Shown here: positions 1 to 64,000 of the stretch, piece by piece
Layout: the number at the start of each line of letters is the position of its first letter
Position numbering within the stretch: position 1 is the first letter of the stretch
Assembly (NCBI GenBank): GCA_024224295.1
Contig: JAAENN010000140.1
Span: forward strand, 21,587-85,586
Direction: 5' to 3'
DNA from: Shimia sp.
GTDB lineage: Bacteria > Pseudomonadota > Alphaproteobacteria > Rhodobacterales > Rhodobacteraceae
DNA length: 64,000 nucleotides
Position numbers and translations under genes: made by a program
Notes under the pieces: generated by a model
The model's input: the letters and a program-made list of their open reading frames with translations, nothing else
Databases searched by the model: none
What the model was told of the DNA's origin: nothing

Positions 1-823
1 TTTCAAACAGTGCGAGGCGTTCCTGTGGCGTTGGCAGCGCATTTGAGGGGATCATCTGTTGCCGCTTGGCCATCCAGGGCACGTGGGCATACCCATAAAG
101 CGCTACGCGATCTGGTGAGAGCGACAGAAGTTTTTGCACACTTTTGGTGATGCGGGACTGTGTTTGATGCGGTAGGCCAAACAGGATGTCAGCATTCACA
201 CTTTTTACGCCATGGGCCCGGATCATCTCTACGGCATCACGGGTGATATCATAGCTTTGGATGCGGCCAATAGTCTTTTGGATTTCGTAGTCGAAATCCT
301 GAACGCCAATGGACGCGCGGTTCATGCCTGCTTTGGCCAGCGCCTCAAGTCGGGTGTGGTCGATTTCGTTTGGGTCGATCTCAACAGAGAATTCTCCGTC
401 TTCTGCCATGGGCGCAACGTCGAATATCGCGCCTGCAAGGTCCTCCATCATGGACCCATCCAGCAGAGTTGGCGTGCCGCCGCCCCAGTGCAGGCGGGAT
501 AAAGTGACGCCTTCCGGCAGGGAGGCCTTCAGTATTTGGAGCTCAGCTTTCAGTGTTTCAACATAAGTCGCAACCGGGGAAAGCGTGGACGTGCCTTGTG
601 TGCGGCAGGCGCAGAACCAGCAAAGCCGGCGACAAAACGGCACATGCACGTATAGAGACACTTGCGAACCAGTCGGAATCGCTTCAATCCATGCCTTGTA
701 AGTGTCTGGCGCCACGTCATTGTTAAAGTGAGGAGCTGTCGGATAGCTTGTGTAACGCGGAACCTTCGCGTCGAACAATCCGAGTTTGGCCAATTGTTTT
801 TCCTGTTCCATGAGCGTACTCAT
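1..823 (-). CDS. hemN: Oxygen-independent coproporphyrinogen III oxidase (HemN), partial, runs off left edge
   Basis: Reverse-strand translation from ATG at 823 gives MSTLMEQEKQLAKLGLFDAKVPRYTSYPTAPHF..., the typical HemN N-terminus; absent from ORF track because it is truncated. Confidence 0.9.
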   Translation of the reverse strand, partial: MSTLMEQEKQLAKLGLFDAKVPRYTSYPTAPHFNNDVAPDTYKAWIEAIPTGSQVSLYVHVPFCRRLCWFCACRTQGTSTLSPVATYVETLKAELQILKASLPEGVTLSRLHWGGGTPTLLDGSMMEDLAGAIFDVAPMAEDGEFSVEIDPNEIDHTRLEALAKAGMNRASIGVQDFDYEIQKTIGRIQSYDITRDAVEMIRAHGVKSVNADILFGLPHQTQSRITKSVQKLLSLSPDRVALYGYAHVPWMAKRQQMIPSNALPTPQERLALFE

Positions 824-846
824 ATAGGTGTAGGAAAGGCAGACCT

Positions 847-860
847 TTGACCCAGATCAA
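847..860. promoter_or_regulatory. FNR/FnrL-type box TTGACCCAGATCAA between divergent hemN and fnrL
   Basis: Match to TTGAT-N4-ATCAA type dyad. Confidence 0.75.
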
Positions 861-880
861 GTCTAGGCACGGACAACGAT

Positions 881-1621
881 ATGAACAAACCAATTGAACT
901 TTCGATTGGCTGCGAGAATTGCCAGATTAAACATCGCGCTGTGTGTGCGCGATGTGATGAGGACGAATTCGCGACACTTGAGAAAATCAAATATTATCGC
1001 AGTTTTGAGGCAGGCCAGACAGTGATTTGGTCCGGCGATCGGATGGAATTTGTTGGCTCTGTGGTGTCTGGTATCGCGTCTCTCACGCAAACGATGGAAG
1101 ATGGCCGTACCCAGATGGTGGGACTTTTGTTGCCGAGTGACTTTGTTGGTCGCCCAGGGCGCGAGGCGGCAACTTATGATGTCATTGCGACCACGGATCT
1201 CGTGATGTGTTGCTTTCGTCGCAAGCCCTTTGAAAAAATGATGTTGGAAACACCTCATGTCGCCCAGCGTCTGCTCGAGATGACGTTGGACGAACTTGAT
1301 GCTGCGCGGGAGTGGATGCTGGTGCTGGGACGAAAGACAGCGCGTGAGAAGATTGCCAGCTTGCTGTCCATTATTGGACGACGCGATGCGTCTTTGAAGC
1401 TGGAAGGCATGGCTGGAAAGATTGTGTTTGATCTGCCGCTGACCCGTGAGGCCATGGCAGATTATCTTGGGCTTACTTTAGAAACTGTGAGCCGCCAGAT
1501 GTCCGCGTTGAAGCGTGATGGCGTGATTCAGTTGGAAGGCAAACGCCATGTGACCGTGCCAAGTTTTGAGCGCTTGCTTGATGAGGCCGGCGACGATGCT
1601 GATGGCGGATTGATGGCGTAA
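881..1621 (+). CDS. fnrL: Crp/Fnr-family oxygen-sensing regulator FnrL
   Basis: N-terminal Cys cluster CENCQIKHRAVCARC and C-terminal HTH TREAMADYLGLTLETVSRQMSALKRDG. Confidence 0.92.
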   Translation: MNKPIELSIGCENCQIKHRAVCARCDEDEFATLEKIKYYRSFEAGQTVIWSGDRMEFVGSVVSGIASLTQTMEDGRTQMVGLLLPSDFVGRPGREAATYDVIATTDLVMCCFRRKPFEKMMLETPHVAQRLLEMTLDELDAAREWMLVLGRKTAREKIASLLSIIGRRDASLKLEGMAGKIVFDLPLTREAMADYLGLTLETVSRQMSALKRDGVIQLEGKRHVTVPSFERLLDEAGDDADGGLMA

Positions 1622-1643
1622 CCTTTCAGCGATGCTGGAAAGA

Positions 1644-1668
1644 GAAAAAGGCGGGGTGCTCCCCGCCT
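1644..1668. terminator. Hairpin AGGCGGGG-TGCT-CCCCGCCT between convergent fnrL and usp; T-run on the minus strand
   Basis: Perfect 8-bp stem, 4-nt loop; minus-strand reading continues TTTTTCTC. Confidence 0.75.
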
Positions 1669-1726
1669 CTATTGCCAAATGGTAGGTGTCCCACAACGCA
1701 CCATTTAACTTCGATCTAGCCCCGAT

Positions 1727-2572
1727 CTAATGGGCTAAGAACACCGGAACGTTGGATTGTTCCAACATGTTACGAGTCGCTCCGCCTAAGATCGCTTCAC
1801 GGAAACGGGAGTGTCCGTAAGCCCCCATGACGATCATGTCTGTTTCTGTGTCCGTAGCGTGACGTAGCAGGACGTCTGACACACGAGGTTGGGTTTTGGA
1901 CAGCACGTCGACCTCTACGCGAACACCATGACGCGACAAGAACTGCGACAGTAGTCCGCCGGGATCAGAGCGGTTGGGGCCGTGGGTTGGCGGGTCGATC
2001 ACTACCACATGCACCAGTTCAGCTTCTTTCAGGAAGGGCAAGGCAGCGCGGGTCGCGACCAGCGCTTCTGCGCTTTCATTCCAACCGATCGAGATCGTTT
2101 TGGGGACGGTGAAAGGTGTCGCGGTTTCCGGCACCATTAAAACGGGCGCCTGGCCTTCAAACAGAGCGGCCTCCAAAGTGGGTTCCAGTTCCGTGCCTTG
2201 ATTCTTTCCGTAGGGCTTTGGCAGTATCACAAGGTCGGCAAAGCGAGCCCGTGCGGCGACATGTCGCCCGAGATCTGCGATCTGGGTAACGCCGGTATCA
2301 CAGGCCCAACGGATGTCGGTTTTTCCAAGAGCTGTTTCTGCGGCCGCTTTCACTGCATCCGCTTCTTCATGGGCGCGTTTGAGCATTTCCTGCATCAATA
2401 GTGCGTCAGCTCCCGCATAGAAGTAGCCCGTTTGCGAACGATCAACGCCGAGAGCAAGTACATCAAGGTGGGCGTCCTGTGCTTTTGCTAGGGCGATTCC
2501 TTGTGCCAGTGGCGCCTCAGTGAAGTCAGAATCCGTCAGAACGCACATCAAAGATTTGTAGTTCATTGTCAC
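1727..2572 (-). CDS. Universal stress protein, tandem UspA domains
   Basis: C-terminal MIVMGAYGHSRFREAILGGATRNMLEQSNVPVFLAH. Confidence 0.9.
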   Translation of the reverse strand: MTMNYKSLMCVLTDSDFTEAPLAQGIALAKAQDAHLDVLALGVDRSQTGYFYAGADALLMQEMLKRAHEEADAVKAAAETALGKTDIRWACDTGVTQIADLGRHVAARARFADLVILPKPYGKNQGTELEPTLEAALFEGQAPVLMVPETATPFTVPKTISIGWNESAEALVATRAALPFLKEAELVHVVVIDPPTHGPNRSDPGGLLSQFLSRHGVRVEVDVLSKTQPRVSDVLLRHATDTETDMIVMGAYGHSRFREAILGGATRNMLEQSNVPVFLAH

Positions 2573-2680
2573 TAACCCGTGTTATGAAAAATATTTATTT
2601 TTGATACGACTTATCCACGCTGGTGCAGACAAAGCCGTTATTCTTGAAACAGATACAAACTGAGATCGTAGGTCCATTCT

Positions 2681-2694
2681 TTGACTCAGATCAA
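2681..2694. promoter_or_regulatory. FNR-type box TTGACTCAGATCAA upstream of ccoN (and usp)
   Basis: Dyad TTGA-N6-TCAA. Confidence 0.8.
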
Positions 2695-2787
2695 TGCGGG
2701 ACCTTCTCTGCACTTGCAAAACACGGGTGGTCAAATCCGCCCTAAGTCCGAAGAGGAAGCGGACAGGGCAAGACGAAGGGACGCGAA

Positions 2788-4389
2788 ATGGTAAATTACT
2801 TCAAGCTGATCGCGCTAGGCCTTATCACGTTTTTTGCGTTGATAGCGGCCAACTATGCGCGTGATTTAGCTTATATGGTACACGCCCTGCTCATCGCGGG
2901 TGTGTCCTTTGGGCTGTTTATTTGGGTTCTGCGTGGCATGGGCACCGTGACGGTGCATGCGCAGGATGAATACATGGATGACGTGATCCGCTACGGCGTG
3001 GTCGCAACCGCTTTTTGGGGGGTTGTTGGGTTTCTAGCAGGCGTTTTTATCGCGTTCCAGCTGGCTTTCCCGGTACTCAACTTTGAATGGGCACAGGGCT
3101 ACACCAACTTTGGTCGTTTACGCCCGCTGCACACTTCGGCGGTGATTTTTGCGTTTGGCGGCAACGCACTGATCGCGACATCCTTCTACGTTGTGCAGCG
3201 CACCAGCGCGGCGCGGCTTTGGGGAGGCAATCTTGGTTGGTTCGTCTTCTGGGGATACCAACTTTTTATCGTTCTGGCAGCGACAGGCTACCTTCTGGGC
3301 GGTACGCAGTCCAAAGAATACGCTGAGCCTGAATGGTATGTTGACCTTTGGCTGACCGTTGTTTGGGTGGCCTACTTGGCAGTGTTTCTCGGAACCGTGA
3401 TCAAGCGCAAAGAGCCGCACATCTATGTGGCCAACTGGTTCTTCCTAGCGTTTATCGTTACCGTGGCGATGCTGCACGTGGTCAACAACCTGACCATTCC
3501 TGTGTCCATCTTCGGTTCCAAGTCGGTGATTGTCTGGGCCGGTGTACAAGATGCGATGGTGCAGTGGTGGTACGGCCACAACGCTGTGGGCTTCTTTCTG
3601 ACCGCGGGCTTCCTGGGCATGATGTACTACTTCATCCCGAAGCAGGCCGAACGTCCTGTTTTCTCCTACAAGCTCTCAATCATTCACTTCTGGGCGCTGA
3701 TCTTCCTGTATATCTGGGCTGGTCCGCACCACCTGCACTACACCGCGCTGCCTGACTGGGCCTCGACCCTTGGCATGGTGTTCTCCGTGGTGCTGTGGAT
3801 GCCGTCTTGGGGTGGCATGATCAACGGCCTGATGACTCTGTCTGGTGCTTGGGACAAGCTGCGCACCGATCCTGTGATCCGAATGATGGTGATCTCAGTA
3901 GGTTTCTACGGCATGTCGACCTTCGAAGGTCCAATGATGTCGATCCGTGCTGTGAACTCGTTGTCGCACTACACCGACTGGACCATTGGTCACGTGCACT
4001 CCGGTGCACTGGGTTGGAATGGCATGATCACCTTTGGCTGTCTCTACTTCCTGGTGCCTGTGCTGTGGAAACGTGAGCGTCTCTACTCTCTGCAGCTCGT
4101 GAGCTGGCATTTCTGGCTCGCCACCATCGGCATCGTGCTCTACGCGGCGTCCATGTGGGTGACCGGTATCATGGAAGGCCTGATGTGGCGTGAAGTGGAT
4201 GCCAATGGCTTCCTAGTGAACTCCTTTGCTGACACTGTGGCTGCGAAGAAACCAATGAACATCGTGCGTGGTCTGGGCGGGGTTATGTTCCTCACTGGTT
4301 CCATCATCATGTGCTACAACCTGTGGATGACTTTACGTAAGGCACCGGCTAAAGAAGCCAGCCTGTCCGTCGCAGTCCCGGCTGAATAA
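2788..4389 (+). CDS. ccoN: cbb3-type cytochrome c oxidase subunit I
   Basis: [65 protein letters not shown]. Confidence 0.98.
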
Positions 4390-4404
4390 GGAGGGCCGGC
4401 AGCT

Positions 4405-5136
4405 ATGGCTATTCTCGATAAACATAAGATCCTCGAGACCAACGCGACCCTCTTGCTTGTTTGCAGCTTCTTGGTCGTCACCATCGGTGGCATTGTGCAG
4501 ATTGCGCCGTTGTTCTGGCTGGAAAACACGATTGAGGACGTGGAGGGCATGCGTCCTTACACTCCTCTGGAACTAGCTGGTCGCGAGATCTACGTGCGTG
4601 AAGGGTGCTACGTGTGTCACAGCCAGATGATCCGGCCGATGCGCGATGAAGTGGAACGCTACGGGCATTACTCGCTGGCAGCGGAGTCCAAGTATGACCA
4701 CCCACACCAATGGGGGTCCAAACGGACAGGTCCCGATTTGGCGCGTGTAGGCGGCCGGTATTCGGATGATTGGCATCTGGACCATATGCGCAGTCCACAA
4801 AGCGTGGTGCCGGAATCGATCATGCCGAAGTATGGCTTCCTTGAGAAGAAGAGGATCGATGGCAAATATATCGGTGACCTAATGAAAGCAAATGCGTTCG
4901 TTGGGGTGCCTTACACCGAGGACATGCTGGAAAATGCTCAATCTGACTTCATGGCGCAAGCCGATCCAGATAGCGACTACGACAGCCTTCTTGAGCGGTA
5001 CGGCGAAGATGGCGTGAATGTGCGCAACTTCGACGGTCAAGCTGGTGTGTCCGAAATGGATGCGGTGATCGCTTATCTTCAAATGTTGGGTACGTTGGTT
5101 GATTTTTCGACCTTCACGCCGGACGCATCGCGGTAA
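4405..5136 (+). CDS. ccoO: cbb3-type cytochrome c oxidase subunit II, mono-heme
   Basis: [32 protein letters not shown]. Confidence 0.98.
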
Positions 5137-5148
5137 GGAGGGAGCCAC

Positions 5149-5334
5149 ATGGAAACCTATTCCTTCCTGCGAGAATTTGCGGACAGCTGGATGCTTCTGT
5201 TCCTGTTCTTGTTCTTCCTAGCAATTGTGTTTTGGGTGTTCCGCCCTGGCGCAAGCAAGGAATACAAAGACACGGCCAGCATTCCCTTCCGTCATGAAGA
5301 TAAACCCGCCACGACTGAGGAGGCGCGGACATGA
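5149..5334 (+). CDS. ccoQ: cbb3-type oxidase subunit CcoQ
   Basis: Short single-TM protein between ccoO and ccoP. Confidence 0.93.
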
Positions 5335-6197
5335 GCAAGCCATCGAAAAAGTTCGACAACGATCCAAACACCACAGGTCACGTGTGGGACGGGATCGAAG
5401 AGTTTGACAATCCTATGCCGCGTTGGTGGCTGTGGGTGTTCTACGTCACGATCATCTGGGGCATTGGCTACACCATTGCCTATCCGGCCTGGCCTGGCAT
5501 CAAGGGTGCAACCGCTGGTGTGCTTGGGTGGTCCACACGTGGTGACGTCGTTGCCGAAATCCAAGCGGCGGAAGACAAGCTTGCGCCGATCAATGCCAAG
5601 TTGGAAGCAGCTGAACTGACACAGATCACCACGGACCCGGAATTGGGCCCTTATGCGGTATCTGCGGGTGACGCGGTTTTCAAAACCTGGTGTGCACAGT
5701 GTCACGGTTCCGGTGCGGCTGGTGCGGTTGGCTATCCCAACCTGCTGGACAACGACTGGCTCTGGGGCGGTGACATCGAGAACATCTACCTGACAGTTCG
5801 TCACGGGATCCGTAACGAGGAAGATGACGACGCGCGTTATTCCGAAATGCCGGCTTTCGGGGATGATTACCTCGAAGACGCGCAGATCGATGCGGTGGTG
5901 AACTTTGTGATGTCGCTGTCTGGGGAGCCAAAAGACGCGTCGGTGGTCGTCGCCGGAGCTGAAGTCTTTGTTGACGAGTGTTCCTCCTGCCACATGGAAG
6001 ACGGAACCGGTGATCGTGATCAAGGTGCGCCAAACCTAGCAGACGCGATTTGGCTCTATGGTGGGGACTATGACTCTATCAAAGAGACAGTCACGTACAG
6101 CCGCTATGGGGTGATGCCATCTTGGGGCAACCGTCTGACTGAAGCGCAGGTGCGTGCGGTATCCGCCTATGTGCACCAGCTGGGAGGCGGCGAGTAA
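5331..6197 (+). CDS. ccoP: cbb3-type cytochrome c oxidase subunit III, di-heme
   Basis: Two CxxCH motifs (CAQCH, CSSCH); N-terminal [25 protein letters not shown]. Confidence 0.98.
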
Positions 6198-6214
6198 CAC
6201 AGAGATGCTCTTAA

Positions 6215-6252
6215 AATGGGCCGTTCCAGGAAACTGGGGCGGTCATTTTTTA
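6215..6252 (+). terminator. Imperfect hairpin followed by T-run downstream of ccoP
   Basis: AAAATGGGCCG...CGGTCATTTTTT imperfect inverted repeat. Confidence 0.5.
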
Positions 6253-6283
6253 TGCGCAATTTTTTGGCGAAAACTTTGCCTAT

Positions 6284-6297
6284 TTGACCAAGATCAA
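6284..6297. promoter_or_regulatory. FNR-type box TTGACCAAGATCAA upstream of AraC-family gene
   Basis: Dyad TTGA-N6-TCAA. Confidence 0.7.
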
Positions 6298-6494
6298 GTT
6301 TTTCAGTCGTGCCCCTTGCTAAAACATGTCCACGGGCAGCACGTCGCAACCGGAGCTGTCCATTGGGTGTCGATCTTTCCGTCCTGTTCGCGCGTTTCCT
6401 GGAAAGATTGGCACCCACAATTTCACCATATTATATGTAAATTGCGCCATTTGGTTGGCGAATTGTGCCACTGCCACTATGTTTGTGCCGCTAG

Positions 6495-7502
6495 ATGGAG
6501 GCGCAAATGCAAAAGCAGGTCAGGTATCCGATTCCCAAATCCACAGCGGGTCTTATGCGGTCTTGTGGAATTTCTCCTGAACGCGTTTTGAAACGGGCAG
6601 GGATGCCAATGGACTTGTTTGAGGCGGATAGCAAAGGTGTAACCGCACAGCAGTTCTTCTCTCTATGGGAAGCCATTTCTGAAGAGATTGACGATCCAAA
6701 AATGGTGATTGAGATGGCCAAAGCCATGGCGAGGGGGCCGTTTATTCCTGCCGCTTTTGCCTTTTCCTGTAGCCCTAACATTGCCACAGGCCTCAGGCGA
6801 AAATCGGTATTCAAACCGTTGGTGGCGCCGATCAAACTGTTGGTCACGGAAACGGAGCAAAATGTTGTTTTGGAAATCGACGTGGCGGAGCCGAATCTGG
6901 ATGTGCCAAAATGTATGGCCGCGTTTGAAATGGTATACTTTCTTGAAATGGGGCGTACATTTACTGGCGTGGATTTTCTGCCGGTGGAAGTTGGCGTGCC
7001 CGAGTTTATGGAAGATCAAGCGGTGTTTGATCGGCACTACGGTCGCAAAGCGGTGATCTCCTCGCTGCCACGGCTGACTTTGAGCCGTGAGGATGCTTAT
7101 CGACCGCTGATTTCCGAAAACCCTCAGCTTTGGGCCGGATTTGAGCGTGAGTTGACGCGACAACTTGCGGAACACCAGCGCGCACTTTCGATGTCCGTAC
7201 GGGTCAGGAATGCGTTGCTCGAGCTGCTTCCTGCCGGCCAAGCGTCTGTTGATGCCGTGAGTCATCGACTTGTGACAAGCCGCCGCAGTCTACAGCGGCA
7301 CCTCAATAAAGAGGGCCATACTTTCCAATCCGTACTGGACGACACACGGTCAGATTTATCTTTGCATTACTTGCGTCAAGCAGACATGAGCGTTGAGGAA
7401 ATCTCCTATTTATTGGCCTATCGAGATCCCAATTCCTTCTATCGCGCGTTTCAAAACTGGACCGGTCGAACACCTGCGCAAATGCGCGCAGAGCTACTCT
7501 GA
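6495..7502 (+). CDS. AraC-family regulator with Arabinose_bd-like N-terminal domain
   Basis: C-terminal HTH VSHRLVTSRRSLQRHLNKEGHTFQSVLDDTRSDLSLHYLRQADMSVEEISYLLAYRDPNSFYRAFQNWTGRTPAQMRAEL. Confidence 0.9.
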   Translation: MEAQMQKQVRYPIPKSTAGLMRSCGISPERVLKRAGMPMDLFEADSKGVTAQQFFSLWEAISEEIDDPKMVIEMAKAMARGPFIPAAFAFSCSPNIATGLRRKSVFKPLVAPIKLLVTETEQNVVLEIDVAEPNLDVPKCMAAFEMVYFLEMGRTFTGVDFLPVEVGVPEFMEDQAVFDRHYGRKAVISSLPRLTLSREDAYRPLISENPQLWAGFERELTRQLAEHQRALSMSVRVRNALLELLPAGQASVDAVSHRLVTSRRSLQRHLNKEGHTFQSVLDDTRSDLSLHYLRQADMSVEEISYLLAYRDPNSFYRAFQNWTGRTPAQMRAELL

Positions 7503-7555
7503 CGCAGGGGACTCTGTACTGCGAAAGATTAAAAGGTGAGTCACAAATGTGAGAT

Positions 7556-7569
7556 TTGACACAGGTCAA
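7556..7569. promoter_or_regulatory. FNR-type box TTGACACAGGTCAA upstream of ccoG
   Basis: Dyad TTGA-N6-TCAA lying inside the over-extended ORF at 7549. Confidence 0.7.
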
Positions 7570-7623
7570 TGTTCTGGCGTCCAATCGCTGGGAAAAGATC
7601 AAGCTATCTCCTCTCTTAAACAT

Positions 7624-9063
7624 GTGAGTGATTCCGTGAGCAAAAGTCCTGCACCGTCCTTGTACGAGGCACGCGAGCCAATCTTTCCGAAACGCGTTTA
7701 CGGGCCGTTTCGTAACCTAAAATGGATCATTATGGCGATCGCCTTGGGGATCTATTACCTGACGCCGATATTGCGTTGGGACAGGGGGTCCAGCCTGCCG
7801 GATCAGGCGGTTTTGATCGACCTGGCAAAACGCCGCTTCTTCTTTTTCATGATCGAGATATGGCCACATGAGTTCTACTTTGTGGCCGGGTTGTTGATCA
7901 TGGCAGGCCTTGGCCTGTTTTTATTCACTTCGGCACTGGGTCGTGTTTGGTGTGGGTATGCTTGTCCGCAAACGGTTTGGACCGACTTGTTTATCCTGGT
8001 GGAGCGTTGGATCGAAGGCGATCGCAACGCGCGTTTGCGCCTGCACCGTCAAAAGAAGATGGATTTCCGCAAGGTGCGCTTGCGGTTGACCAAATGGATC
8101 ACCTGGTTGTTGATCGCGATGGCTACTGGCGGGGCCTGGGTTTTCTACTTTTCCGATGCGCCAACCTTGGCTGTGGATCTTGTTACCGGTAATGCGCATC
8201 CTGTGGCCTATACTACCGTTGCCATTCTGACCTTCACCACCTTCTTCTTCGGTGGTTTTGCACGCGAGCAGATTTGTATTTATGCCTGCCCATGGCCGCG
8301 TATTCAGGCCGCAATGATGGATGAGGACACTCTCACCATTGGTTACCGCGACTGGCGCGGTGAGCCTCGGGGCAAAGCGCGCAAGGATGAACCTGCCGAT
8401 GCGCATGGTGATTGCATCAATTGTATGGCCTGCGTGAACGTTTGTCCGATGGGGCTCGATATTCGTGACGGCCAGCAAATGGAGTGTATCACCTGTGGCC
8501 TGTGTATCGATGCTTGTGATGACATTATGGATAAGATTGGTAAGCCACGTGGGCTGATCGATTATCTGGCGCTGTCGGACGAAGAGAGTGAGCGTGACGG
8601 TGAGCCGCCGCGCAGCGTCTGGAAGCACATCTTCCGGCCTCGTACGATTATGTACACATCGCTTTGGTCGATTGTAGGAATTGGCCTTGTTGTGGCGCTG
8701 TTCTTGCGCTCTGACATCGAAGCAACGGTCGCGCCGGTGCGTAACCCAACCTTTGTGACACTTTCAGATGGGTCGATCCGTAACACGTACGAGGTACGTT
8801 TGCGAAACAAGCATGGGGAAGACCGCATGTTCCGGATTTCAATTAAGGGCGATCCCGGCTTACGCTTGCAACTTGAGGGCACACCTTATGAGGCTGTCAA
8901 AGTTCCGGCAGATCAGATGCGCAATCAGAGAGTTTATGTGATTGCACCAGCGGGTTCGGTACCTGCTGATGGCAGTTTGACCAACTTCCGGTTCTGGTTT
9001 GAGGACACGGGCAACGGCGACCGCGTGCACAAAGACACTGTATTTAACGGAAAGGGCCAGTGA
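7624..9063 (+). CDS. ccoG: Cytochrome c oxidase accessory protein CcoG (ferredoxin-type); start revised from ORF-track 7549 to GTG 7624 (or 7636)
   Basis: HGDCINCMACVNVCPMGLDIRDGQQMECITCGLCIDACDDIMDKIGKPRGLI, two 4Fe-4S motifs, TM segments. Confidence 0.93.
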   Translation: MSDSVSKSPAPSLYEAREPIFPKRVYGPFRNLKWIIMAIALGIYYLTPILRWDRGSSLPDQAVLIDLAKRRFFFFMIEIWPHEFYFVAGLLIMAGLGLFLFTSALGRVWCGYACPQTVWTDLFILVERWIEGDRNARLRLHRQKKMDFRKVRLRLTKWITWLLIAMATGGAWVFYFSDAPTLAVDLVTGNAHPVAYTTVAILTFTTFFFGGFAREQICIYACPWPRIQAAMMDEDTLTIGYRDWRGEPRGKARKDEPADAHGDCINCMACVNVCPMGLDIRDGQQMECITCGLCIDACDDIMDKIGKPRGLIDYLALSDEESERDGEPPRSVWKHIFRPRTIMYTSLWSIVGIGLVVALFLRSDIEATVAPVRNPTFVTLSDGSIRNTYEVRLRNKHGEDRMFRISIKGDPGLRLQLEGTPYEAVKVPADQMRNQRVYVIAPAGSVPADGSLTNFRFWFEDTGNGDRVHKDTVFNGKGQ

Positions 9064-9524
9064 TGGTTGAAAAAAAATTCACAGGCAAACACTTCTTGAT
9101 GATTTTTGTCGGTTCGTTTGGAGTGATCGTGGCCGTGAACTTGACATTGGCGTGGAATGCCGTTGCGACGTTTCCAGGCGTTGAGGTGAAAAACTCCTAT
9201 GTGGCCAGTCAAAGTTTTGATAAACGGCGCGATGCTCAGGAAGCTTTGGGTTGGGACGTAAGTGCTTGGGCCAAAGGCGGATTGCTGATCCTGTCGATCA
9301 CAGATGAAAACGGTACGCCTGTGCAGGTGACCAATCTTGACGCAGTGCTTGGACGCGCGACCCATGTACAGGATGATCGGATCCCCGACTTTCAGTTCGA
9401 TGGCAAAGCCTATGTCGCGCGTGAAGAGCTGGCTCCTGGGAACTGGAATATCCGTATGAATGCAACGGCGCTGGATGGCACGCCGTTTGAACAGCGCGTA
9501 ATCCTGCGTGTAGAAAAGAGCTAA
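9060..9524 (+). CDS. ccoH: FixH family protein
   Basis: Between ccoG and ccoI; N-terminal TM, FTGKHFLMIFVGSFGVIVAVNLTLAWNAV. Confidence 0.93.
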   Translation: MMVEKKFTGKHFLMIFVGSFGVIVAVNLTLAWNAVATFPGVEVKNSYVASQSFDKRRDAQEALGWDVSAWAKGGLLILSITDENGTPVQVTNLDAVLGRATHVQDDRIPDFQFDGKAYVAREELAPGNWNIRMNATALDGTPFEQRVILRVEKS

Positions 9525-9527
9525 GAC

Positions 9528-11717
9528 ATGACTGCGGCGATGCGCCCGAATATCTCAGCCTGCCCGGCCTGTGACGCGGCTCCGGCGGCAGAAGCTTTGG
9601 CAGAGCAAGCCTTGCAGGAGGAGGCGCGCATTGCGCTGTCTGTTCCAAGCGTGCACTGCGGAGCTTGTATATCGACCGTAGAAAGCGCGCTGGCGGCGTA
9701 CCCGGGGGTGCATTCCGCTCGGGTGAACCTGACCTTGAAGCGGGCCTCTGTGGAAGCCGATCCAGAGGTGACAGCCGAAGATTTGACGTCGGTTCTCGAG
9801 CAGGTTGGCTATGAAGCGCATGAACTTGACGCTGGCACGCTCAGCGCTACGCAGACCGATAAAGCGGGGCGAGACCTGCTGATGCGGTTGGCTGTGGCAG
9901 GATTTGCCACGATGAACGTTATGCTGCTGTCTGTGTCGGTTTGGTCCGGGGCAGAGGCAGCCACACGCGACATGTTCCATTGGATCTCTGCGGCAATTGC
10001 GCTGCCTACAATTGCATTCTCCGGGAAACCGTTTTTTGTGCATGCTTGGAGTGCGTTGAAACACAAACGCCTGAATATGGACGTACCCATTGTGTTAGCG
10101 ATTGTGCTGGCGGTGGCCACGTCGCTTTGGGAGACCACACTGTCGGGGGAGCATGCCTATTTTGATGCTGCTCTGACTTTGGTGTTTTTCTTGTTGGCTG
10201 GTCGCTATTTGGACCACCGTACGCGGGCGGTGGCGCGGTCGGCGGCTGAGGAGCTCGCGGCGCTAGAAGTGCCGCGTGCAGTGAGGGTTGTGGACGGGCA
10301 AGATCAAACTGTTGCCGTGAAAGAGCTTGCGGTTGGTGATTTGATCCGGGTGAAGCCGGGTGGCCGTATGCCAGTGGATGGCGAGATTGTTGAGGGCCGT
10401 TCGGAGTTGGACCGCTCCTTGCTCACGGGGGAAACTCTTCCAGTTTTTGCTCAGCCGGGGCAAGCGGTAAGTGCGGGAGAGGTGAACCTGACAGGCCCGT
10501 TGATTATCCGCGCTACTGCTGTGGGGGAGCAGACAAGCTTGCACCGTATGGCGGATTTGGTGGCGGTCGCAGAGTCTGGCCGGTCAAATTACACATCTTT
10601 GGCTGACAAAGCGGCAAAGCTATACGCTCCGGGTGTGCACATACTGTCTGCGCTGAGTTTCCTTGGCTGGTATCTCTTTACCTTCGACATGCGTACTGCG
10701 CTTAATATTGCGGCGGCAGTTTTGATCATAACTTGCCCCTGTGCACTTGGATTGGCCGTACCAGCGGTAACAACCGCTGCTTCGGGGCGGCTATTTCGTA
10801 AAGGCATGTTGATCAAGCATAGCACTGCTTTGGAGCGTTTGGCACAAGTCGACACAGTTGTGTTTGATAAAACCGGAACGCTGACAGCGGGCGCCCCGGA
10901 ATTGATCAATATTGAATCTCTCAAAGGAGAAGATATCTCAGTGGCACTGGCGCTTTCGATGGCCTCGGCACATCCCCTGAGCATGGCTATCACCAAAGCA
11001 GCCCAAGCAGCCGGTGTACGTCCGGCGCGGGTGAGTGAGATCGAAGAGGTGCCAGGTTATGGCACGCAAGGTCGAATGGATGGCCAATTGGTGCGATTGG
11101 GGCGGCCAACGTGGGTTGGTGCAAATGCGGGCAATCAGACTTCCGCGTTCCTGAGCATTGGCGAGCGAGCACCTGTGGCGTTCGTGTTTGCAGATGCGCT
11201 GCGGGACGGTGCCGAAGAAAGCGTGAAGGCGCTGCAGGCTGCAGGCAAAGAGGTGATCTTGATGTCGGGTGACACCACCGGCGCGGTGGAAAGCCTGGCT
11301 GTTCGCTTGGGCATTGCAAAATGGGTGGCGGAAGCTCTGCCGGAAGACAAAGCCAAGCGTGTGCAAACCTTAGCCGAAGATGGGCGTTTTGTGCTGATGG
11401 TGGGGGATGGTCTTAATGACACCGCCGCGCTTGCATCCGCTCACGTGTCTATTTCGCCTGCCTCGGCGTTGGATGCCGCGCGCGTGGCCTCTGACATTGT
11501 GCTTTTGGGGGGCGATTTGTCTCCAATTCCGAATGCGGTCGATGTCTCCAAAAGTGCGATCAAACGCATACGCGAAAACTTTCGTATCGCTACAGTCTAC
11601 AACATCGTAGCGGTACCGTTGGCGGTGGCAGGCTTGGCCACGCCGTTGATTGCCGCGTTGGCGATGTCCACGTCTTCGATTACAGTATCCCTAAACGCCC
11701 TACGCCTAAGAGGATGA
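9528..11717 (+). CDS. ccoI: Copper-translocating P-type ATPase CcoI
   Basis: HCGAC metal-binding domain, CPCALG, DKTGTLT, GDGLNDTAAL. Confidence 0.96.
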   Translation: MTAAMRPNISACPACDAAPAAEALAEQALQEEARIALSVPSVHCGACISTVESALAAYPGVHSARVNLTLKRASVEADPEVTAEDLTSVLEQVGYEAHELDAGTLSATQTDKAGRDLLMRLAVAGFATMNVMLLSVSVWSGAEAATRDMFHWISAAIALPTIAFSGKPFFVHAWSALKHKRLNMDVPIVLAIVLAVATSLWETTLSGEHAYFDAALTLVFFLLAGRYLDHRTRAVARSAAEELAALEVPRAVRVVDGQDQTVAVKELAVGDLIRVKPGGRMPVDGEIVEGRSELDRSLLTGETLPVFAQPGQAVSAGEVNLTGPLIIRATAVGEQTSLHRMADLVAVAESGRSNYTSLADKAAKLYAPGVHILSALSFLGWYLFTFDMRTALNIAAAVLIITCPCALGLAVPAVTTAASGRLFRKGMLIKHSTALERLAQVDTVVFDKTGTLTAGAPELINIESLKGEDISVALALSMASAHPLSMAITKAAQAAGVRPARVSEIEEVPGYGTQGRMDGQLVRLGRPTWVGANAGNQTSAFLSIGERAPVAFVFADALRDGAEESVKALQAAGKEVILMSGDTTGAVESLAVRLGIAKWVAEALPEDKAKRVQTLAEDGRFVLMVGDGLNDTAALASAHVSISPASALDAARVASDIVLLGGDLSPIPNAVDVSKSAIKRIRENFRIATVYNIVAVPLAVAGLATPLIAALAMSTSSITVSLNALRLRG

Positions 11718-11718
11718 C

Positions 11719-11877
11719 ATGCAAGTTCTGTCTTATCTGATACCTATTTCTCTGTTTTTGGGAGGCGTTGGCTTGGTCGGGTTCCTCTACACGGTGCGGT
11801 CCAACCAGTATGACGATCCGGAAGGCGATGCACAGCGTATTTTATCGGGGCAGTACGACGACAAACCGAAGGTTTAG
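11719..11877 (+). CDS. ccoS: cbb3-type oxidase assembly protein CcoS (52 aa)
   Basis: Manual translation MQVLSYLIPISLFLGGVGLVGFLYTVRSNQYDDPEGDAQRILSGQYDDKPKV*; below ORF-track length cut-off. Confidence 0.93.
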   Translation: MQVLSYLIPISLFLGGVGLVGFLYTVRSNQYDDPEGDAQRILSGQYDDKPKV

Positions 11878-11894
11878 AGCGGCGGCTGAGGGTG

Positions 11895-11942
11895 ACAAAC
11901 AGAAAGACCGTCGCAGGAGGCTGCGACGGTCTTTCTGTTTGT
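11895..11942. terminator. Bidirectional terminator: perfect 21-bp inverted repeat between convergent ccoS and dacA
   Basis: ACAAACAGAAAGACCGTCGCA-GGAGGC-TGCGACGGTCTTTCTGTTTGT. Confidence 0.9.
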
Positions 11943-11957
11943 GATCATTGTCGTGGG

Positions 11958-13346
11958 TTAGCTTGGACCTAGAGTGTAGCAGGTGACTTGTCTTGCTTGT
12001 AGACGGCGGCAGGCGAGATCTGCGGTCTCTTTCGTCATGCCAAGGAAGTTGGCTTCAAATCCACGGGAATTCTTTACAACCTTTCGCAAGCTGCCATCCA
12101 AAGTTGCCATCTCTGCCAGGGCTGTTTTCAGCAACATCTTTTCGGCGGCGAAGCGACTTGTGTAGCGCCCGACATTAATGCCCCAATGGCGCCCACCGGC
12201 CGTTGAAATTCTAGTCACGACTTTGGGTTGAGGGGGAGGGGACGGCTCTTCCTTAAGGCTGGCTAATGTCACCCCTGTGTTGTCTTGGGCCTGCAGCAGC
12301 GCTGATTGAATATCGTGCTCAATGACGGTTGCAGCGGCAACCACACTTTCTTCGGGCATCGCTGCAGTTGCGACCGAAGAAGGCTGTTTTTCGTCGGTTG
12401 TTGTTGGGCGCAACACGGGGCGCAGCGACTTTTTGACAGCTGTCGCCACCCGGATCGTTTTGCCAACGGGCTGGGTTTTGCCTTGGTAAGCAGGCAAGCT
12501 CGGCTTCCGAAGTGCCACACGACTGGCGGAGCGATTGAAGCCCAGATCCAGAAGCTCTGCCACTTTGGCGTTGCGGGTTGCGGTGGAACGACCACCAAAC
12601 ACAGTGGCAATCACACGCTTGTTGCCGCGTTCAGCAGAGGCCACAAGATTGAAGCCGGCGGCGCGGGTGTATCCCGTTTTGATGCCGTCTGCGCCTTTGT
12701 AGGCGGCGAGCAGGCGGCGATTAGTGTTGTTGACCGTTTTAATACCTGCGCTGGTGGAGCGGCGAGAAAAGAGGTTGTAGTAATCCGGGTAGTCATAAAG
12801 CACGTGGCGACCAAGCGTGGTCATGTCGCGCGCGGTGGACATGTGACCTGTCTCTGTCAAACCATGCATGTTTTTGAATGTGGTGTTCGACATGCCCAAT
12901 GCTTTGGCCGTGCGATTCATACGACGGGCAAAGGCGGCCTCAGACCCTTCAATGGCCTCACCAATGGCGGTGGCGGCGTCGTTTGCAGATTTTACCGCAG
13001 CGGCGCGAATGAGATAGCGCAACGCGATGCGCTGGCCTGCTTGTAAACCCAGTTTGGATGGCGGCTCAGCGGCTGCATTTTTGGAGATTTTTACTTTTGT
13101 ATCGAGGCTGATCTCTCCGTTCTCCACCGCTTCCATGGCGATGTAGAGTGTCATCATTTTGGTCAAAGAGGCCGGATGCAGCCGGGTGTCTGCATTGCGG
13201 CTGTGCAAGACTTTGCCGTCCCGCGCGTCAATCACCATTGCTGCGTAAGGTGCTGCCAAAGACACCATGGGGGTCAACACCGAACAGAATGCCAGTGTCG
13301 CCAAAAATAGCCCGAAACGGGCCGGCTGAATGCGCCGCGCCTTCAT
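11958..13346 (-). CDS. D-alanyl-D-alanine carboxypeptidase (S11) with C-terminal SPOR-like region; start probably 13346 rather than 13397
   Basis: HPASLTKMMTLY (SxxK), KSANDAATAI (SxN), DGIKTGYT (KTG); C-terminal WGINVGRYTSRFAAEKML... Confidence 0.93.
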   Translation of the reverse strand: MKARRIQPARFGLFLATLAFCSVLTPMVSLAAPYAAMVIDARDGKVLHSRNADTRLHPASLTKMMTLYIAMEAVENGEISLDTKVKISKNAAAEPPSKLGLQAGQRIALRYLIRAAAVKSANDAATAIGEAIEGSEAAFARRMNRTAKALGMSNTTFKNMHGLTETGHMSTARDMTTLGRHVLYDYPDYYNLFSRRSTSAGIKTVNNTNRRLLAAYKGADGIKTGYTRAAGFNLVASAERGNKRVIATVFGGRSTATRNAKVAELLDLGFNRSASRVALRKPSLPAYQGKTQPVGKTIRVATAVKKSLRPVLRPTTTDEKQPSSVATAAMPEESVVAAATVIEHDIQSALLQAQDNTGVTLASLKEEPSPPPQPKVVTRISTAGGRHWGINVGRYTSRFAAEKMLLKTALAEMATLDGSLRKVVKNSRGFEANFLGMTKETADLACRRLQARQVTCYTLGPS

Positions 13347-13537
13347 GTGAACTGCTCTTTTTTCTGCCTCAGGCCGCTGGTTTTCCAGTCTGACCAATTA
13401 TTATTACAGCGAGCGTAGCACAGGGTTGGAAACGAATAAAGCGTGTGTTTCTGGAGATTTGGAGGAGCATGTTCTGGTGGGGGAGTAGATGTTGTGGCTA
13501 GGAGGCTACTGGCCGCTAGACCTGCTTTGTGCGGCGC

Positions 13538-14239
13538 TTAACCAATCTCTTCAACCAGCGGCAAAATTTCTGACAGTGACGAAAGCGCCACAAAACGAGG
13601 GTTTTCTTTTGGTGCTTCAGCCTTCTCCAAAGCCCAGGCCGGGCCATTGGGGACATGCGCGGCCCAACTGCCAACGGAGAGTGCAGGTACAATGTCGGAT
13701 TTCATTGAGTCGCCGACCATTAGTGCGCGGTTCGGACCGTCGCCGTAGCTGTTGAATGCGCTGGTGTAAGTGTCGGCAGTCTTGTGGCTGACAATCTCTA
13801 CCCACTCAAATAAGTCACCCAGACCGGATTGGGCGACTTTGCGTTCCTGGTCGAGCAGGTCCCCCTTTGTGATGAGTAGCAGTCGATGGGTTTTTGATAG
13901 AGTTTCAACCACTTCTTTGGCGTGAGGAAGTAACTCTATGGGATGTTGCAGCATCTCTCGACCACAGGCCATCAGCTCCGAAATCACCGATGCCGGGACA
14001 CGTTCTTCAGTGACCTCAATGGCTGTTTCGATCATCGATAAGACAAAACCCTTGGTGCCAAATCCGTAGTGACCAACGTTGCGCCGCTCGGCGGCCAATA
14101 GACGGGCTTCGAGGTGGTCCGGCGCGGTAAAGTCAGCGAGAAGCGCTGCAAACTTGGCTTGAGTCAGGCGGAAAAATCGTTCGGTATGCCAAAGTGTATC
14201 ATCGGCATCAAAGGCAACTGTCGTGAGGGTCTTGGGCAT
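13538..14239 (-). CDS. HAD-family hydrolase
   Basis: [11 protein letters not shown] motif [20 protein letters not shown]. Confidence 0.88.
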
Positions 14240-14326
14240 GAAAAAGATCCGATTGTTCCTGACCTCTTTTCTATGGCCAACTTCAGGCTATATAAACAGC
14301 AAACCACAAACCGGATTCTTGTGAAT

Positions 14327-14665
14327 ATGCCATTGAAGACGATGAACATGAGCATGGGTGACGATGATGGCGGCGACCTTGGTGTCGCGCTGGAAACGCG
14401 TACCCGCACCAAAAAGCCACCGCTTTACAAGGTGATGTTGCTCAATGACGACTACACCCCAATGGAGTTTGTGGTGCTTGTGCTCGAGCGCTTCTTTTCG
14501 ATGACTCATGCACAGGCGTTTGAGATCATGCTCACCGTGCACAAAAAGGGCGTGGCGGTTGTTGGTGTGTTCAGTCACGAAATTGCAGAAACCAAGGTCA
14601 CTCAGGTGATGGATTTGGCGCAACGCCATCAACATCCCCTGCAGTGTACGATGGAGAAGGAGTGA
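14327..14665 (+). CDS. clpS: ATP-dependent Clp protease adaptor ClpS (start revised from 14114)
   Basis: [62 protein letters not shown]. Confidence 0.95.
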
Positions 14666-14692
14666 CCGGGGCTGCCCGGTTCACCGCATAAA

Positions 14693-15676
14693 ATGTCCCA
14701 TTCCCGATTGTCATTGGCTGTAGAGGACTACGGCCTGTCTTTGCCGTCTGATGGACGGATTGCTGTGTTTGCGCCGCGTGTTGGCTTTGACTTGAGCGCT
14801 TTGCCACGTGCGCAGGTGCATGTGGTTCAGCACCTGAAGCCTGATTTTGATGCCTTTGCCGGCGCTGGATACGACGCTGACGTTGTTGAGGAAGGCCGTT
14901 ATGTTGCTGCCGTGGTTGTGTTGCCGCGTGCGAAGGCTCTTGCCAAGGACTTGATTGCACGGGCCTCAAGATGTGCGGATCTGGTCATCGTTGATGGGCA
15001 GAAAACCGATGGCATCGATGGGCTTTACAAAGAGTGCCGCAAGCGGGCCGAAGTTTTGGGCAGTTTTGCCAAATCTCACGGACGCCTGTTTTGGTTTGAA
15101 GGCGGTGAGTTCGTGGATTGGTTTGCTGGCGCCCCAACAAAAATAGCGGATCGCTTTGTTACGCGTCCTGGCGTGTTCAGTGCGGACGGCGTGGATCCCG
15201 CATCGCAAATACTGGCTGAGGCTTTGCCGCCGAAATTGGGGCGGGTTGTGGCGGATCTTGGGGCTGGTTGGGGTTATCTCTCCTGTGAGATGGCCGCGCG
15301 TCAGGCTTTTGATGTGTTGCATTTGGTCGAGGCCGATCATGTGGCGCTTGAATGCGCCAAGGAAAACCTGACAGACCCTAGGGCGCAGTTTCATTGGGCG
15401 GATGCGACCAACTTCAAGCCCGGCCATCGGGTGGATACGGTTGTGATGAACCCGCCGTTTCACACTGGGCGCAAGGCGGAGCCCGCTTTGGGGGAGAGCT
15501 TTATTCGAGCTGCGGCAAAAATGTTGGCTCCGTCCGGGCATCTTTGGCTGGTCGCAAACCGGCACTTGCCCTATGAGGCCACGCTTCAGGATGCGTTCCA
15601 ATCTGTCGAGGCCGTTGCCGGAGACACCCGTTTCAAGGTATTGCATGCACAGCGCCCAACGCGGGCCAGAGGGTGA
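14693..15676 (+). CDS. Class I SAM-dependent methyltransferase, RsmC-like (16S rRNA G1207 family)
   Basis: ADLGAGWGYLSCEMA, VMNPPFHTGRKAEPALGESFIRAA. Confidence 0.87.
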   Translation: MSHSRLSLAVEDYGLSLPSDGRIAVFAPRVGFDLSALPRAQVHVVQHLKPDFDAFAGAGYDADVVEEGRYVAAVVVLPRAKALAKDLIARASRCADLVIVDGQKTDGIDGLYKECRKRAEVLGSFAKSHGRLFWFEGGEFVDWFAGAPTKIADRFVTRPGVFSADGVDPASQILAEALPPKLGRVVADLGAGWGYLSCEMAARQAFDVLHLVEADHVALECAKENLTDPRAQFHWADATNFKPGHRVDTVVMNPPFHTGRKAEPALGESFIRAAAKMLAPSGHLWLVANRHLPYEATLQDAFQSVEAVAGDTRFKVLHAQRPTRARG

Positions 15677-15722
15677 CACAGAGCTGTGTGTAGGCTCACG
15701 GACAATGTGATGGGGATCGTAG

Positions 15723-16523
15723 ATGTCTTTTAATATTGCGGGTAAAACCGCCATTATCACTGGCTCTGCCAACGGTATTGGACTGGCGGTGGGGCGGCAT
15801 TTTGCGGAGCATGGCGCCAATGTCATGTTTGCTGATGTGGATGAAAAGAGTCTGTGCGCCGAATTTGGAGAGCGCCCTGAAGAAGGTAATGTGCGGTATT
15901 TTGCGGGGGATCTGCGCGAGAAACTAACGATCAACAACCTGATCTCCGCGACCATAGACGCTTTTGATGAAATCGACATTCTCATCAACGGCTGCCGTCA
16001 GGTGACCACCAGCGATCCGCTTGATCCCGATGACACATCGGTGGATCTTATGATCCAGCAGAACTTGATGACGTCGCTACGATTGAGTCAGATTGTGGCT
16101 AAGCGCATGATTAAACTGGCCGACGGACGCGCGGAAGGGCCGGTCGGCTCCATTGTGAACCTCAGCTCGATTGCGGCGCAGCGGTCTCAGCCGGATTTGT
16201 TGGGCTATTCAATTGCCACTGCAGCGTTGGACCAGATGACCCGTGCGATGGCGGTGGCTTTGGCGCCTGAAAGGATCCGCGTAAACGCGGTTGCGATTGG
16301 CTCCGTGATGTCGGCAAGTTTGCAGACTGCGCTAAAAGACAACCGTGATTGCCGCAACGAAATTGAGCAGCATACGCCTTTGGGGCGGATTGCGGCGCCA
16401 GGTGAACTGGCGGATGCGGTTCAGTTTTTGGCCTCTGAAGCCTCTGGGTTTATGACCGGTCAGATTGTGACCGTGGATGGTGGTCGCTCGCTTTTGGATA
16501 CGGTGAGCACGCCTGCGCACTAG
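15723..16523 (+). CDS. SDR-family protein with substituted catalytic lysine
   Basis: TGSANGIG cofactor motif; NLSSIAAQRS; YSIAT in place of YxxxK. Confidence 0.88.
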   Translation: MSFNIAGKTAIITGSANGIGLAVGRHFAEHGANVMFADVDEKSLCAEFGERPEEGNVRYFAGDLREKLTINNLISATIDAFDEIDILINGCRQVTTSDPLDPDDTSVDLMIQQNLMTSLRLSQIVAKRMIKLADGRAEGPVGSIVNLSSIAAQRSQPDLLGYSIATAALDQMTRAMAVALAPERIRVNAVAIGSVMSASLQTALKDNRDCRNEIEQHTPLGRIAAPGELADAVQFLASEASGFMTGQIVTVDGGRSLLDTVSTPAH

Positions 16524-16597
16524 GCCCGCGCTGTTCTGCCGCTGGCGTCTGTTCTGTGCCGATGATAGGCAATGTGGAACACAACGGAGGGGCAGGC

Positions 16598-17491
16598 ATG
16601 TCTGATCAGATGGACACCGAAAAGCAACGCGCAAGCGCATGGTTTCGTGAATTGCGGGATCAGATTGTGGCCGCGTTTGAAGGGTTGGAGGACAGCCATT
16701 CCGAGGGTCCGTTTGCCGATCAGGCCGCTGGCCGATTTGAAGTGACTGAGACCAAGCGCAGCAGTGCCGATGGATCGGATGCTGGCGGTGGTTTGATGTC
16801 GGTGATGCGTGGCGGGCGTGTGTTCGAGAAAGTCGGCGTAAATGTCTCCACCGTTTATGGCGAGTTGGGAGAGCGCGCGCAGAACGCCATGGCCGCGCGC
16901 AAGGGTCTGCCGGGGATGAAAGAAGATCCGCGTTTTTGGGCAAGCGGCATCAGCCTTGTGGCGCATATGCAGAACCCACATTGTCCAGCTGTACACATGA
17001 ACACACGTATGTTCTGGACCCCACACGGTTGGTGGTTTGGCGGCGGTTCTGATCTGAACCCATGTCTGGAATATGGTGAGGACACCGCCCATTTTCACAG
17101 CGTACAAAAAGCGCATTGTGATCCGCATGGGGAAGACCAATATCCACGGCTAAAGGCCTGGGCGGACGAGTATTTCTACATTCCGCATCGCAACCGCGCC
17201 CGAGGTGTAGGGGGCATCTTTCTGGATGATCACAACACCGAAGATTGGGCGGCGGACTTTGGCTTTATTCAGGATATCGGTAAAGCCTTCCTTCCCGCCT
17301 TTGTGCCTTTAGTAGAAAAGCGTCGGGTGGATGCATTTGGCGAGGTGGAGAAAGACTCACAACTGGTGCATCGCGGGCTCTATGCGGAATACAACCTGGT
17401 TTACGACCGTGGCACCAAGTTTGGCCTGGAAACCGGCCATGACGCCAATGCGGTTCTGATGAGCCTACCGCCGATGGCCAAGTGGGTGTGA
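16598..17491 (+). CDS. hemF: Oxygen-dependent coproporphyrinogen III oxidase
   Basis: NPHCPAVHMNTRMFWTPHGWWFGGGSDLNPCLEYGEDTAHFHSVQKAHCDPHG; GGIFLDDHNTEDW. Confidence 0.97.
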   Translation: MSDQMDTEKQRASAWFRELRDQIVAAFEGLEDSHSEGPFADQAAGRFEVTETKRSSADGSDAGGGLMSVMRGGRVFEKVGVNVSTVYGELGERAQNAMAARKGLPGMKEDPRFWASGISLVAHMQNPHCPAVHMNTRMFWTPHGWWFGGGSDLNPCLEYGEDTAHFHSVQKAHCDPHGEDQYPRLKAWADEYFYIPHRNRARGVGGIFLDDHNTEDWAADFGFIQDIGKAFLPAFVPLVEKRRVDAFGEVEKDSQLVHRGLYAEYNLVYDRGTKFGLETGHDANAVLMSLPPMAKWV

Positions 17492-17501
17492 CGGCGCAGC
17501 C

Positions 17502-18461
17502 TTAGCTGCGCCAGTCAAAGAAGCCTTTGCCGCCGCGCTCCAGCAGGTATTTTGCCATGCTTTCACCAAGCGCTGCGCCATCTTCGATTGGGGCCGTTTG
17601 GTCGTCTCGTAGGCTTTCAGATCCGTCCGGACGCAGCACTTCGCCGCGCAGGCGGAGGGTGTTTGCGTCAAGCTCAGCAAGGCCTGCTATAGGGGTTTCG
17701 CAAGACCCGTCCAAGGCTGCCAGAAAGGCACGTTCTGCCGCAAGGCGTTGCCCCGTTGGACCGTCGTGAATGGCTTCGAGGAGGGCAGCTGTGGTCATGT
17801 CATCGGCGCGGCGTTCGATGCCGATCGCGCCTTGGGCGATTGCGGGTAGCATGTCTTCAGGCGCGATGGCCGAAGAGGCAACATGCGCCATGTCCAAACG
17901 ATTGAGGCCCGCCATGGCGAGAAAGGTGCAATCTGCCACGCCGTCTTCCAGCTTTTTCAAGCGGGTTTGGACGTTGCCTCGGAACTCTACGACGTTGAGA
18001 TCTTTGCGGTAATTCAACAGCTGCGCGCGGCGACGCAGGCTGGAGGTGCCCACGGTGGCGCCTTCGGGCAGGTCGGCCAGTGAGGCGTGGTTTGGCGAGA
18101 CAAAGGCGTCGCGGGTGTCTTCACGTGGCAGGTATGTGTCGAGCAGCAGGCCATCCGGTTGCAGGACCGGCATGTCTTTCATTGAGTGCACCGCAATGTC
18201 GATACCGCCCACCAGCATGGCCTCTTCTATTTCTTTTGTGAACAAGCCTTTACCACCAACCTCCTTGAGAGGTTTGTCTTTGGCAATCAGCTGAGCATTG
18301 TCACCGGAAGTGGTGATGACCACGATCTCAAACGCGTCTTCCAGCAGGTCAAACGCAGCCATTAAGCGACGACGGGTTTCATAGGCCTGCGCCAGCGCGA
18401 GCGGGGAACCACGGGTGCCGATTTTCAGCGGAGAGGCGGGGGTTGGCAAAGTCACTGTCAT
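17502..18461 (-). CDS. hemC: Hydroxymethylbilane synthase (start revised to 18461)
   Basis: MTVTLPTPASPLKIGTRGSPLALAQAYETRR; GIDIAVHSMKDMPV; DGSCETPIAGLAEL. Confidence 0.97.
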   Translation of the reverse strand: MTVTLPTPASPLKIGTRGSPLALAQAYETRRRLMAAFDLLEDAFEIVVITTSGDNAQLIAKDKPLKEVGGKGLFTKEIEEAMLVGGIDIAVHSMKDMPVLQPDGLLLDTYLPREDTRDAFVSPNHASLADLPEGATVGTSSLRRRAQLLNYRKDLNVVEFRGNVQTRLKKLEDGVADCTFLAMAGLNRLDMAHVASSAIAPEDMLPAIAQGAIGIERRADDMTTAALLEAIHDGPTGQRLAAERAFLAALDGSCETPIAGLAELDANTLRLRGEVLRPDGSESLRDDQTAPIEDGAALGESMAKYLLERGGKGFFDWRS

Positions 18462-18558
18462 AGCGCTTGGATAGCCGCGACAGGGTGTCCTGACAAGCGC
18501 TGTGGTCTTGACATCTTGCCGCTGTTGCCAGACCACGAGGGCGCAACACAGGAAGGAC

Positions 18559-19602
18559 ATGGGCATGGCCGAAAAGACGATCTTGCGGGCGCTGGCGGGC
18601 GAAACACTTGAAACCCCACCAATCTGGATGATGCGCCAGGCGGGTCGCTATTTGCCGGAATACCGCGCCACACGTGCGCAGGCCGGAGACTTTCTAAGTC
18701 TTTGCTACAACAGCAAATTGGCTGCTGAGGTGACGCTTCAGCCGATCCGCCGGTATGGGTTTGACGCGTCGATCCTGTTTGCGGATATCCTGTTGCTGCC
18801 GCAAGCGTTGGGTGCGGATTTGTGGTTTGTGACCGGGGAAGGGCCTCGGCTGTCCACCATTGAAACACAGGCGGATTTTGACAAGCTTAACGCGGCGAGC
18901 GCGATCCATGAGACGCTGAACCCGGTTTATGAAACCGTGCGAATCCTGCGCCGTGAGTTGCCCAAAGAGACCACATTGATTGGCTTTGCGGGCGCGCCTT
19001 GGACAGTGGCAACCTATATGGTTGCTGGTCGCGGTACGCCGGATCAGGGGCCAGCGCATAAGTTGAAAGACGAAAACCCAGAAGTCTTTGATCAGATCAT
19101 CAACATTCTGATCGAGGGCACCGTGGATTACCTGTCCAAACAGATCGAGGCAGGGGCCGAGGTGGTCAAGCTGTTTGACAGCTGGGCCGGCTCGCTGAAG
19201 GGCGCGGATTTTGATCGGTATGCCCTTGAACCCGCAAAGAAAATCATTTCTGAGCTTAAGGCTCGTCACCCGGATGTGCCGGTGATTGCCTTCCCACGTG
19301 GGGCAGGAGAGCGCTATGTCGGCTTTGCCAAGGCGACGGGTGCAGACTGTGTCGCGCTGGATGATGGTGTGACGCCGGAATGGGCGGCTGCGAATGTGCA
19401 GGTGGATGGCTGTGTTCAGGGGAACCTGAAGTCGAGCCATATGGTCACTGGCGGGCAAGATCTCGTTGATGAGACCCGCAAGATTGTTGAGGCTCTTGGT
19501 AAGGGGCCGCATATCTTCAATCTGGGCCACGGAATCACGCCGGATGCGGATCCGGAGAATGTGCAGCTGATGATTGATACGGTGCGCAACGGGGGGCATT
19601 AA
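18559..19602 (+). CDS. hemE: Uroporphyrinogen decarboxylase (start 18559 or 18565)
   Basis: [59 protein letters not shown]. Confidence 0.98.
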
Positions 19603-19650
19603 CCCCTGATTTTGACGTCGGTATCACGTCGGTATTACGACTGTTTTGCG

Positions 19651-19673
19651 GAGGTGCGCCATTGGCGCGCCTC
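19651..19673. terminator. Hairpin between convergent hemE and CoA-transferase gene
   Basis: GAGGTGCGCC-ATT-GGCGCGCCTC, 9/10 pairing. Confidence 0.5.
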
Positions 19674-19680
19674 TGTTGCG

Positions 19681-20775
19681 TTAAGGGACCGCGCGTTGCG
19701 TGCTTTCGAGTTCCGACAGGATCTCGGCTGTGTGTTGACCGCGTCTTGGGGCTGGTTTGATGTCTGCTGGACGCCCGTCAAAGCGAGGGGCAGGGGCCGC
19801 TTGCAGGTTGCCATCGGTGTGATGCCAGACATGGCGCGCCGACATATGGGCCGCGTTGGCGCTATCTTCCGGGGAAAGTACCACGGCGACGCAGGCGTCA
19901 GAACCCGCAAACAGGTCATCCCAGTGCAGGCGCGGTTCGCGCACAAAGATGTCGGTCAGGCGGGCGGTGAGTTTGGGCCAGAGCGTGCGGTCGTGTTGTT
20001 TGGCAAATTCCGAGTCGTCTGAGAGGGCAAGCTTTTCGAGGAAGGCGGCGTAGAATTGTGGCTCGAGCGCCTGCACGGAGACATAGCCGCCATCTGCGCA
20101 GACGTAGCTGCGGGACCAGTGCGGGCCGTCGAGCAGGCTGTGACCACGCTCTATCGATAGGCCGCCGGCTTGGCGCAGGGCCATGAGGAGTGTCATCATG
20201 TGGGCAGAGCCATCCACAATGGCGGCGTCTACCACCGTACCTTTGCCCGTGGCTTGCGCGTTCAGGATTCCAGAGAGAATGCCTACGGTGAGGTAAAGCG
20301 CGCCACCACCAATGTCGCCCACAAGCGTGGCGGGCGTGATCGGGGGGGAGCCGGGTTCCGAGGCGTACCAGAGCGCGCCGGATTGGGCGATGTAGTTGAG
20401 GTCGTGACCGGCGGTTTCTGCGCGAGGCCCGGTTTGGCCCCACCCCGTCATGCGGCCATAGACCAAACGCGGATTGGTTGCGTGGCAATCGGCCGGACCG
20501 AGACCAAGGCGTTCCATGACACCGGGGCGGAAGCCTTCGATCAGCGCATCTGCGGTTGCGATGAGCTTTTTCGCAATAGCGAGGTCATCCGGGTTTTTGA
20601 GGTCCAAGGCGATGGAGCGTTTACCACGGTCGAGCACGGATTGGTCTGCGGTGATGGACCCGCCGCCCTTGCGGTGGATGGTGATCACATCCGCGCCCAA
20701 ATCGGCGAGGTGCATGGCGGCAAAGGGCCCGGGGCCAAGGCCTTCGATTTCGATGATGCGGATGCCGTTGAGCAT
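19681..20775 (-). CDS. CaiB/BaiF (class III) CoA-transferase / alpha-methylacyl-CoA racemase family
   Basis: MLNGIRIIEIEGLGPGPFAAMHLADLGADVITIHRKGG. Confidence 0.93.
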   Translation of the reverse strand: MLNGIRIIEIEGLGPGPFAAMHLADLGADVITIHRKGGGSITADQSVLDRGKRSIALDLKNPDDLAIAKKLIATADALIEGFRPGVMERLGLGPADCHATNPRLVYGRMTGWGQTGPRAETAGHDLNYIAQSGALWYASEPGSPPITPATLVGDIGGGALYLTVGILSGILNAQATGKGTVVDAAIVDGSAHMMTLLMALRQAGGLSIERGHSLLDGPHWSRSYVCADGGYVSVQALEPQFYAAFLEKLALSDDSEFAKQHDRTLWPKLTARLTDIFVREPRLHWDDLFAGSDACVAVVLSPEDSANAAHMSARHVWHHTDGNLQAAPAPRFDGRPADIKPAPRRGQHTAEILSELESTQRAVP

Positions 20776-20837
20776 GATGGTGCCTTCCTTGTCCCCACTG
20801 TTTGTCGCCTAGGGCCGCGGTCGACCCTGGGAGGGAG

Positions 20838-20868
20838 AAAAGCGCCCTCCCGTGGGGAGGGGCGGGCG
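20838..20868 (-). terminator. GC-rich hairpin with minus-strand T-run between SDR and CoA-transferase genes
   Basis: Minus strand CCCTCCC-CAC-GGGAGGGCGCTTTT. Confidence 0.55.
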
Positions 20869-20897
20869 CGGCCCGAGCTTGCGCCCGAGCCATAAGA

Positions 20898-21722
20898 TTA
20901 CAGTCCGTTCAGACCGCCGCCGACTGTGAGCACTTGAGCGGACACATAATTGCTTTCGGGGCAGCACATTAAGTAAACGCCGTCCGCCGCTTCTTCCGGT
21001 GTGCCGGGGCGGCCGAGTGGCACCATGGCAGCAAAACCACCTGCAACTTTGGTTGGGATGCCGATGCCCACTGTGTTGCCATCCACAGTGATGGATTTTT
21101 TGTCATCCGTGGCCTCGGTCAGGCGGGTTTCGATGTAACCAAAGGCGACGCAGTTCACGTTGACCTTGTAGCGGCCCCATTCTTTGGCCAGCGATTTGGT
21201 CAGGCCCAGCACCGCGGATTTGGCGGAAGAGTAGTTGGCCTGGCCAACGTTGCCGCCTGTGCCCGCAATCGACGAGATGTTCACCACCTTGCGGAAAACT
21301 TCGCGACCTTCTTCGGCTTCTTGTTTGGCGCGGCCCTTGATGAAGCCTGATGCGGCGCGCAGGATTTGGAAGGGGGCTTTCACGTGCACATCCATCATGG
21401 CGTCAAACTGATCGTCCGTCATGTGGCCAATCAGGCTGTCCCAAGTGTAGCCCGCGTTGTTGACGATGATGTCGATGGCGTTCCATTTTTCGACACCCGC
21501 GCCGATGAAGCGTTCGGCAAAGCCGTCTTCGGTGACGGAGCCGACCACGGCGATGGCGTTGCCACCTGCGGCGGTGATGTCGTCGACCACGGCTTGGGCG
21601 GGGGCTTCCTCGAGGTCGTTGAGCACGATGTTGGCGCCTTCAGCAGCAAGCTTTAAGGCGACCGCGCGGCCGATGCCGTTGCCTGCGCCGGTGATGTAGG
21701 CGGTTTTTCCGGTGAGTTTCAT
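20898..21722 (-). CDS. SDR-family oxidoreductase (3-hydroxyacyl-CoA dehydrogenase type)
   Basis: TGAGNGIG; YSSAK active site. Confidence 0.9.
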   Translation of the reverse strand: MKLTGKTAYITGAGNGIGRAVALKLAAEGANIVLNDLEEAPAQAVVDDITAAGGNAIAVVGSVTEDGFAERFIGAGVEKWNAIDIIVNNAGYTWDSLIGHMTDDQFDAMMDVHVKAPFQILRAASGFIKGRAKQEAEEGREVFRKVVNISSIAGTGGNVGQANYSSAKSAVLGLTKSLAKEWGRYKVNVNCVAFGYIETRLTEATDDKKSITVDGNTVGIGIPTKVAGGFAAMVPLGRPGTPEEAADGVYLMCCPESNYVSAQVLTVGGGLNGL

Positions 21723-21732
21723 TTGGCGGTCC

Positions 21733-22881
21733 TCAGTCGATGTCCAGCGAGCGGGCGATCACTTCTTTCATGATCTCGTTAGTGCCGCCGTAGATTTTCT
21801 GTACTCGCGCGTCGGTGTAGAGTTCCGAAATCGGATATTCGGACATGTAGCCGTAGCCGCCGTGTAGCTGCAGACATTCGTCCACGATTTCGCATTGAGT
21901 CTGCGTGCCCCACCATTTCGCCATCGCGGCTTTTTCTGCGGTGAGCTGCTCGGCCTCAAGTTCGGTCAGGCAGGTGTCACAGAAAGAGGCAAGCAGTTCG
22001 ATTTTAGTGGCGCATTCGGCGAGTTTGAAACGGGTGTTTTGGAAGTCCATCACGCGTTTGCCGAAGGCTTTGCGCTCTTTCACGTAAGCGAGCGTGTGCT
22101 CAAGTGCGCATTGGGACGCGCCAAGGGCCATGTAGCCGAGGATCAGGCGTTCCCAGGGGAGTTGTTTCATCAATTGGATGAACCCCTGGCCTTCTTCTGT
22201 GCCAATCAGGTTGGTCAGAGGGACCCGCACGTCGGTGAAGCTGAGCTCTGCCGTGTCGTTGCGCTTCATGCCCATCTTCTTGAGGCAGCGGCCCACAGCG
22301 AAGCCTTCGAGGCCTTCGGTTTCCACCACAATCAGGCTCACGCCGCGGCCTTTGGCGGTGGGGTCGGTTTTGGCGACGAGCAGGATCAGGTCAGCGGAGC
22401 CGCCGTTGGTGATGAAGGTTTTGGAGCCGTTGATGAGATACTCGTTGCCGTCACGGATGGCGGTGGTTTTCACCGCTTGCAGATCGGAGCCGGTACCGGG
22501 TTCGGTCATGGCGATGGCGGCGATTTTGTCCCCTGAAGAGAGGTCTGGCAGCCAGCGGGCCTTTTGCTCATCAGTGCCAAATGCGGTGATGTAATGCGCG
22601 GCGATGTTGTGCACGGAGACGCCCCAACCGCTGTCGCCCGCTTTGGTTTGTTCCAGAAAGGTCACCGCGTCGAAGTGGCGCGACAGGCCAAGGCCGCTGT
22701 GCTCTTCAGGAAAGGTTGCGCCGAGGATGCCAAGCTCGCCTGCCTTTTTCCAAAGAGATTTAGGGATGACACCGGCTTCAGTCCAGGCGTCTTTGTTGGG
22801 GGTGACCTCTTCGTCAAAGAAGCGTTTGACAGTGTCGGCGAAGGCTAGGTGGTCTTCGTTCATCCACATGTGATTGGGCAT
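21733..22881 (-). CDS. Acyl-CoA dehydrogenase
   Basis: AIAMTEPGTGSDLQAVKTTA; LHGGYGYMSEYPISELYTDARVQKIYGGTNEIMKEVIARSL. Confidence 0.96.
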   Translation of the reverse strand: MPNHMWMNEDHLAFADTVKRFFDEEVTPNKDAWTEAGVIPKSLWKKAGELGILGATFPEEHSGLGLSRHFDAVTFLEQTKAGDSGWGVSVHNIAAHYITAFGTDEQKARWLPDLSSGDKIAAIAMTEPGTGSDLQAVKTTAIRDGNEYLINGSKTFITNGGSADLILLVAKTDPTAKGRGVSLIVVETEGLEGFAVGRCLKKMGMKRNDTAELSFTDVRVPLTNLIGTEEGQGFIQLMKQLPWERLILGYMALGASQCALEHTLAYVKERKAFGKRVMDFQNTRFKLAECATKIELLASFCDTCLTELEAEQLTAEKAAMAKWWGTQTQCEIVDECLQLHGGYGYMSEYPISELYTDARVQKIYGGTNEIMKEVIARSLDID

Positions 22882-22901
22882 GGGGTAATCCTATTGTGAG
22901 T

Positions 22902-23321
22902 TTAGGGCGTGCCGCAGATTTTGGCTTCGCCGCGCAGGGTTTGAGTGCCGTCATCGATATGAGCGGCGAGCTTCACGGTGAGCAGGACGCGGCCGTGCTC
23001 TTCATGGCGGTCCACGACGGTACCGGAGCAGGTGAGTGTGGCCCCAACGGGCGTGATCGCGGTGAAGCGGGTTGAGAGGGCGCGCATGCGGTCTTGGCCT
23101 GCCCAGTCTGTCGCAAGGCGCCCCAGTTGCGCCATGGACAACATGCCGTGGGCAAAGACGTCGTCCATGCCGGCGTTTTTGGCAAAGTCCAGATCGATAT
23201 GGATCGGGTTGTGATCGCCGGAGGTACCCGCGTAAAGCGCCAATGTGGTGCGGGAAATTGGTCCGAAGGTGAGTTCAGGAAGTGGATCGCCGACTTTGGC
23301 ATTGGTTGGTGTGACGGTCAT
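22902..23321 (-). CDS. MaoC-like hydratase
   Basis: SGDHNPIHID hydratase motif. Confidence 0.88.
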   Translation of the reverse strand: MTVTPTNAKVGDPLPELTFGPISRTTLALYAGTSGDHNPIHIDLDFAKNAGMDDVFAHGMLSMAQLGRLATDWAGQDRMRALSTRFTAITPVGATLTCSGTVVDRHEEHGRVLLTVKLAAHIDDGTQTLRGEAKICGTP

Positions 23322-23333
23322 GATGTCTTTCCC

Positions 23334-23801
23334 TCAGCCCAGACGGTGAATGATGCCGCGAGTGGCCTCAACCAAGAGGCCGCGCATGGGGTGGGTGATG
23401 CGGGTGGTGATGTGGGCGATTTCCAGTTTGCCACCTTTGGCGTCGGTGAAATCTGTCACTTCGTTTTCGACGGTCACCACATCTCCGGCAAACATCGGGT
23501 CGTGGTAGGTGTAGGCCTCGGTGCCATGCAGCAGGACGCGCAGGTCGCCGTTGATCAGTTCCAGAATGTCGGGCAAACCTTTGCGCCGCGCGATCTGGTC
23601 GGCAAAGGTGCCAACCACCACCGCGTAGGTGGCTGGAGCTAGGATGTCTGGGTGGCCTGCGGCCTGTGCGGCCTCGGGGTCGAGGTAGACTGGATCGCTT
23701 TCGCCGATGGTTTCGGAAAAAAACGCGAGTGGGCCGCGTTCCAGCGTGACCTCAATAGGTGGTGTCACATGACCTTTGGTGGATCGGTTGAAGATGCCCA
23801 T
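23334..23801 (-). CDS. FAS1-like / MaoC N-terminal-type dehydratase domain protein
   Basis: ETIGESDPVYLDPEAAQAAGHPDILAPATYAVVV. Confidence 0.82.
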   Translation of the reverse strand: MGIFNRSTKGHVTPPIEVTLERGPLAFFSETIGESDPVYLDPEAAQAAGHPDILAPATYAVVVGTFADQIARRKGLPDILELINGDLRVLLHGTEAYTYHDPMFAGDVVTVENEVTDFTDAKGGKLEIAHITTRITHPMRGLLVEATRGIIHRLG

Positions 23802-23806
23802 GTGGA

Positions 23807-24991
23807 TTATGCCGCTTGATATAGGGTTACGACGCAGGCGCCGCCGAGGCCGAGGTTATGTTGGAGGGCTGTCTTTGCTCCGTCAACTTGGCGGGCGTCG
23901 GCAGTGCCGCGCAGCTGATGGGTTAGTTCGTAACATTGGGCGAGGCCTGTGGCACCCAGCGGGTGGCCTTTGGAGAGCAGGCCACCGGAGGGGTTGGTGA
24001 CAAACTTACCGCCATAGGTGTTGTCGCCGTCGGCAATGAACTTTTGCGCTGTGCCTTCCGGTGTGAGGCCGAGGCCTTCGTAGGTGATGAGTTCGTTGTG
24101 GGCGAAGCAGTCGTGTAACTCGACCACGTCGACATCGTCGATGGAAATGCCGGAAGCTTCCTGCACCTGTTTTGCGGCGGCGGCGGTCATGTCGTAGCCA
24201 ACCACTTGCATCATGTCCTGCGCCTCGAACGTGGAGGCGTAGTCGGTGGTCATGGATTGGGCTTTGATTTTCACGGTGGTGTCGATGCCGTGTTTGGCGG
24301 CAAAAGCCTCAGAGCAGAGAATGGCCGCGGCCCCGCCGCAGGTGGGCGGGCAGGCCATAAGGCGGGTCATCACGCCGTCCCACATCACCGGGGCGGCGAG
24401 GACTTCTTCGGTTGTGACTTCCGTCGCAAACAGGGCAAGAGGGTTTTTGGTGGCGTGGCGAGAGGCCTTGGCGCGGATCTTGGCAAAGTCTGCCAGTTCG
24501 GTGCCATACTTCTCCATGTGTGATTTGCCTGCACCGCCGAAGTAACGCAAAGCAAGCGGCACTTCGGCGTGGCCCACAAGTGTGTCGCAGGCATTGTCAA
24601 AGTCATCAAACGGTGTGGGGCGGTCGGTCCAATGGCTGGTCAGTGCGCCGCGTTGCATTTGTTCAAATCCAACTGCAAGGACACAGTCGACCATACCACT
24701 TTCGATGGCTTGACGGGCCATGTAGAGCGCGGTGGAGCCAGTGGAGCAGTTGTTATTCACATTGATGATGGGAATGCCGGACATGCCCACATGGTAAAGG
24801 GCTTTTTGACCACAGGTACTGTCGCCATAGACGTAGCCAGCATAGGCTTGTTGCACGTCTTTGTAGCTCAGACCGGCATCTTTCAACGCGGCCTGCACGG
24901 CGGCGGCGCCCATTTGATCATAGCTGTCTGATGCGCCTGGTTTGGCAAACTTGATCATGCCGACGCCGGCAACAATGGTCTCTGTGCTCAT
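23807..24991 (-). CDS. Thiolase family / SCP-x-like lipid-transfer protein (start revised to 24991)
   Basis: MSTETIVAGVGMIKFAKPG...; NNCSTGSTALYMARQAIESG; NPSGGLLSKGHPLGATGLAQ. Confidence 0.92.
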   Translation of the reverse strand: MSTETIVAGVGMIKFAKPGASDSYDQMGAAAVQAALKDAGLSYKDVQQAYAGYVYGDSTCGQKALYHVGMSGIPIINVNNNCSTGSTALYMARQAIESGMVDCVLAVGFEQMQRGALTSHWTDRPTPFDDFDNACDTLVGHAEVPLALRYFGGAGKSHMEKYGTELADFAKIRAKASRHATKNPLALFATEVTTEEVLAAPVMWDGVMTRLMACPPTCGGAAAILCSEAFAAKHGIDTTVKIKAQSMTTDYASTFEAQDMMQVVGYDMTAAAAKQVQEASGISIDDVDVVELHDCFAHNELITYEGLGLTPEGTAQKFIADGDNTYGGKFVTNPSGGLLSKGHPLGATGLAQCYELTHQLRGTADARQVDGAKTALQHNLGLGGACVVTLYQAA

Positions 24992-25081
24992 GTGAATATC
25001 TCCTCGCTTGCACGAAGTATCGGATTGACGGAGATATCTTGCAAATTCAATATTCGATATAGGTATTCTTTGGAGGAATGG

Positions 25082-25990
25082 ATGAACCTGACCAAGCTGC
25101 GTTATGTGGTTGCCGTGGATCGTCAAGGCGCGATCTCAGCCGCGGCGCGTGCACTAAATGTCACGCAATCTGCGGTGACAAAGGCGGTCGCCGATGTGGA
25201 GCAGGACGTGGGCGCAGCGTTGTTTGAGCGTCATGCGCGGGGCGTGACGGCCACTGCGGAGGGGCGCGGGTTTATTGATCGTGCCGCGCGGATTCTGGCG
25301 GATGTAGATCAGCTGGTTGCGGATGTGGATGAAGGGCGGCAGACGCGGGAGCAGGTTTTGCGGATTGGTGTGTCACCCAGCTCCATGGAAGGGCTAATGA
25401 GTCGTGCGATCTGGGCTTTGGTGGGAGCGCATCCGGAGGTGCGCATTCATTTGCGAGGAGCCCCGTTTGAGACGGCGGTGCAGTTGTTTCGGCAGGGTGA
25501 TTTGGATGCATTGATTGGTCCGTCGCGGCCGTTGATGGCGGAGGCCGGGGTGCGTTGTGATCCGCTACCGCCGCTTAACGCGTTGTTTTTTGTTCGGCGC
25601 GGGCATCCCCTGGTGGGGCGCCCGGTGAATGGTGAGGACTTGGCCGGTTTGCCATTGATTGTGCCGGAGCCAAGCGGCCCGTATGCGGAACCAATCCAGC
25701 ATTTGGTACAGGCGGGAGAGGTCGACCCGATGCGGCGGCTGCACATTATGCCAAGCTTTACCATGGCCGCAGGTGTCATTGAGCGTAGTGAGGCGGTGGG
25801 CGTGGTGGTGGACAGCTATGCCCAGAGTCGCCAGTTTCGAAGCCGCTTTGAGATATTGGAATTCCCACAGCAGACATCTTTGCCAATGGCGGTGGCCTAC
25901 CGCAGCGGCGGCCAGCGGGGACGGGCGCTTGGCTGGTTTTTGAAGGCGGTACAGGAGTTTCCGCCGACCTTGGGAGCGGAGATGCCCTAG
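25082..25990 (+). CDS. LysR-family transcriptional regulator
   Basis: MNLTKLRYVVAVDRQGAISAAARALNVTQSAVTKAVADVEQDVGAALFERHARG. Confidence 0.95.
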   Translation: MNLTKLRYVVAVDRQGAISAAARALNVTQSAVTKAVADVEQDVGAALFERHARGVTATAEGRGFIDRAARILADVDQLVADVDEGRQTREQVLRIGVSPSSMEGLMSRAIWALVGAHPEVRIHLRGAPFETAVQLFRQGDLDALIGPSRPLMAEAGVRCDPLPPLNALFFVRRGHPLVGRPVNGEDLAGLPLIVPEPSGPYAEPIQHLVQAGEVDPMRRLHIMPSFTMAAGVIERSEAVGVVVDSYAQSRQFRSRFEILEFPQQTSLPMAVAYRSGGQRGRALGWFLKAVQEFPPTLGAEMP

Positions 25991-25993
25991 GGG

Positions 25994-28543
25994 TTATTCG
26001 GCGGCGTCCGGCGCGTTCTGGTCAATGCGTGTGGCGCGCCATAGGGACGGAATTTGCGTGACCAACTCCTCAAACAACCGTGTGTTGCCTTGTTTGGCAG
26101 CAGTGTCAGCTTGCGCAAGTATATCTTGCAGTGCGTGGGCGCCAAAGATTGCTGCGGCGCCTGATACGTCATGGCAACGTTTGGCCACATCCTTAAAATC
26201 GCGGTAGGGCGCGGTGACGGCAGCGAGCAGGGCATCGCCTTCGTCCAGAAACCGTGCTTGCAGGCGGTTGTAGGTGTCTTGTGGCAGGCCAGCGCGCGGG
26301 GCTGGCCCAGCGTCGGGCGCGCTTGATGCGGAGAAACTGTTTTGCAGTATCGTTTGCAAAGACGGGCGGCGGATTGGTTTGGCAAGAAAGGCGCTCATAC
26401 CGGCGGCAAGAAAGCGGTCGCGGTCTTCTGGCAGAATATTGGCGGAGACAGCGACGATTGGGGTGGCTTTGTTGGGGCCTTCGCCCGCGCGAATTTGTTT
26501 GGTGGCCGCGAGGCCGTCCATGATGGGCATGGCGATGTCCATCAGGATCATGTCGAACTGTTTGGCTTGGGCAAGTTGCACACCTTCCGCGCCGTTTGAA
26601 GCCAGTGTGACCCAATGGCCTTCGCGTTGCAGCAGCTCCTGTGCCAGCTCTCGGTTGATGTCATTGTCCTCGACCACAAGCATGTGCAGGTGTGCGAGTT
26701 CCGGTTCCGGATCGCTGGCCTCTGGGGCAGGTGGTTGCCGCCCGTCTTCCATGGGGAGCCGTACCCAGAAAGTACTGCCGACCTCCGGCGTGCTTTCCAC
26801 ACCAATCTCGCCACCCAGAGCGGTGACAGTGCGCCGCGCAATACCAAGGCCGAGACCTGTGCCACCGGGCACACGGCCCAGCGTCGGGGCGTTGGTGACA
26901 AAGTCATCAAACACTTTGGGCAGGCGGTTTGCTGTGATGCCGATCCCTGTATCGCTGACCCTCAGCTCGATTGCGGGATGACCGTTGATGGTTTCAGGCA
27001 AGGCTTCGGCTTCAATTGTGATCGTACCGTTGTCTGTGAACTTGATGGCGTTGCCAACGAGGTTGAGCAACACCTGTTCTAGCGCGGCGCGATCCGTGCG
27101 CACCCAGACGCGGGGAGGGCCTTCCCAACGCCAGCTGAGCGTGGTGCCATGGCGGTTGGCGGCCGAGAGCTGGCTGTCGACCAGCTCTTGCAGCAAGGAA
27201 GACAAGTCTGTGCAAGCGATGTTGGTTTCGAGTTTACCGGCTTCAAAGCGGGTGATGTCGAGAACGGTGTCGACATGGCGCATGAGCACCCGGCCGGAAA
27301 TTTCCATATTGCGCACATAGCGGGTTTGCACAGGCCCAAGTGCAGTGTCGTTGAGCAGGCTGAGGTTGCCGAGGATGCCATTGAGAGGCGTGCGGATTTC
27401 GTGGCTCATGACTGCGAGGAATTCGGCCTTGGCACGTTCGCCGGCCAAGGCACGGTCGCGGGTTTCGAGTAGCTCTTTTTCTGCGGCGACGCGGTGGGAA
27501 ATATCGTGCAAGAAACCGATGAGAATTCTTTCATCATTGTCTTCGGCCATCTCAATGGCAATTTCGATTGGAAAGATTGTACCGTCAGAACGCTTGGCAT
27601 CCATGCGCACGCGGCCTTTGCTGGCGGCGTGGCGGTCTTGGCCAGTGAGAATGCGTTCCATGGCGCGGTAGTGTGAATCGCGCAGACCCGGGGGGGCGAT
27701 CAAGTCCTGGATGTTTTGCCCCCGAATGTCTTCGTAGCGGTAGCCAAAGATGGCCTCCGACGCCTTGTTGAATTCGAGCACTGCCCCGGTACTGTCGACC
27801 ACCAGCACCCCATCCATTGAAGTGGAGAGTATGGTGCTCATCCGGCGGTTGGCTTGAGATAGGGCGTGACCTTTTTGGCGCGCGACGCGGTTTGCAAAAA
27901 GAAGGTTGATCAGTAGACCCAGCACCGCGGCGATGAGCAGAAGCGCAATGGAGGCCAGGCGGTAAAGCGTTTGGGTGATGCGCTGGCGCGCAGCGTCGTT
28001 CTCTTTGGCGTAGAGCGATATGCCAGATAGAGACATGGTGCGCGAATCGTCCCGCAGATGCGCGGATCGCACCGAAAGCAATGGTAACGCCGCAATCAGA
28101 TCCTCGTCTGGTCTGTCAATAATGAGCACAGCTTCTGCCATGAAATTGTTGACGCGTTGGAGCGCGTTTTCGAATGCCGGTTCGACTGCGAGGCGGCGGT
28201 AAGCCGGGGCGGTGGCCATTGAGGTGACACGGCTGTACAGGATGTCAAACCGAAGGCGTAACCTATCCAAATCCGGGTCGGGTGAGAGACTGGCGGCTTC
28301 TAGAGCGCCTGAAAAGTCGCGTGTTTCCAATTCAATCTGTGCCAGAGACCATTCCAGATCGTTTGAGGCTAGCAGTTTAATATTACGCAGGTTTGTAAAA
28401 ACTTGGGAGGCGGTGATAAAGGCGAAGATCAGCAGTATTGCTATGCAGGCTGTCAGTATTACACCAAGTATACGCAGGGCTTTGTTTTTGCGCTGAGGTG
28501 CATTTGCACCAACGGCAAAGGCTGATGTTGGCAGACGGCTCAC
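25994..28543 (-). CDS. Hybrid sensor histidine kinase: TM-periplasmic-TM, PAS, HisKA, HATPase, REC, C-terminal Hpt-like domain
   Basis: FLAVMSHEIRTPLNGILGN; GTGLGLGIARR; MILMDIAMPIMDGLAA; AKRCHDVSGAAAIFGA. Confidence 0.95.
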   Translation of the reverse strand: MSRLPTSAFAVGANAPQRKNKALRILGVILTACIAILLIFAFITASQVFTNLRNIKLLASNDLEWSLAQIELETRDFSGALEAASLSPDPDLDRLRLRFDILYSRVTSMATAPAYRRLAVEPAFENALQRVNNFMAEAVLIIDRPDEDLIAALPLLSVRSAHLRDDSRTMSLSGISLYAKENDAARQRITQTLYRLASIALLLIAAVLGLLINLLFANRVARQKGHALSQANRRMSTILSTSMDGVLVVDSTGAVLEFNKASEAIFGYRYEDIRGQNIQDLIAPPGLRDSHYRAMERILTGQDRHAASKGRVRMDAKRSDGTIFPIEIAIEMAEDNDERILIGFLHDISHRVAAEKELLETRDRALAGERAKAEFLAVMSHEIRTPLNGILGNLSLLNDTALGPVQTRYVRNMEISGRVLMRHVDTVLDITRFEAGKLETNIACTDLSSLLQELVDSQLSAANRHGTTLSWRWEGPPRVWVRTDRAALEQVLLNLVGNAIKFTDNGTITIEAEALPETINGHPAIELRVSDTGIGITANRLPKVFDDFVTNAPTLGRVPGGTGLGLGIARRTVTALGGEIGVESTPEVGSTFWVRLPMEDGRQPPAPEASDPEPELAHLHMLVVEDNDINRELAQELLQREGHWVTLASNGAEGVQLAQAKQFDMILMDIAMPIMDGLAATKQIRAGEGPNKATPIVAVSANILPEDRDRFLAAGMSAFLAKPIRRPSLQTILQNSFSASSAPDAGPAPRAGLPQDTYNRLQARFLDEGDALLAAVTAPYRDFKDVAKRCHDVSGAAAIFGAHALQDILAQADTAAKQGNTRLFEELVTQIPSLWRATRIDQNAPDAAE

Positions 28544-28642
28544 AGATGGACACCGTCAAGCAGAGGTTCCTGCCATGCTGTACGAGGTCGATCGGGCGGC
28601 CAAAGGTCAGATAAAGTGCGCAGGGTTTGCATGCGCAAAACT

Positions 28643-29164
28643 CTAATCGACGACTTCGATCCTGTCGAGTTGCCAAACCGCGCGGGAATGTATCTGCGAC
28701 GTCCGGTATTTGGGATCGGAATCAAAGGGGTAGATTACCCACAAAGGCCCTTTGTCGCGACGGTGCATTGGCTCGCTATTCGTTTCGTAGGCCAAAATTG
28801 GTGCATCTGCCTCAAGCGAGTCGACCGGAATTTCGATGGTGTAGTCGTTGATGGCAGAGGCCCGTAGCGTGCTGCCGGAACTCCCCAGAGTTTCCAGCAG
28901 CGACGCCAGCGGTACACCCGTGAACATAAGAACCCCGTCGGTCCATATGGTCGTGGTTGAAATGGAGACTGCAGGTAATGCGCGCAGCATCTCCAAATCG
29001 TACTGAGCTGTCTCGGCGACGTTTTTTACGTCGATCGTTCCCGATACAGTCAGAATGACATCGCCGGACGGAACGTCCATTGTGTCAGATGCCCAAACTG
29101 GGCCTGTGAGTGGTAGCAAAAGCCAAGCGGTCAGCGCGAAAACTGTTCGAATTGTTTTACGCAT
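28643..29164 (-). CDS. Secreted SUOX-fold / oxidoreductase molybdopterin-binding-like protein lacking cysteine
   Basis: Signal peptide MRKTIRTVFALTAWLLLPLTGPVWA; TTTIWTDGVLMFTGVPLASLLETLG. Confidence 0.72.
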   Translation of the reverse strand: MRKTIRTVFALTAWLLLPLTGPVWASDTMDVPSGDVILTVSGTIDVKNVAETAQYDLEMLRALPAVSISTTTIWTDGVLMFTGVPLASLLETLGSSGSTLRASAINDYTIEIPVDSLEADAPILAYETNSEPMHRRDKGPLWVIYPFDSDPKYRTSQIHSRAVWQLDRIEVVD

Positions 29165-29438
29165 GCCCTGCCGCCCCGTTATGCTTAACTTATGTATAGT
29201 CCCAAACACGTATTACGCGCATCTGGTCAAGAGGATAAGTGTGCTATACAAAAGGGTAGGTTTGCCGTTAGGTAAGGCCGACTTTTTTGTTAAAATTTTC
29301 TGGATCTTGTCTTGGTGGTGGCGAAGAACGTTTACACTTTGACTACATTTTTTGTAACAAGCCGCCCTGAGTTTGGTACTGTTTGGCTAAAGTAGGTAGC
29401 GACACGCGCACTGAAATACGGCCCCTTGGAGGACCGCT

Positions 29439-30053
29439 TTGAAAATTCTTATCGCTGACGATCATGAGTTGCTTTTGGATACGGTGACTGCATTTGTCGA
29501 CGCCACTGGCACAATGGGTGCTGTTGGAGTGTCCAATCTCGATCAGGCGTTGGCGGCGTTGGACAGCAAGGGCCCTTTTGAGCTTGTGTTGCTGGACTAC
29601 AATATGCCCGGCATGCGGGGTGTCGAAGGCGTAAAGCGGGTTTTGGCGCATCCGTCTTCGCCGCGTGTGGCCTTGATTTCTGGAGAGGCGAGCCGCGAGA
29701 TTGTGCAAAAAGCGATGGCCGCGGGGGCCTCTGGTTTTGTACCCAAGACGTTGCCTGCGTCCTCTTTGGTCAATGCGATCAAGTTTATGGCGGCGGGGGA
29801 GCAGTTTATCCCGGCTGAACTGATGCAGGCGGGTGAAGAAGCTGAACCCCACCCAATTGCAAAAAAACTAACGCGGCGGGAAATGCAGGTGCTTGAAGGG
29901 TTGTCTGTGGGCAAGTCCAACAAGGAAATTGCGCGGGATCTGGATTTGTCAGAGCCGACCGTCAAACTTCATGTCAAGAACCTTTACCGTAAGATAGACG
30001 CTGGCAACCGCACGCAGGCGGCGTTGATTGCGAAGGAAGCGGGCCTGTTCTGA
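29439..30053 (+). CDS. LuxR/NarL-type response regulator (TTG start)
   Basis: MKILIADDHELLL receiver; LTRREMQVLEGLSVGKSNKEIARDLDLSEPTVKLHVKNLYRKI. Confidence 0.94.
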   Translation: MKILIADDHELLLDTVTAFVDATGTMGAVGVSNLDQALAALDSKGPFELVLLDYNMPGMRGVEGVKRVLAHPSSPRVALISGEASREIVQKAMAAGASGFVPKTLPASSLVNAIKFMAAGEQFIPAELMQAGEEAEPHPIAKKLTRREMQVLEGLSVGKSNKEIARDLDLSEPTVKLHVKNLYRKIDAGNRTQAALIAKEAGLF

Positions 30054-30073
30054 TCGTATAGCTTGTTCCGAGC

Positions 30074-30108
30074 TCAAAGCCCGGACCATGCTCTTGGCCG
30101 GGATTTGA
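30074..30108. terminator. Imperfect inverted repeat downstream of response regulator gene
   Basis: TCAAAGCCCGG...CCGGGATTTGA. Confidence 0.45.
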
Positions 30109-30240
30109 AAAGGCTTAGTGCTCCTTTAAAGAACTAAGGACAATTTTTACGGCATTTACCATTATGTCAGTCTTTCGCTGACGCGGGGGACCTGCGCGGG
30201 CTATCAGACCTTTGCCGGGGGGCGTTATTGGGGACTGACT

Positions 30241-31188
30241 ATGCTGCGTCGTATTGCTGCTTTTATGTTGGGGGTGGTGCTATCCGCCCAAGGAGGAACC
30301 GCCGCGCCGGAGGCCGAAAAATCTTCATGGGAGATTGGGGGCCGAGAGTATCTAGGTTTTGGCAGTATGTTTGTGAATGATTTGCTGGGCGACGGCAAAG
30401 ACCGTTGGCGCACAGGGTCTTATGGAACGAGTCGGTTTTGGGGATACGGTTGGAATGGGCAGTTGCCCGCAGCTCCGGGCGATTTGATTGAGTTGCGTAT
30501 AGGTGGCGAAATTCTCTCACCTGCCAGTCTGACAAAGCATATGCCGATGGACCGTCCTTGGGCTGGAATGTTGAGCGCTGGCTTACACACACAGTTTCAA
30601 CGCCAATCCACTGAGTTTTCTATGGGGGGCGACATTCTCGCCTTGGGGCCCCAAACCGGGCTTGATCACCTTCAGGGAGCCATTCATGATTTGTTTGGTT
30701 TTCCCGGACCTTCCGACGAAGTGCGTGCCAACCAAATTCCCAATAAATGGATGGTTCGGTTTGTTGGCGAGGCTGGACGTGATTTTGAACTTGGTGGCCA
30801 GGCCAGCCTGCGTCCTTTTGTGGAGACCCGCTTGGGTGATGAAAACCTGGTACGCGCTGGTGTTGATTTCACTCTGGGGCAGTTTGGCCGAGGCGAGTTG
30901 ATGTCGCGCGATTGGGTCACGGGCAATCGGTATCGCTCGGGGCCAAATCAGGAAAAGGGCGTAAGCTTTGTTGTCGGCGCCGATGTGGCCAAAGTGTTTA
31001 GTAGCGTTTATTTGCCCAAGGATCGTGGTTACGACTTAACCGATTTACGGACTCGTGTGCGGGCAGGGGTGCATTGGCAAGGCAAGAAGCATCATCTGTT
31101 TTACGGTCTGACCTATCTTAGCGAAGAGTTTGAAATGCAGTATGAAGGGCAGGTTGTTGGCGCAATCCGTCTCGATTTTCACTTCTGA
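30241..31188 (+). CDS. Lipid A deacylase LpxR-family (DUF2219-like) outer-membrane protein
   Basis: FGSMFVNDLLGDGKDRWRTGSYGTSRFWGYGW; DRPWAGMLSAGLHTQFQR; C-terminal aromatic residue. Confidence 0.75.
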   Translation: MLRRIAAFMLGVVLSAQGGTAAPEAEKSSWEIGGREYLGFGSMFVNDLLGDGKDRWRTGSYGTSRFWGYGWNGQLPAAPGDLIELRIGGEILSPASLTKHMPMDRPWAGMLSAGLHTQFQRQSTEFSMGGDILALGPQTGLDHLQGAIHDLFGFPGPSDEVRANQIPNKWMVRFVGEAGRDFELGGQASLRPFVETRLGDENLVRAGVDFTLGQFGRGELMSRDWVTGNRYRSGPNQEKGVSFVVGADVAKVFSSVYLPKDRGYDLTDLRTRVRAGVHWQGKKHHLFYGLTYLSEEFEMQYEGQVVGAIRLDFHF

Positions 31189-31315
31189 GTTGAGTGAGGT
31201 GCTTTTTGCAACACACTGAGCAGCATTGGTTTTTTTGAAACTTCAGTCTAGGCAGCTGCGGATCGCTTTGTTAACCTGTCGTCAATAAAAAAACTACTAG
31301 GCAGGTAATCAGGCA

Positions 31316-32386
31316 ATGAAAACGGGCTTTCGTGGCACGTTTGTCATCTCCTGGTCACAGACAGAAATAGATGGTCAGAAGGCCGCACCGTTGCAGGCGC
31401 TGGAAACAGGCGTGGTGTGGTCCTGGTCAAGGGATGCCGTTCGTGTGGACGGCCCCAATGGGTTATTGCGTCTGGACCGTGGGGAAGAAGGGGCAAACAT
31501 CCGCAAGCGTGCGGCGCATATGGTGCGCAAGCTGGTTGGGGCGGCAGTAAACAACCAAACAGACATCCAGAGCCTGGATGCGGTCGATATTGAACTGCCC
31601 TTGATGGAGGGCGGTTTTGTGGTGACCGATGGGGCGGAGAGCTACACCGCAACGGTGATTGAAGTGGACGGCAGTGCGCCGCTGCTGATGTTTCTGGACG
31701 AGCTTCCACCGAAGAACAAAGACTTATGGGTTGTGCATTCTGCGATGAGCACATTGCAGCGGCCCAAATCAGTACAAGAGGGTAACGGAGTGATTTGTTT
31801 TACACCGGGCACGCGGATTGCGACTCCGCAGGGGCCAAAGGTGATTGAAGAGTTGCGCGAAGGCGATCAGGTGCAGACGCGGGACAATGGGGCGCAGCAG
31901 ATCCAGTGGATTGGATCGCGGCGTATGAGTGGTGCGCGGTTGTTTGCGATGCCAAAGCTGCGACCAATCCGCATTCGCCCCGGCGCGCTGGGGATTGAAC
32001 GTCCGGATCAGGAGTTGTTGGTCAGCCCAGAGCATCGGATGCTTGTGCGTGGTCATACTGCGCGGGCACTGTTTAACGAAAGTGAAGTGCTGGTGGCGGC
32101 GCGGGATCTGGTGAACGGTGGAAACATCAGCGTAGACACCGCGCTTAAGGAGGTCACCTACGTGCACCTGCTGTTGCCGTGTCATGAGGTCATCTGGGCC
32201 AATGGTGTGGAAACGGAAAGCTTCCATCCGGCAAATGCGGCGCTAGACGCTTTGCAGGATGACGACCGCGCGCGGCTGTTTGCGCGGCAGCCGGAGCTGG
32301 CGCAGAACCCGCACAGCTATGGGCCGCACGCGCGGCGCAATCTGACCGCGAGCGAGGCAGCGATCTTGATGCACGACGCAGCATAA
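31316..32386 (+). CDS. Hint (Hedgehog/intein)-domain protein
   Basis: VICFTPGTRIATPQGPKVIEELREGDQVQTRDNGAQQIQWIGSRR; LLVSPEHRMLVRG. Confidence 0.88.
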   Translation: MKTGFRGTFVISWSQTEIDGQKAAPLQALETGVVWSWSRDAVRVDGPNGLLRLDRGEEGANIRKRAAHMVRKLVGAAVNNQTDIQSLDAVDIELPLMEGGFVVTDGAESYTATVIEVDGSAPLLMFLDELPPKNKDLWVVHSAMSTLQRPKSVQEGNGVICFTPGTRIATPQGPKVIEELREGDQVQTRDNGAQQIQWIGSRRMSGARLFAMPKLRPIRIRPGALGIERPDQELLVSPEHRMLVRGHTARALFNESEVLVAARDLVNGGNISVDTALKEVTYVHLLLPCHEVIWANGVETESFHPANAALDALQDDDRARLFARQPELAQNPHSYGPHARRNLTASEAAILMHDAA

Positions 32387-32406
32387 GCGATATCGAGTAT
32401 TAAATG

Positions 32407-32436
32407 AAAAACCCCGCCGAACTGGCGGGGTTTTTT
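32407..32436. terminator. Rho-independent terminator between Hint gene and VOC gene
   Basis: AAAAACCCCGCC-GAACT-GGCGGGGTTTTTT. Confidence 0.9.
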
Positions 32437-32438
32437 GT

Positions 32439-32810
32439 TTAGCTGGAGAGGTCTTCCGCCAACATGAAGGCGTTGTCGTCCGGATCATAGAAAGTCGCCA
32501 GTTTGACCATTTCCGGGATCACCTGCGTGGGGCCGTCAAACTTCACATCCGCCGCTTCAAGCGCGCTGCGGGCGGTGTCGATGTCATCAACGCCAAACAC
32601 TGGCACGCAGTTGCCGGGTTTGGGCTCAGATTGCTCGCCCAAGCCAAGGATCACACCCTCGGTCTTGGTTTCAAGTTCGCTCCAGCCGGCTTCGTCAATG
32701 TGGTAGCGCAGCTCAAAACCCAGCGTCTCTTTGAACCAGGCGGCGCTGGCGTGGCGATCACTCACAGAAATTGAGAGCGTGATGATGTTGGTCAATGCGG
32801 CAAGAGCCAT
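32439..32810 (-). CDS. VOC (glyoxalase/bleomycin-resistance) family protein
   Basis: MALAALTNIITLSISVSDRHASAAWFKETLGFELRYHID; ATFYDPDDNAFMLAEDL. Confidence 0.88.
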   Translation of the reverse strand: MALAALTNIITLSISVSDRHASAAWFKETLGFELRYHIDEAGWSELETKTEGVILGLGEQSEPKPGNCVPVFGVDDIDTARSALEAADVKFDGPTQVIPEMVKLATFYDPDDNAFMLAEDLSS

Positions 32811-32861
32811 GATGCGGTCCTTAGTGGTTGCTGATTTCATAAAATGTAGTTACTATACTTT

Positions 32862-33395
32862 ATGGACATTAAGTTGCTTGTCAAGATCACCTCTCGGGCC
32901 TGGGCGCTCGACATTCTCGCGCAGATGCATCGCGGCGTGCCGGGGCGGCAGGCAACGTTGATTGCGGCCACTGGGGCAGGGCGCACGGCCTTTGGGGCCA
33001 GTTTGGCACATCTGATGGAGCTGGGCGTTGTGATGCGCAATCCGGGCCACGGGCATCCGTTGCGGCCGGAGTTTGTTTTGACAGACTTGGGTGTGGTGGC
33101 GGCGGCAAAGGCCGATGAGATTCTGCAGGCGGCGGAGGAGAGCGACACCAAGCTGTTGCGCAAAAGTTGGACCGTGCCGGTGTTGGCGCTGGCCGCGCGG
33201 CCACAGCGGTTTTCTGGTTTCAAGGCTGGTTTGGGCGCGATCACGGATCGGGCGCTCTCAACGTCTTTGCAGAAGCTCGAGGCCCAGGAGTGGGTCGCGC
33301 GGGAGATTGATCTGTCCGAGCGGGTACCCTTTCCGACTTATCAGGCGGTAAATGCAGGAGCGCGGATCAGTCAGGTGATTGGCTTGGTGGGGTAG
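32862..33395 (+). CDS. Winged-helix regulator with two HxlR-like halves
   Basis: Two W-x-(L/V)-x-(I/V)-L...L-x2-L segments (SRAWALDILAQM..., KSWTVPVLALAA...). Confidence 0.7.
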   Translation: MDIKLLVKITSRAWALDILAQMHRGVPGRQATLIAATGAGRTAFGASLAHLMELGVVMRNPGHGHPLRPEFVLTDLGVVAAAKADEILQAAEESDTKLLRKSWTVPVLALAARPQRFSGFKAGLGAITDRALSTSLQKLEAQEWVAREIDLSERVPFPTYQAVNAGARISQVIGLVG

Positions 33396-33639
33396 GATCC
33401 CGGTATCAGCGGTTCCCGGAAGAAAATGTTGTCTGTCGATTGAGAGGTAGTGTCGTCGCCTATGGCCGCTGCGCGAACGAAGCTAACTTTTGCGCTTCAT
33501 CTGGAGTGTCCAGTTTGTTCGAGAGCCTTGGGTTTCGTGCGTTGCTGTTGGATTTTAGCCATGGCACAACATGGTCAACAATCGGCAGTTGAACTTAGGC
33601 AGTCGCCTAGTCTCGCTCAACATTTGTTTGGAAGTTGAT

Positions 33640-34416
33640 ATGCATTTTACGAAAGCGCTTGGACTGGCTTCCATCGTTGTCGCAGTACTACAGACTCCGC
33701 AATTTGCTCAGGCTCAACATGCTTGCATCGCCAACTATAGTACCGACGGAAGACTAGTCAGCTCTGCACAGGAGGAAGAGGTTCTTGGCAACCTATCCGA
33801 CACATTAGCCGATATTCTGCGCACCCAAATCGAAGATTCGCTAAACGGCAGGGCATGGCGTGCGCCATTCGCCCAAGCCCGTTATGACGATATGCTGTGG
33901 ACGTTGTCTTTCCTTGAGCGGGAACTGGGTGCGGCGTTTAAACCGCAAATGCAAGCCGCCGTTATTGCGCAGTTTATGAGCCCTGTTAGCCTTCATGAGA
34001 CGATGGAGCCAATCGAGGAGCTTATTTTGGAAGACCCTAAAAGGTATGAGGCTTTGCTTACTCGTCATGTGGGTGCGTTTAGGTACTGGCAGCAGTTCGG
34101 CCTCTGCATCGAAAACTCTCCTTATTGGTTTTACCGGGGACTCTTTCAGAGGGCTGCTTTAGAATCAGTCGGCGGGTCTTCGACTGATTTTTACCGAATA
34201 CTGTCTGAAGCAGAGTCAGTTGTCCCATTACGAAACTTGGGCGGCCAAAACCTGATTGTTCGGCAGAGCTATCTCCCTGACCGAACAAGGCCCCTTGTTC
34301 GGTTTGTTCTTCCTCCCTGCGGGACGGATAGTGAAATGCGTAACATTGCTTTCGAATACGATTTGGATGCGGAAGTGTGGGTTGATATCGAAGCCCCGTT
34401 GGCAATCCGGAGTTAG
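33640..34416 (+). CDS. Hypothetical secreted protein
   Basis: Signal peptide MHFTKALGLASIVVAVLQTPQFAQAQ; 258-aa ORF; no family recognised. Confidence 0.6.
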   Translation: MHFTKALGLASIVVAVLQTPQFAQAQHACIANYSTDGRLVSSAQEEEVLGNLSDTLADILRTQIEDSLNGRAWRAPFAQARYDDMLWTLSFLERELGAAFKPQMQAAVIAQFMSPVSLHETMEPIEELILEDPKRYEALLTRHVGAFRYWQQFGLCIENSPYWFYRGLFQRAALESVGGSSTDFYRILSEAESVVPLRNLGGQNLIVRQSYLPDRTRPLVRFVLPPCGTDSEMRNIAFEYDLDAEVWVDIEAPLAIRS

Positions 34417-34610
34417 TACGTGCGTGGCTTCTCAGATTGGAATGATATTGACATGGAGGCAGACAGACGCGGGTTTCAGCCAACAAATCCAAAACAATAT
34501 GCATCAGCTCAATCTGATCTGATCGGACGTTTCGAAGAATTGCAAGTGCTTTGGGGGAGGCCTATAGAGTTCCCAAAAAATCTGGATCTTAGTTGTCCCT
34601 AACATTCCAC

Positions 34611-34666
34611 AAAGCAGACACTGATGCTCTTTGCAGCATTCTGCACTTTGGGCTCAAAGCAGACAC
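34611..34666. repeat. Short direct repeat AAAGCAGACAC, two copies 45 bp apart, upstream of rpsD
   Basis: Copies at 34611-34621 and 34656-34666. Confidence 0.6.
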
Positions 34667-34815
34667 ACTCCACTCCCCGCTTGACTCCCCCAGAATCCCC
34701 CGTATAAGCGCGGCTTCATTGGTGTTGGTGGCCCTCGCAAGAGGATGCCTGTCATGTCGGCAAAATCCGGCAAGAGGACAACGCCCTTCGAAACCTGAAC
34801 GAAGGAGATCAGCAG

Positions 34816-35436
34816 ATGACAAAAAGAACTGCTGCCAAGTACAAAATTGACCGCCGGATGGGCGAAAACATCTGGGGTCGTCCAAAATCCCCAGTCAACC
34901 GTCGTGACTATGGCCCAGGCCAGCACGGTCAGCGCCGCAAGGGCAAATTGTCCGACTTCGGTACTCAGCTGCGCGCCAAGCAGAAGCTGAAAGGCTACTA
35001 CGGCGACATGACCGAGAAAATGTTCCGCCGCATCTATGCGGAAGCGGAGCGTGTTAAAGGCGACACCGGTGAAAACCTGATCGGCCTGCTGGAGCGCCGT
35101 CTGGACGCGGTTGTATACCGCGCCAAGTTTGTGGCCACCGTTTTTGCTGCCCGTCAGTTTGTGAACCACGGCCACGTTCTGGTGAACGGCAAGCGCGTGA
35201 ACATCGCGTCTTACCGCGTCAAAGAAGGCGACGTGATCGAAGTGCGTGAGAAGTCCAAGCAGCTCGCAGTTCTGCTGGAAGCCACCCAGCTTCCCGAGCG
35301 CGACGTGCCTGACTACATCGACGCCGACCACAACAAAATGACCGCAACCTTCGTGCGCACCCCAGGCCTGTCCGACGTGCCATACCCGGTTGTTATGGAA
35401 CCAAACCTCGTCGTGGAATTCTACGCGAAGAACTAA
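34816..35436 (+). CDS. rpsD: 30S ribosomal protein S4
   Basis: [65 protein letters not shown]. Confidence 0.99.
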
Positions 35437-35464
35437 TCTTCGCTGCCACGAACAAGAGATACGG

Positions 35465-35496
35465 AAAGGGCCGCGAGTGTTTCGCGGCCCTTTTTG
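35465..35496. terminator. Rho-independent terminator downstream of rpsD
   Basis: AAAGGGCCGCGA-GTGTT-TCGCGGCCCTTTTT. Confidence 0.92.
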
Positions 35497-35520
35497 TTTG
35501 TGCGGGTATTGGAAGCGGCT

Positions 35521-36678
35521 TCAGCCTTTCCCCAGCGTGTCGCCGAGTTTTTCTAGCAGTTTCAGGAAATCAGACAGCTGATCCAGCGCGATGAATTCGT
35601 CTGCCTTATGGGCCTGCTCAATTGAACCCGGACCGCAGACCACCACATCCATGCCCATCGATTGAAACAGGCCAGCCTCGGTGCCAAAGGGCACAAGGTC
35701 CGCGCCATTGGCGCCGGTGAGCTCCATCAGCAGCTTGCGGGCTTCGTTGTCGTCCTCCGGAATGAGGCCCGCAACTTCGCCCACCACTTCGGTGTTGATC
35801 TGCGCGTCGGGGTAGACCTTACGCATGGCGGGCAGAAGTTCGTCTTCGCAATAGGCTTTGAGGGCCGCTTTTACAAAGGCGGCGTCGCTGGCTTGCACAG
35901 GGCGCATTTCCCAATCCACCTGCGCCTTGGGGGCGATGACGTTGTGTACGCTGCCGCCATGGATGGCGCCGACGTTCACGGTGGTCCAGGGCGGCTCAAA
36001 GTGGCTGCTCGCGGGCGCCATAGTGGTGAGCTTGGCTTTGAGCTCCAACAAGCGCGAGACGTAGCGCGCGGCGTATTCCACCGCGTTCACGCCCTGATCA
36101 GGGGCGGAGCCGTGGCCTTCTAGCCCCTGAAAACGCGTGCTGTACTCATGGCAGCCTTTGTGGCCTTCGATGATGCGCATGGAGGTCGGCTCGCCAATGA
36201 TGCCCAGTCGAGGTCTGATGTTGCGCTCTTTCAGGGCTTCGACCAGATGGCCCGCGCCGATGCAACCGGTCTCCTCGTCATGGGTGAAGGCAAAATGCAC
36301 CGGCGTGTCGGTGACGCGCCGGGCAAAGTGGGGTGCCATGGCGACGGTGGCGGCGATGAAGCCTTTCATGTCGCAGGTGCCGCGCCCGTAAAAACGGCCG
36401 TCGCGTTCCTCCATGACAAAGGGATCGCTGGTCCAGTTCTGATCGCTGACCGGTACCACATCGCTGTGACCCGAAAGCACAATGCCGCCGTCGACCGCGG
36501 GGCCGAGGGTGGCAAAGAGGTTTGCCTTCTTGCCACTTTCGTCGTGGAAGATCTCCACCTTGGCGCCGCAGTCATCCAGACGTGCGGCGAGGTAGGCGAT
36601 CATGTCGAGGTTGCTGTCGACCGAGACCGTCGGGAAGGCGATCAGGTCAGACAGGATCTGCTTGGTTGTCTCTAACAT
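35521..36678 (-). CDS. argE: M20 peptidase, acetylornithine deacetylase (ArgE)-like
   Basis: GIVLSGHSDVVPVSDQNWTSDPFVMEERDGRFYGRGTCDMKGFIAA. Confidence 0.9.
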   Translation of the reverse strand: MLETTKQILSDLIAFPTVSVDSNLDMIAYLAARLDDCGAKVEIFHDESGKKANLFATLGPAVDGGIVLSGHSDVVPVSDQNWTSDPFVMEERDGRFYGRGTCDMKGFIAATVAMAPHFARRVTDTPVHFAFTHDEETGCIGAGHLVEALKERNIRPRLGIIGEPTSMRIIEGHKGCHEYSTRFQGLEGHGSAPDQGVNAVEYAARYVSRLLELKAKLTTMAPASSHFEPPWTTVNVGAIHGGSVHNVIAPKAQVDWEMRPVQASDAAFVKAALKAYCEDELLPAMRKVYPDAQINTEVVGEVAGLIPEDDNEARKLLMELTGANGADLVPFGTEAGLFQSMGMDVVVCGPGSIEQAHKADEFIALDQLSDFLKLLEKLGDTLGKG

Positions 36679-36681
36679 GGC

Positions 36682-37866
36682 TCACCCTTTTACGATGAGC
36701 TTGCGCTCCAGATTGCAAACGGGTTCGGCGGCGCCGTCTTCGCGGATCAGGATGGTTTCGGTGGTCTCCAGACCCCAGCTGTCCATCCAGAGCGCTGGCA
36801 TGAAGTGGAAGACCATGCCGGGTTGCAGCACGGTTTCATCCTCGGAGCGGATCGAGGCGGAGCGTTCGCCCCAATCTGGTGGGTAGCTGAGGCCGATGGG
36901 GTAGCCCATGCGGCCGGAGCGTTCGATGCCGTGTTTGGCGAGCACAGCCATAAAGGCACTGGCGATGTCGCAGGTGCGGTTGCCTGCGCGAGCAGCTTCG
37001 AGACCGGCGGCAATGCCTTCGAGTTGGGCCTCTTCGGCGCGCAGCATATCATCGGACGGTGTGCCGAGGAAGACGGTGCGGCTGATCGGAGCGTGGTAGC
37101 GACGGTAGCAGCCTGACAACTCAAAGAACGTCGCTTCGCCTGCGCGCATCGGGGTGCCGTCCCAAGTGAGGTGGGCGGCGGTGGCGTCCAGACCGGAGGG
37201 CGTGAGCGGCACGATGGCGGGGTAATCCCCCCAGTCATCGTCCACACCCTCGATGCCGGCTTTCATGATGTCGGCGACCACATCGTTTTTGCGCACGCCG
37301 GGGGCGGCGCGGTCTATGGCCACGCGCATGACTTTTTCGGTGATGCGGGCGGCCTTGCGGATGAAGTCCACCTCGACATCGGATTTCACCAGACGCTGCC
37401 AGTTCACCAGTGCGGTGGCGTCCACCAGTGTGGCGTCCGGAAGTTCTTCGGTGAGTACGGCATGGGCTTTGGCGGAATAGTAGTAGTTTTCCATCTCCAC
37501 GCCGATACGCGCGGCGGTGAAGCCGCGCGCTTTGAGCTGTTCTGCCAGGTCTTGCATGGGGTGCACGACCGTGGATTGCACGAAATGATCGCCGTAGCCG
37601 AGGATATTGTCATGATCCATCCAGCAGGTTCGCCTGCCGCCCATCATGTCCATGTAGCGACCCCACCAGATGGGCTCGCCTTCCATGGTCACAATCACAC
37701 CTTGGTGGACATAAAATGACCAGCCGTCATACCCGGTCAACCAAGCTTGGTTTGAGGGGTCAGTGACAAAGAGAACCTCCAGTCCCGCTTTTGCCATGGC
37801 GGCACGGGTTTTGGAGAGACGGCGTTGATATTCAGCACCGCTGAACGGGGCTTTGGACAGTGTCAT
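36682..37866 (-). CDS. doeA: M24-family protein, ectoine hydrolase DoeA-like
   Basis: WLTGYDGWSFYVHQG; KNDVVADIMKAGIEGVDDDWGDYPAIVPLTPSG; GYPIGLSYPPDWGERSASIR, recalled as DoeA/EutD hallmarks. Confidence 0.82.
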   Translation of the reverse strand: MTLSKAPFSGAEYQRRLSKTRAAMAKAGLEVLFVTDPSNQAWLTGYDGWSFYVHQGVIVTMEGEPIWWGRYMDMMGGRRTCWMDHDNILGYGDHFVQSTVVHPMQDLAEQLKARGFTAARIGVEMENYYYSAKAHAVLTEELPDATLVDATALVNWQRLVKSDVEVDFIRKAARITEKVMRVAIDRAAPGVRKNDVVADIMKAGIEGVDDDWGDYPAIVPLTPSGLDATAAHLTWDGTPMRAGEATFFELSGCYRRYHAPISRTVFLGTPSDDMLRAEEAQLEGIAAGLEAARAGNRTCDIASAFMAVLAKHGIERSGRMGYPIGLSYPPDWGERSASIRSEDETVLQPGMVFHFMPALWMDSWGLETTETILIREDGAAEPVCNLERKLIVKG

Positions 37867-37882
37867 CTCGTACTCCTTGGAA

Positions 37883-39256
37883 TTATGGCAAAACGGTTGC
37901 GATTGCGCGCACGGTGGCGGCAACAACATGATCAACTTCGTCGCGGCTCAGGCAGAACGGTGGGGCAAAGCCCAGAATGTCACCCTGCGGCATAGCACGG
38001 GCAATCACGTTGTTCTGTTCCAGCAGCTTGGCGGCAATCTGTGGGCCAATTTTGTCGGTTGCGTCAAAGAAGGTGCGGCTGTCTTTGTCAGCGACAAATT
38101 CCACGGCACACATCATGCCTTCGCCACGGATGTCGCCCACATTTGGATGTGCAGACAGGGCTTCATCCATGGTTTTGTTGAGATAGCCGCCAACGGTGCC
38201 TGCGTTTTCCACGAGGTTGAGTTCGTCGATCAGCTTGAGGTTGGCAACACCTGCGGCGGCGCCAATTGGGTGGGCGGAGTAGGTCCACCCGTGGCCGATC
38301 GGGCCGTTTTCATCGGTGCCTTTTTCCAACACGGACCACATTTTATCAGACACAATCGAGCCGGACAGCGGTGCGTAAGCGGAGGTCAGGCCTTTGGCGA
38401 TGGTGATCAGGTCCGGCTTCAGGCCGTAGTGGTCAGAGCCAAACATTGAGCCAAGACGGCCAAAGCCAGTCACAACTTCGTCGGCGACCAGCAGGATGTC
38501 GTGCTTGTCCAGAACTGCTTGAATTGCAGGCCAGTAGCCAGCAGGGGGCGGTACAATGCCACCGGTGCCAAGAACGGGTTCCCCAATGAAGGCAGCGATG
38601 GTGTCAGCGCCTTCGCGGACGATGGTTTCTTCGAGCGCAGCAACACAGTGGGCGACAAACTGCTCCTCAGACTGGCTCTGATCTTCGCGGCGGAAGTAAT
38701 ACGGAGCCTCAGTGTGCACCACTTGGGCCAAGGGCAGGTCAAATTTGTTGTGGAACAGCTCCAGACCGGTGAGGGAGCCGGTCATCAGGCCGGAGCCGTG
38801 GTAGCCACGCCAGCGGGAGATGATTTTCTTCTTCTCAGGGCGGCCAAGAATGTTGTTGTAGTACCAGATCAGCTTGATGTTGGTTTCATTGGCGTCCGAG
38901 CCAGAGAGACCGAAGTAGACCTTGGACATGTGGTCCGGCGCACGGTCGAGCACCATTTTGGCGAGGGTGATGGAGGCTTCGGTGCCGTGACCCACATAAG
39001 AGTGGTAATAGGCCAGCTCTTTGGCTTGGTCCGAAATCGCATCGGCGATGTCGCTGCGGCCATAGCCAACATTTACGCAGTAGAGGCCCGCAAAGGCGTC
39101 CAGCATGCGGTTGCCGTCGCGGTCTTCAATGTGGCAGCCGGTGCCGCCGGTGATCACGCGATGGGGGGCATTGCCGCGGGCAAATTCAGCCAGGTGTGTG
39201 GATGGGTGGAAAAAGTTTTCGCGATCCCATTGTTCAAGTTTGTCGTTATGCAGCAT
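37883..39256 (-). CDS. Class III PLP-dependent aminotransferase (start revised to 39256)
   Basis: MLHNDKLEQWDRENFFHPSTHLAEFARG; LLVADEVVTGFGRLGSMFGSDHYGLKPDLITIAKGLTSAYAPL. Confidence 0.92.
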   Translation of the reverse strand: MLHNDKLEQWDRENFFHPSTHLAEFARGNAPHRVITGGTGCHIEDRDGNRMLDAFAGLYCVNVGYGRSDIADAISDQAKELAYYHSYVGHGTEASITLAKMVLDRAPDHMSKVYFGLSGSDANETNIKLIWYYNNILGRPEKKKIISRWRGYHGSGLMTGSLTGLELFHNKFDLPLAQVVHTEAPYYFRREDQSQSEEQFVAHCVAALEETIVREGADTIAAFIGEPVLGTGGIVPPPAGYWPAIQAVLDKHDILLVADEVVTGFGRLGSMFGSDHYGLKPDLITIAKGLTSAYAPLSGSIVSDKMWSVLEKGTDENGPIGHGWTYSAHPIGAAAGVANLKLIDELNLVENAGTVGGYLNKTMDEALSAHPNVGDIRGEGMMCAVEFVADKDSRTFFDATDKIGPQIAAKLLEQNNVIARAMPQGDILGFAPPFCLSRDEVDHVVAATVRAIATVLP

Positions 39257-39676
39257 GGCAAAACCCTTGTGCTTTTGGCGGCGCGCCGCCGGAAAAAGAT
39301 ACATGAAGGGAGCCAAGTGCACGCGCGAGACCGGCTGAGGTCTCTTTTTGAGCAGAGTGGCTCCGCTCACCCAGGCAGCAGCGCGCAATGCCTTTATTGC
39401 CAGGGTTCGTGACTCGGTTTGAGCATATTTGATCAAACATAAGCAATATGGAAAATTTAAGGGGCGGCAAAAAAATGCAATTTCGACCCGGCGGGAAGAG
39501 CGATTTGTCACCGAATGTCCAGCGCTATTGGGTTAAGAAATTCAGAATTTTATGAGCAATTTTAGCGGTTTGGTTGTTTTGCCGTTAAAAAGATGGCAAG
39601 GTTTTAACACCTCGCGCACGGCGGCTTTAGGGGGCGGCTCCGTTCACACGGGTAAGTGCAAGAAGGAGACATCGCA

Positions 39677-40033
39677 ATGGTAGAAGCGGTAGGCATTTTA
39701 GGAGAGACCACCGGGTGGTCTGGATTGAGCGCAACGCAGAATGCGATGTTGCACGCGGCCCTGGCGAAATACGCTGGGCAGCCGGTGCAGGAGCCCAAAG
39801 TGGCGCCAAAGTCGGAAAAAGTAGAGCCTGTGAAGGAAACCTCACGCAGCCAGTTACAAGGTTATGGGCCGCAAGGTCAGAAGACGTTGGACAGTGCAGT
39901 GATGAGTGCAATTCGCTCGGCCGTGGCCAGTTACAAGTCCTCTGGAAACGAGAACTTTGTTCAGGTGTTGCGCAGTAAGTTGGACGCGGCGGGGATCGAT
40001 AGTTCTAAATCTGTGGTGGATTACTACGCTTAA
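39677..40033 (+). CDS. Small hypothetical protein (118 aa)
   Basis: AGAAGGAGA ribosome-binding site; MVEAVGILGETTGWSGLSATQNAMLHAALAKYAGQPVQEPK. Confidence 0.6.
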   Translation: MVEAVGILGETTGWSGLSATQNAMLHAALAKYAGQPVQEPKVAPKSEKVEPVKETSRSQLQGYGPQGQKTLDSAVMSAIRSAVASYKSSGNENFVQVLRSKLDAAGIDSSKSVVDYYA

Positions 40034-40074
40034 GAAGGATGCCTTGCGGTCTTTTGTTTGGGGCCGTCTGATGT

Positions 40075-40214
40075 GCAGGTGCCAGGGCGCCTGCCGTGTT
40101 TTGTTGGTGCGCAGCCAAATGGCTGCGTGGCGCGAAGCGTTGTCGTGCATTCCGCAATCTTATGGCAAAATGAAACGGGGGCGTGCGGCGCATGCCACCG
40201 AGTATCGGCATGCG
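40075..40214 (+). other. Structured region with three consecutive hairpins upstream of hisC
   Basis: GCAGGTGCC/GGCGCCTGC (40075-40094), CGCAGCCA/TGGCTGCG (40110-40127), CGCATGCC/GGCATGCG (40189-40214). Confidence 0.5.
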
Positions 40215-40357
40215 AGCATGTTGGACATTTTGTCTACGTGACGCCCGTTTGCAACAGCCGGAGTGGTTTTGTTGAGGCAATTCCCCGCGTCACAGGCTTC
40301 CTGCCTTTCCAACGTCTTGGCTCCCCGCTAAACAGCAGGCAACGAGGGAGTAACGTG

Positions 40358-41443
40358 ATGTCACGAATTGAGCCGCAGCCCGGTGTTATGGATATTGAGT
40401 TGTACGTGGGCGGCAGCGCGTCAGTGGACGGCGTCAAAGACGTTGTGAAACTGTCGTCAAATGAAAATCCGATGGGATGCAGTGAGGCGGTGACCGACAT
40501 GCATGCCAAGACCGGACTGAACCTGCATCGCTATCCCAACACAGATCATGCAGAATTGCGCACGGCGATTGCCAAGGTGCATGGTTTGGACGCCAACCGC
40601 ATTATCTGCGGTGTGGGCAGTGACGAGGTGTTGCAGTTCATCACGCAGGCCTATGCAGGCGTGGGTGACGAGATTGTTTACCCCGAACACGGCTTCTCAA
40701 TGTATCCAATCCTGGCCAAGATGGTTGGCGCAACGCCGGTTGTGGCGAAAGAGCGCGAGCGGGTTGTGGATGTAGATGCCATGCTGGCGGCCTGTACTGA
40801 AAACACCAAGATTGTATTCCTAGCCAATCCTGCGAACCCAACCGGCACCATGATTGGTGGCAATGATCTGGCACGTTTGGCCGATGGTTTACCAGATGGC
40901 TGTATCCTTGTTCATGACGGTGCCTACACAGAGTATGTGCAGGGGTTTGACGGTGGCGCGAGCCTTGTGGAAGCGCGTGACAATGTGGTGATGACGCGGA
41001 CCTTCTCTAAGGTTTACGGTCTTGGCGGTTTGCGTGTGGGCTGGGGCTATGCACCTCAGGCGATCATTGATGTGCTGAATCGCGTGCGGCAGCCGTTTAA
41101 CCTGAATGACATTCAGATGAAGCTGGCGATGGCCGCTGTGCGAGACCAAGAGTGGGTGGCGAAGTGCCGCGCGGACAACACACGCCTGCGGGCTTGGTTG
41201 GCGGAAGCGCTGATGGAACATGGCGTGCCGTCTGATACCTCCTGCACCAATTTCATTTTGGCGCGGTTTGCCGATCAGGCCGAGGCGGAAGCCTGTGATG
41301 ACTATCTGAAATCCCAAGGGCTGATTGTGCGGCGTGTGGCTGGATACGGCCTGCCCAATTGTCTGCGGATTACTGTTGGGGATGAGCCAAGCTGTCGTCG
41401 TGTCGCACATGCTATTGGTCAGTTTAAGGGCGGCGCGCGATGA
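40358..41443 (+). CDS. hisC: Histidinol-phosphate aminotransferase (start revised from 40058)
   Basis: [48 protein letters not shown]. Confidence 0.95.
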
Positions 41444-42363
41444 GCGCACCGGTCTACAACCGCGTTGCCTTGATCGGGTTGGGCCTTATTGCCTCGTCAA
41501 TGTTCTGGGCGATAAAGCGCGGTGGGTTGGCCGGAGAAGTGACTGGCTTTGCCAGATCAGAGGCAACGCGCGAGACGGCGCGGCGGATTGGCTTGTGTGA
41601 TCGGGTCTATGACAGTGCTGCCGAAGCCGTCGCCGATGCGGATCTGGTTGTGCTCTGTGTGCCAGTCGGCGCGATGGGCGCAGTCGCCAAGGAGATTGCA
41701 CCACATCTAAAAACCGGAGCAACGGTGACTGATGTCGGTTCAGTGAAGCGCGATGTGATTGACGCGGTGGGGCCGTATTTGTCCGACGGCGTGCATTTTG
41801 TCCCGGCGCACCCTTTGGCTGGTACGGAGCATTCCGGGCCGGAAAGTGGCTTTGCGGAACTGTTTGACAATCGCTGGTGTTTGTTGGTGCCTGTTGAGGG
41901 CAGCGATGCGGGAGCGGTCGCGCAGCTGCGCGCGCTTTGGGAAGGCATGGGCGCCAACGTTGATGAGATGGATGCGGACCACCATGATCTGGTGTTGGCC
42001 GTGACCAGCCATACGCCGCACCTGATTGCCTACACTATGGTCGGTGTGGCCGATGATCTGCGTCGTGTGACAGACAGCGAAGTGATCAAGTATTCTGCTG
42101 CAGGTTTTAGGGACTTCACGCGGATTGCGGCGTCTGATCCCACCATGTGGCGCGATGTGTTTTTGACCAACAAAGACGCGACGCTGGAGATTTTGGGCCG
42201 CTTCACCGAAGAGCTGTTTGCCTTGCAAAGGGCGATCCGCACTGGGGATGGCGCGCATCTGCATGAGTATTTCACGCGCACACGCGAAATTCGTCGTGGG
42301 ATTATTGAGGCTGGTCAAGATACGGCAGCGCCAAACTTTGGCCGCGAGGCGCCAAAGGGGTGA
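41440..42363 (+). CDS. Prephenate/arogenate dehydrogenase family
   Basis: [52 protein letters not shown]. Confidence 0.94.
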
Positions 42364-43190
42364 AGCGGACGGCGGTATATCTGGCGCTGGTTGCAACTTT
42401 TGGCACGGGCGCTTTGAGTGCGTTGCAGGCCAATGCGCCTGAGCGCAGTTTGCGGCCTGTGTTGCGGGTTGTGTATCCGGTGGCTTTGCCGAGTTTTGCC
42501 CCGGATCGGTCCCTGCGGCCGGTGCTGCGGCCTGGTTCAAATGCCGCTACGGTGACACGGGTGGCGGCTGTTGCCCCGGCTGCGGCGGCGACCATCGAGA
42601 TGGCAGAACCGGAACCGGCGCGCGTGACACGGGCGGAGCGGAAAGCGCGCAAGGCGGCGGGTATTGGCAAGGTGTGTCGTAACAAGCGCCTTATTGGCAA
42701 AGAGGTGCCGCCGGTCCCGGGAAAACTGCGCGGCTGTGGCATCAAAAAGGGCGCGATCAAGCTCTACGAAGTGGATGGGGTGAAGCTGTCGACTCCTGCA
42801 GTGATGACCTGCGATACCGCCAAAGCGCTGGAGAAGTGGGTCGAAAAGGGGCTCAAGAGATCTGTCCGCAGTTTTGGTGGTGGCGCGAAGGAAATCAAGG
42901 TGGCGGCAGGTTATTCCTGTCGTACGCGCAACAACCGTCCTGGCGCGAAGATCAGTGAGCATGGCAAAGGCAAGGCGATCGATATCTCCGCCATCAAGCT
43001 CAAAAGTGGTGAAAGCATTTCAGTCCTGAAGGATTGGAACAACGGCAAGAAGGGCCGCATCCTGAAAAAAATGCACAAACAGGCCTGTGGGCCTTTTGGT
43101 ACGGTTTTGGGGCCAAATGCGGATCGCTATCACAAAGATCACTTCCACTTTGACATCGCGAAACATCGCGGCGGGCCGTACTGCCGCTGA
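42360..43190 (+). CDS. Extensin-like family protein (GTG start)
   Basis: VAAGYSCRTRNNRPGAKISEHGKGKAIDISAIKL; DRYHKDHFHFDIAKHRGGPYCR. Confidence 0.9.
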   Translation: MKRTAVYLALVATFGTGALSALQANAPERSLRPVLRVVYPVALPSFAPDRSLRPVLRPGSNAATVTRVAAVAPAAAATIEMAEPEPARVTRAERKARKAAGIGKVCRNKRLIGKEVPPVPGKLRGCGIKKGAIKLYEVDGVKLSTPAVMTCDTAKALEKWVEKGLKRSVRSFGGGAKEIKVAAGYSCRTRNNRPGAKISEHGKGKAIDISAIKLKSGESISVLKDWNNGKKGRILKKMHKQACGPFGTVLGPNADRYHKDHFHFDIAKHRGGPYCR

Positions 43191-43199
43191 GCGCCAAGT

Positions 43200-44198
43200 T
43201 TAGCGAAGAAAAATCCGAGGGGCCGGGCCGATTGGCAGTGGCCCCAGCTTTGTTGCCCCACCTGCAAAAGTCAGCGGTATGTCGAGTTCATTGGCATTCC
43301 CGGACAGTTGCGCGATGAAGCCAAGGGCCTGCTCAACTGTGTCGATCACTGATACCGGGAATTGGTCGGAATGACGGGCGACATTGAGAATATCGCGCCA
43401 GTTGACAGCGCGTATTGTGATGTCGCCGGTGGGATAGCCGGCGGTGTCGATAGTGACCTTGCCGGCAGCGTGTAGTTGCAAGTCGCCCCAGATGATTTCG
43501 GCCAGTGTGAGATCGAGCGCTGTTGGTTGTGGGCGGGACTGCTCAAGGGCTGTGCGGTCCCAGGGGCGGTCGAAAGTTGCCGTGAGATCGGCCCGGAAGC
43601 TGGAGAAGTTGCGTGGCAGGTCGATACCGTCGGGTAGGGCAAAACCAGCTGGAGGCGTGAGTGCGTTGGCCTTGAAAGCCAAGCGATAGGTGCTGGCGTC
43701 CTTTTCATCGCGGTGCATTGCGAGGTTCACCCCGCCGGCCGCCATCTGCCAATCGGCGCTGGAGGTGATGGTAATGTTCTCGATGGCGACATTGGTGCGG
43801 TTGAGTGTAAGATCGGTCCCGGGATCAAGTACCAAAGAGGCTCGCATGTCACCTGTGGTCACAGTGAGTTTTTCATCAGGAATGGCGAGGGTTTGGCTGT
43901 CTGGCCAGACAGCGATCACATGGTGGGGGCGGTAGGTCAGCGCATGCATGTTGAAAAATGGCGCTTCCCAAGCCACACCGGTTTGAGGGTCGGCCAACGT
44001 GAGGTTGTCAAAAGTGCTGTCCAAGCGGCTAGGGAAGCCGGAGACAGAGAGATCATCATATTCTGCGACCCAGCCTTCGGCGCGGCGCTCCCCGAACCAT
44101 TCAGGCAATGCAGACGAAAGTGCCATGTAACCAAACAGCCAGAAGCCGGCCCAGCCAAGTGCGGCCAATACGATTAGTCGAAACAGCAATTTCATCAT
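43200..44198 (-). CDS. DUF2125-family protein
   Basis: WFGERRAEGWVAEYDDLSVSGFPSRLDSTFDNLTLADPQTGVAWEAPFF. Confidence 0.8.
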   Translation of the reverse strand: MMKLLFRLIVLAALGWAGFWLFGYMALSSALPEWFGERRAEGWVAEYDDLSVSGFPSRLDSTFDNLTLADPQTGVAWEAPFFNMHALTYRPHHVIAVWPDSQTLAIPDEKLTVTTGDMRASLVLDPGTDLTLNRTNVAIENITITSSADWQMAAGGVNLAMHRDEKDASTYRLAFKANALTPPAGFALPDGIDLPRNFSSFRADLTATFDRPWDRTALEQSRPQPTALDLTLAEIIWGDLQLHAAGKVTIDTAGYPTGDITIRAVNWRDILNVARHSDQFPVSVIDTVEQALGFIAQLSGNANELDIPLTFAGGATKLGPLPIGPAPRIFLR

Positions 44199-44267
44199 GG
44201 CTTGGCCTTTCTCACAGAGTCTGTTTGGTGTTTAACGGCGCAAAGCCAGCAGGACTAGAGGCAGACT

Positions 44268-44792
44268 ATGTGGGTATTTGGATACGGATCGCTTTTGTGG
44301 AATCCCGGATTTGAGGTGGCAGAACAGACGGTAGCGCGGTTGGACGGCTGGCACCGCAGCTTTTGTATGCGCTCAATCCACCATCGCGGAACCGTCGAGG
44401 CGCCGGGGTTGGTATTGGCCTTGGATGCCGAGGTTGGTGCGCATTGTCAGGGCCTCGCGCTAAAGGTTGCGGAAGGGCATGAGGCGCGGACGTTGGATTA
44501 CCTGCGCGAGCGCGAGCTGGTGAGTTCAGCCTATCTGGAAGAAACGTTGTCGCTGACATTGCGTGACGGGCGCAAGGTGGAGGCAGTGACCTATGTGATT
44601 GACCCTGATCACGTACAGTATTGTCACTTGTCGCTGGGTGAACAGGCGCGGATTATTTCCACCGCTGTGGGCGGGCGCGGACCAAACACGGAATACCTGC
44701 ACAACACGGCAAGCCATCTTTTCGAATTGGGCATTGAAGATGCGGACCTTAAGTGGCTGTCCCAAGAAGTGCACAGATTGACTGCTGCGTAA
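44268..44792 (+). CDS. Gamma-glutamylcyclotransferase, ChaC-like
   Basis: MWVFGYGSLLWNPGFEVAE. Confidence 0.93.
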   Translation: MWVFGYGSLLWNPGFEVAEQTVARLDGWHRSFCMRSIHHRGTVEAPGLVLALDAEVGAHCQGLALKVAEGHEARTLDYLRERELVSSAYLEETLSLTLRDGRKVEAVTYVIDPDHVQYCHLSLGEQARIISTAVGGRGPNTEYLHNTASHLFELGIEDADLKWLSQEVHRLTAA

Positions 44793-44885
44793 CGACTATC
44801 TTGTGGTGAGAGGTGAAATTCCTTGGCAGCGCAGGGACATGGCAGTAGGGTGAGCCTGAAAAACAAAGCGTCAGGACCCATCTAA

Positions 44886-46118
44886 ATGGACCAGCCGGAC
44901 CGTACAGTCGAGCCGAGATTTTCCAAGCCTACCTTCCAGATTTTGCAGATGCTGGTCGTGTTGGGGCTTGTCAGCGCAGTGAGCTATGTGGCGTTGCCGC
45001 AAGTCCTGCCTGTGTTCACCGCCAACCCGGAGCTGAATGGCTTCATTTTCTTCGTGTTTTTGCTGGGGGTTGCCGCCACTTTTTGGCAGGTATTTTCGTT
45101 GTTCCGCTCGGTGCGGTGGATAGAAGGCTTTGCAGGGCTGCGCGAAGGGCATGACGTCAACAATCCGTCAACACTGTTGGCCCCTTTGGCCAGCTTGTTG
45201 CGGGAGCGTGGGTTAAACGGGCAGATTTCGTCTTCATCGGCGAGTTCGATTTTGGATTCGGTGGCCACGCGGGTGGACGAAGGTCGCGAGATCACGCGCT
45301 ACATTGTGAACCTGCTGATCTTTCTCGGTTTGTTGGGCACGTTTTACGGATTGGCGACCACTGTACCTGCGGTGGTGGACACGATTAAGAGCCTGGATTT
45401 GGGGTCCGGGGAATCCAGCATTGATGTTGTCAGTCGTCTGATGGATGGCCTCGAAAGCCAGTTGGGCGGCATGGGCGTGGCCTTTGCCTCCTCGCTTTTG
45501 GGCCTGGCTGGATCCTTGGTTGTGGGCTTGCTCGAGCTATTTGCAAGCCACGGGCAGAACCGGTTTTATCGCGAGTTGGAAGAGTGGTTAAGCTCGATCA
45601 CGCGGGTTGGTTTCTCCACCGGTGAGGGCGAAGGCGGCGACATCTCTGTGCTGGGCGCTGCGTTTGAACATATGTCCGGTCAGTTGGAGCAGCTACGTCA
45701 GACCATGGCGGCCAGTGGGGCTGGCCAAGGTGGCGGCGATACGGCGGCCTTGTCGGAAGCCATGCACCGTATGGCGGACCGGCTGGATGCGCAGGATACA
45801 GCGACGCAGGCTTTGTTGCGCATTGCCGAAGGTCAGGAAAGACTTATTACGCAGTTGTCAGATGGCGGCGGTTTGGATGGTGGAATGGATGCGGAGAGCC
45901 GGATGCGGCTGCGCTCCATTGATGTTCAGATGTTGCGCATTTTGGAAGAGATTTCCGCAGGCCGTCAGGAAAGTATGACCGAACTGCGTACAGAAATTAA
46001 CGGAATTGCACGGGTTTTGCGCCGAATAGGCAAGGCCGCGGACGGCGAAGGTTCTGGTCCGGCTACTAAAGTGCAATTGAAACGGCCACCAGCGCCCAAG
46101 GGCAGCAAGGAGGGCTAA
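44886..46118 (+). CDS. MotA/TolQ/ExbB-like proton-channel family membrane protein
   Basis: Hydrophobic N-terminal segments; ITRYIVNLLIFLGLLGTFYGLATTVPAVVDTI...LGGMGVAFASSLLGLAGSLVVGLLELFA. Confidence 0.85.
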   Translation: MDQPDRTVEPRFSKPTFQILQMLVVLGLVSAVSYVALPQVLPVFTANPELNGFIFFVFLLGVAATFWQVFSLFRSVRWIEGFAGLREGHDVNNPSTLLAPLASLLRERGLNGQISSSSASSILDSVATRVDEGREITRYIVNLLIFLGLLGTFYGLATTVPAVVDTIKSLDLGSGESSIDVVSRLMDGLESQLGGMGVAFASSLLGLAGSLVVGLLELFASHGQNRFYRELEEWLSSITRVGFSTGEGEGGDISVLGAAFEHMSGQLEQLRQTMAASGAGQGGGDTAALSEAMHRMADRLDAQDTATQALLRIAEGQERLITQLSDGGGLDGGMDAESRMRLRSIDVQMLRILEEISAGRQESMTELRTEINGIARVLRRIGKAADGEGSGPATKVQLKRPPAPKGSKEG

Positions 46119-46121
46119 GCC

Positions 46122-48338
46122 ATGGCCCTGTCCCGACGCACTGGACAACGATTTCAGGCCAGCATTTGGCCCGGGTTTGTGGATGCCATGACCGGGCTTT
46201 TGCTGGTTCTTATGTTTGTGCTGACGATCTTTATGATCGTGCAGTTTGTGCTGTCGGAGACGATTACAGAGAAAGACACGGAGCTGAACGCGCTGCAGTC
46301 CGAAGTTGCCGCCTTGGCAGATGCACTTGGGTTGGAGCGCACACGGAGCCAGGACCTTGAAGCCGAGATTGGCGGGCTTACTGCCACTTTGGGGGATCGG
46401 GATACGCAACTGCGGGAGCAGGACGCGCTGATTTCCGCATTGACTGCAACGCGGGATGCGCAGGCCGCGGCACTGGATGCGGCACGAACGCAGATCACCA
46501 GTTTTGAGGCGCAGGTCGCGACTTTGTTGGCCCAACGCAATGAGGCGCGGGCGGACATTGCAACCTTAGAAGGCGAGCGCGATACGCTGATTGATGAACG
46601 GGAAGCGTTGAATCTGGCGCTGGCACAGGCACGCAGTGAGGTTGACGCAGGCGCGGAGGCAGCGCGTCTGGCGGCTGCGGAGGCAGAGGCGATGCAGGCG
46701 TTGATTGACAGTCTGCGAACAGAGGTCGCCGATGGCCAGCAGCAGATTGATGAGCTTGCGGCTGAGGCGGATCAGTTGGACAAGGCGCTGACGGCGGAAG
46801 AGCAGCGACGAGTGTTGGAAGCCGCAGCAGCGGAAGAGCTGCGCAAGCGGCTCGAAAACGCGGATGCGGAGCTGACGGCGATGACCCTGGCGCTTGAGGC
46901 GCAGCGCAAAGAGGCGGAAGATACGTTGACTTTGTTGGCGGCTGCGGAGGCCGCACGGGAGGACTTAGATCTGAAACTTGCGGCGGCGCTTGTCGATGGG
47001 CAGAGCGTGGATGCGAGCTTGGCAGATACTGTGTTGAAATTGGCAACGGCAGAGACGGAGCTGGAGACACGAGACGGGGAGTTGGCCTCTGCTAAGGCAG
47101 AGTTGGCGGCGGCTCTGTTGGGGTTGGAAGAAAACCGGCGCACGGTGAGTGAGTTGCAGAGCCAGCTGGTCGCTGAAGTGGCCGCGCGGGCAACGGCAGA
47201 GGCGCAGGTGGGGGAACGGCGATCAGATTTGCAGGAGCTTGAGGCACAGTTGGCCGAGGCTTTGGTGGCGAAGCTGGCGGCCGAAACTGAAGGTGCAGAA
47301 GCGGCAGCAACGGCGGACGGGCTGGCGTTGCAGGTGGCGGATCTGGAAGAACAACTGGCTGCTGCGGTGACAGCGCAGGTTGACGCGCAAGAGGGTGGAT
47401 CTTCGTTACGCGAACGTTTGGCAACCGCGCTGGCGGCAAAGCTGGCGGCAGAGCAGAAGCTGCGTGACACGCTGAACGTGGAAGAAGAGCTGGCCAAAGC
47501 CCTGGCGGCGCAGAAGGCAGCGGAAAACGCACAGATAGCGGCTATGACTGATGCCGAAAGACGCGATGCATTGTTGGCAGAGGCAAATAAAGCACTATCT
47601 GAGGAAGAAGCGAAATCAGCGGAGAGCCTGCGCCAGATTGCGGCGCTCAATCAGCAGATTGGCGCGCTGCGCACGCAATTGGGCCAATTACAGTCTATTC
47701 TGGACGAATATGCAGAGAAAGATGCGGCAGCGCAGGTGCAGCTTGAAGCGCTTGGATCAGATCTGAACACCGCATTGGCACGAGCCGCTGCGGAAGAGCG
47801 TAAGCGCCGTCTTTTGGAAGAGGCCGAGCGCATCCGGCTAGAGCAGGAGAAGATCGCGCTTGAGAACCAGACAAAGGACTTGGAACAGTACAGATCCGAG
47901 TTCTTTGGGCAGCTGCGCAGCCTATTGGGCACGCAGGAAGGTGTGCGCATTGTCGGGGACCGGTTTGTGTTCTCCTCCGAAGTGTTATTCCCACCCGGCG
48001 GGGCGGACTTGTCCTTTGAAGGGCAGACTGAGGTCGCCAAAGTGGCGGGCATTCTGCAAAGCGTGATTGATGACATTCCAAGCAATATCGATTGGATTTT
48101 GCGGGTTGATGGCCACACCGATGACGTGCCGATCTATGGCGGCGCCTTTGCGGATAACTGGGAGTTGAGTCAGGCGCGAGCGTTGTCGGTGGTGCGCTAT
48201 ATGATTGACGTGCTGGGCTTGCCGCCACAGCGGTTGTCTGCAAACGGGTTTGGTCAGTACCAACCCGTTGATCCCGCGGATACGTCAGAAGCGCGGGCGC
48301 GCAACCGCCGGATCGAGTTGAAATTTACCGAGAAATAA
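46122..48338 (+). CDS. MotB/OmpA-like protein with very long coiled-coil between TM helix and peptidoglycan-binding domain
   Basis: WPGFVDAMTGLLLVLMFVLTIFMIVQFVL; ~545 aa Ala/Leu/Glu-rich helix; NWELSQARALSVVRYMIDVLGLPPQRLSANGFGQYQP...ARARNRRIELKF. Confidence 0.9.
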   Translation: MALSRRTGQRFQASIWPGFVDAMTGLLLVLMFVLTIFMIVQFVLSETITEKDTELNALQSEVAALADALGLERTRSQDLEAEIGGLTATLGDRDTQLREQDALISALTATRDAQAAALDAARTQITSFEAQVATLLAQRNEARADIATLEGERDTLIDEREALNLALAQARSEVDAGAEAARLAAAEAEAMQALIDSLRTEVADGQQQIDELAAEADQLDKALTAEEQRRVLEAAAAEELRKRLENADAELTAMTLALEAQRKEAEDTLTLLAAAEAAREDLDLKLAAALVDGQSVDASLADTVLKLATAETELETRDGELASAKAELAAALLGLEENRRTVSELQSQLVAEVAARATAEAQVGERRSDLQELEAQLAEALVAKLAAETEGAEAAATADGLALQVADLEEQLAAAVTAQVDAQEGGSSLRERLATALAAKLAAEQKLRDTLNVEEELAKALAAQKAAENAQIAAMTDAERRDALLAEANKALSEEEAKSAESLRQIAALNQQIGALRTQLGQLQSILDEYAEKDAAAQVQLEALGSDLNTALARAAAEERKRRLLEEAERIRLEQEKIALENQTKDLEQYRSEFFGQLRSLLGTQEGVRIVGDRFVFSSEVLFPPGGADLSFEGQTEVAKVAGILQSVIDDIPSNIDWILRVDGHTDDVPIYGGAFADNWELSQARALSVVRYMIDVLGLPPQRLSANGFGQYQPVDPADTSEARARNRRIELKFTEK

Positions 48339-48343
48339 GCGCT

Positions 48344-49306
48344 CTATTCGACCGTCACGGTGATGGTCTGGTGGTCGAGTTGTACGCCATCGCGGGTGAT
48401 GGTGACTTCGCCGTAGTAGGCGCCTTTGGGCCAGCCACCCATGGGGGTGCGTTTGCCGCCAGCGCGGAAATACTGCGCCTGAGTTTTCTTTAACACCACA
48501 GTCTGCTCAAACACGGTGCCCTGTGGGCCGGTGATGGTCAGGTCCATTTCGTCATCTGGAAGGCTGCCAAACGCATAGCCGAAGAGCACAAGTGCCTTCG
48601 CCTGCGACGGCATACGGTCGCGTCCTGCCATTCCGGATTTAACAGACGCGAACTTGGGCACGCCGACGTCAAAGCCCACGCGGATCAGGCCACCACCAAC
48701 ATAGGAGATGTCGCTTTCCCAAAGAGTGTCGTAGGTTCCGCCGCAGACGCCCGGGTGATCTGGTGCAAACGGGTCCACCACGCGATCGCCATCTCGGATG
48801 GAGATATGCAGGTGCGGGAATTGCGTGCGGCCGGAGAGCCCGATTTCGCCAAGCACCTGTCCACGAACAATTTGTTCCCCTTGAGAGACAGTCACTGAGC
48901 CCTTTTTCATGTGGCAGTACTGGCTGACCCAACCGTCGCCATGGTCGATGGACACGCCATTCCCGCAGTCTTTGCCATTGAGTTTAGGGATGTCTTCTGT
49001 GGTGATGATCTTGTCGATCATGCCGTCACGGGTGCCTTGCACCACGCCATCTGCTGCTGCCAGGACGTTTACACCGGCGTCCATTGCATCGGTGGACGGG
49101 AGAGCAAAGTCGGTGCCTTTGTGGCCATCATAGGAGAGAGGACCGCAGGTAAAATCGGTATGTTCGCCGCTGCTATCCTGGTCGACGTAGTTCTGAATGA
49201 AGCAGGTTTCGCCAAGCTCACAGTCGACGGGAAGCGAAAACGTTGGCGCGCCCGCAGCCGGGAAAGCTGCGAGCGCGCTGATAAGTACAAGGCTGCTTCT
49301 GAGCAT
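48344..49306 (-). CDS. M23-family peptidoglycan endopeptidase-like protein
   Basis: CGPLSYDGHKGTDFAL; CGNGVSIDHGDGWVSQYCHMKKGSV; FPHLHISIRDG. Confidence 0.92.
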   Translation of the reverse strand: MLRSSLVLISALAAFPAAGAPTFSLPVDCELGETCFIQNYVDQDSSGEHTDFTCGPLSYDGHKGTDFALPSTDAMDAGVNVLAAADGVVQGTRDGMIDKIITTEDIPKLNGKDCGNGVSIDHGDGWVSQYCHMKKGSVTVSQGEQIVRGQVLGEIGLSGRTQFPHLHISIRDGDRVVDPFAPDHPGVCGGTYDTLWESDISYVGGGLIRVGFDVGVPKFASVKSGMAGRDRMPSQAKALVLFGYAFGSLPDDEMDLTITGPQGTVFEQTVVLKKTQAQYFRAGGKRTPMGGWPKGAYYGEVTITRDGVQLDHQTITVTVE

Positions 49307-51633
49307 CAGTCCGCTGTCAGCAGCGGTGGCTTGTCACCAGTGATGCGCGGATTGTCCGGTCCGGCCAGATCCAGCTCCAGATTGCCGTTTTTGACCTTCA
49401 CCTTGACCACACCACCTTTGGCGAGCTTGCCAAACAGCAGTTCCTCGGCGAGCGGCTTTTTGATGTACTCCTGGATCACGCGGCCCAGAGGACGCGCCCC
49501 CATTTTGTCGTCGTAACCTTTATCTGCGAGCCATTGCGCGGCTTTTGGGGTCAGCTCGATGGTCACATTGCGGTCCATCAGCTGTGCCTCAAGCTGCAAC
49601 ACGAACTTCTCGACCACGCGCAGGATGACTTCTTTGGGCAGTGGCGCAAATGAGATCACCGCATCCAGACGGTTGCGGAACTCAGGTGTGAAGGTGCGCT
49701 CGATCGCGGCGGTGTCTTCGCCTTCGCGGCGATCACGTCCAAAGCCAATGGCAGCTTTTGCCTGCTCAGACGCGCCGGCGTTGGAGGTCATGATGACAAC
49801 CACATTGCGGAAGCTGACGGTGCGGCCGTTGTGATCGGTCAGTTCGCCGTTGTCCATCACCTGCAACAGGATGTTGTAGACGTCTGGGTGGGCTTTCTCC
49901 ATCTCATCAAGCAGCAGCACACAATGGGGGTGCTGATCCACGCCGTCGGTGAGCAGGCCGCCTTGGTCAAAGCCCACGTAGCCGGGAGGCGCACCAATCA
50001 GACGGGAGACCGCGTGTTTCTCCATGTACTCAGACATGTCAAAGCGCAGCAATTCCACAGCGAGCGTGTCGGCCAGCTGTTTGGCGACCTCAGTTTTACC
50101 CACACCGGTTGGACCGGCGAAGAGGTAGTTGCCGATGGGTTTCTCAGGCTCACGCAGACCGGCACGGGCCAGTTTGATTGCAGAGCTAAGAGATTCGATG
50201 GCTTTGTCCTGACCAAACACCACGCGCTTGAGGGATTTTTCCAGATCCTTGAGCACTTCGGCATCATCTTTGGAGACGCTTTTGGGCGGGATGCGCGCAA
50301 TTTTGGCCACGACAGCCTCGATTTCTTTCACACCAATGGTCTTGCGGCGCTTGGAGGCAGCCACGAGATGCTGAGCGGCGCCCGCCTCGTCGATCACGTC
50401 GATGGCTTTGTCCGGCAGTTTGCGGTCATTGATGTAGCGTGCAGACAGTTCCACGGCGGTTTTGATCGCATCGGCGGTGTATTTCACGCTGTGATGTTCT
50501 TCAAAGTACTCTTTGAGGCCTCGAAGAATTTTGATGCTGTCCGGTACATTGGGCTCGTTCACGTCGATTTTCTGGAAACGACGGGACAGAGCACGGTCTT
50601 TCTCAAAGTGCTGACGGAATTCTTTGTAGGTGGTGGAACCCATGGTGCGCAGCTTGCCCCCTTGCAGGGCAGGTTTCAGCAAGTTGGAGGCATCCATCGC
50701 GCCGCCAGAAGTGGCGCCAGCACCGATAACGGTGTGGATTTCATCGATGAACAGCACCGCGTCTGGGTGCTCTTCCAGCTCGGTCACGACAGCTTTCAGG
50801 CGTTCCTCAAAATCACCGCGATACCGGGTGCCTGCCAGCAGAGCGCCCATGTCGAGGGAGTAGATGGTCGTTTCGCTTAGAACTTCTGGGATTTCACCCT
50901 GTACGATCTTACGCGCGAGACCCTCGGCGATGGCGGTTTTGCCCACGCCCGGATCCCCCACAAGAAGCGGGTTGTTTTTGCGGCGGCGGCAGAGGACCTG
51001 AATACAGCGCTCGACCTCTTGGTCGCGGCCGATTAACGGGTCAACGTCGCCTTTGTTGGCTTTCACGTTCAGGTCAACGCAGTATTTTGCCAGCGCGCTT
51101 TCCTTGCCCTCGCCACCCTCGGCGGTGCCTTCAATGCGTTGATCTTGGTCGTCTTCAGCGCCGCTGACAGGGCGGGCCTCGCCAAAGGCAGGGTCTTTGG
51201 CGACACCATGGGCGATGAAGTTCACCGCGTCATAACGGGTCATGTCCTGTTCTTGCAGGAAGTAAGCGGCGTTGGATTCGCGTTCTGCAAAGATCGCGAC
51301 CAGCACATTGGCACCTGTCACTTCGGTGCGGCCAGAGCTTTGAACGTGGATCGCTGCGCGCTGAATCACGCGCTGGAACGCAGCCGTCGGCACGGCCTCT
51401 GAGCCTTCGATGTCGGTGACCAGATTGGACAGGTCATCGTCGATGAAATCCTCAAGGTCTTTGCGCAGCTCGTCGATGTTCACGCCGCAAGCCTGCATCA
51501 CGCGCAGGGCATCGGGCTCTTCCAGCAGCGACAGGAGCAAGTGCTCCAGCGTGGCAAACTCGTGCTTGCGCTGGTTGGCCTGTGCGAGCGCGGCGTGGAT
51601 GGCTTGTTCTAGTGAGTTCGAAAATGACGGCAC
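49306..51633 (-). CDS. clpA: ATP-dependent Clp protease ATP-binding subunit ClpA
   Basis: [15 protein letters not shown] and [15 protein letters not shown] Walker motifs; [42 protein letters not shown]. Confidence 0.98.
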
Positions 51634-51856
51634 GGTGTGACTGCTCCCTCCGGGTTTCGATGAAGGCGGGTTGCCCTGACTTCACCATAGGGTCGTTTAG
51701 TTAAAGTTTGGTCGATTGACGGCGGTCTTCAAGGACTTTCTGCAAAATTTGATACAGATTTCGCTCTATTCAGCTTCTGGTTGGGTCACTTGCGCGTGAC
51801 CCGCCGCCCCGATGGGCATGTATGTAAAGAGTTTACGCCTGTCTGAGGAGGGCGGA

Positions 51857-52624
51857 TCAAAAGTTATCTTTGCGTTGACGCACTTCGGTAAAGACGTCCA
51901 CGGGGGCAGCGTCCGTCATTCCAAGAGCCTTTTGCAGAGCAGGGTCGGCACTGCGCAGGAATGGGTTGGTTCGTTTTTCCAAACCAAGATTGGATGGTAC
52001 GGTGGCGATGCCCTTAGCGCGCATATCAGTGGTGTCGGCGATCCGTTGCGCAACGGCGGCGTTGTTTTCCCCGAGGGATGCGGCGAAGGCACAGTTGGAC
52101 GCGGTGTATTCGTGGCCAGAGCAAACCAACGTGGTGTCGGGCAGGGCGGCAAGTTTGCTGAGGCTGTCAAACATCTGCGCGGGGCTGCCTTCAAACAAGC
52201 GACCACAGCCCATGGCCATCAGGCTGTCACCAGTGAAGACCGCAGCAGTGTCGGGGAAGTGGAAGGCGATGTGGTCGATTGTATGGCCGGAGACGTCAAG
52301 GACAGACACGGTTTCTCCGGCGAAGTCGAAGGTTTCTGCTTCAGTGATCGCCAGGTCGAGGGCGGGCAGGCGGTGGGCATCTGCCTTTGCGCCGATGACT
52401 CTGGCCGGGTGTGCGGAGAGGATTTCGGGCAGACCGTCGACATGATCCCAATGATGGTGGGTCAGCAAGACGTGGCTGAGGGTCCAGTCGCGTGTTTCGA
52501 GTTCTTCCAGAATGGGGCCGGGTTCCGGTGCGTCGACTAGCGCAGTGGCGCCAGAGGCGGGGTCGTGGATGAGAAACGCGTAGTTGTCGGACAGGCAGGG
52601 AATCGTGACAATTTGATGGGGCAT
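51857..52624 (-). CDS. gloB: Hydroxyacylglutathione hydrolase (glyoxalase II)
   Basis: [52 protein letters not shown]. Confidence 0.94.
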
Positions 52625-52685
52625 GGAAATCCGCCTCTGCATTGTTATGTTAGCACTAGATTTGCCGATCGGGGAGCCGGGTGCA

Positions 52686-53432
52686 ATGCATCTTGATGTG
52701 CAGGACCTACGAAATTTCTATTACCGCAGCACCTTGGGGCGCGCGGCACAGAAAGCTGTGCGGGACGAGATCTTGGAGCTTTGGCCGGTGGCGGAGGCCA
52801 AGGGGCAGACGGTGGCAGGTTTTGGCTTTGCGGTGCCCCTGTTGCGCCCCTACTTGCCGGAAGCGCGAAGAGTGCTTGGCCTGATGCCGGCGCCGCAAGG
52901 GGTGATGCCCTGGCCAGCTGGAATGGCGAATGTGTCAGTGCTTTGTGAAGAAACGCTGTGGCCGCTGGAAACGGGGCATGTGGATCGTTTGGTGCTGATG
53001 CACGGGCTGGAAACCAGCGAGCGGCCAAGTGATGTTTTGGCAGAGGCCCATCGGGTTTTGGGGCCAGGCGGTCGGGCTATGTTTGTGGTTCCGCACCGCA
53101 CCGGCATGTGGTCGAGCAGTGACGCAACGCCCTTTGGATTTGGGCGGCCGTATTCCACCGGGCAATTGGAAACACAGTTGCGCCAACATGGGTTTATGCC
53201 AGAGCGGCATCGCGCGACGCTGTATCAACCGCCAAGTCACAAGCGATTCTGGCGCAAGACTGGCGCGATTTGGGAGAGCATTGGCAAGACCGTTTCGCCG
53301 GTAATGGCGGGCGGCGTGTTGATTGTGGAGGCCAGCAAGCGAGTCCACGCGCCCAGCGGGCCGGGCGTTTCAGCGCGGGTGAAAAAACCATTGAGCGTGT
53401 TGAACCCTAAGCCGGAGGTTGCCCCGGCCTAG
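52686..53432 (+). CDS. SAM-dependent methyltransferase-like protein
   Basis: [68 protein letters not shown]. Confidence 0.85.
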
Positions 53433-53440
53433 GACATGAC

Positions 53441-55024
53441 TCAGGCGGCGCGCAGGATTTCCAGGCGCGGGTCCTCTTCTGCGATGCCGACACCGGTTGC
53501 AAAGTCTTCTTCCATGATTTTCAGGATGGAGACGTCGCCCACAAAAATCTCGGAATAGGCCACTTCAAAGCCATTGCTATAGGTGTGGTTCACTACGTCC
53601 ACATCACCTTCGAGCCCTTCAGGGATGTTGATGGTCAGGTGGTTTCCGGTGAGCTGTTTGAGCACAGCGGGCCCTTGATCCATCGCGTCTTCGTGCAGGT
53701 TCAGCACAAGCGTGTCATTGCCTTCGCCGCCTTCCACATAGTGCCCCATGCCAAAGGTGATGGTGTCGTCGCCCTCGCCGCCAATCAGGGCGGTGTCGTT
53801 GTTCTGTGCAAGATCTGCGATCAGTACGTCGTCGCCTTCGCCGCCAAACAATTGTGTTACACCGTTGTTGGCCTCGGTCACCACGATACTGTCGTTGCCT
53901 TCGCCGCCGTAGATCAAGTGGCTTCCATCGGTGATTTCTACACTGTCGTCGCCGCCTTTCAGGACGGTTGCCGAGTTGTCGCTGAGCGTCAGGTCGTCAG
54001 CGTCATCGCTGCCTTCGGCTTGTGTCAAGCCAAAGACGCGGTGGGCATCGGCGTCGCCGGTGTCGGTTTCGTTGTACTGGCTGTCCGGGTCAAACATACT
54101 GGTAAGCTGCACATCGCTAGTGTCAAATTCTGACAGACCTTCCAAGCGCACGGTGCGGGTTTCGACATTGTCTTCGTTGAGCGGGTTGGTCCAGCTAAAG
54201 TGAACATCTACAAAGTCGCCTTCAGGATCCTCGGTCGTCGAGACTTCAGGCAATGGCAGTTCGTCGACATCGTCAAAGCTGGGCTTTGCGCCGATATCAA
54301 GCATGAGCACGTCTTCATCAGGATCAAAGTCCGTGATCGTAGCGATGATCTGGTTGTCCTCCTCATCGCCGTCTCGGATCGCTGTTGCGCCGTCTATGTC
54401 AAAGGCATAGACGTCCGCGCCTTCCCCGCCAGTCAGCACGTGGGCAACGGTCTCTTCCGGAAGGCCAGAGAGCGGCTTCATGATGAAAGTGTCGTTCCCA
54501 TCTCCTCCCTCGGCTGTGGCGGCGCCGTCATCCGCTTCATTGTTGTGCTTAAGGAAAAAGGTATCATCGCCGTCACCGCCGAAGCCGGAGGCTGCATCGG
54601 AGATGTGCATGTAGTCTTCCCCCTCGCCGCCAAAGCCTTCGGCCTCGCCGCCAAGCATAAAGACGTCGTTCCCTTCGCCTCCGAGGATCATGCCGTCGCC
54701 AAAGGATTTGAGCATGTCGTCTCCCGCGCCTGCGTCGATGTTCTCTTCGCCGCGCGCATAGAGCGTGTCGTCATCTTCTGTGCCGTAGAGTCCTGAAGCT
54801 GTATCTTGATCGTCCACTTGGGTCATAACCTCAACGGAGCCCGTGTCTGGAGACGGTTTAAAGTCATCCAAAAGATCGGTCGACACATCTTCGTCGTTCG
54901 TTTCCTCGCGGGTACCCTCTGGGTCATCGCCTTGCGAGCCATCCGCCGTTTCTTCAGGACCGACATCCACCAATGCTGTTGCTGCACCAATGCCAAGTAA
55001 CGACAGTAATAGTAATGGTCCCAT
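53441..55024 (-). CDS. RTX-like calcium-binding acidic protein with N-terminal hydrophobic anchor
   Basis: Repeated GG(E/D)G(N/D)D; MGPLLLLSLLGIGAATALVDVG. Confidence 0.85.
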   Translation of the reverse strand: MGPLLLLSLLGIGAATALVDVGPEETADGSQGDDPEGTREETNDEDVSTDLLDDFKPSPDTGSVEVMTQVDDQDTASGLYGTEDDDTLYARGEENIDAGAGDDMLKSFGDGMILGGEGNDVFMLGGEAEGFGGEGEDYMHISDAASGFGGDGDDTFFLKHNNEADDGAATAEGGDGNDTFIMKPLSGLPEETVAHVLTGGEGADVYAFDIDGATAIRDGDEEDNQIIATITDFDPDEDVLMLDIGAKPSFDDVDELPLPEVSTTEDPEGDFVDVHFSWTNPLNEDNVETRTVRLEGLSEFDTSDVQLTSMFDPDSQYNETDTGDADAHRVFGLTQAEGSDDADDLTLSDNSATVLKGGDDSVEITDGSHLIYGGEGNDSIVVTEANNGVTQLFGGEGDDVLIADLAQNNDTALIGGEGDDTITFGMGHYVEGGEGNDTLVLNLHEDAMDQGPAVLKQLTGNHLTINIPEGLEGDVDVVNHTYSNGFEVAYSEIFVGDVSILKIMEEDFATGVGIAEEDPRLEILRAA

Positions 55025-55267
55025 AATCTTCCCACACTTAGAATCAGGTCTAAATCCCCAAGTTGCAGTAGGTCGAATGTGGGTTGAGAAAGTATTGATA
55101 TCATCCGTGTGCGGGGCGGCGGTTTATGTGAATTGAAAATCAAAACTTGAGAAAATTGTCGCCACGTCAGGTTTTTGTCAGGTTCATTTTCTAGGTGGGA
55201 TTCGACAAAAACGGATGTTTGCGAAACACTTTTTGCCCTAGAGTTAACAGGCAAAGGGTCGCACTCG

Positions 55268-55297
55268 GCGCAAAGCCTTGAAAAACAGGCTTTTCGC
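55268..55297. promoter_or_regulatory. Hairpin in atp operon upstream region
   Basis: GCGCAAAGCCT-N8-AGGCTTTTCGC, 10/11 pairing. Confidence 0.4.
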
Positions 55298-55456
55298 AAC
55301 ACGCACGTTTACATCAAACAATGTTGCTAGCTGAGCAAGCCTCTGTTACACCCGCGACGGATTTTAACGCCTCGTTAGTCCCGAGGTAATGAAACGTCCT
55401 TACGCGATGCATACAATTGTATGCCGAGCGTGAGGCAAGCAAGCGGAAGGGTGGAC

Positions 55457-56017
55457 GTGTCCGAACCAGCTTCGATCTCCTCCGGCATTGCAGAACGCTA
55501 TGCCGCAGCGGTCTTTGAGATCGCACAAGAGAACAATGCGCTGAGCGAATTGGAAACCAGCATCGATGGTCTGGGCGCGGCACTTGCCGACAGCGCCGAG
55601 CTTGTTGATCTGATCAATTCGCCACTGATCAGCCGCGAAGAACAAGGTGCTGCGATTTCCGCAGTGGCAAAGAAAATGGGTGTGCAGGACGTTCTTGTAA
55701 ACGTGCTGGGCCTAATGGCTGAAAAACGCCGCCTGTTTGTTCTGCCACAGCTGATCGAACAGCTGCAGGCAATGATTGCCGAGAACAAAGGCGAAGTGAC
55801 CGCAGATGTCACCACCGCCAAAGCTTTGACCAAAACCCAGAGCGAAAAGCTAGCCAAAACGCTAGCCGCACGCGTGGGAAAAGACGTCAAAATCAACGCG
55901 ACCGTCGACGAGAGCCTCGTGGGCGGTCTTGTAGTTAAAGTGGGCTCGAAGATGATCGACACGTCGATCCGCTCCAAGCTTGCTTCCCTCCAGAATGCAA
56001 TGAAAGAGGTCGGATAA
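55457..56017 (+). CDS. atpH: F0F1 ATP synthase subunit delta (likely GTG start)
   Basis: [25 protein letters not shown]. Confidence 0.96.
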
Positions 56018-57555
56018 TGGGTATCCAAGCAGCCGAAATCTCTGCGATCCTTAAGGAGCAGATTAAAAACTTTGGCCAAGAGGCTGAAGTGGCCGAGGTC
56101 GGCCGTGTGCTTTCCGTCGGTGACGGTATTGCGCGCGTCTACGGTCTGGACAATGTTCAAGCCGGTGAGATGGTTGAATTCCCTGGTGGTATTCAAGGCA
56201 TGGCGCTGAACCTTGAGAACGACAACGTTGGTGTCGTTATCTTCGGTTCTGACCGTGACATCAAAGAAGGCGACACCGTTAAGCGCACCAACTCTATCGT
56301 GGACGTGCCAATCGGTGATGGCCTGCTGGGCCGCGTTGTTGATGGTCTGGGCAACCCGCTGGACGGCAAAGGTCCAATCAAAGCGGACAAGCGCGGCGTT
56401 GCAGACGTTAAAGCGCCTGGCATCATCCCACGTAAATCCGTTCACGAGCCAATGGCCACCGGCCTGAAGTCCGTTGACGCGATGATCCCAATCGGCCGTG
56501 GCCAGCGTGAGCTGATCATTGGTGACCGTCAGACAGGTAAGTCTGCTGTGGCTCTGGACGCGATCCTGAACCAGAAGTCTTACAACGAAGCTGCCGGTGA
56601 CGACGAAAGCAAAAAACTGTACTGTGTGTACGTTGCGGTTGGTCAGAAACGTTCGACCGTTGCGCAGCTGGTGAAGAAGTTGGAAGAGTCCGGCGCAATG
56701 GAGTATTCCATTGTTGTTGCAGCGACCGCTTCCGAGCCTGCGCCTCTGCAGTTCCTCGCACCTTACGCCGCGACCGCGATGGCAGAATACTTCCGTGACA
56801 ACGGCAAGCACGCGCTGATCATCTATGATGACCTGTCCAAGCAAGCTGTTGCTTACCGTCAGATGTCCCTGCTGCTGCGCCGCCCACCAGGCCGTGAAGC
56901 GTACCCAGGTGACGTTTTCTACCTTCACTCCCGTCTGCTTGAGCGTTCCGCGAAGCTGAACGAAGACTTCGGTGCTGGCTCGCTGACTGCGCTGCCAATC
57001 ATTGAAACCCAGGGTGGCGACGTTTCCGCGTTTATTCCAACCAACGTGATCTCCATCACCGACGGTCAGATCTTCCTGGAAACCGAACTGTTCTACCAAG
57101 GTATCCGTCCTGCTGTGAACACCGGTCTGTCGGTTTCCCGTGTGGGTTCCTCGGCTCAGACAAAAGCGATGTCTTCGGTTGCTGGCCCGGTTAAGCTGTC
57201 TCTGGCTCAGTACCGCGAAATGGCTGCGTTTGCGCAGTTTGGTTCCGACCTTGACGCCGCAACTCAGCAGCTGCTGAACCGTGGTGCACGTCTGACCGAG
57301 CTGATGAAGCAACCGCAGTACTCCCCGCTGACCAACGCGGAAATCGTCTGCGTTATCTTCGCGGGTGTGAACGGCTACCTCGACAAAATCGAGCTGAGCA
57401 ACGTTGCACGCTTCGAAGAAGGTCTGTTGAACTTCCTGCGCAGCCAGAAGGCCGACCTGTTGGCTTGGATCACCGACGAAGATCCTAAGATCAAAGGTGA
57501 CGCCGCAGACAAAGTGAAAGCCGCGCTGGACGAATTCGCAGCTGACTTTTCATAA
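56017..57555 (+). CDS. atpA: F0F1 ATP synthase subunit alpha
   Basis: [18 protein letters not shown]. Confidence 0.99.
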
Positions 57556-57567
57556 GGGGTTCGGACA

Positions 57568-59881
<2,314 letters not shown>

Positions 59882-59901
59882 GCGTTGTCGATTTGAAATG
59901 C

Positions 59902-59948
59902 CTCGCCTGGCGCTGCCTGAAATCATAGATTTCAACGCGCCAGACGAG
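59902..59948 (+). other. Extended hairpin in atpD-atpC intergenic region
   Basis: CTCGCCTGGCGC-TGCC-TGAAATC-ATA-GATTTCA-AC-GCGCCAGACGAG. Confidence 0.7.
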
Positions 59949-59991
59949 ACAGTCACTTTCAAGAAATCGAAACGCTAATAGGAGGCCCGAA

Positions 59992-60387
59992 ATGGCAAAC
60001 GTGATGCAATTTGATCTGGTTAGCCCTGAGCGCAGCTTGGCTTCGCTTGAGGCAACCGCCGTGAAGATCCCTGGCGCGGAAGGTGACTTGACCGCCATGC
60101 CAGGCCACTCTCCCCTGCTGACCTCGCTGCGCCCTGGCGTGGTGCGTGTTCAGACTGCGGATGGTGAGAAGGATTTTGTTGTGACCCGCGGCTTTGCGGA
60201 CATCACTGCGGAATCCATCTCGGTGATCGCAGAGCATGCGCACAAAGGCGAAGACATGACCAAAGCAGACCTTGAGGACGTTATTGCTGACGCCCGTAAA
60301 GCTGCGGCGGAAGCGCCTGAAGAGCACAAGGACGGCGCAGAGAAATTTGTCGCAGACCTTGAGCACCTGATGCACGACATGGTCTGA
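59992..60387 (+). CDS. atpC: F0F1 ATP synthase subunit epsilon
   Basis: MQFDLVSPERSLASLEATAVKIPGAEGDLTAMPGHSPLLTSLRPGVVRV. Confidence 0.98.
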   Translation: MANVMQFDLVSPERSLASLEATAVKIPGAEGDLTAMPGHSPLLTSLRPGVVRVQTADGEKDFVVTRGFADITAESISVIAEHAHKGEDMTKADLEDVIADARKAAAEAPEEHKDGAEKFVADLEHLMHDMV

Positions 60388-60412
60388 TCCCACGCGGATC
60401 TTAAAGTTTAAG

Positions 60413-60441
60413 AGGCCCCGCCGACACAGGCGGGGCCTTTT
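60413..60441 (+). terminator. Rho-independent terminator after atpC
   Basis: AGGCCCCGCC-GACACA-GGCGGGGCCTTTT. Confidence 0.92.
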
Positions 60442-60501
60442 GCGTTTGTCCGCTCGAAAAGGTCTTGAAAGCGACGCATTTGCCTTTCAGATTGGCCAGC
60501 G

Positions 60502-60855
60502 ATGAAACGGATACGAAATAACTACGTCGGAGTAGATCAGGGAGATGAAGCCCTGTTTTCAGACTTCGAGACCGACGGCGACATGTGGACCGGAAACGGG
60601 ACGCGCGAACGTCGTAAGCTGATTAAATTCTCCGCCAAATACCGCGTCCCTCCCACGGTTCAAGTGAGTCTGTCGCTGTGGGATATGGATGCTCAGGCCA
60701 ATATCAGGGCCGAAGTGGTGGCTGAAGAGGTGACCAATCTCGGATTCCATCTGGTGTTTCGCACCTGGGGCGACAGCCGCGTCGCACGGGTGCGCATGTC
60801 CTGGCTGGCGATTGGCGAATTGGCTTTTGCCGACGACTGGGTGATTGAGGACTAA
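60502..60855 (+). CDS. H-type lectin domain protein
   Basis: IKFSAKYRVPPTVQVSLSLWDMDAQANIRAEVVAEEVTNLGFHLVFRTWGDSRVARVRMSWLAIGE. Confidence 0.82.
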   Translation: MKRIRNNYVGVDQGDEALFSDFETDGDMWTGNGTRERRKLIKFSAKYRVPPTVQVSLSLWDMDAQANIRAEVVAEEVTNLGFHLVFRTWGDSRVARVRMSWLAIGELAFADDWVIED

Positions 60856-60877
60856 CGTTCCGTGTTTCCTACAATAG

Positions 60878-60910
60878 AAAACGCCCTGCCGGAGGACTGC
60901 AGGGCGTTTT
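60878..60910. terminator. Terminator between H-type lectin gene and convergent ABC ATPase
   Basis: AAAACGCCCTGC-CGGAGGACT-GCAGGGCGTTTT. Confidence 0.9.
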
Positions 60911-60940
60911 GTGTTTGAACTGACCTGAGTGGTGGTGGGA

Positions 60941-61999
60941 TCAGCGCAAACGCAATCCGGTTTCAGGATCAAACAGATAGAGGCGCTTGGTCGGGATCGA
61001 GAGACCCACAGTTTCGCCTTCGGAGCTGCGGGTGTCGCCCCGCTCTTCGACAATTAGACGTGTGCCATCTTGTGCAGCGAGATAACAGTAGGACACACCG
61101 CCTAACGCTTCGGTCAGGTCAATCGTCAGCGCATCTGAACTGTTGTCCAGTTCGATATGCTCGGGGCGTGCCCCAACGGTGACTTTGGAGAGCCCGTCTG
61201 GCAGGGGAATAGGGCTTGCTTGGGGGGCAGAAAACGCCGGGTGCATGAGCTTCCCGCCCAACACATCGCATTCCAGGAAATTCATCGAAGGAGACCCTAT
61301 GAAACCGGCAACAAAGCGGTTGTCTGGATTGCGGTAGAGATCAAGCGGCGCGCCCACTTGCTCAACACGGCCATCGCGCAGCACCACAATTTTGTCTGCC
61401 ATGGTCATGGCTTCGACCTGATCGTGGGTCACATAGATCATGGTGGCGCCAATTTCCTGGTGCAAGCGGGCGATTTCTACGCGCATGTCGACGCGCAGTT
61501 CGGCGTCGAGGTTGGACAGTGGCTCGTCAAACAGGAAGACTTCGGGGCCACGGACAATGGCTCGGCCAATAGCCACACGTTGCCGCTGACCACCGGAGAG
61601 CGCTTTCGGTTTGCGCTTGAGGTACTGGTCAAGCTTCAAAATCGAAGAGGCTTTTTGCACCTTTTCTTCAATTTCTGCTTTGGGGTGACCGTTCATGCGC
61701 AGGCCAAAACCCATGTTCTCCGCCACCGTCATATGCGGGTAGAGCGCGTAGGTTTGGAACACCATCGCCACGCCACGTTTGGCCGGGTCCACATGGGTCA
61801 CGTCCCGTTGGCCAATGTTGATTTGGCCGTCGGTGGTCTCTTCAAGGCCCGCAATCATGCGCAATAGGGTGGATTTACCGCAGCCTGATGGGCCGACAAA
61901 TACGCAGAATTCGCCGTCTTCGATCTCCAGGTCAATGCCATGAATGACCTGCGTTTCACCGTATTTTTTAATGGCACCTTGAAGGGTTACACCCGTCAT
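60941..61999 (-). CDS. Sugar ABC transporter ATP-binding protein, UgpC/MalK type (start revised to 61999)
   Basis: FVGPSGCGKSTLLRMIAGLEE; LSGGQRQRVAIGRAIVRGPEVFLFDEPLSNLDAELR. Confidence 0.95.
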   Translation of the reverse strand: MTGVTLQGAIKKYGETQVIHGIDLEIEDGEFCVFVGPSGCGKSTLLRMIAGLEETTDGQINIGQRDVTHVDPAKRGVAMVFQTYALYPHMTVAENMGFGLRMNGHPKAEIEEKVQKASSILKLDQYLKRKPKALSGGQRQRVAIGRAIVRGPEVFLFDEPLSNLDAELRVDMRVEIARLHQEIGATMIYVTHDQVEAMTMADKIVVLRDGRVEQVGAPLDLYRNPDNRFVAGFIGSPSMNFLECDVLGGKLMHPAFSAPQASPIPLPDGLSKVTVGARPEHIELDNSSDALTIDLTEALGGVSYCYLAAQDGTRLIVEERGDTRSSEGETVGLSIPTKRLYLFDPETGLRLR

Positions 62000-62790
62000 G
62001 TTGTTTCTACCTTTTGTTGTCGCGTTTCCGGGAAGCGCCAGGCCTCCGCCTCTTCGCCAATGCGTTTTGCTGTTTCCAAGACGCGGGGGGCGAGGTTTTC
62101 GAGTTGGTCTAAGGATGTGCGGCTTGTTGGGCCGGTCACAGAGAGGGCGCCAAGCATCCGACCGCCATTGGTCAGGATCGGCACCGCAATACAAACGATG
62201 CCGGGTTCATGCTCTTCGCGGTCAAAGGCGTAGCCACGCGCGCGAATGGCCGTCAGCTCTTCCCGTAGGCTTTCCGGGGAATCCAGTGTGCTAGGTGTGA
62301 AGCGGTGAAAGCTCTGTTGTGCGATGGCGCGGTCCAAAACGGCACCCTCCACAAATGCCAGCATGGCTTTGCCCACACCCGTACAATAGGCGGGGCCTAC
62401 TTTGCCCGCTTGAGAATACATTTCCACCGGCTTGGCAGCGTTGCGTTTGTCTACGTACAGAACTTGAGAGGCGTCTAGTTGCGCAAGGTGCACTGTTTCG
62501 CCGGTGTCTGCAGACAGTTGATCCAAATAGGGGCGGGCGATTGGGGCCAGAGAGCTTGTTGTCCAGGCCGCGTGTGCCAGTCGGACCAGGCGCATGCCCA
62601 TGGCGTAAGTCTGACGTTCGGGTTCGTAAGACAGCATGCCTTGATTGGTCAGGGTCTGCAGGAATCGGTACAGCGTCGCCTTGGGGTAAGGACTTTTTTC
62701 CTGCAATTCGCCAAAGCGTACCGGTCGCTCAAAAGCAGCAACTTGTTCAAGCACATCAAGGGCTTTGCCGACGGTTCCGTCACCAGACAT
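61996..62790 (-). CDS. IclR-family transcriptional regulator
   Basis: GKALDVLEQVAAFERPVRFGELQEKSPYPKATLYRFLQTLTNQGML. Confidence 0.93.
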   Translation of the reverse strand: MSGDGTVGKALDVLEQVAAFERPVRFGELQEKSPYPKATLYRFLQTLTNQGMLSYEPERQTYAMGMRLVRLAHAAWTTSSLAPIARPYLDQLSADTGETVHLAQLDASQVLYVDKRNAAKPVEMYSQAGKVGPAYCTGVGKAMLAFVEGAVLDRAIAQQSFHRFTPSTLDSPESLREELTAIRARGYAFDREEHEPGIVCIAVPILTNGGRMLGALSVTGPTSRTSLDQLENLAPRVLETAKRIGEEAEAWRFPETRQQKVETT

Positions 62791-62937
62791 GTGGTTTTTA
62801 TCTCCTCCATAGATTCCATCAGCCGTTAGGAATCTGTTGACAACCTAGACGACTCTGTGTGTAGATTTCAATATGTAAAACATGGTTTCAAATAATGGGA
62901 CTGAAAATTGCATAATTTTGGAGACAGGGAGGAACAA

Positions 62938-64000
62938 ATGCTTTCCAAAATGAAAACCACCGCTGCCGCCGCCGCGGTTGCCTCTGCGTTTGCTGTACCG
63001 GCTTCTGCGGAGCTGACAGGCGACCTGAGTATTTTCCTGGACACATCAAACCCGGCGCCGCGCGCCACGATGGAAGCGATGATCGACCGCTTTAAAGCGG
63101 AACACCCAGGCCTGAACGTTGAGACCACGGTGATCGACCGTGAAGCGTATAAGACCCAGATCCGCAATTTCCTGACTGCAAATGCGCCGGACGTTGCCAC
63201 CTGGTACGCCGCTAACCGCATGCGTCCTTATGTAGAGGCTGGTCTGTTTGAGGATGTGTCGGATCTCTATGCGGAGCCAGAGATTGCCGAAGGTCTGGCG
63301 TCTACCAAAGGCGCGCTGACAATCGACGACAAACAATGGGGCGTGGCCTACACCTACTATCAGTGGGGCGTGTACTACCGCAAAGATATCTTTGCTGAGC
63401 TGGGTCTGTCCGAGCCAACCAACTGGGAAGAAGAAAAAGCCAACTGCGGCAAGATCGTTGCCTCCGGTCGTGCGTGCTATACCATTGGTACCAAGTACTT
63501 GTGGACCGCTGGTGGCTGGTTTGACTACCTGAACATGCGCACCAACGGCTTTGACTTCCACATGGATCTGGCCGCAGGCAACGTGTCCTGGGAAGATGAC
63601 CGCGTGAAGCAGACTTTCATGAACTGGAAAGAGCTGATAGACATGGGCGGCTTTATTGCTGACCACCAGACCTACAGCTGGCAGGAAGCTCTGCCGTTCA
63701 TGGTGAACGGTGAAGCAGCATCCTACCTGATGGGTAACTTCGCCGTTGCACCGCTGCGCGAAGCTGGTCTGACCGACGATCAGCTGGACTTCTACCAGTT
63801 CCCGGTGATCAACCCTGACGTAGCGCTTTCCGAAGACGCACCAACCGACACGTTCCACATCCCTGCGAATGCGAAGAACAAAGAGGCCGCACGTGAGTTC
63901 TTGCGCTTCGCAACTTCGCCAGCGGAGCAGACCATCATCAACAACGGCAAAAACTTGGGCCAGCTGCCTGTGAACGCCGCGTCCTCCGTGGATGATGACA
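62938..64000 (+). CDS. ABC transporter sugar-type substrate-binding protein, partial (runs off right edge)
   Basis: Translation MLSKMKTTAAAAAVASAFAVPASAELTGDLSIFLDTSNPAPRATMEAMIDRFKAEHPGLNVETTVIDREAYKTQIRNFLTANAPDVATWYAANRMRPYVEAG; GGAGG RBS. Confidence 0.9.
   Translation, partial: MLSKMKTTAAAAAVASAFAVPASAELTGDLSIFLDTSNPAPRATMEAMIDRFKAEHPGLNVETTVIDREAYKTQIRNFLTANAPDVATWYAANRMRPYVEAGLFEDVSDLYAEPEIAEGLASTKGALTIDDKQWGVAYTYYQWGVYYRKDIFAELGLSEPTNWEEEKANCGKIVASGRACYTIGTKYLWTAGGWFDYLNMRTNGFDFHMDLAAGNVSWEDDRVKQTFMNWKELIDMGGFIADHQTYSWQEALPFMVNGEAASYLMGNFAVAPLREAGLTDDQLDFYQFPVINPDVALSEDAPTDTFHIPANAKNKEAAREFLRFATSPAEQTIINNGKNLGQLPVNAASSVDDD

Follow-up and report, generated by a model that had tools for sequence, protein, structure and literature searches.

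A class-wide alphaproteobacterial gene pair predicted to encode an ion-driven cell wall motor with a long coiled-coil rod

The window, a 64,000-nucleotide stretch of DNA from Shimia sp., contains two adjacent genes, here named A and B. Protein sequences and structural models suggest that they very probably code for the subunits of a small rotary motor powered by ions, with a shaft subunit predicted to be tipped by a wall-gripping domain. With moderate confidence, we favor the view that A-B is a wall motor of the MotA/TolQ/ExbB superfamily, which is equipped with a rod and has a housekeeping role in envelope growth or division. The pair is class-wide and not a peculiarity of the Shimia genome.

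Results

A and B form a conserved motor-like pair

An initial annotation described two open reading frames of 410 and 738 amino acids (aa), separated by 3 bp and encoding a MotA/TolQ-like and a MotB-like protein. Both were found as described (Table 1), and B directly follows A in all 104 loci examined. The assignment to a motor-like unit was corroborated by the fold of A and by the pore hydroxyls and the transmembrane (TM) Asp, which are kept in orthologues.

Table 1. Coordinates of the A-B genes, their domains and two flanking genes in the window.
Feature	Position	Strand	Evidence
ChaC-like gamma-glutamylcyclotransferase gene, directly upstream of A	44268..44792	+	Syntenic in Rhodobacterales
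Gene A, MotA/TolQ/ExbB/ZorA-like motor-ring subunit, 410 aa	44886..46118	+	AF2 model, PDB matches, orthologues
A TM3, residues 138-165, motif FLGLLGTFYGLATTV	45297..45380	+	T152 in 99/99, T159 in 97/99
A TM4, residues 193-220, motif LGGMGVAFASSLLGLAGSL	45462..45545	+	S203 in 99/99, S202 in 98/99
A C-terminal cytoplasmic helical region, residues 254-386	45645..46043	+	AF2 helices, moderate to low confidence
Gene B, MotB-like shaft/anchor subunit, 738 aa	46122..48338	+	NF006542, 791 bits
B TM helix, residues 16-43, WPGFVDAM..., Asp21 predicted ion-binding residue	46167..46250	+	Asp in 104/104
B continuous coiled coil, residues 46-590 (545 residues), Ala/Leu/Glu-rich	46257..47891	+	Heptad analysis, ~81 nm if straight
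B OmpA/MotB-type peptidoglycan-binding domain, residues 622-729	47985..48308	+	Pfam OmpA, 1e-20
M23 peptidase gene, convergent with B	48344..49306	-	Syntenic in about half of the Rhodobacterales loci

In the AF2 model of A, four TM helices and cytoplasmic C-terminal helices are predicted. A Foldseek comparison with the PDB matched this model to TolQ, ExbB, ZorA and MotA structures (probability ~1.0, TMt up to 0.61) with weak E-values of at least 0.016. TolQ and ExbB were the best fold matches, and the ZorA-type matches were 8qyk and 8vvn. Against Pfam MotA_ExbB, A scored 12.3 bits, which is under the gathering score of 22.9, a library cut-off and not a structural feature. Thus, A is a divergent member that is recognized by its structure and pore motifs. 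A phmmer search with A as the query gave no relevant hit among PDB sequences, and the A1 profile search returned only unrelated coiled coils. In profile-profile comparisons, hhalign placed the TM3 motif of A on the TolQ motif FVGLFGTVWGIM; its alignment of A1 with MotA was not significant. Thr152 of A aligns with the ion-path Thr of TolQ/ExbB, and Ser203 is located at their second hydroxyl position according to an alignment by eye. The C-terminal region of A is shorter in Acetobacteraceae-like and gammaproteobacterial members, in which the profile match stops at ~326-336.

Residues 16-33 of B correspond to WPGFVDAMTGLLLVLMFV. This segment contains Asp21, in agreement with the earlier placement of a TM Asp in a MotB/ZorB-like position. 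Loss of this Asp and of the pore residues among orthologues had been named as evidence against a motor. No such loss was observed (Table 1), and the search motif did not demand the Asp. The OmpA-type peptidoglycan-binding domain, also predicted earlier, was readily identified; the closest PDB folds of the B C-terminal domain are the periplasmic domains of MotS, PomB and MotB (E ~1e-10). With 791.5 bits at a curated cut-off of 388, B is a clear member of NF006542 (PRK09039.1-1, "peptidoglycan -binding protein"), and the sister models NF006543-NF006546 (342-350 aa) represent a B-type protein with a short linker. The NF006542 record names neither a function nor a motor partner and is silent on linker length and register. 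The description of the system as undescribed was nevertheless too strong, since B belongs to this curated NCBI family and probable orthologues were overexpressed in Komagataeibacter hansenii (PMC6570709).

Linker length is phase-locked to the coiled-coil repeat

The initial annotation noted approximately 545 heptad-like residues in B, and their pattern clearly exceeds that of shuffled sequences. The Fourier peak of the linker is at 3.50 residues and has a power of 9.1, compared with a 99.9th percentile of 5.6 for shuffled sequences. Its heptad register scores 102, whereas no shuffle scored above 60. No proline is present between residues 18 and 623. Across residues 46-449, a single heptad register was found, which is unbroken through 216-229 and 421-427. 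The hydrophobic period is 3.49-3.53 in all 99 orthologue linkers, and 98 of them lack Pro. Their lengths range from ~146 to 963 residues (22-143 nm), an at least six-fold spread, and the length-variable zone is central (residues ~331-390 of B). Total linker length is quantized at 3.5 residues (Rayleigh z = 22.7 for 73 distinct lengths, which are not fully independent due to shared ancestry; z ~4.0 for the next period). The phase angle of 106 degrees in Rhodobacterales (z = 14.5) is the same in other orders (z = 11.5), and Sinorhizobium meliloti and loci outside Alphaproteobacteria obey the same length phase. Close orthologue pairs differed in length by an exact multiple of 7 in 9 out of 17 cases.

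This phase-locking argues for a single uninterrupted rod. Since such a rod would greatly exceed the depth of the periplasm, it would have to run along the envelope. Alternatively, the linker could be a compact, folded-back helical bundle of ordinary periplasmic span, which would be compatible with the motor readings. Geometry is in favor of fold-back, and the AF2 monomer of B splits the coil into three helices, with low-confidence breaks at 216-229 and 421-427. However, loops would permit register drift, while the phase lock spans linkers of all lengths, and the heptad register of B continues through both predicted breaks. We therefore regard fold-back as unlikely. Of the earlier reading of the linker, the part stating that it cannot stand upright in the periplasm holds; the suggestion that it is folded back or broken is not supported, given the phase-locked lengths.

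Distribution and genomic neighborhood

A orthologues were detected in 250 of the 385 alphaproteobacterial genomes sampled. The absence of A from about one-third of them indicates that it is not universally essential. A is retained in reduced genomes of 0.7-1.2 Mb, and the A-B locus is syntenic, present in single copy across Alphaproteobacteria and not located on islands. TolQ, two ExbB-type proteins and MotA are encoded on other contigs of the Shimia genome.

The neighborhood survey suggested in the initial annotation was performed over Rhodobacterales and distant loci, and the A-B pair was conserved. Neighbors of A-B are hisC, tyrC, ChaC, M23, ClpA, DUF2125 and extensin-like genes. The convergent M23 peptidase gene reported earlier is present on the minus strand, and, also consistent with the earlier observation, no flagellar, Tol-Pal or TonB genes are among the identified flanking genes. 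Gene names of the GldLM and AglRQS gliding motors were likewise absent among the neighbors identified. M23 is missing at other Rhodobacterales loci that retain A-B-ClpA, and the ChaC gene is probably context rather than a component. Both were rejected as components, because their synteny is confined to Rhodobacterales and M23 was lost at several loci.

At 19 of 20 distant loci outside Rhodobacterales, the gene order is IMPase-Y-A-B; the product of Y is a secreted protein of the OmpA family. Y was not found at 80 Rhodobacterales loci, and searching the Shimia genome yielded only generic OmpA-domain matches. Loss of Y as the cause of rod lengthening was rejected, since S. meliloti has no adjacent Y and yet a short B. 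In S. meliloti, the A-B genes lie just downstream of SMc03995; the pair adjoins a sel1 gene, and the polar-growth genes rgsB and rgsC are on the same stretch. Gene order and counting suggest that this sel1 gene encodes RgsF. The RgsF/RgsB/RgsC group comprises essential growth-zone proteins that were found with TolQ/TolR; A and B are absent among the named proteins of the Rgs pull-down (PMC7327166). Papers on CenKR and DalA of R. sphaeroides and on D. shibae vesicles yielded no passage traceable to A-B.

Discussion

A-B shares features with several 5:2-type motors. It has in common with MotA/MotB (PomAB, MotPS) the two-gene order, the Asp in the TM helix of B and a MotS/PomB/MotB-like C-terminal domain of B, and A is likewise predicted to have four TM helices. 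An auxiliary flagellar stator could thus be considered, given the MotB-type wall domain and the fact that probable orthologues often carry a flagellar motor protein annotation (PMC6570709). However, the pore motif of A is TolQ/ExbB-like, the B coil comprises 146-963 residues, and the Shimia genome has a separate MotA. Moreover, there is no association between A and FliG in the 385 genomes (both present, 152; A only, 98; FliG only, 76; neither, 59; p = 0.45). This cross-tabulation led us to reject a stator, for which we see hardly any probability. Only slightly more credible is a Zorya-like antiphage sensor-motor. ZorA models are the best library matches of A (3e-11), B matches ZorB models, and there is PADLOC similarity; ZorAB likewise combines a motor and a peptidoglycan-binding B subunit with a very long coiled coil. 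In Zorya, the long tail is part of ZorA and cytoplasmic. In A-B, the long coil belongs to B, is periplasmic and C-terminal to the TM helix, and A has just 410 aa. PADLOC did not match ZorC, ZorD, ZorE or other zor genes in 10 proteins neighboring A-B, and B matches PRK09039 but no ZorB equivalog. The single-copy, syntenic occurrence across the class, off islands and even in reduced genomes, also speaks against defense. Due to the absent partners and the coil on the opposite subunit, Zorya was rejected.

A Tol/Ton-like energizer, whose motor works an outer-membrane partner such as Y so that material of the outer membrane is moved or retained, and whose wall domain is a mere anchor, has a limited chance of being correct. 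The fold of A and its GLxGTxxG pore motif resemble those of TolQ/TolR and ExbB/ExbD systems: TolQ/ExbB are the top fold matches, the motif FLGLLGTFYGL resembles TolQ FVGLFGTVWGIM, and Y lies immediately 5' of A-B at most of the distant loci. In contrast to these systems, A has an extra N-terminal helix, and B has an OmpA/MotB wall-binding domain instead of a TolR/ExbD-type periplasmic domain. The A-B cluster lacks tolA, tolB, pal and a TolR-type B, as well as the short ExbD-type B and TonB partner of ExbBD-TonB; no TolA/TonB-like third component was found adjoining A-B. Furthermore, A-B persists at the 80 Rhodobacterales loci without Y, and the Shimia genome has its own TolQ and ExbB genes elsewhere. 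Finally, the long, scaffold-like linker could point to a passive or degenerate tether, a wall-membrane spacer that lost ion conduction. This is improbable, since the A hydroxyls and the B Asp, invariant across 99-104 orthologues spanning classes, would not be expected without ion conduction.

We thus return to an ion-driven wall motor with a rod. A and B would assemble in the inner membrane, presumably with five A subunits around two B subunits. Ions would cross at the interface between B Asp21 and A Thr152/Ser203 and drive rotation of the ring of A subunits against the two B subunits. The B dimer would exit the membrane as an uninterrupted left-handed coiled coil, ~81 nm long in Shimia and 22-143 nm in the family. 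The rod would run along the wall, and its MotB-type tip domain would grip peptidoglycan far away. In this manner, torque or tension could act between the motor's site in the inner membrane and a remote site in the wall, the direction of the force being presumptive. A housekeeping role in envelope growth or division, apart from flagella, Tol-Pal, TonB and Zorya, is the most likely candidate function. More tentatively, and with a probability clearly below even, A-B might represent a distinct class of wall motors, which lie flat in the periplasm and twist, shear or tension peptidoglycan 20-140 nm away via a rigid coiled-coil drive shaft. The length of this shaft would be free in evolution, while the helical phase from motor to gripper would be fixed; phase, and not length, would then be the functional parameter.

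Because rod length is so variable while the helical register is kept, A-B may show how bacteria put mechanical force on the cell wall. This class-conserved motor pair, which is present even in sub-megabase genomes and is unrelated to flagella, is annotated in many genomes without a function. Its rods provide a natural length series of a torsional element at fixed phase, making torque transmission from such motors to the wall directly testable. The same holds for a published proposal in which the torque of 5:2 motors is limited by their anchoring coiled coils (PMC9389320). If the role in growth or division is true, A-B would be a so far missing source of energy for the cell wall of Alphaproteobacteria.

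In K. hansenii, adjacent genes named "motA" and "motB" encode a MotA/TolQ-like protein of 348 aa and an OmpA/MotB-like protein of 321 aa (PMC6570709). Judging from the protein lengths and the reported BLAST hits, they are probably A-B orthologues. The study comprised overexpression and GFP localization only, and the genes were read as motility/cellulose factors. In this non-flagellated bacterium, overexpression led to elongated, chained cells, and the GFP fusions were located at the poles (PMC6570709).

A is a divergent but apparently intact motor subunit by sequence and model

Both open reading frames, A and B, were found exactly at the positions given in the initial annotation, 3 bp apart (see the table). 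The Pfam search of A returned no match; its score against MotA_ExbB (12.3 bits) lies below the cut-off of 22.9. On other contigs, the same genome encodes a clear TolQ, two ExbB-type proteins, and one MotA. The AlphaFold model of A (mean pLDDT 74.5, core >80) was compared with the PDB using Foldseek and matched TolQ, ExbB, ZorA, and MotA with probabilities of ~1.0, TM-scores (target) of at most 0.61, and modest E-values. The pore helix FLGLLGTFYGL aligned onto FVGLFGTVWGIM of the TolQ from the same genome, and Thr152 and Ser203 were invariant in 99 orthologues, Ser203 being paired by eye with the second TolQ/ExbB hydroxyl. Thus, A looks like a divergent but intact motor subunit, supporting the MotA/TolQ/ExbB-like nature proposed for it. 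Its pore chemistry resembles that of TolQ/ExbB, and its four predicted transmembrane (TM) helices equal those of MotA in number.

B starts with a short, arginine-bearing N-terminus, followed by WPGFVDAM... running into a single TM helix, a proline-free linker (residues ~46-590), and an OmpA domain (residues 622-729). In the AlphaFold model, the C-terminus is closest to the periplasmic domains of MotS, PomB, and MotB (E ~1e-10). The TM Asp was present in 104/104 orthologues, although the search motif did not require it, and was also read directly in B members of 0.7- and 0.9-Mb genomes. Conservation of this residue and of the pore hydroxyls, on which the proposal of an ion-driven machine depended, was therefore borne out. 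B scores 791 bits against NCBIfam NF006542, "peptidoglycan -binding protein" (cut-off 388), and so belongs to this family, which is already catalogued with no function attached. Sister models of 342-350 aa also match B, showing that a short-linker form of the same protein exists. By predicted fold and residues, A-B belongs to the broad 5:2 motor superfamily. The tests made set it apart from flagellar stators and from the Tol-Pal, TonB, and Zorya systems.

Features in the window and at examined A-B loci (L numbers); Y is the secreted OmpA-family protein gene preceding A outside Rhodobacterales
Feature	Sequence	Position	Strand	Remark
A	window	44886-46118	+	410 codons
B	window	46122-48338	+	738 codons
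Extensin-like_C / M15-fold protein	window	42360-43190	+	close upstream of A-B
LpxR-family outer-membrane lipid A deacylase homologue	window	30241-31188	+	Pfam 1.1e-15
527-aa protein	window	53441-55024	-	N-terminal hydrophobic segment, many GGxGxD-like repeats; weak match to RTX/HemolysinCabind, below cut-off
Y	L120	7846-9078		
Y	L122	5310-6668	-	
Y	L126	10054-11187	-	
Y	L128	7416-8582		
Y	L134	9358-10287	-	
Y	L136	7390-8349		

The linker of B is length-free and locked in register

The window linker has a sole strong hydrophobic period of 3.50 residues (power 9.1; 99.9% of shuffles <5.6), the phase of which is almost constant along its length. A simple register model placed residues 46 to 449 in a single unbroken register (score 102; shuffles <=60). 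The best period was 3.49-3.53 in 99/99 orthologues, and the linker was proline-free in 98/99. The stretch of B bounded by the TM and GHTD motifs measures 249 to 1066 residues in these orthologues. Without the flanks, the linkers have ~146 to 963 residues and, with a rise of 0.1485 nm per residue, extents of 22 to 143 nm; the window linker (545 residues) would reach ~81 nm.

The observed lengths follow a rule. Across 73 distinct B lengths, the Rayleigh statistic was 22.7 at period 3.5 and ~4.0 at the next best period within 2-13; when lengths were shifted at random by <=3 residues, it never exceeded 12.8 in 20,000 trials. Since the lengths are related by descent, the nominal p-value of this locking is too small; the agreement of two lineages is unaffected, the phase being 106 degrees in Rhodobacterales (61 lengths) and, separately, in other lineages (15 lengths). 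Sinorhizobium meliloti loci and loci outside Alphaproteobacteria also obey it. Among 17 independent close pairs differing in B length, the difference is an exact multiple of 7 in nine (7, 7, 35, 42, 49, 63, 105, 133, and 140).

In B coding DNA, 31/46 tandem arrays with a period of >=15 are multiples of 21 bp, which suggests how rods may lengthen, although heptad composition alone may raise this count. Slippage as the sole source of the length rule would not yield the half-heptad lengths (residue classes 4 and 5 of 7), which make up 30/73. Upkeep of a continuous hydrophobic stripe is therefore the better reading. The initial annotation had reasoned that so long a linker must exceed the periplasm, which holds at ~81 nm, and that it must fold back, be broken, or form an unusual scaffold; the data argue against the first two. 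The AlphaFold monomer does break at residues 216-229 and 421-427, with low confidence, but the heptad register continues through both. A hairpin or free loop would moreover allow the phase to drift, whereas the lengths stay phase-locked; such a linker is disfavoured. A continuous rod is thus our preferred reading; its length exceeds the depth of the periplasm, so it would have to lie along the envelope.

A-B is distributed independently of flagella

A was found in 250/385 alphaproteobacterial genomes, almost always as a single copy, and in a few other Pseudomonadota. In the same genomes, A and the flagellar rotor protein FliG occurred together in 152, A only in 98, FliG only in 76, and neither in 59 (p=0.45); A is present without FliG in no fewer than 22 genomes sized 0.7-1.8 Mb. 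A general role in flagella is thereby ruled out, and a housekeeping one favoured. In Pseudomonadota outside Alphaproteobacteria, the A-B loci L173, L174, and L175 (genomes G442, G516, and G639) have short linkers in the same 3.5-residue phase; horizontal transfer or deeper ancestry could account for them.

A-B lies near cell wall and probable growth genes

In Rhodobacterales the gene order is hisC-tyrC-extensin-like-DUF2125-ChaC-A-B-(M23)-ClpA-gloB. The 20 loci from other families carry an inositol-monophosphatase gene on the upstream side, often with ABC exporter, rpmE, and DUF1465 genes downstream. Y directly precedes A in 19/20 loci outside Rhodobacterales. It was absent from all Rhodobacterales loci, and the genome of the window gave generic OmpA-domain matches only. 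Y has the architecture ...QETVVIGG...-Pro/Ala-rich-OmpA domain; no functional annotation was found for it beyond Pfam OmpA.

The S. meliloti order is thiE-sel1-IMPase-A-B-ABC-rpmE, and the same stretch contains a DUF1036 gene and a 605-aa DUF882 gene. By gene counting, the DUF882, DUF1036, and sel1 genes are probably rgsC (605 aa, SMc04010), rgsB (SMc04006), and rgsF (TPR/Sel1 protein, SMc03995) (PMC7327166). In S. meliloti CP090106 (loci L147 and L164), A-B and these probable rgs genes lie within ~17 kb end to end. These three Rgs proteins are needed for growth and localize to growth zones, and a pull-down recovered them together with TolQ and TolR (PMC7327166). The tie of A-B to these polar-growth proteins is guilt by neighbourhood rather than proof. 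Because an M15-like nature is likewise described for the probable RgsC, two lineages have wall enzymes of M15 type near A-B.

A possible growth or division motor

The nonflagellated Komagataeibacter hansenii has as its only MotA/MotB homologues an adjacent pair of 348 and 321 aa; their overexpression led to elongated, chained cells, and their C-terminal GFP fusions were polar (PMC6570709). By lengths and reported best matches, this pair would fit the A-B family. By homology, ion entry would occur where A meets B, with relative rotation of the A ring and the B dimer; peptidoglycan would hold the B dimer, here through the far end of a phase-locked rod measuring tens of nanometres. Given the genomic context, we lean towards a growth or division motor. 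That the rod is an active drive shaft moving the wall seems rather doubtful; it may instead be a compliant anchor, the cytoplasmic helices of A doing the work. New here are the register-locked, length-free rod of B, the Y-A-B unit outside Rhodobacterales, and the class-wide, flagellum-independent distribution of A-B.

Within B, long antisense open reading frames, the largest of 292 aa, overlap the coil at 46772-47650 on the minus strand and in other stretches; they probably result from heptad coding being GC-rich and poor in stop codons.
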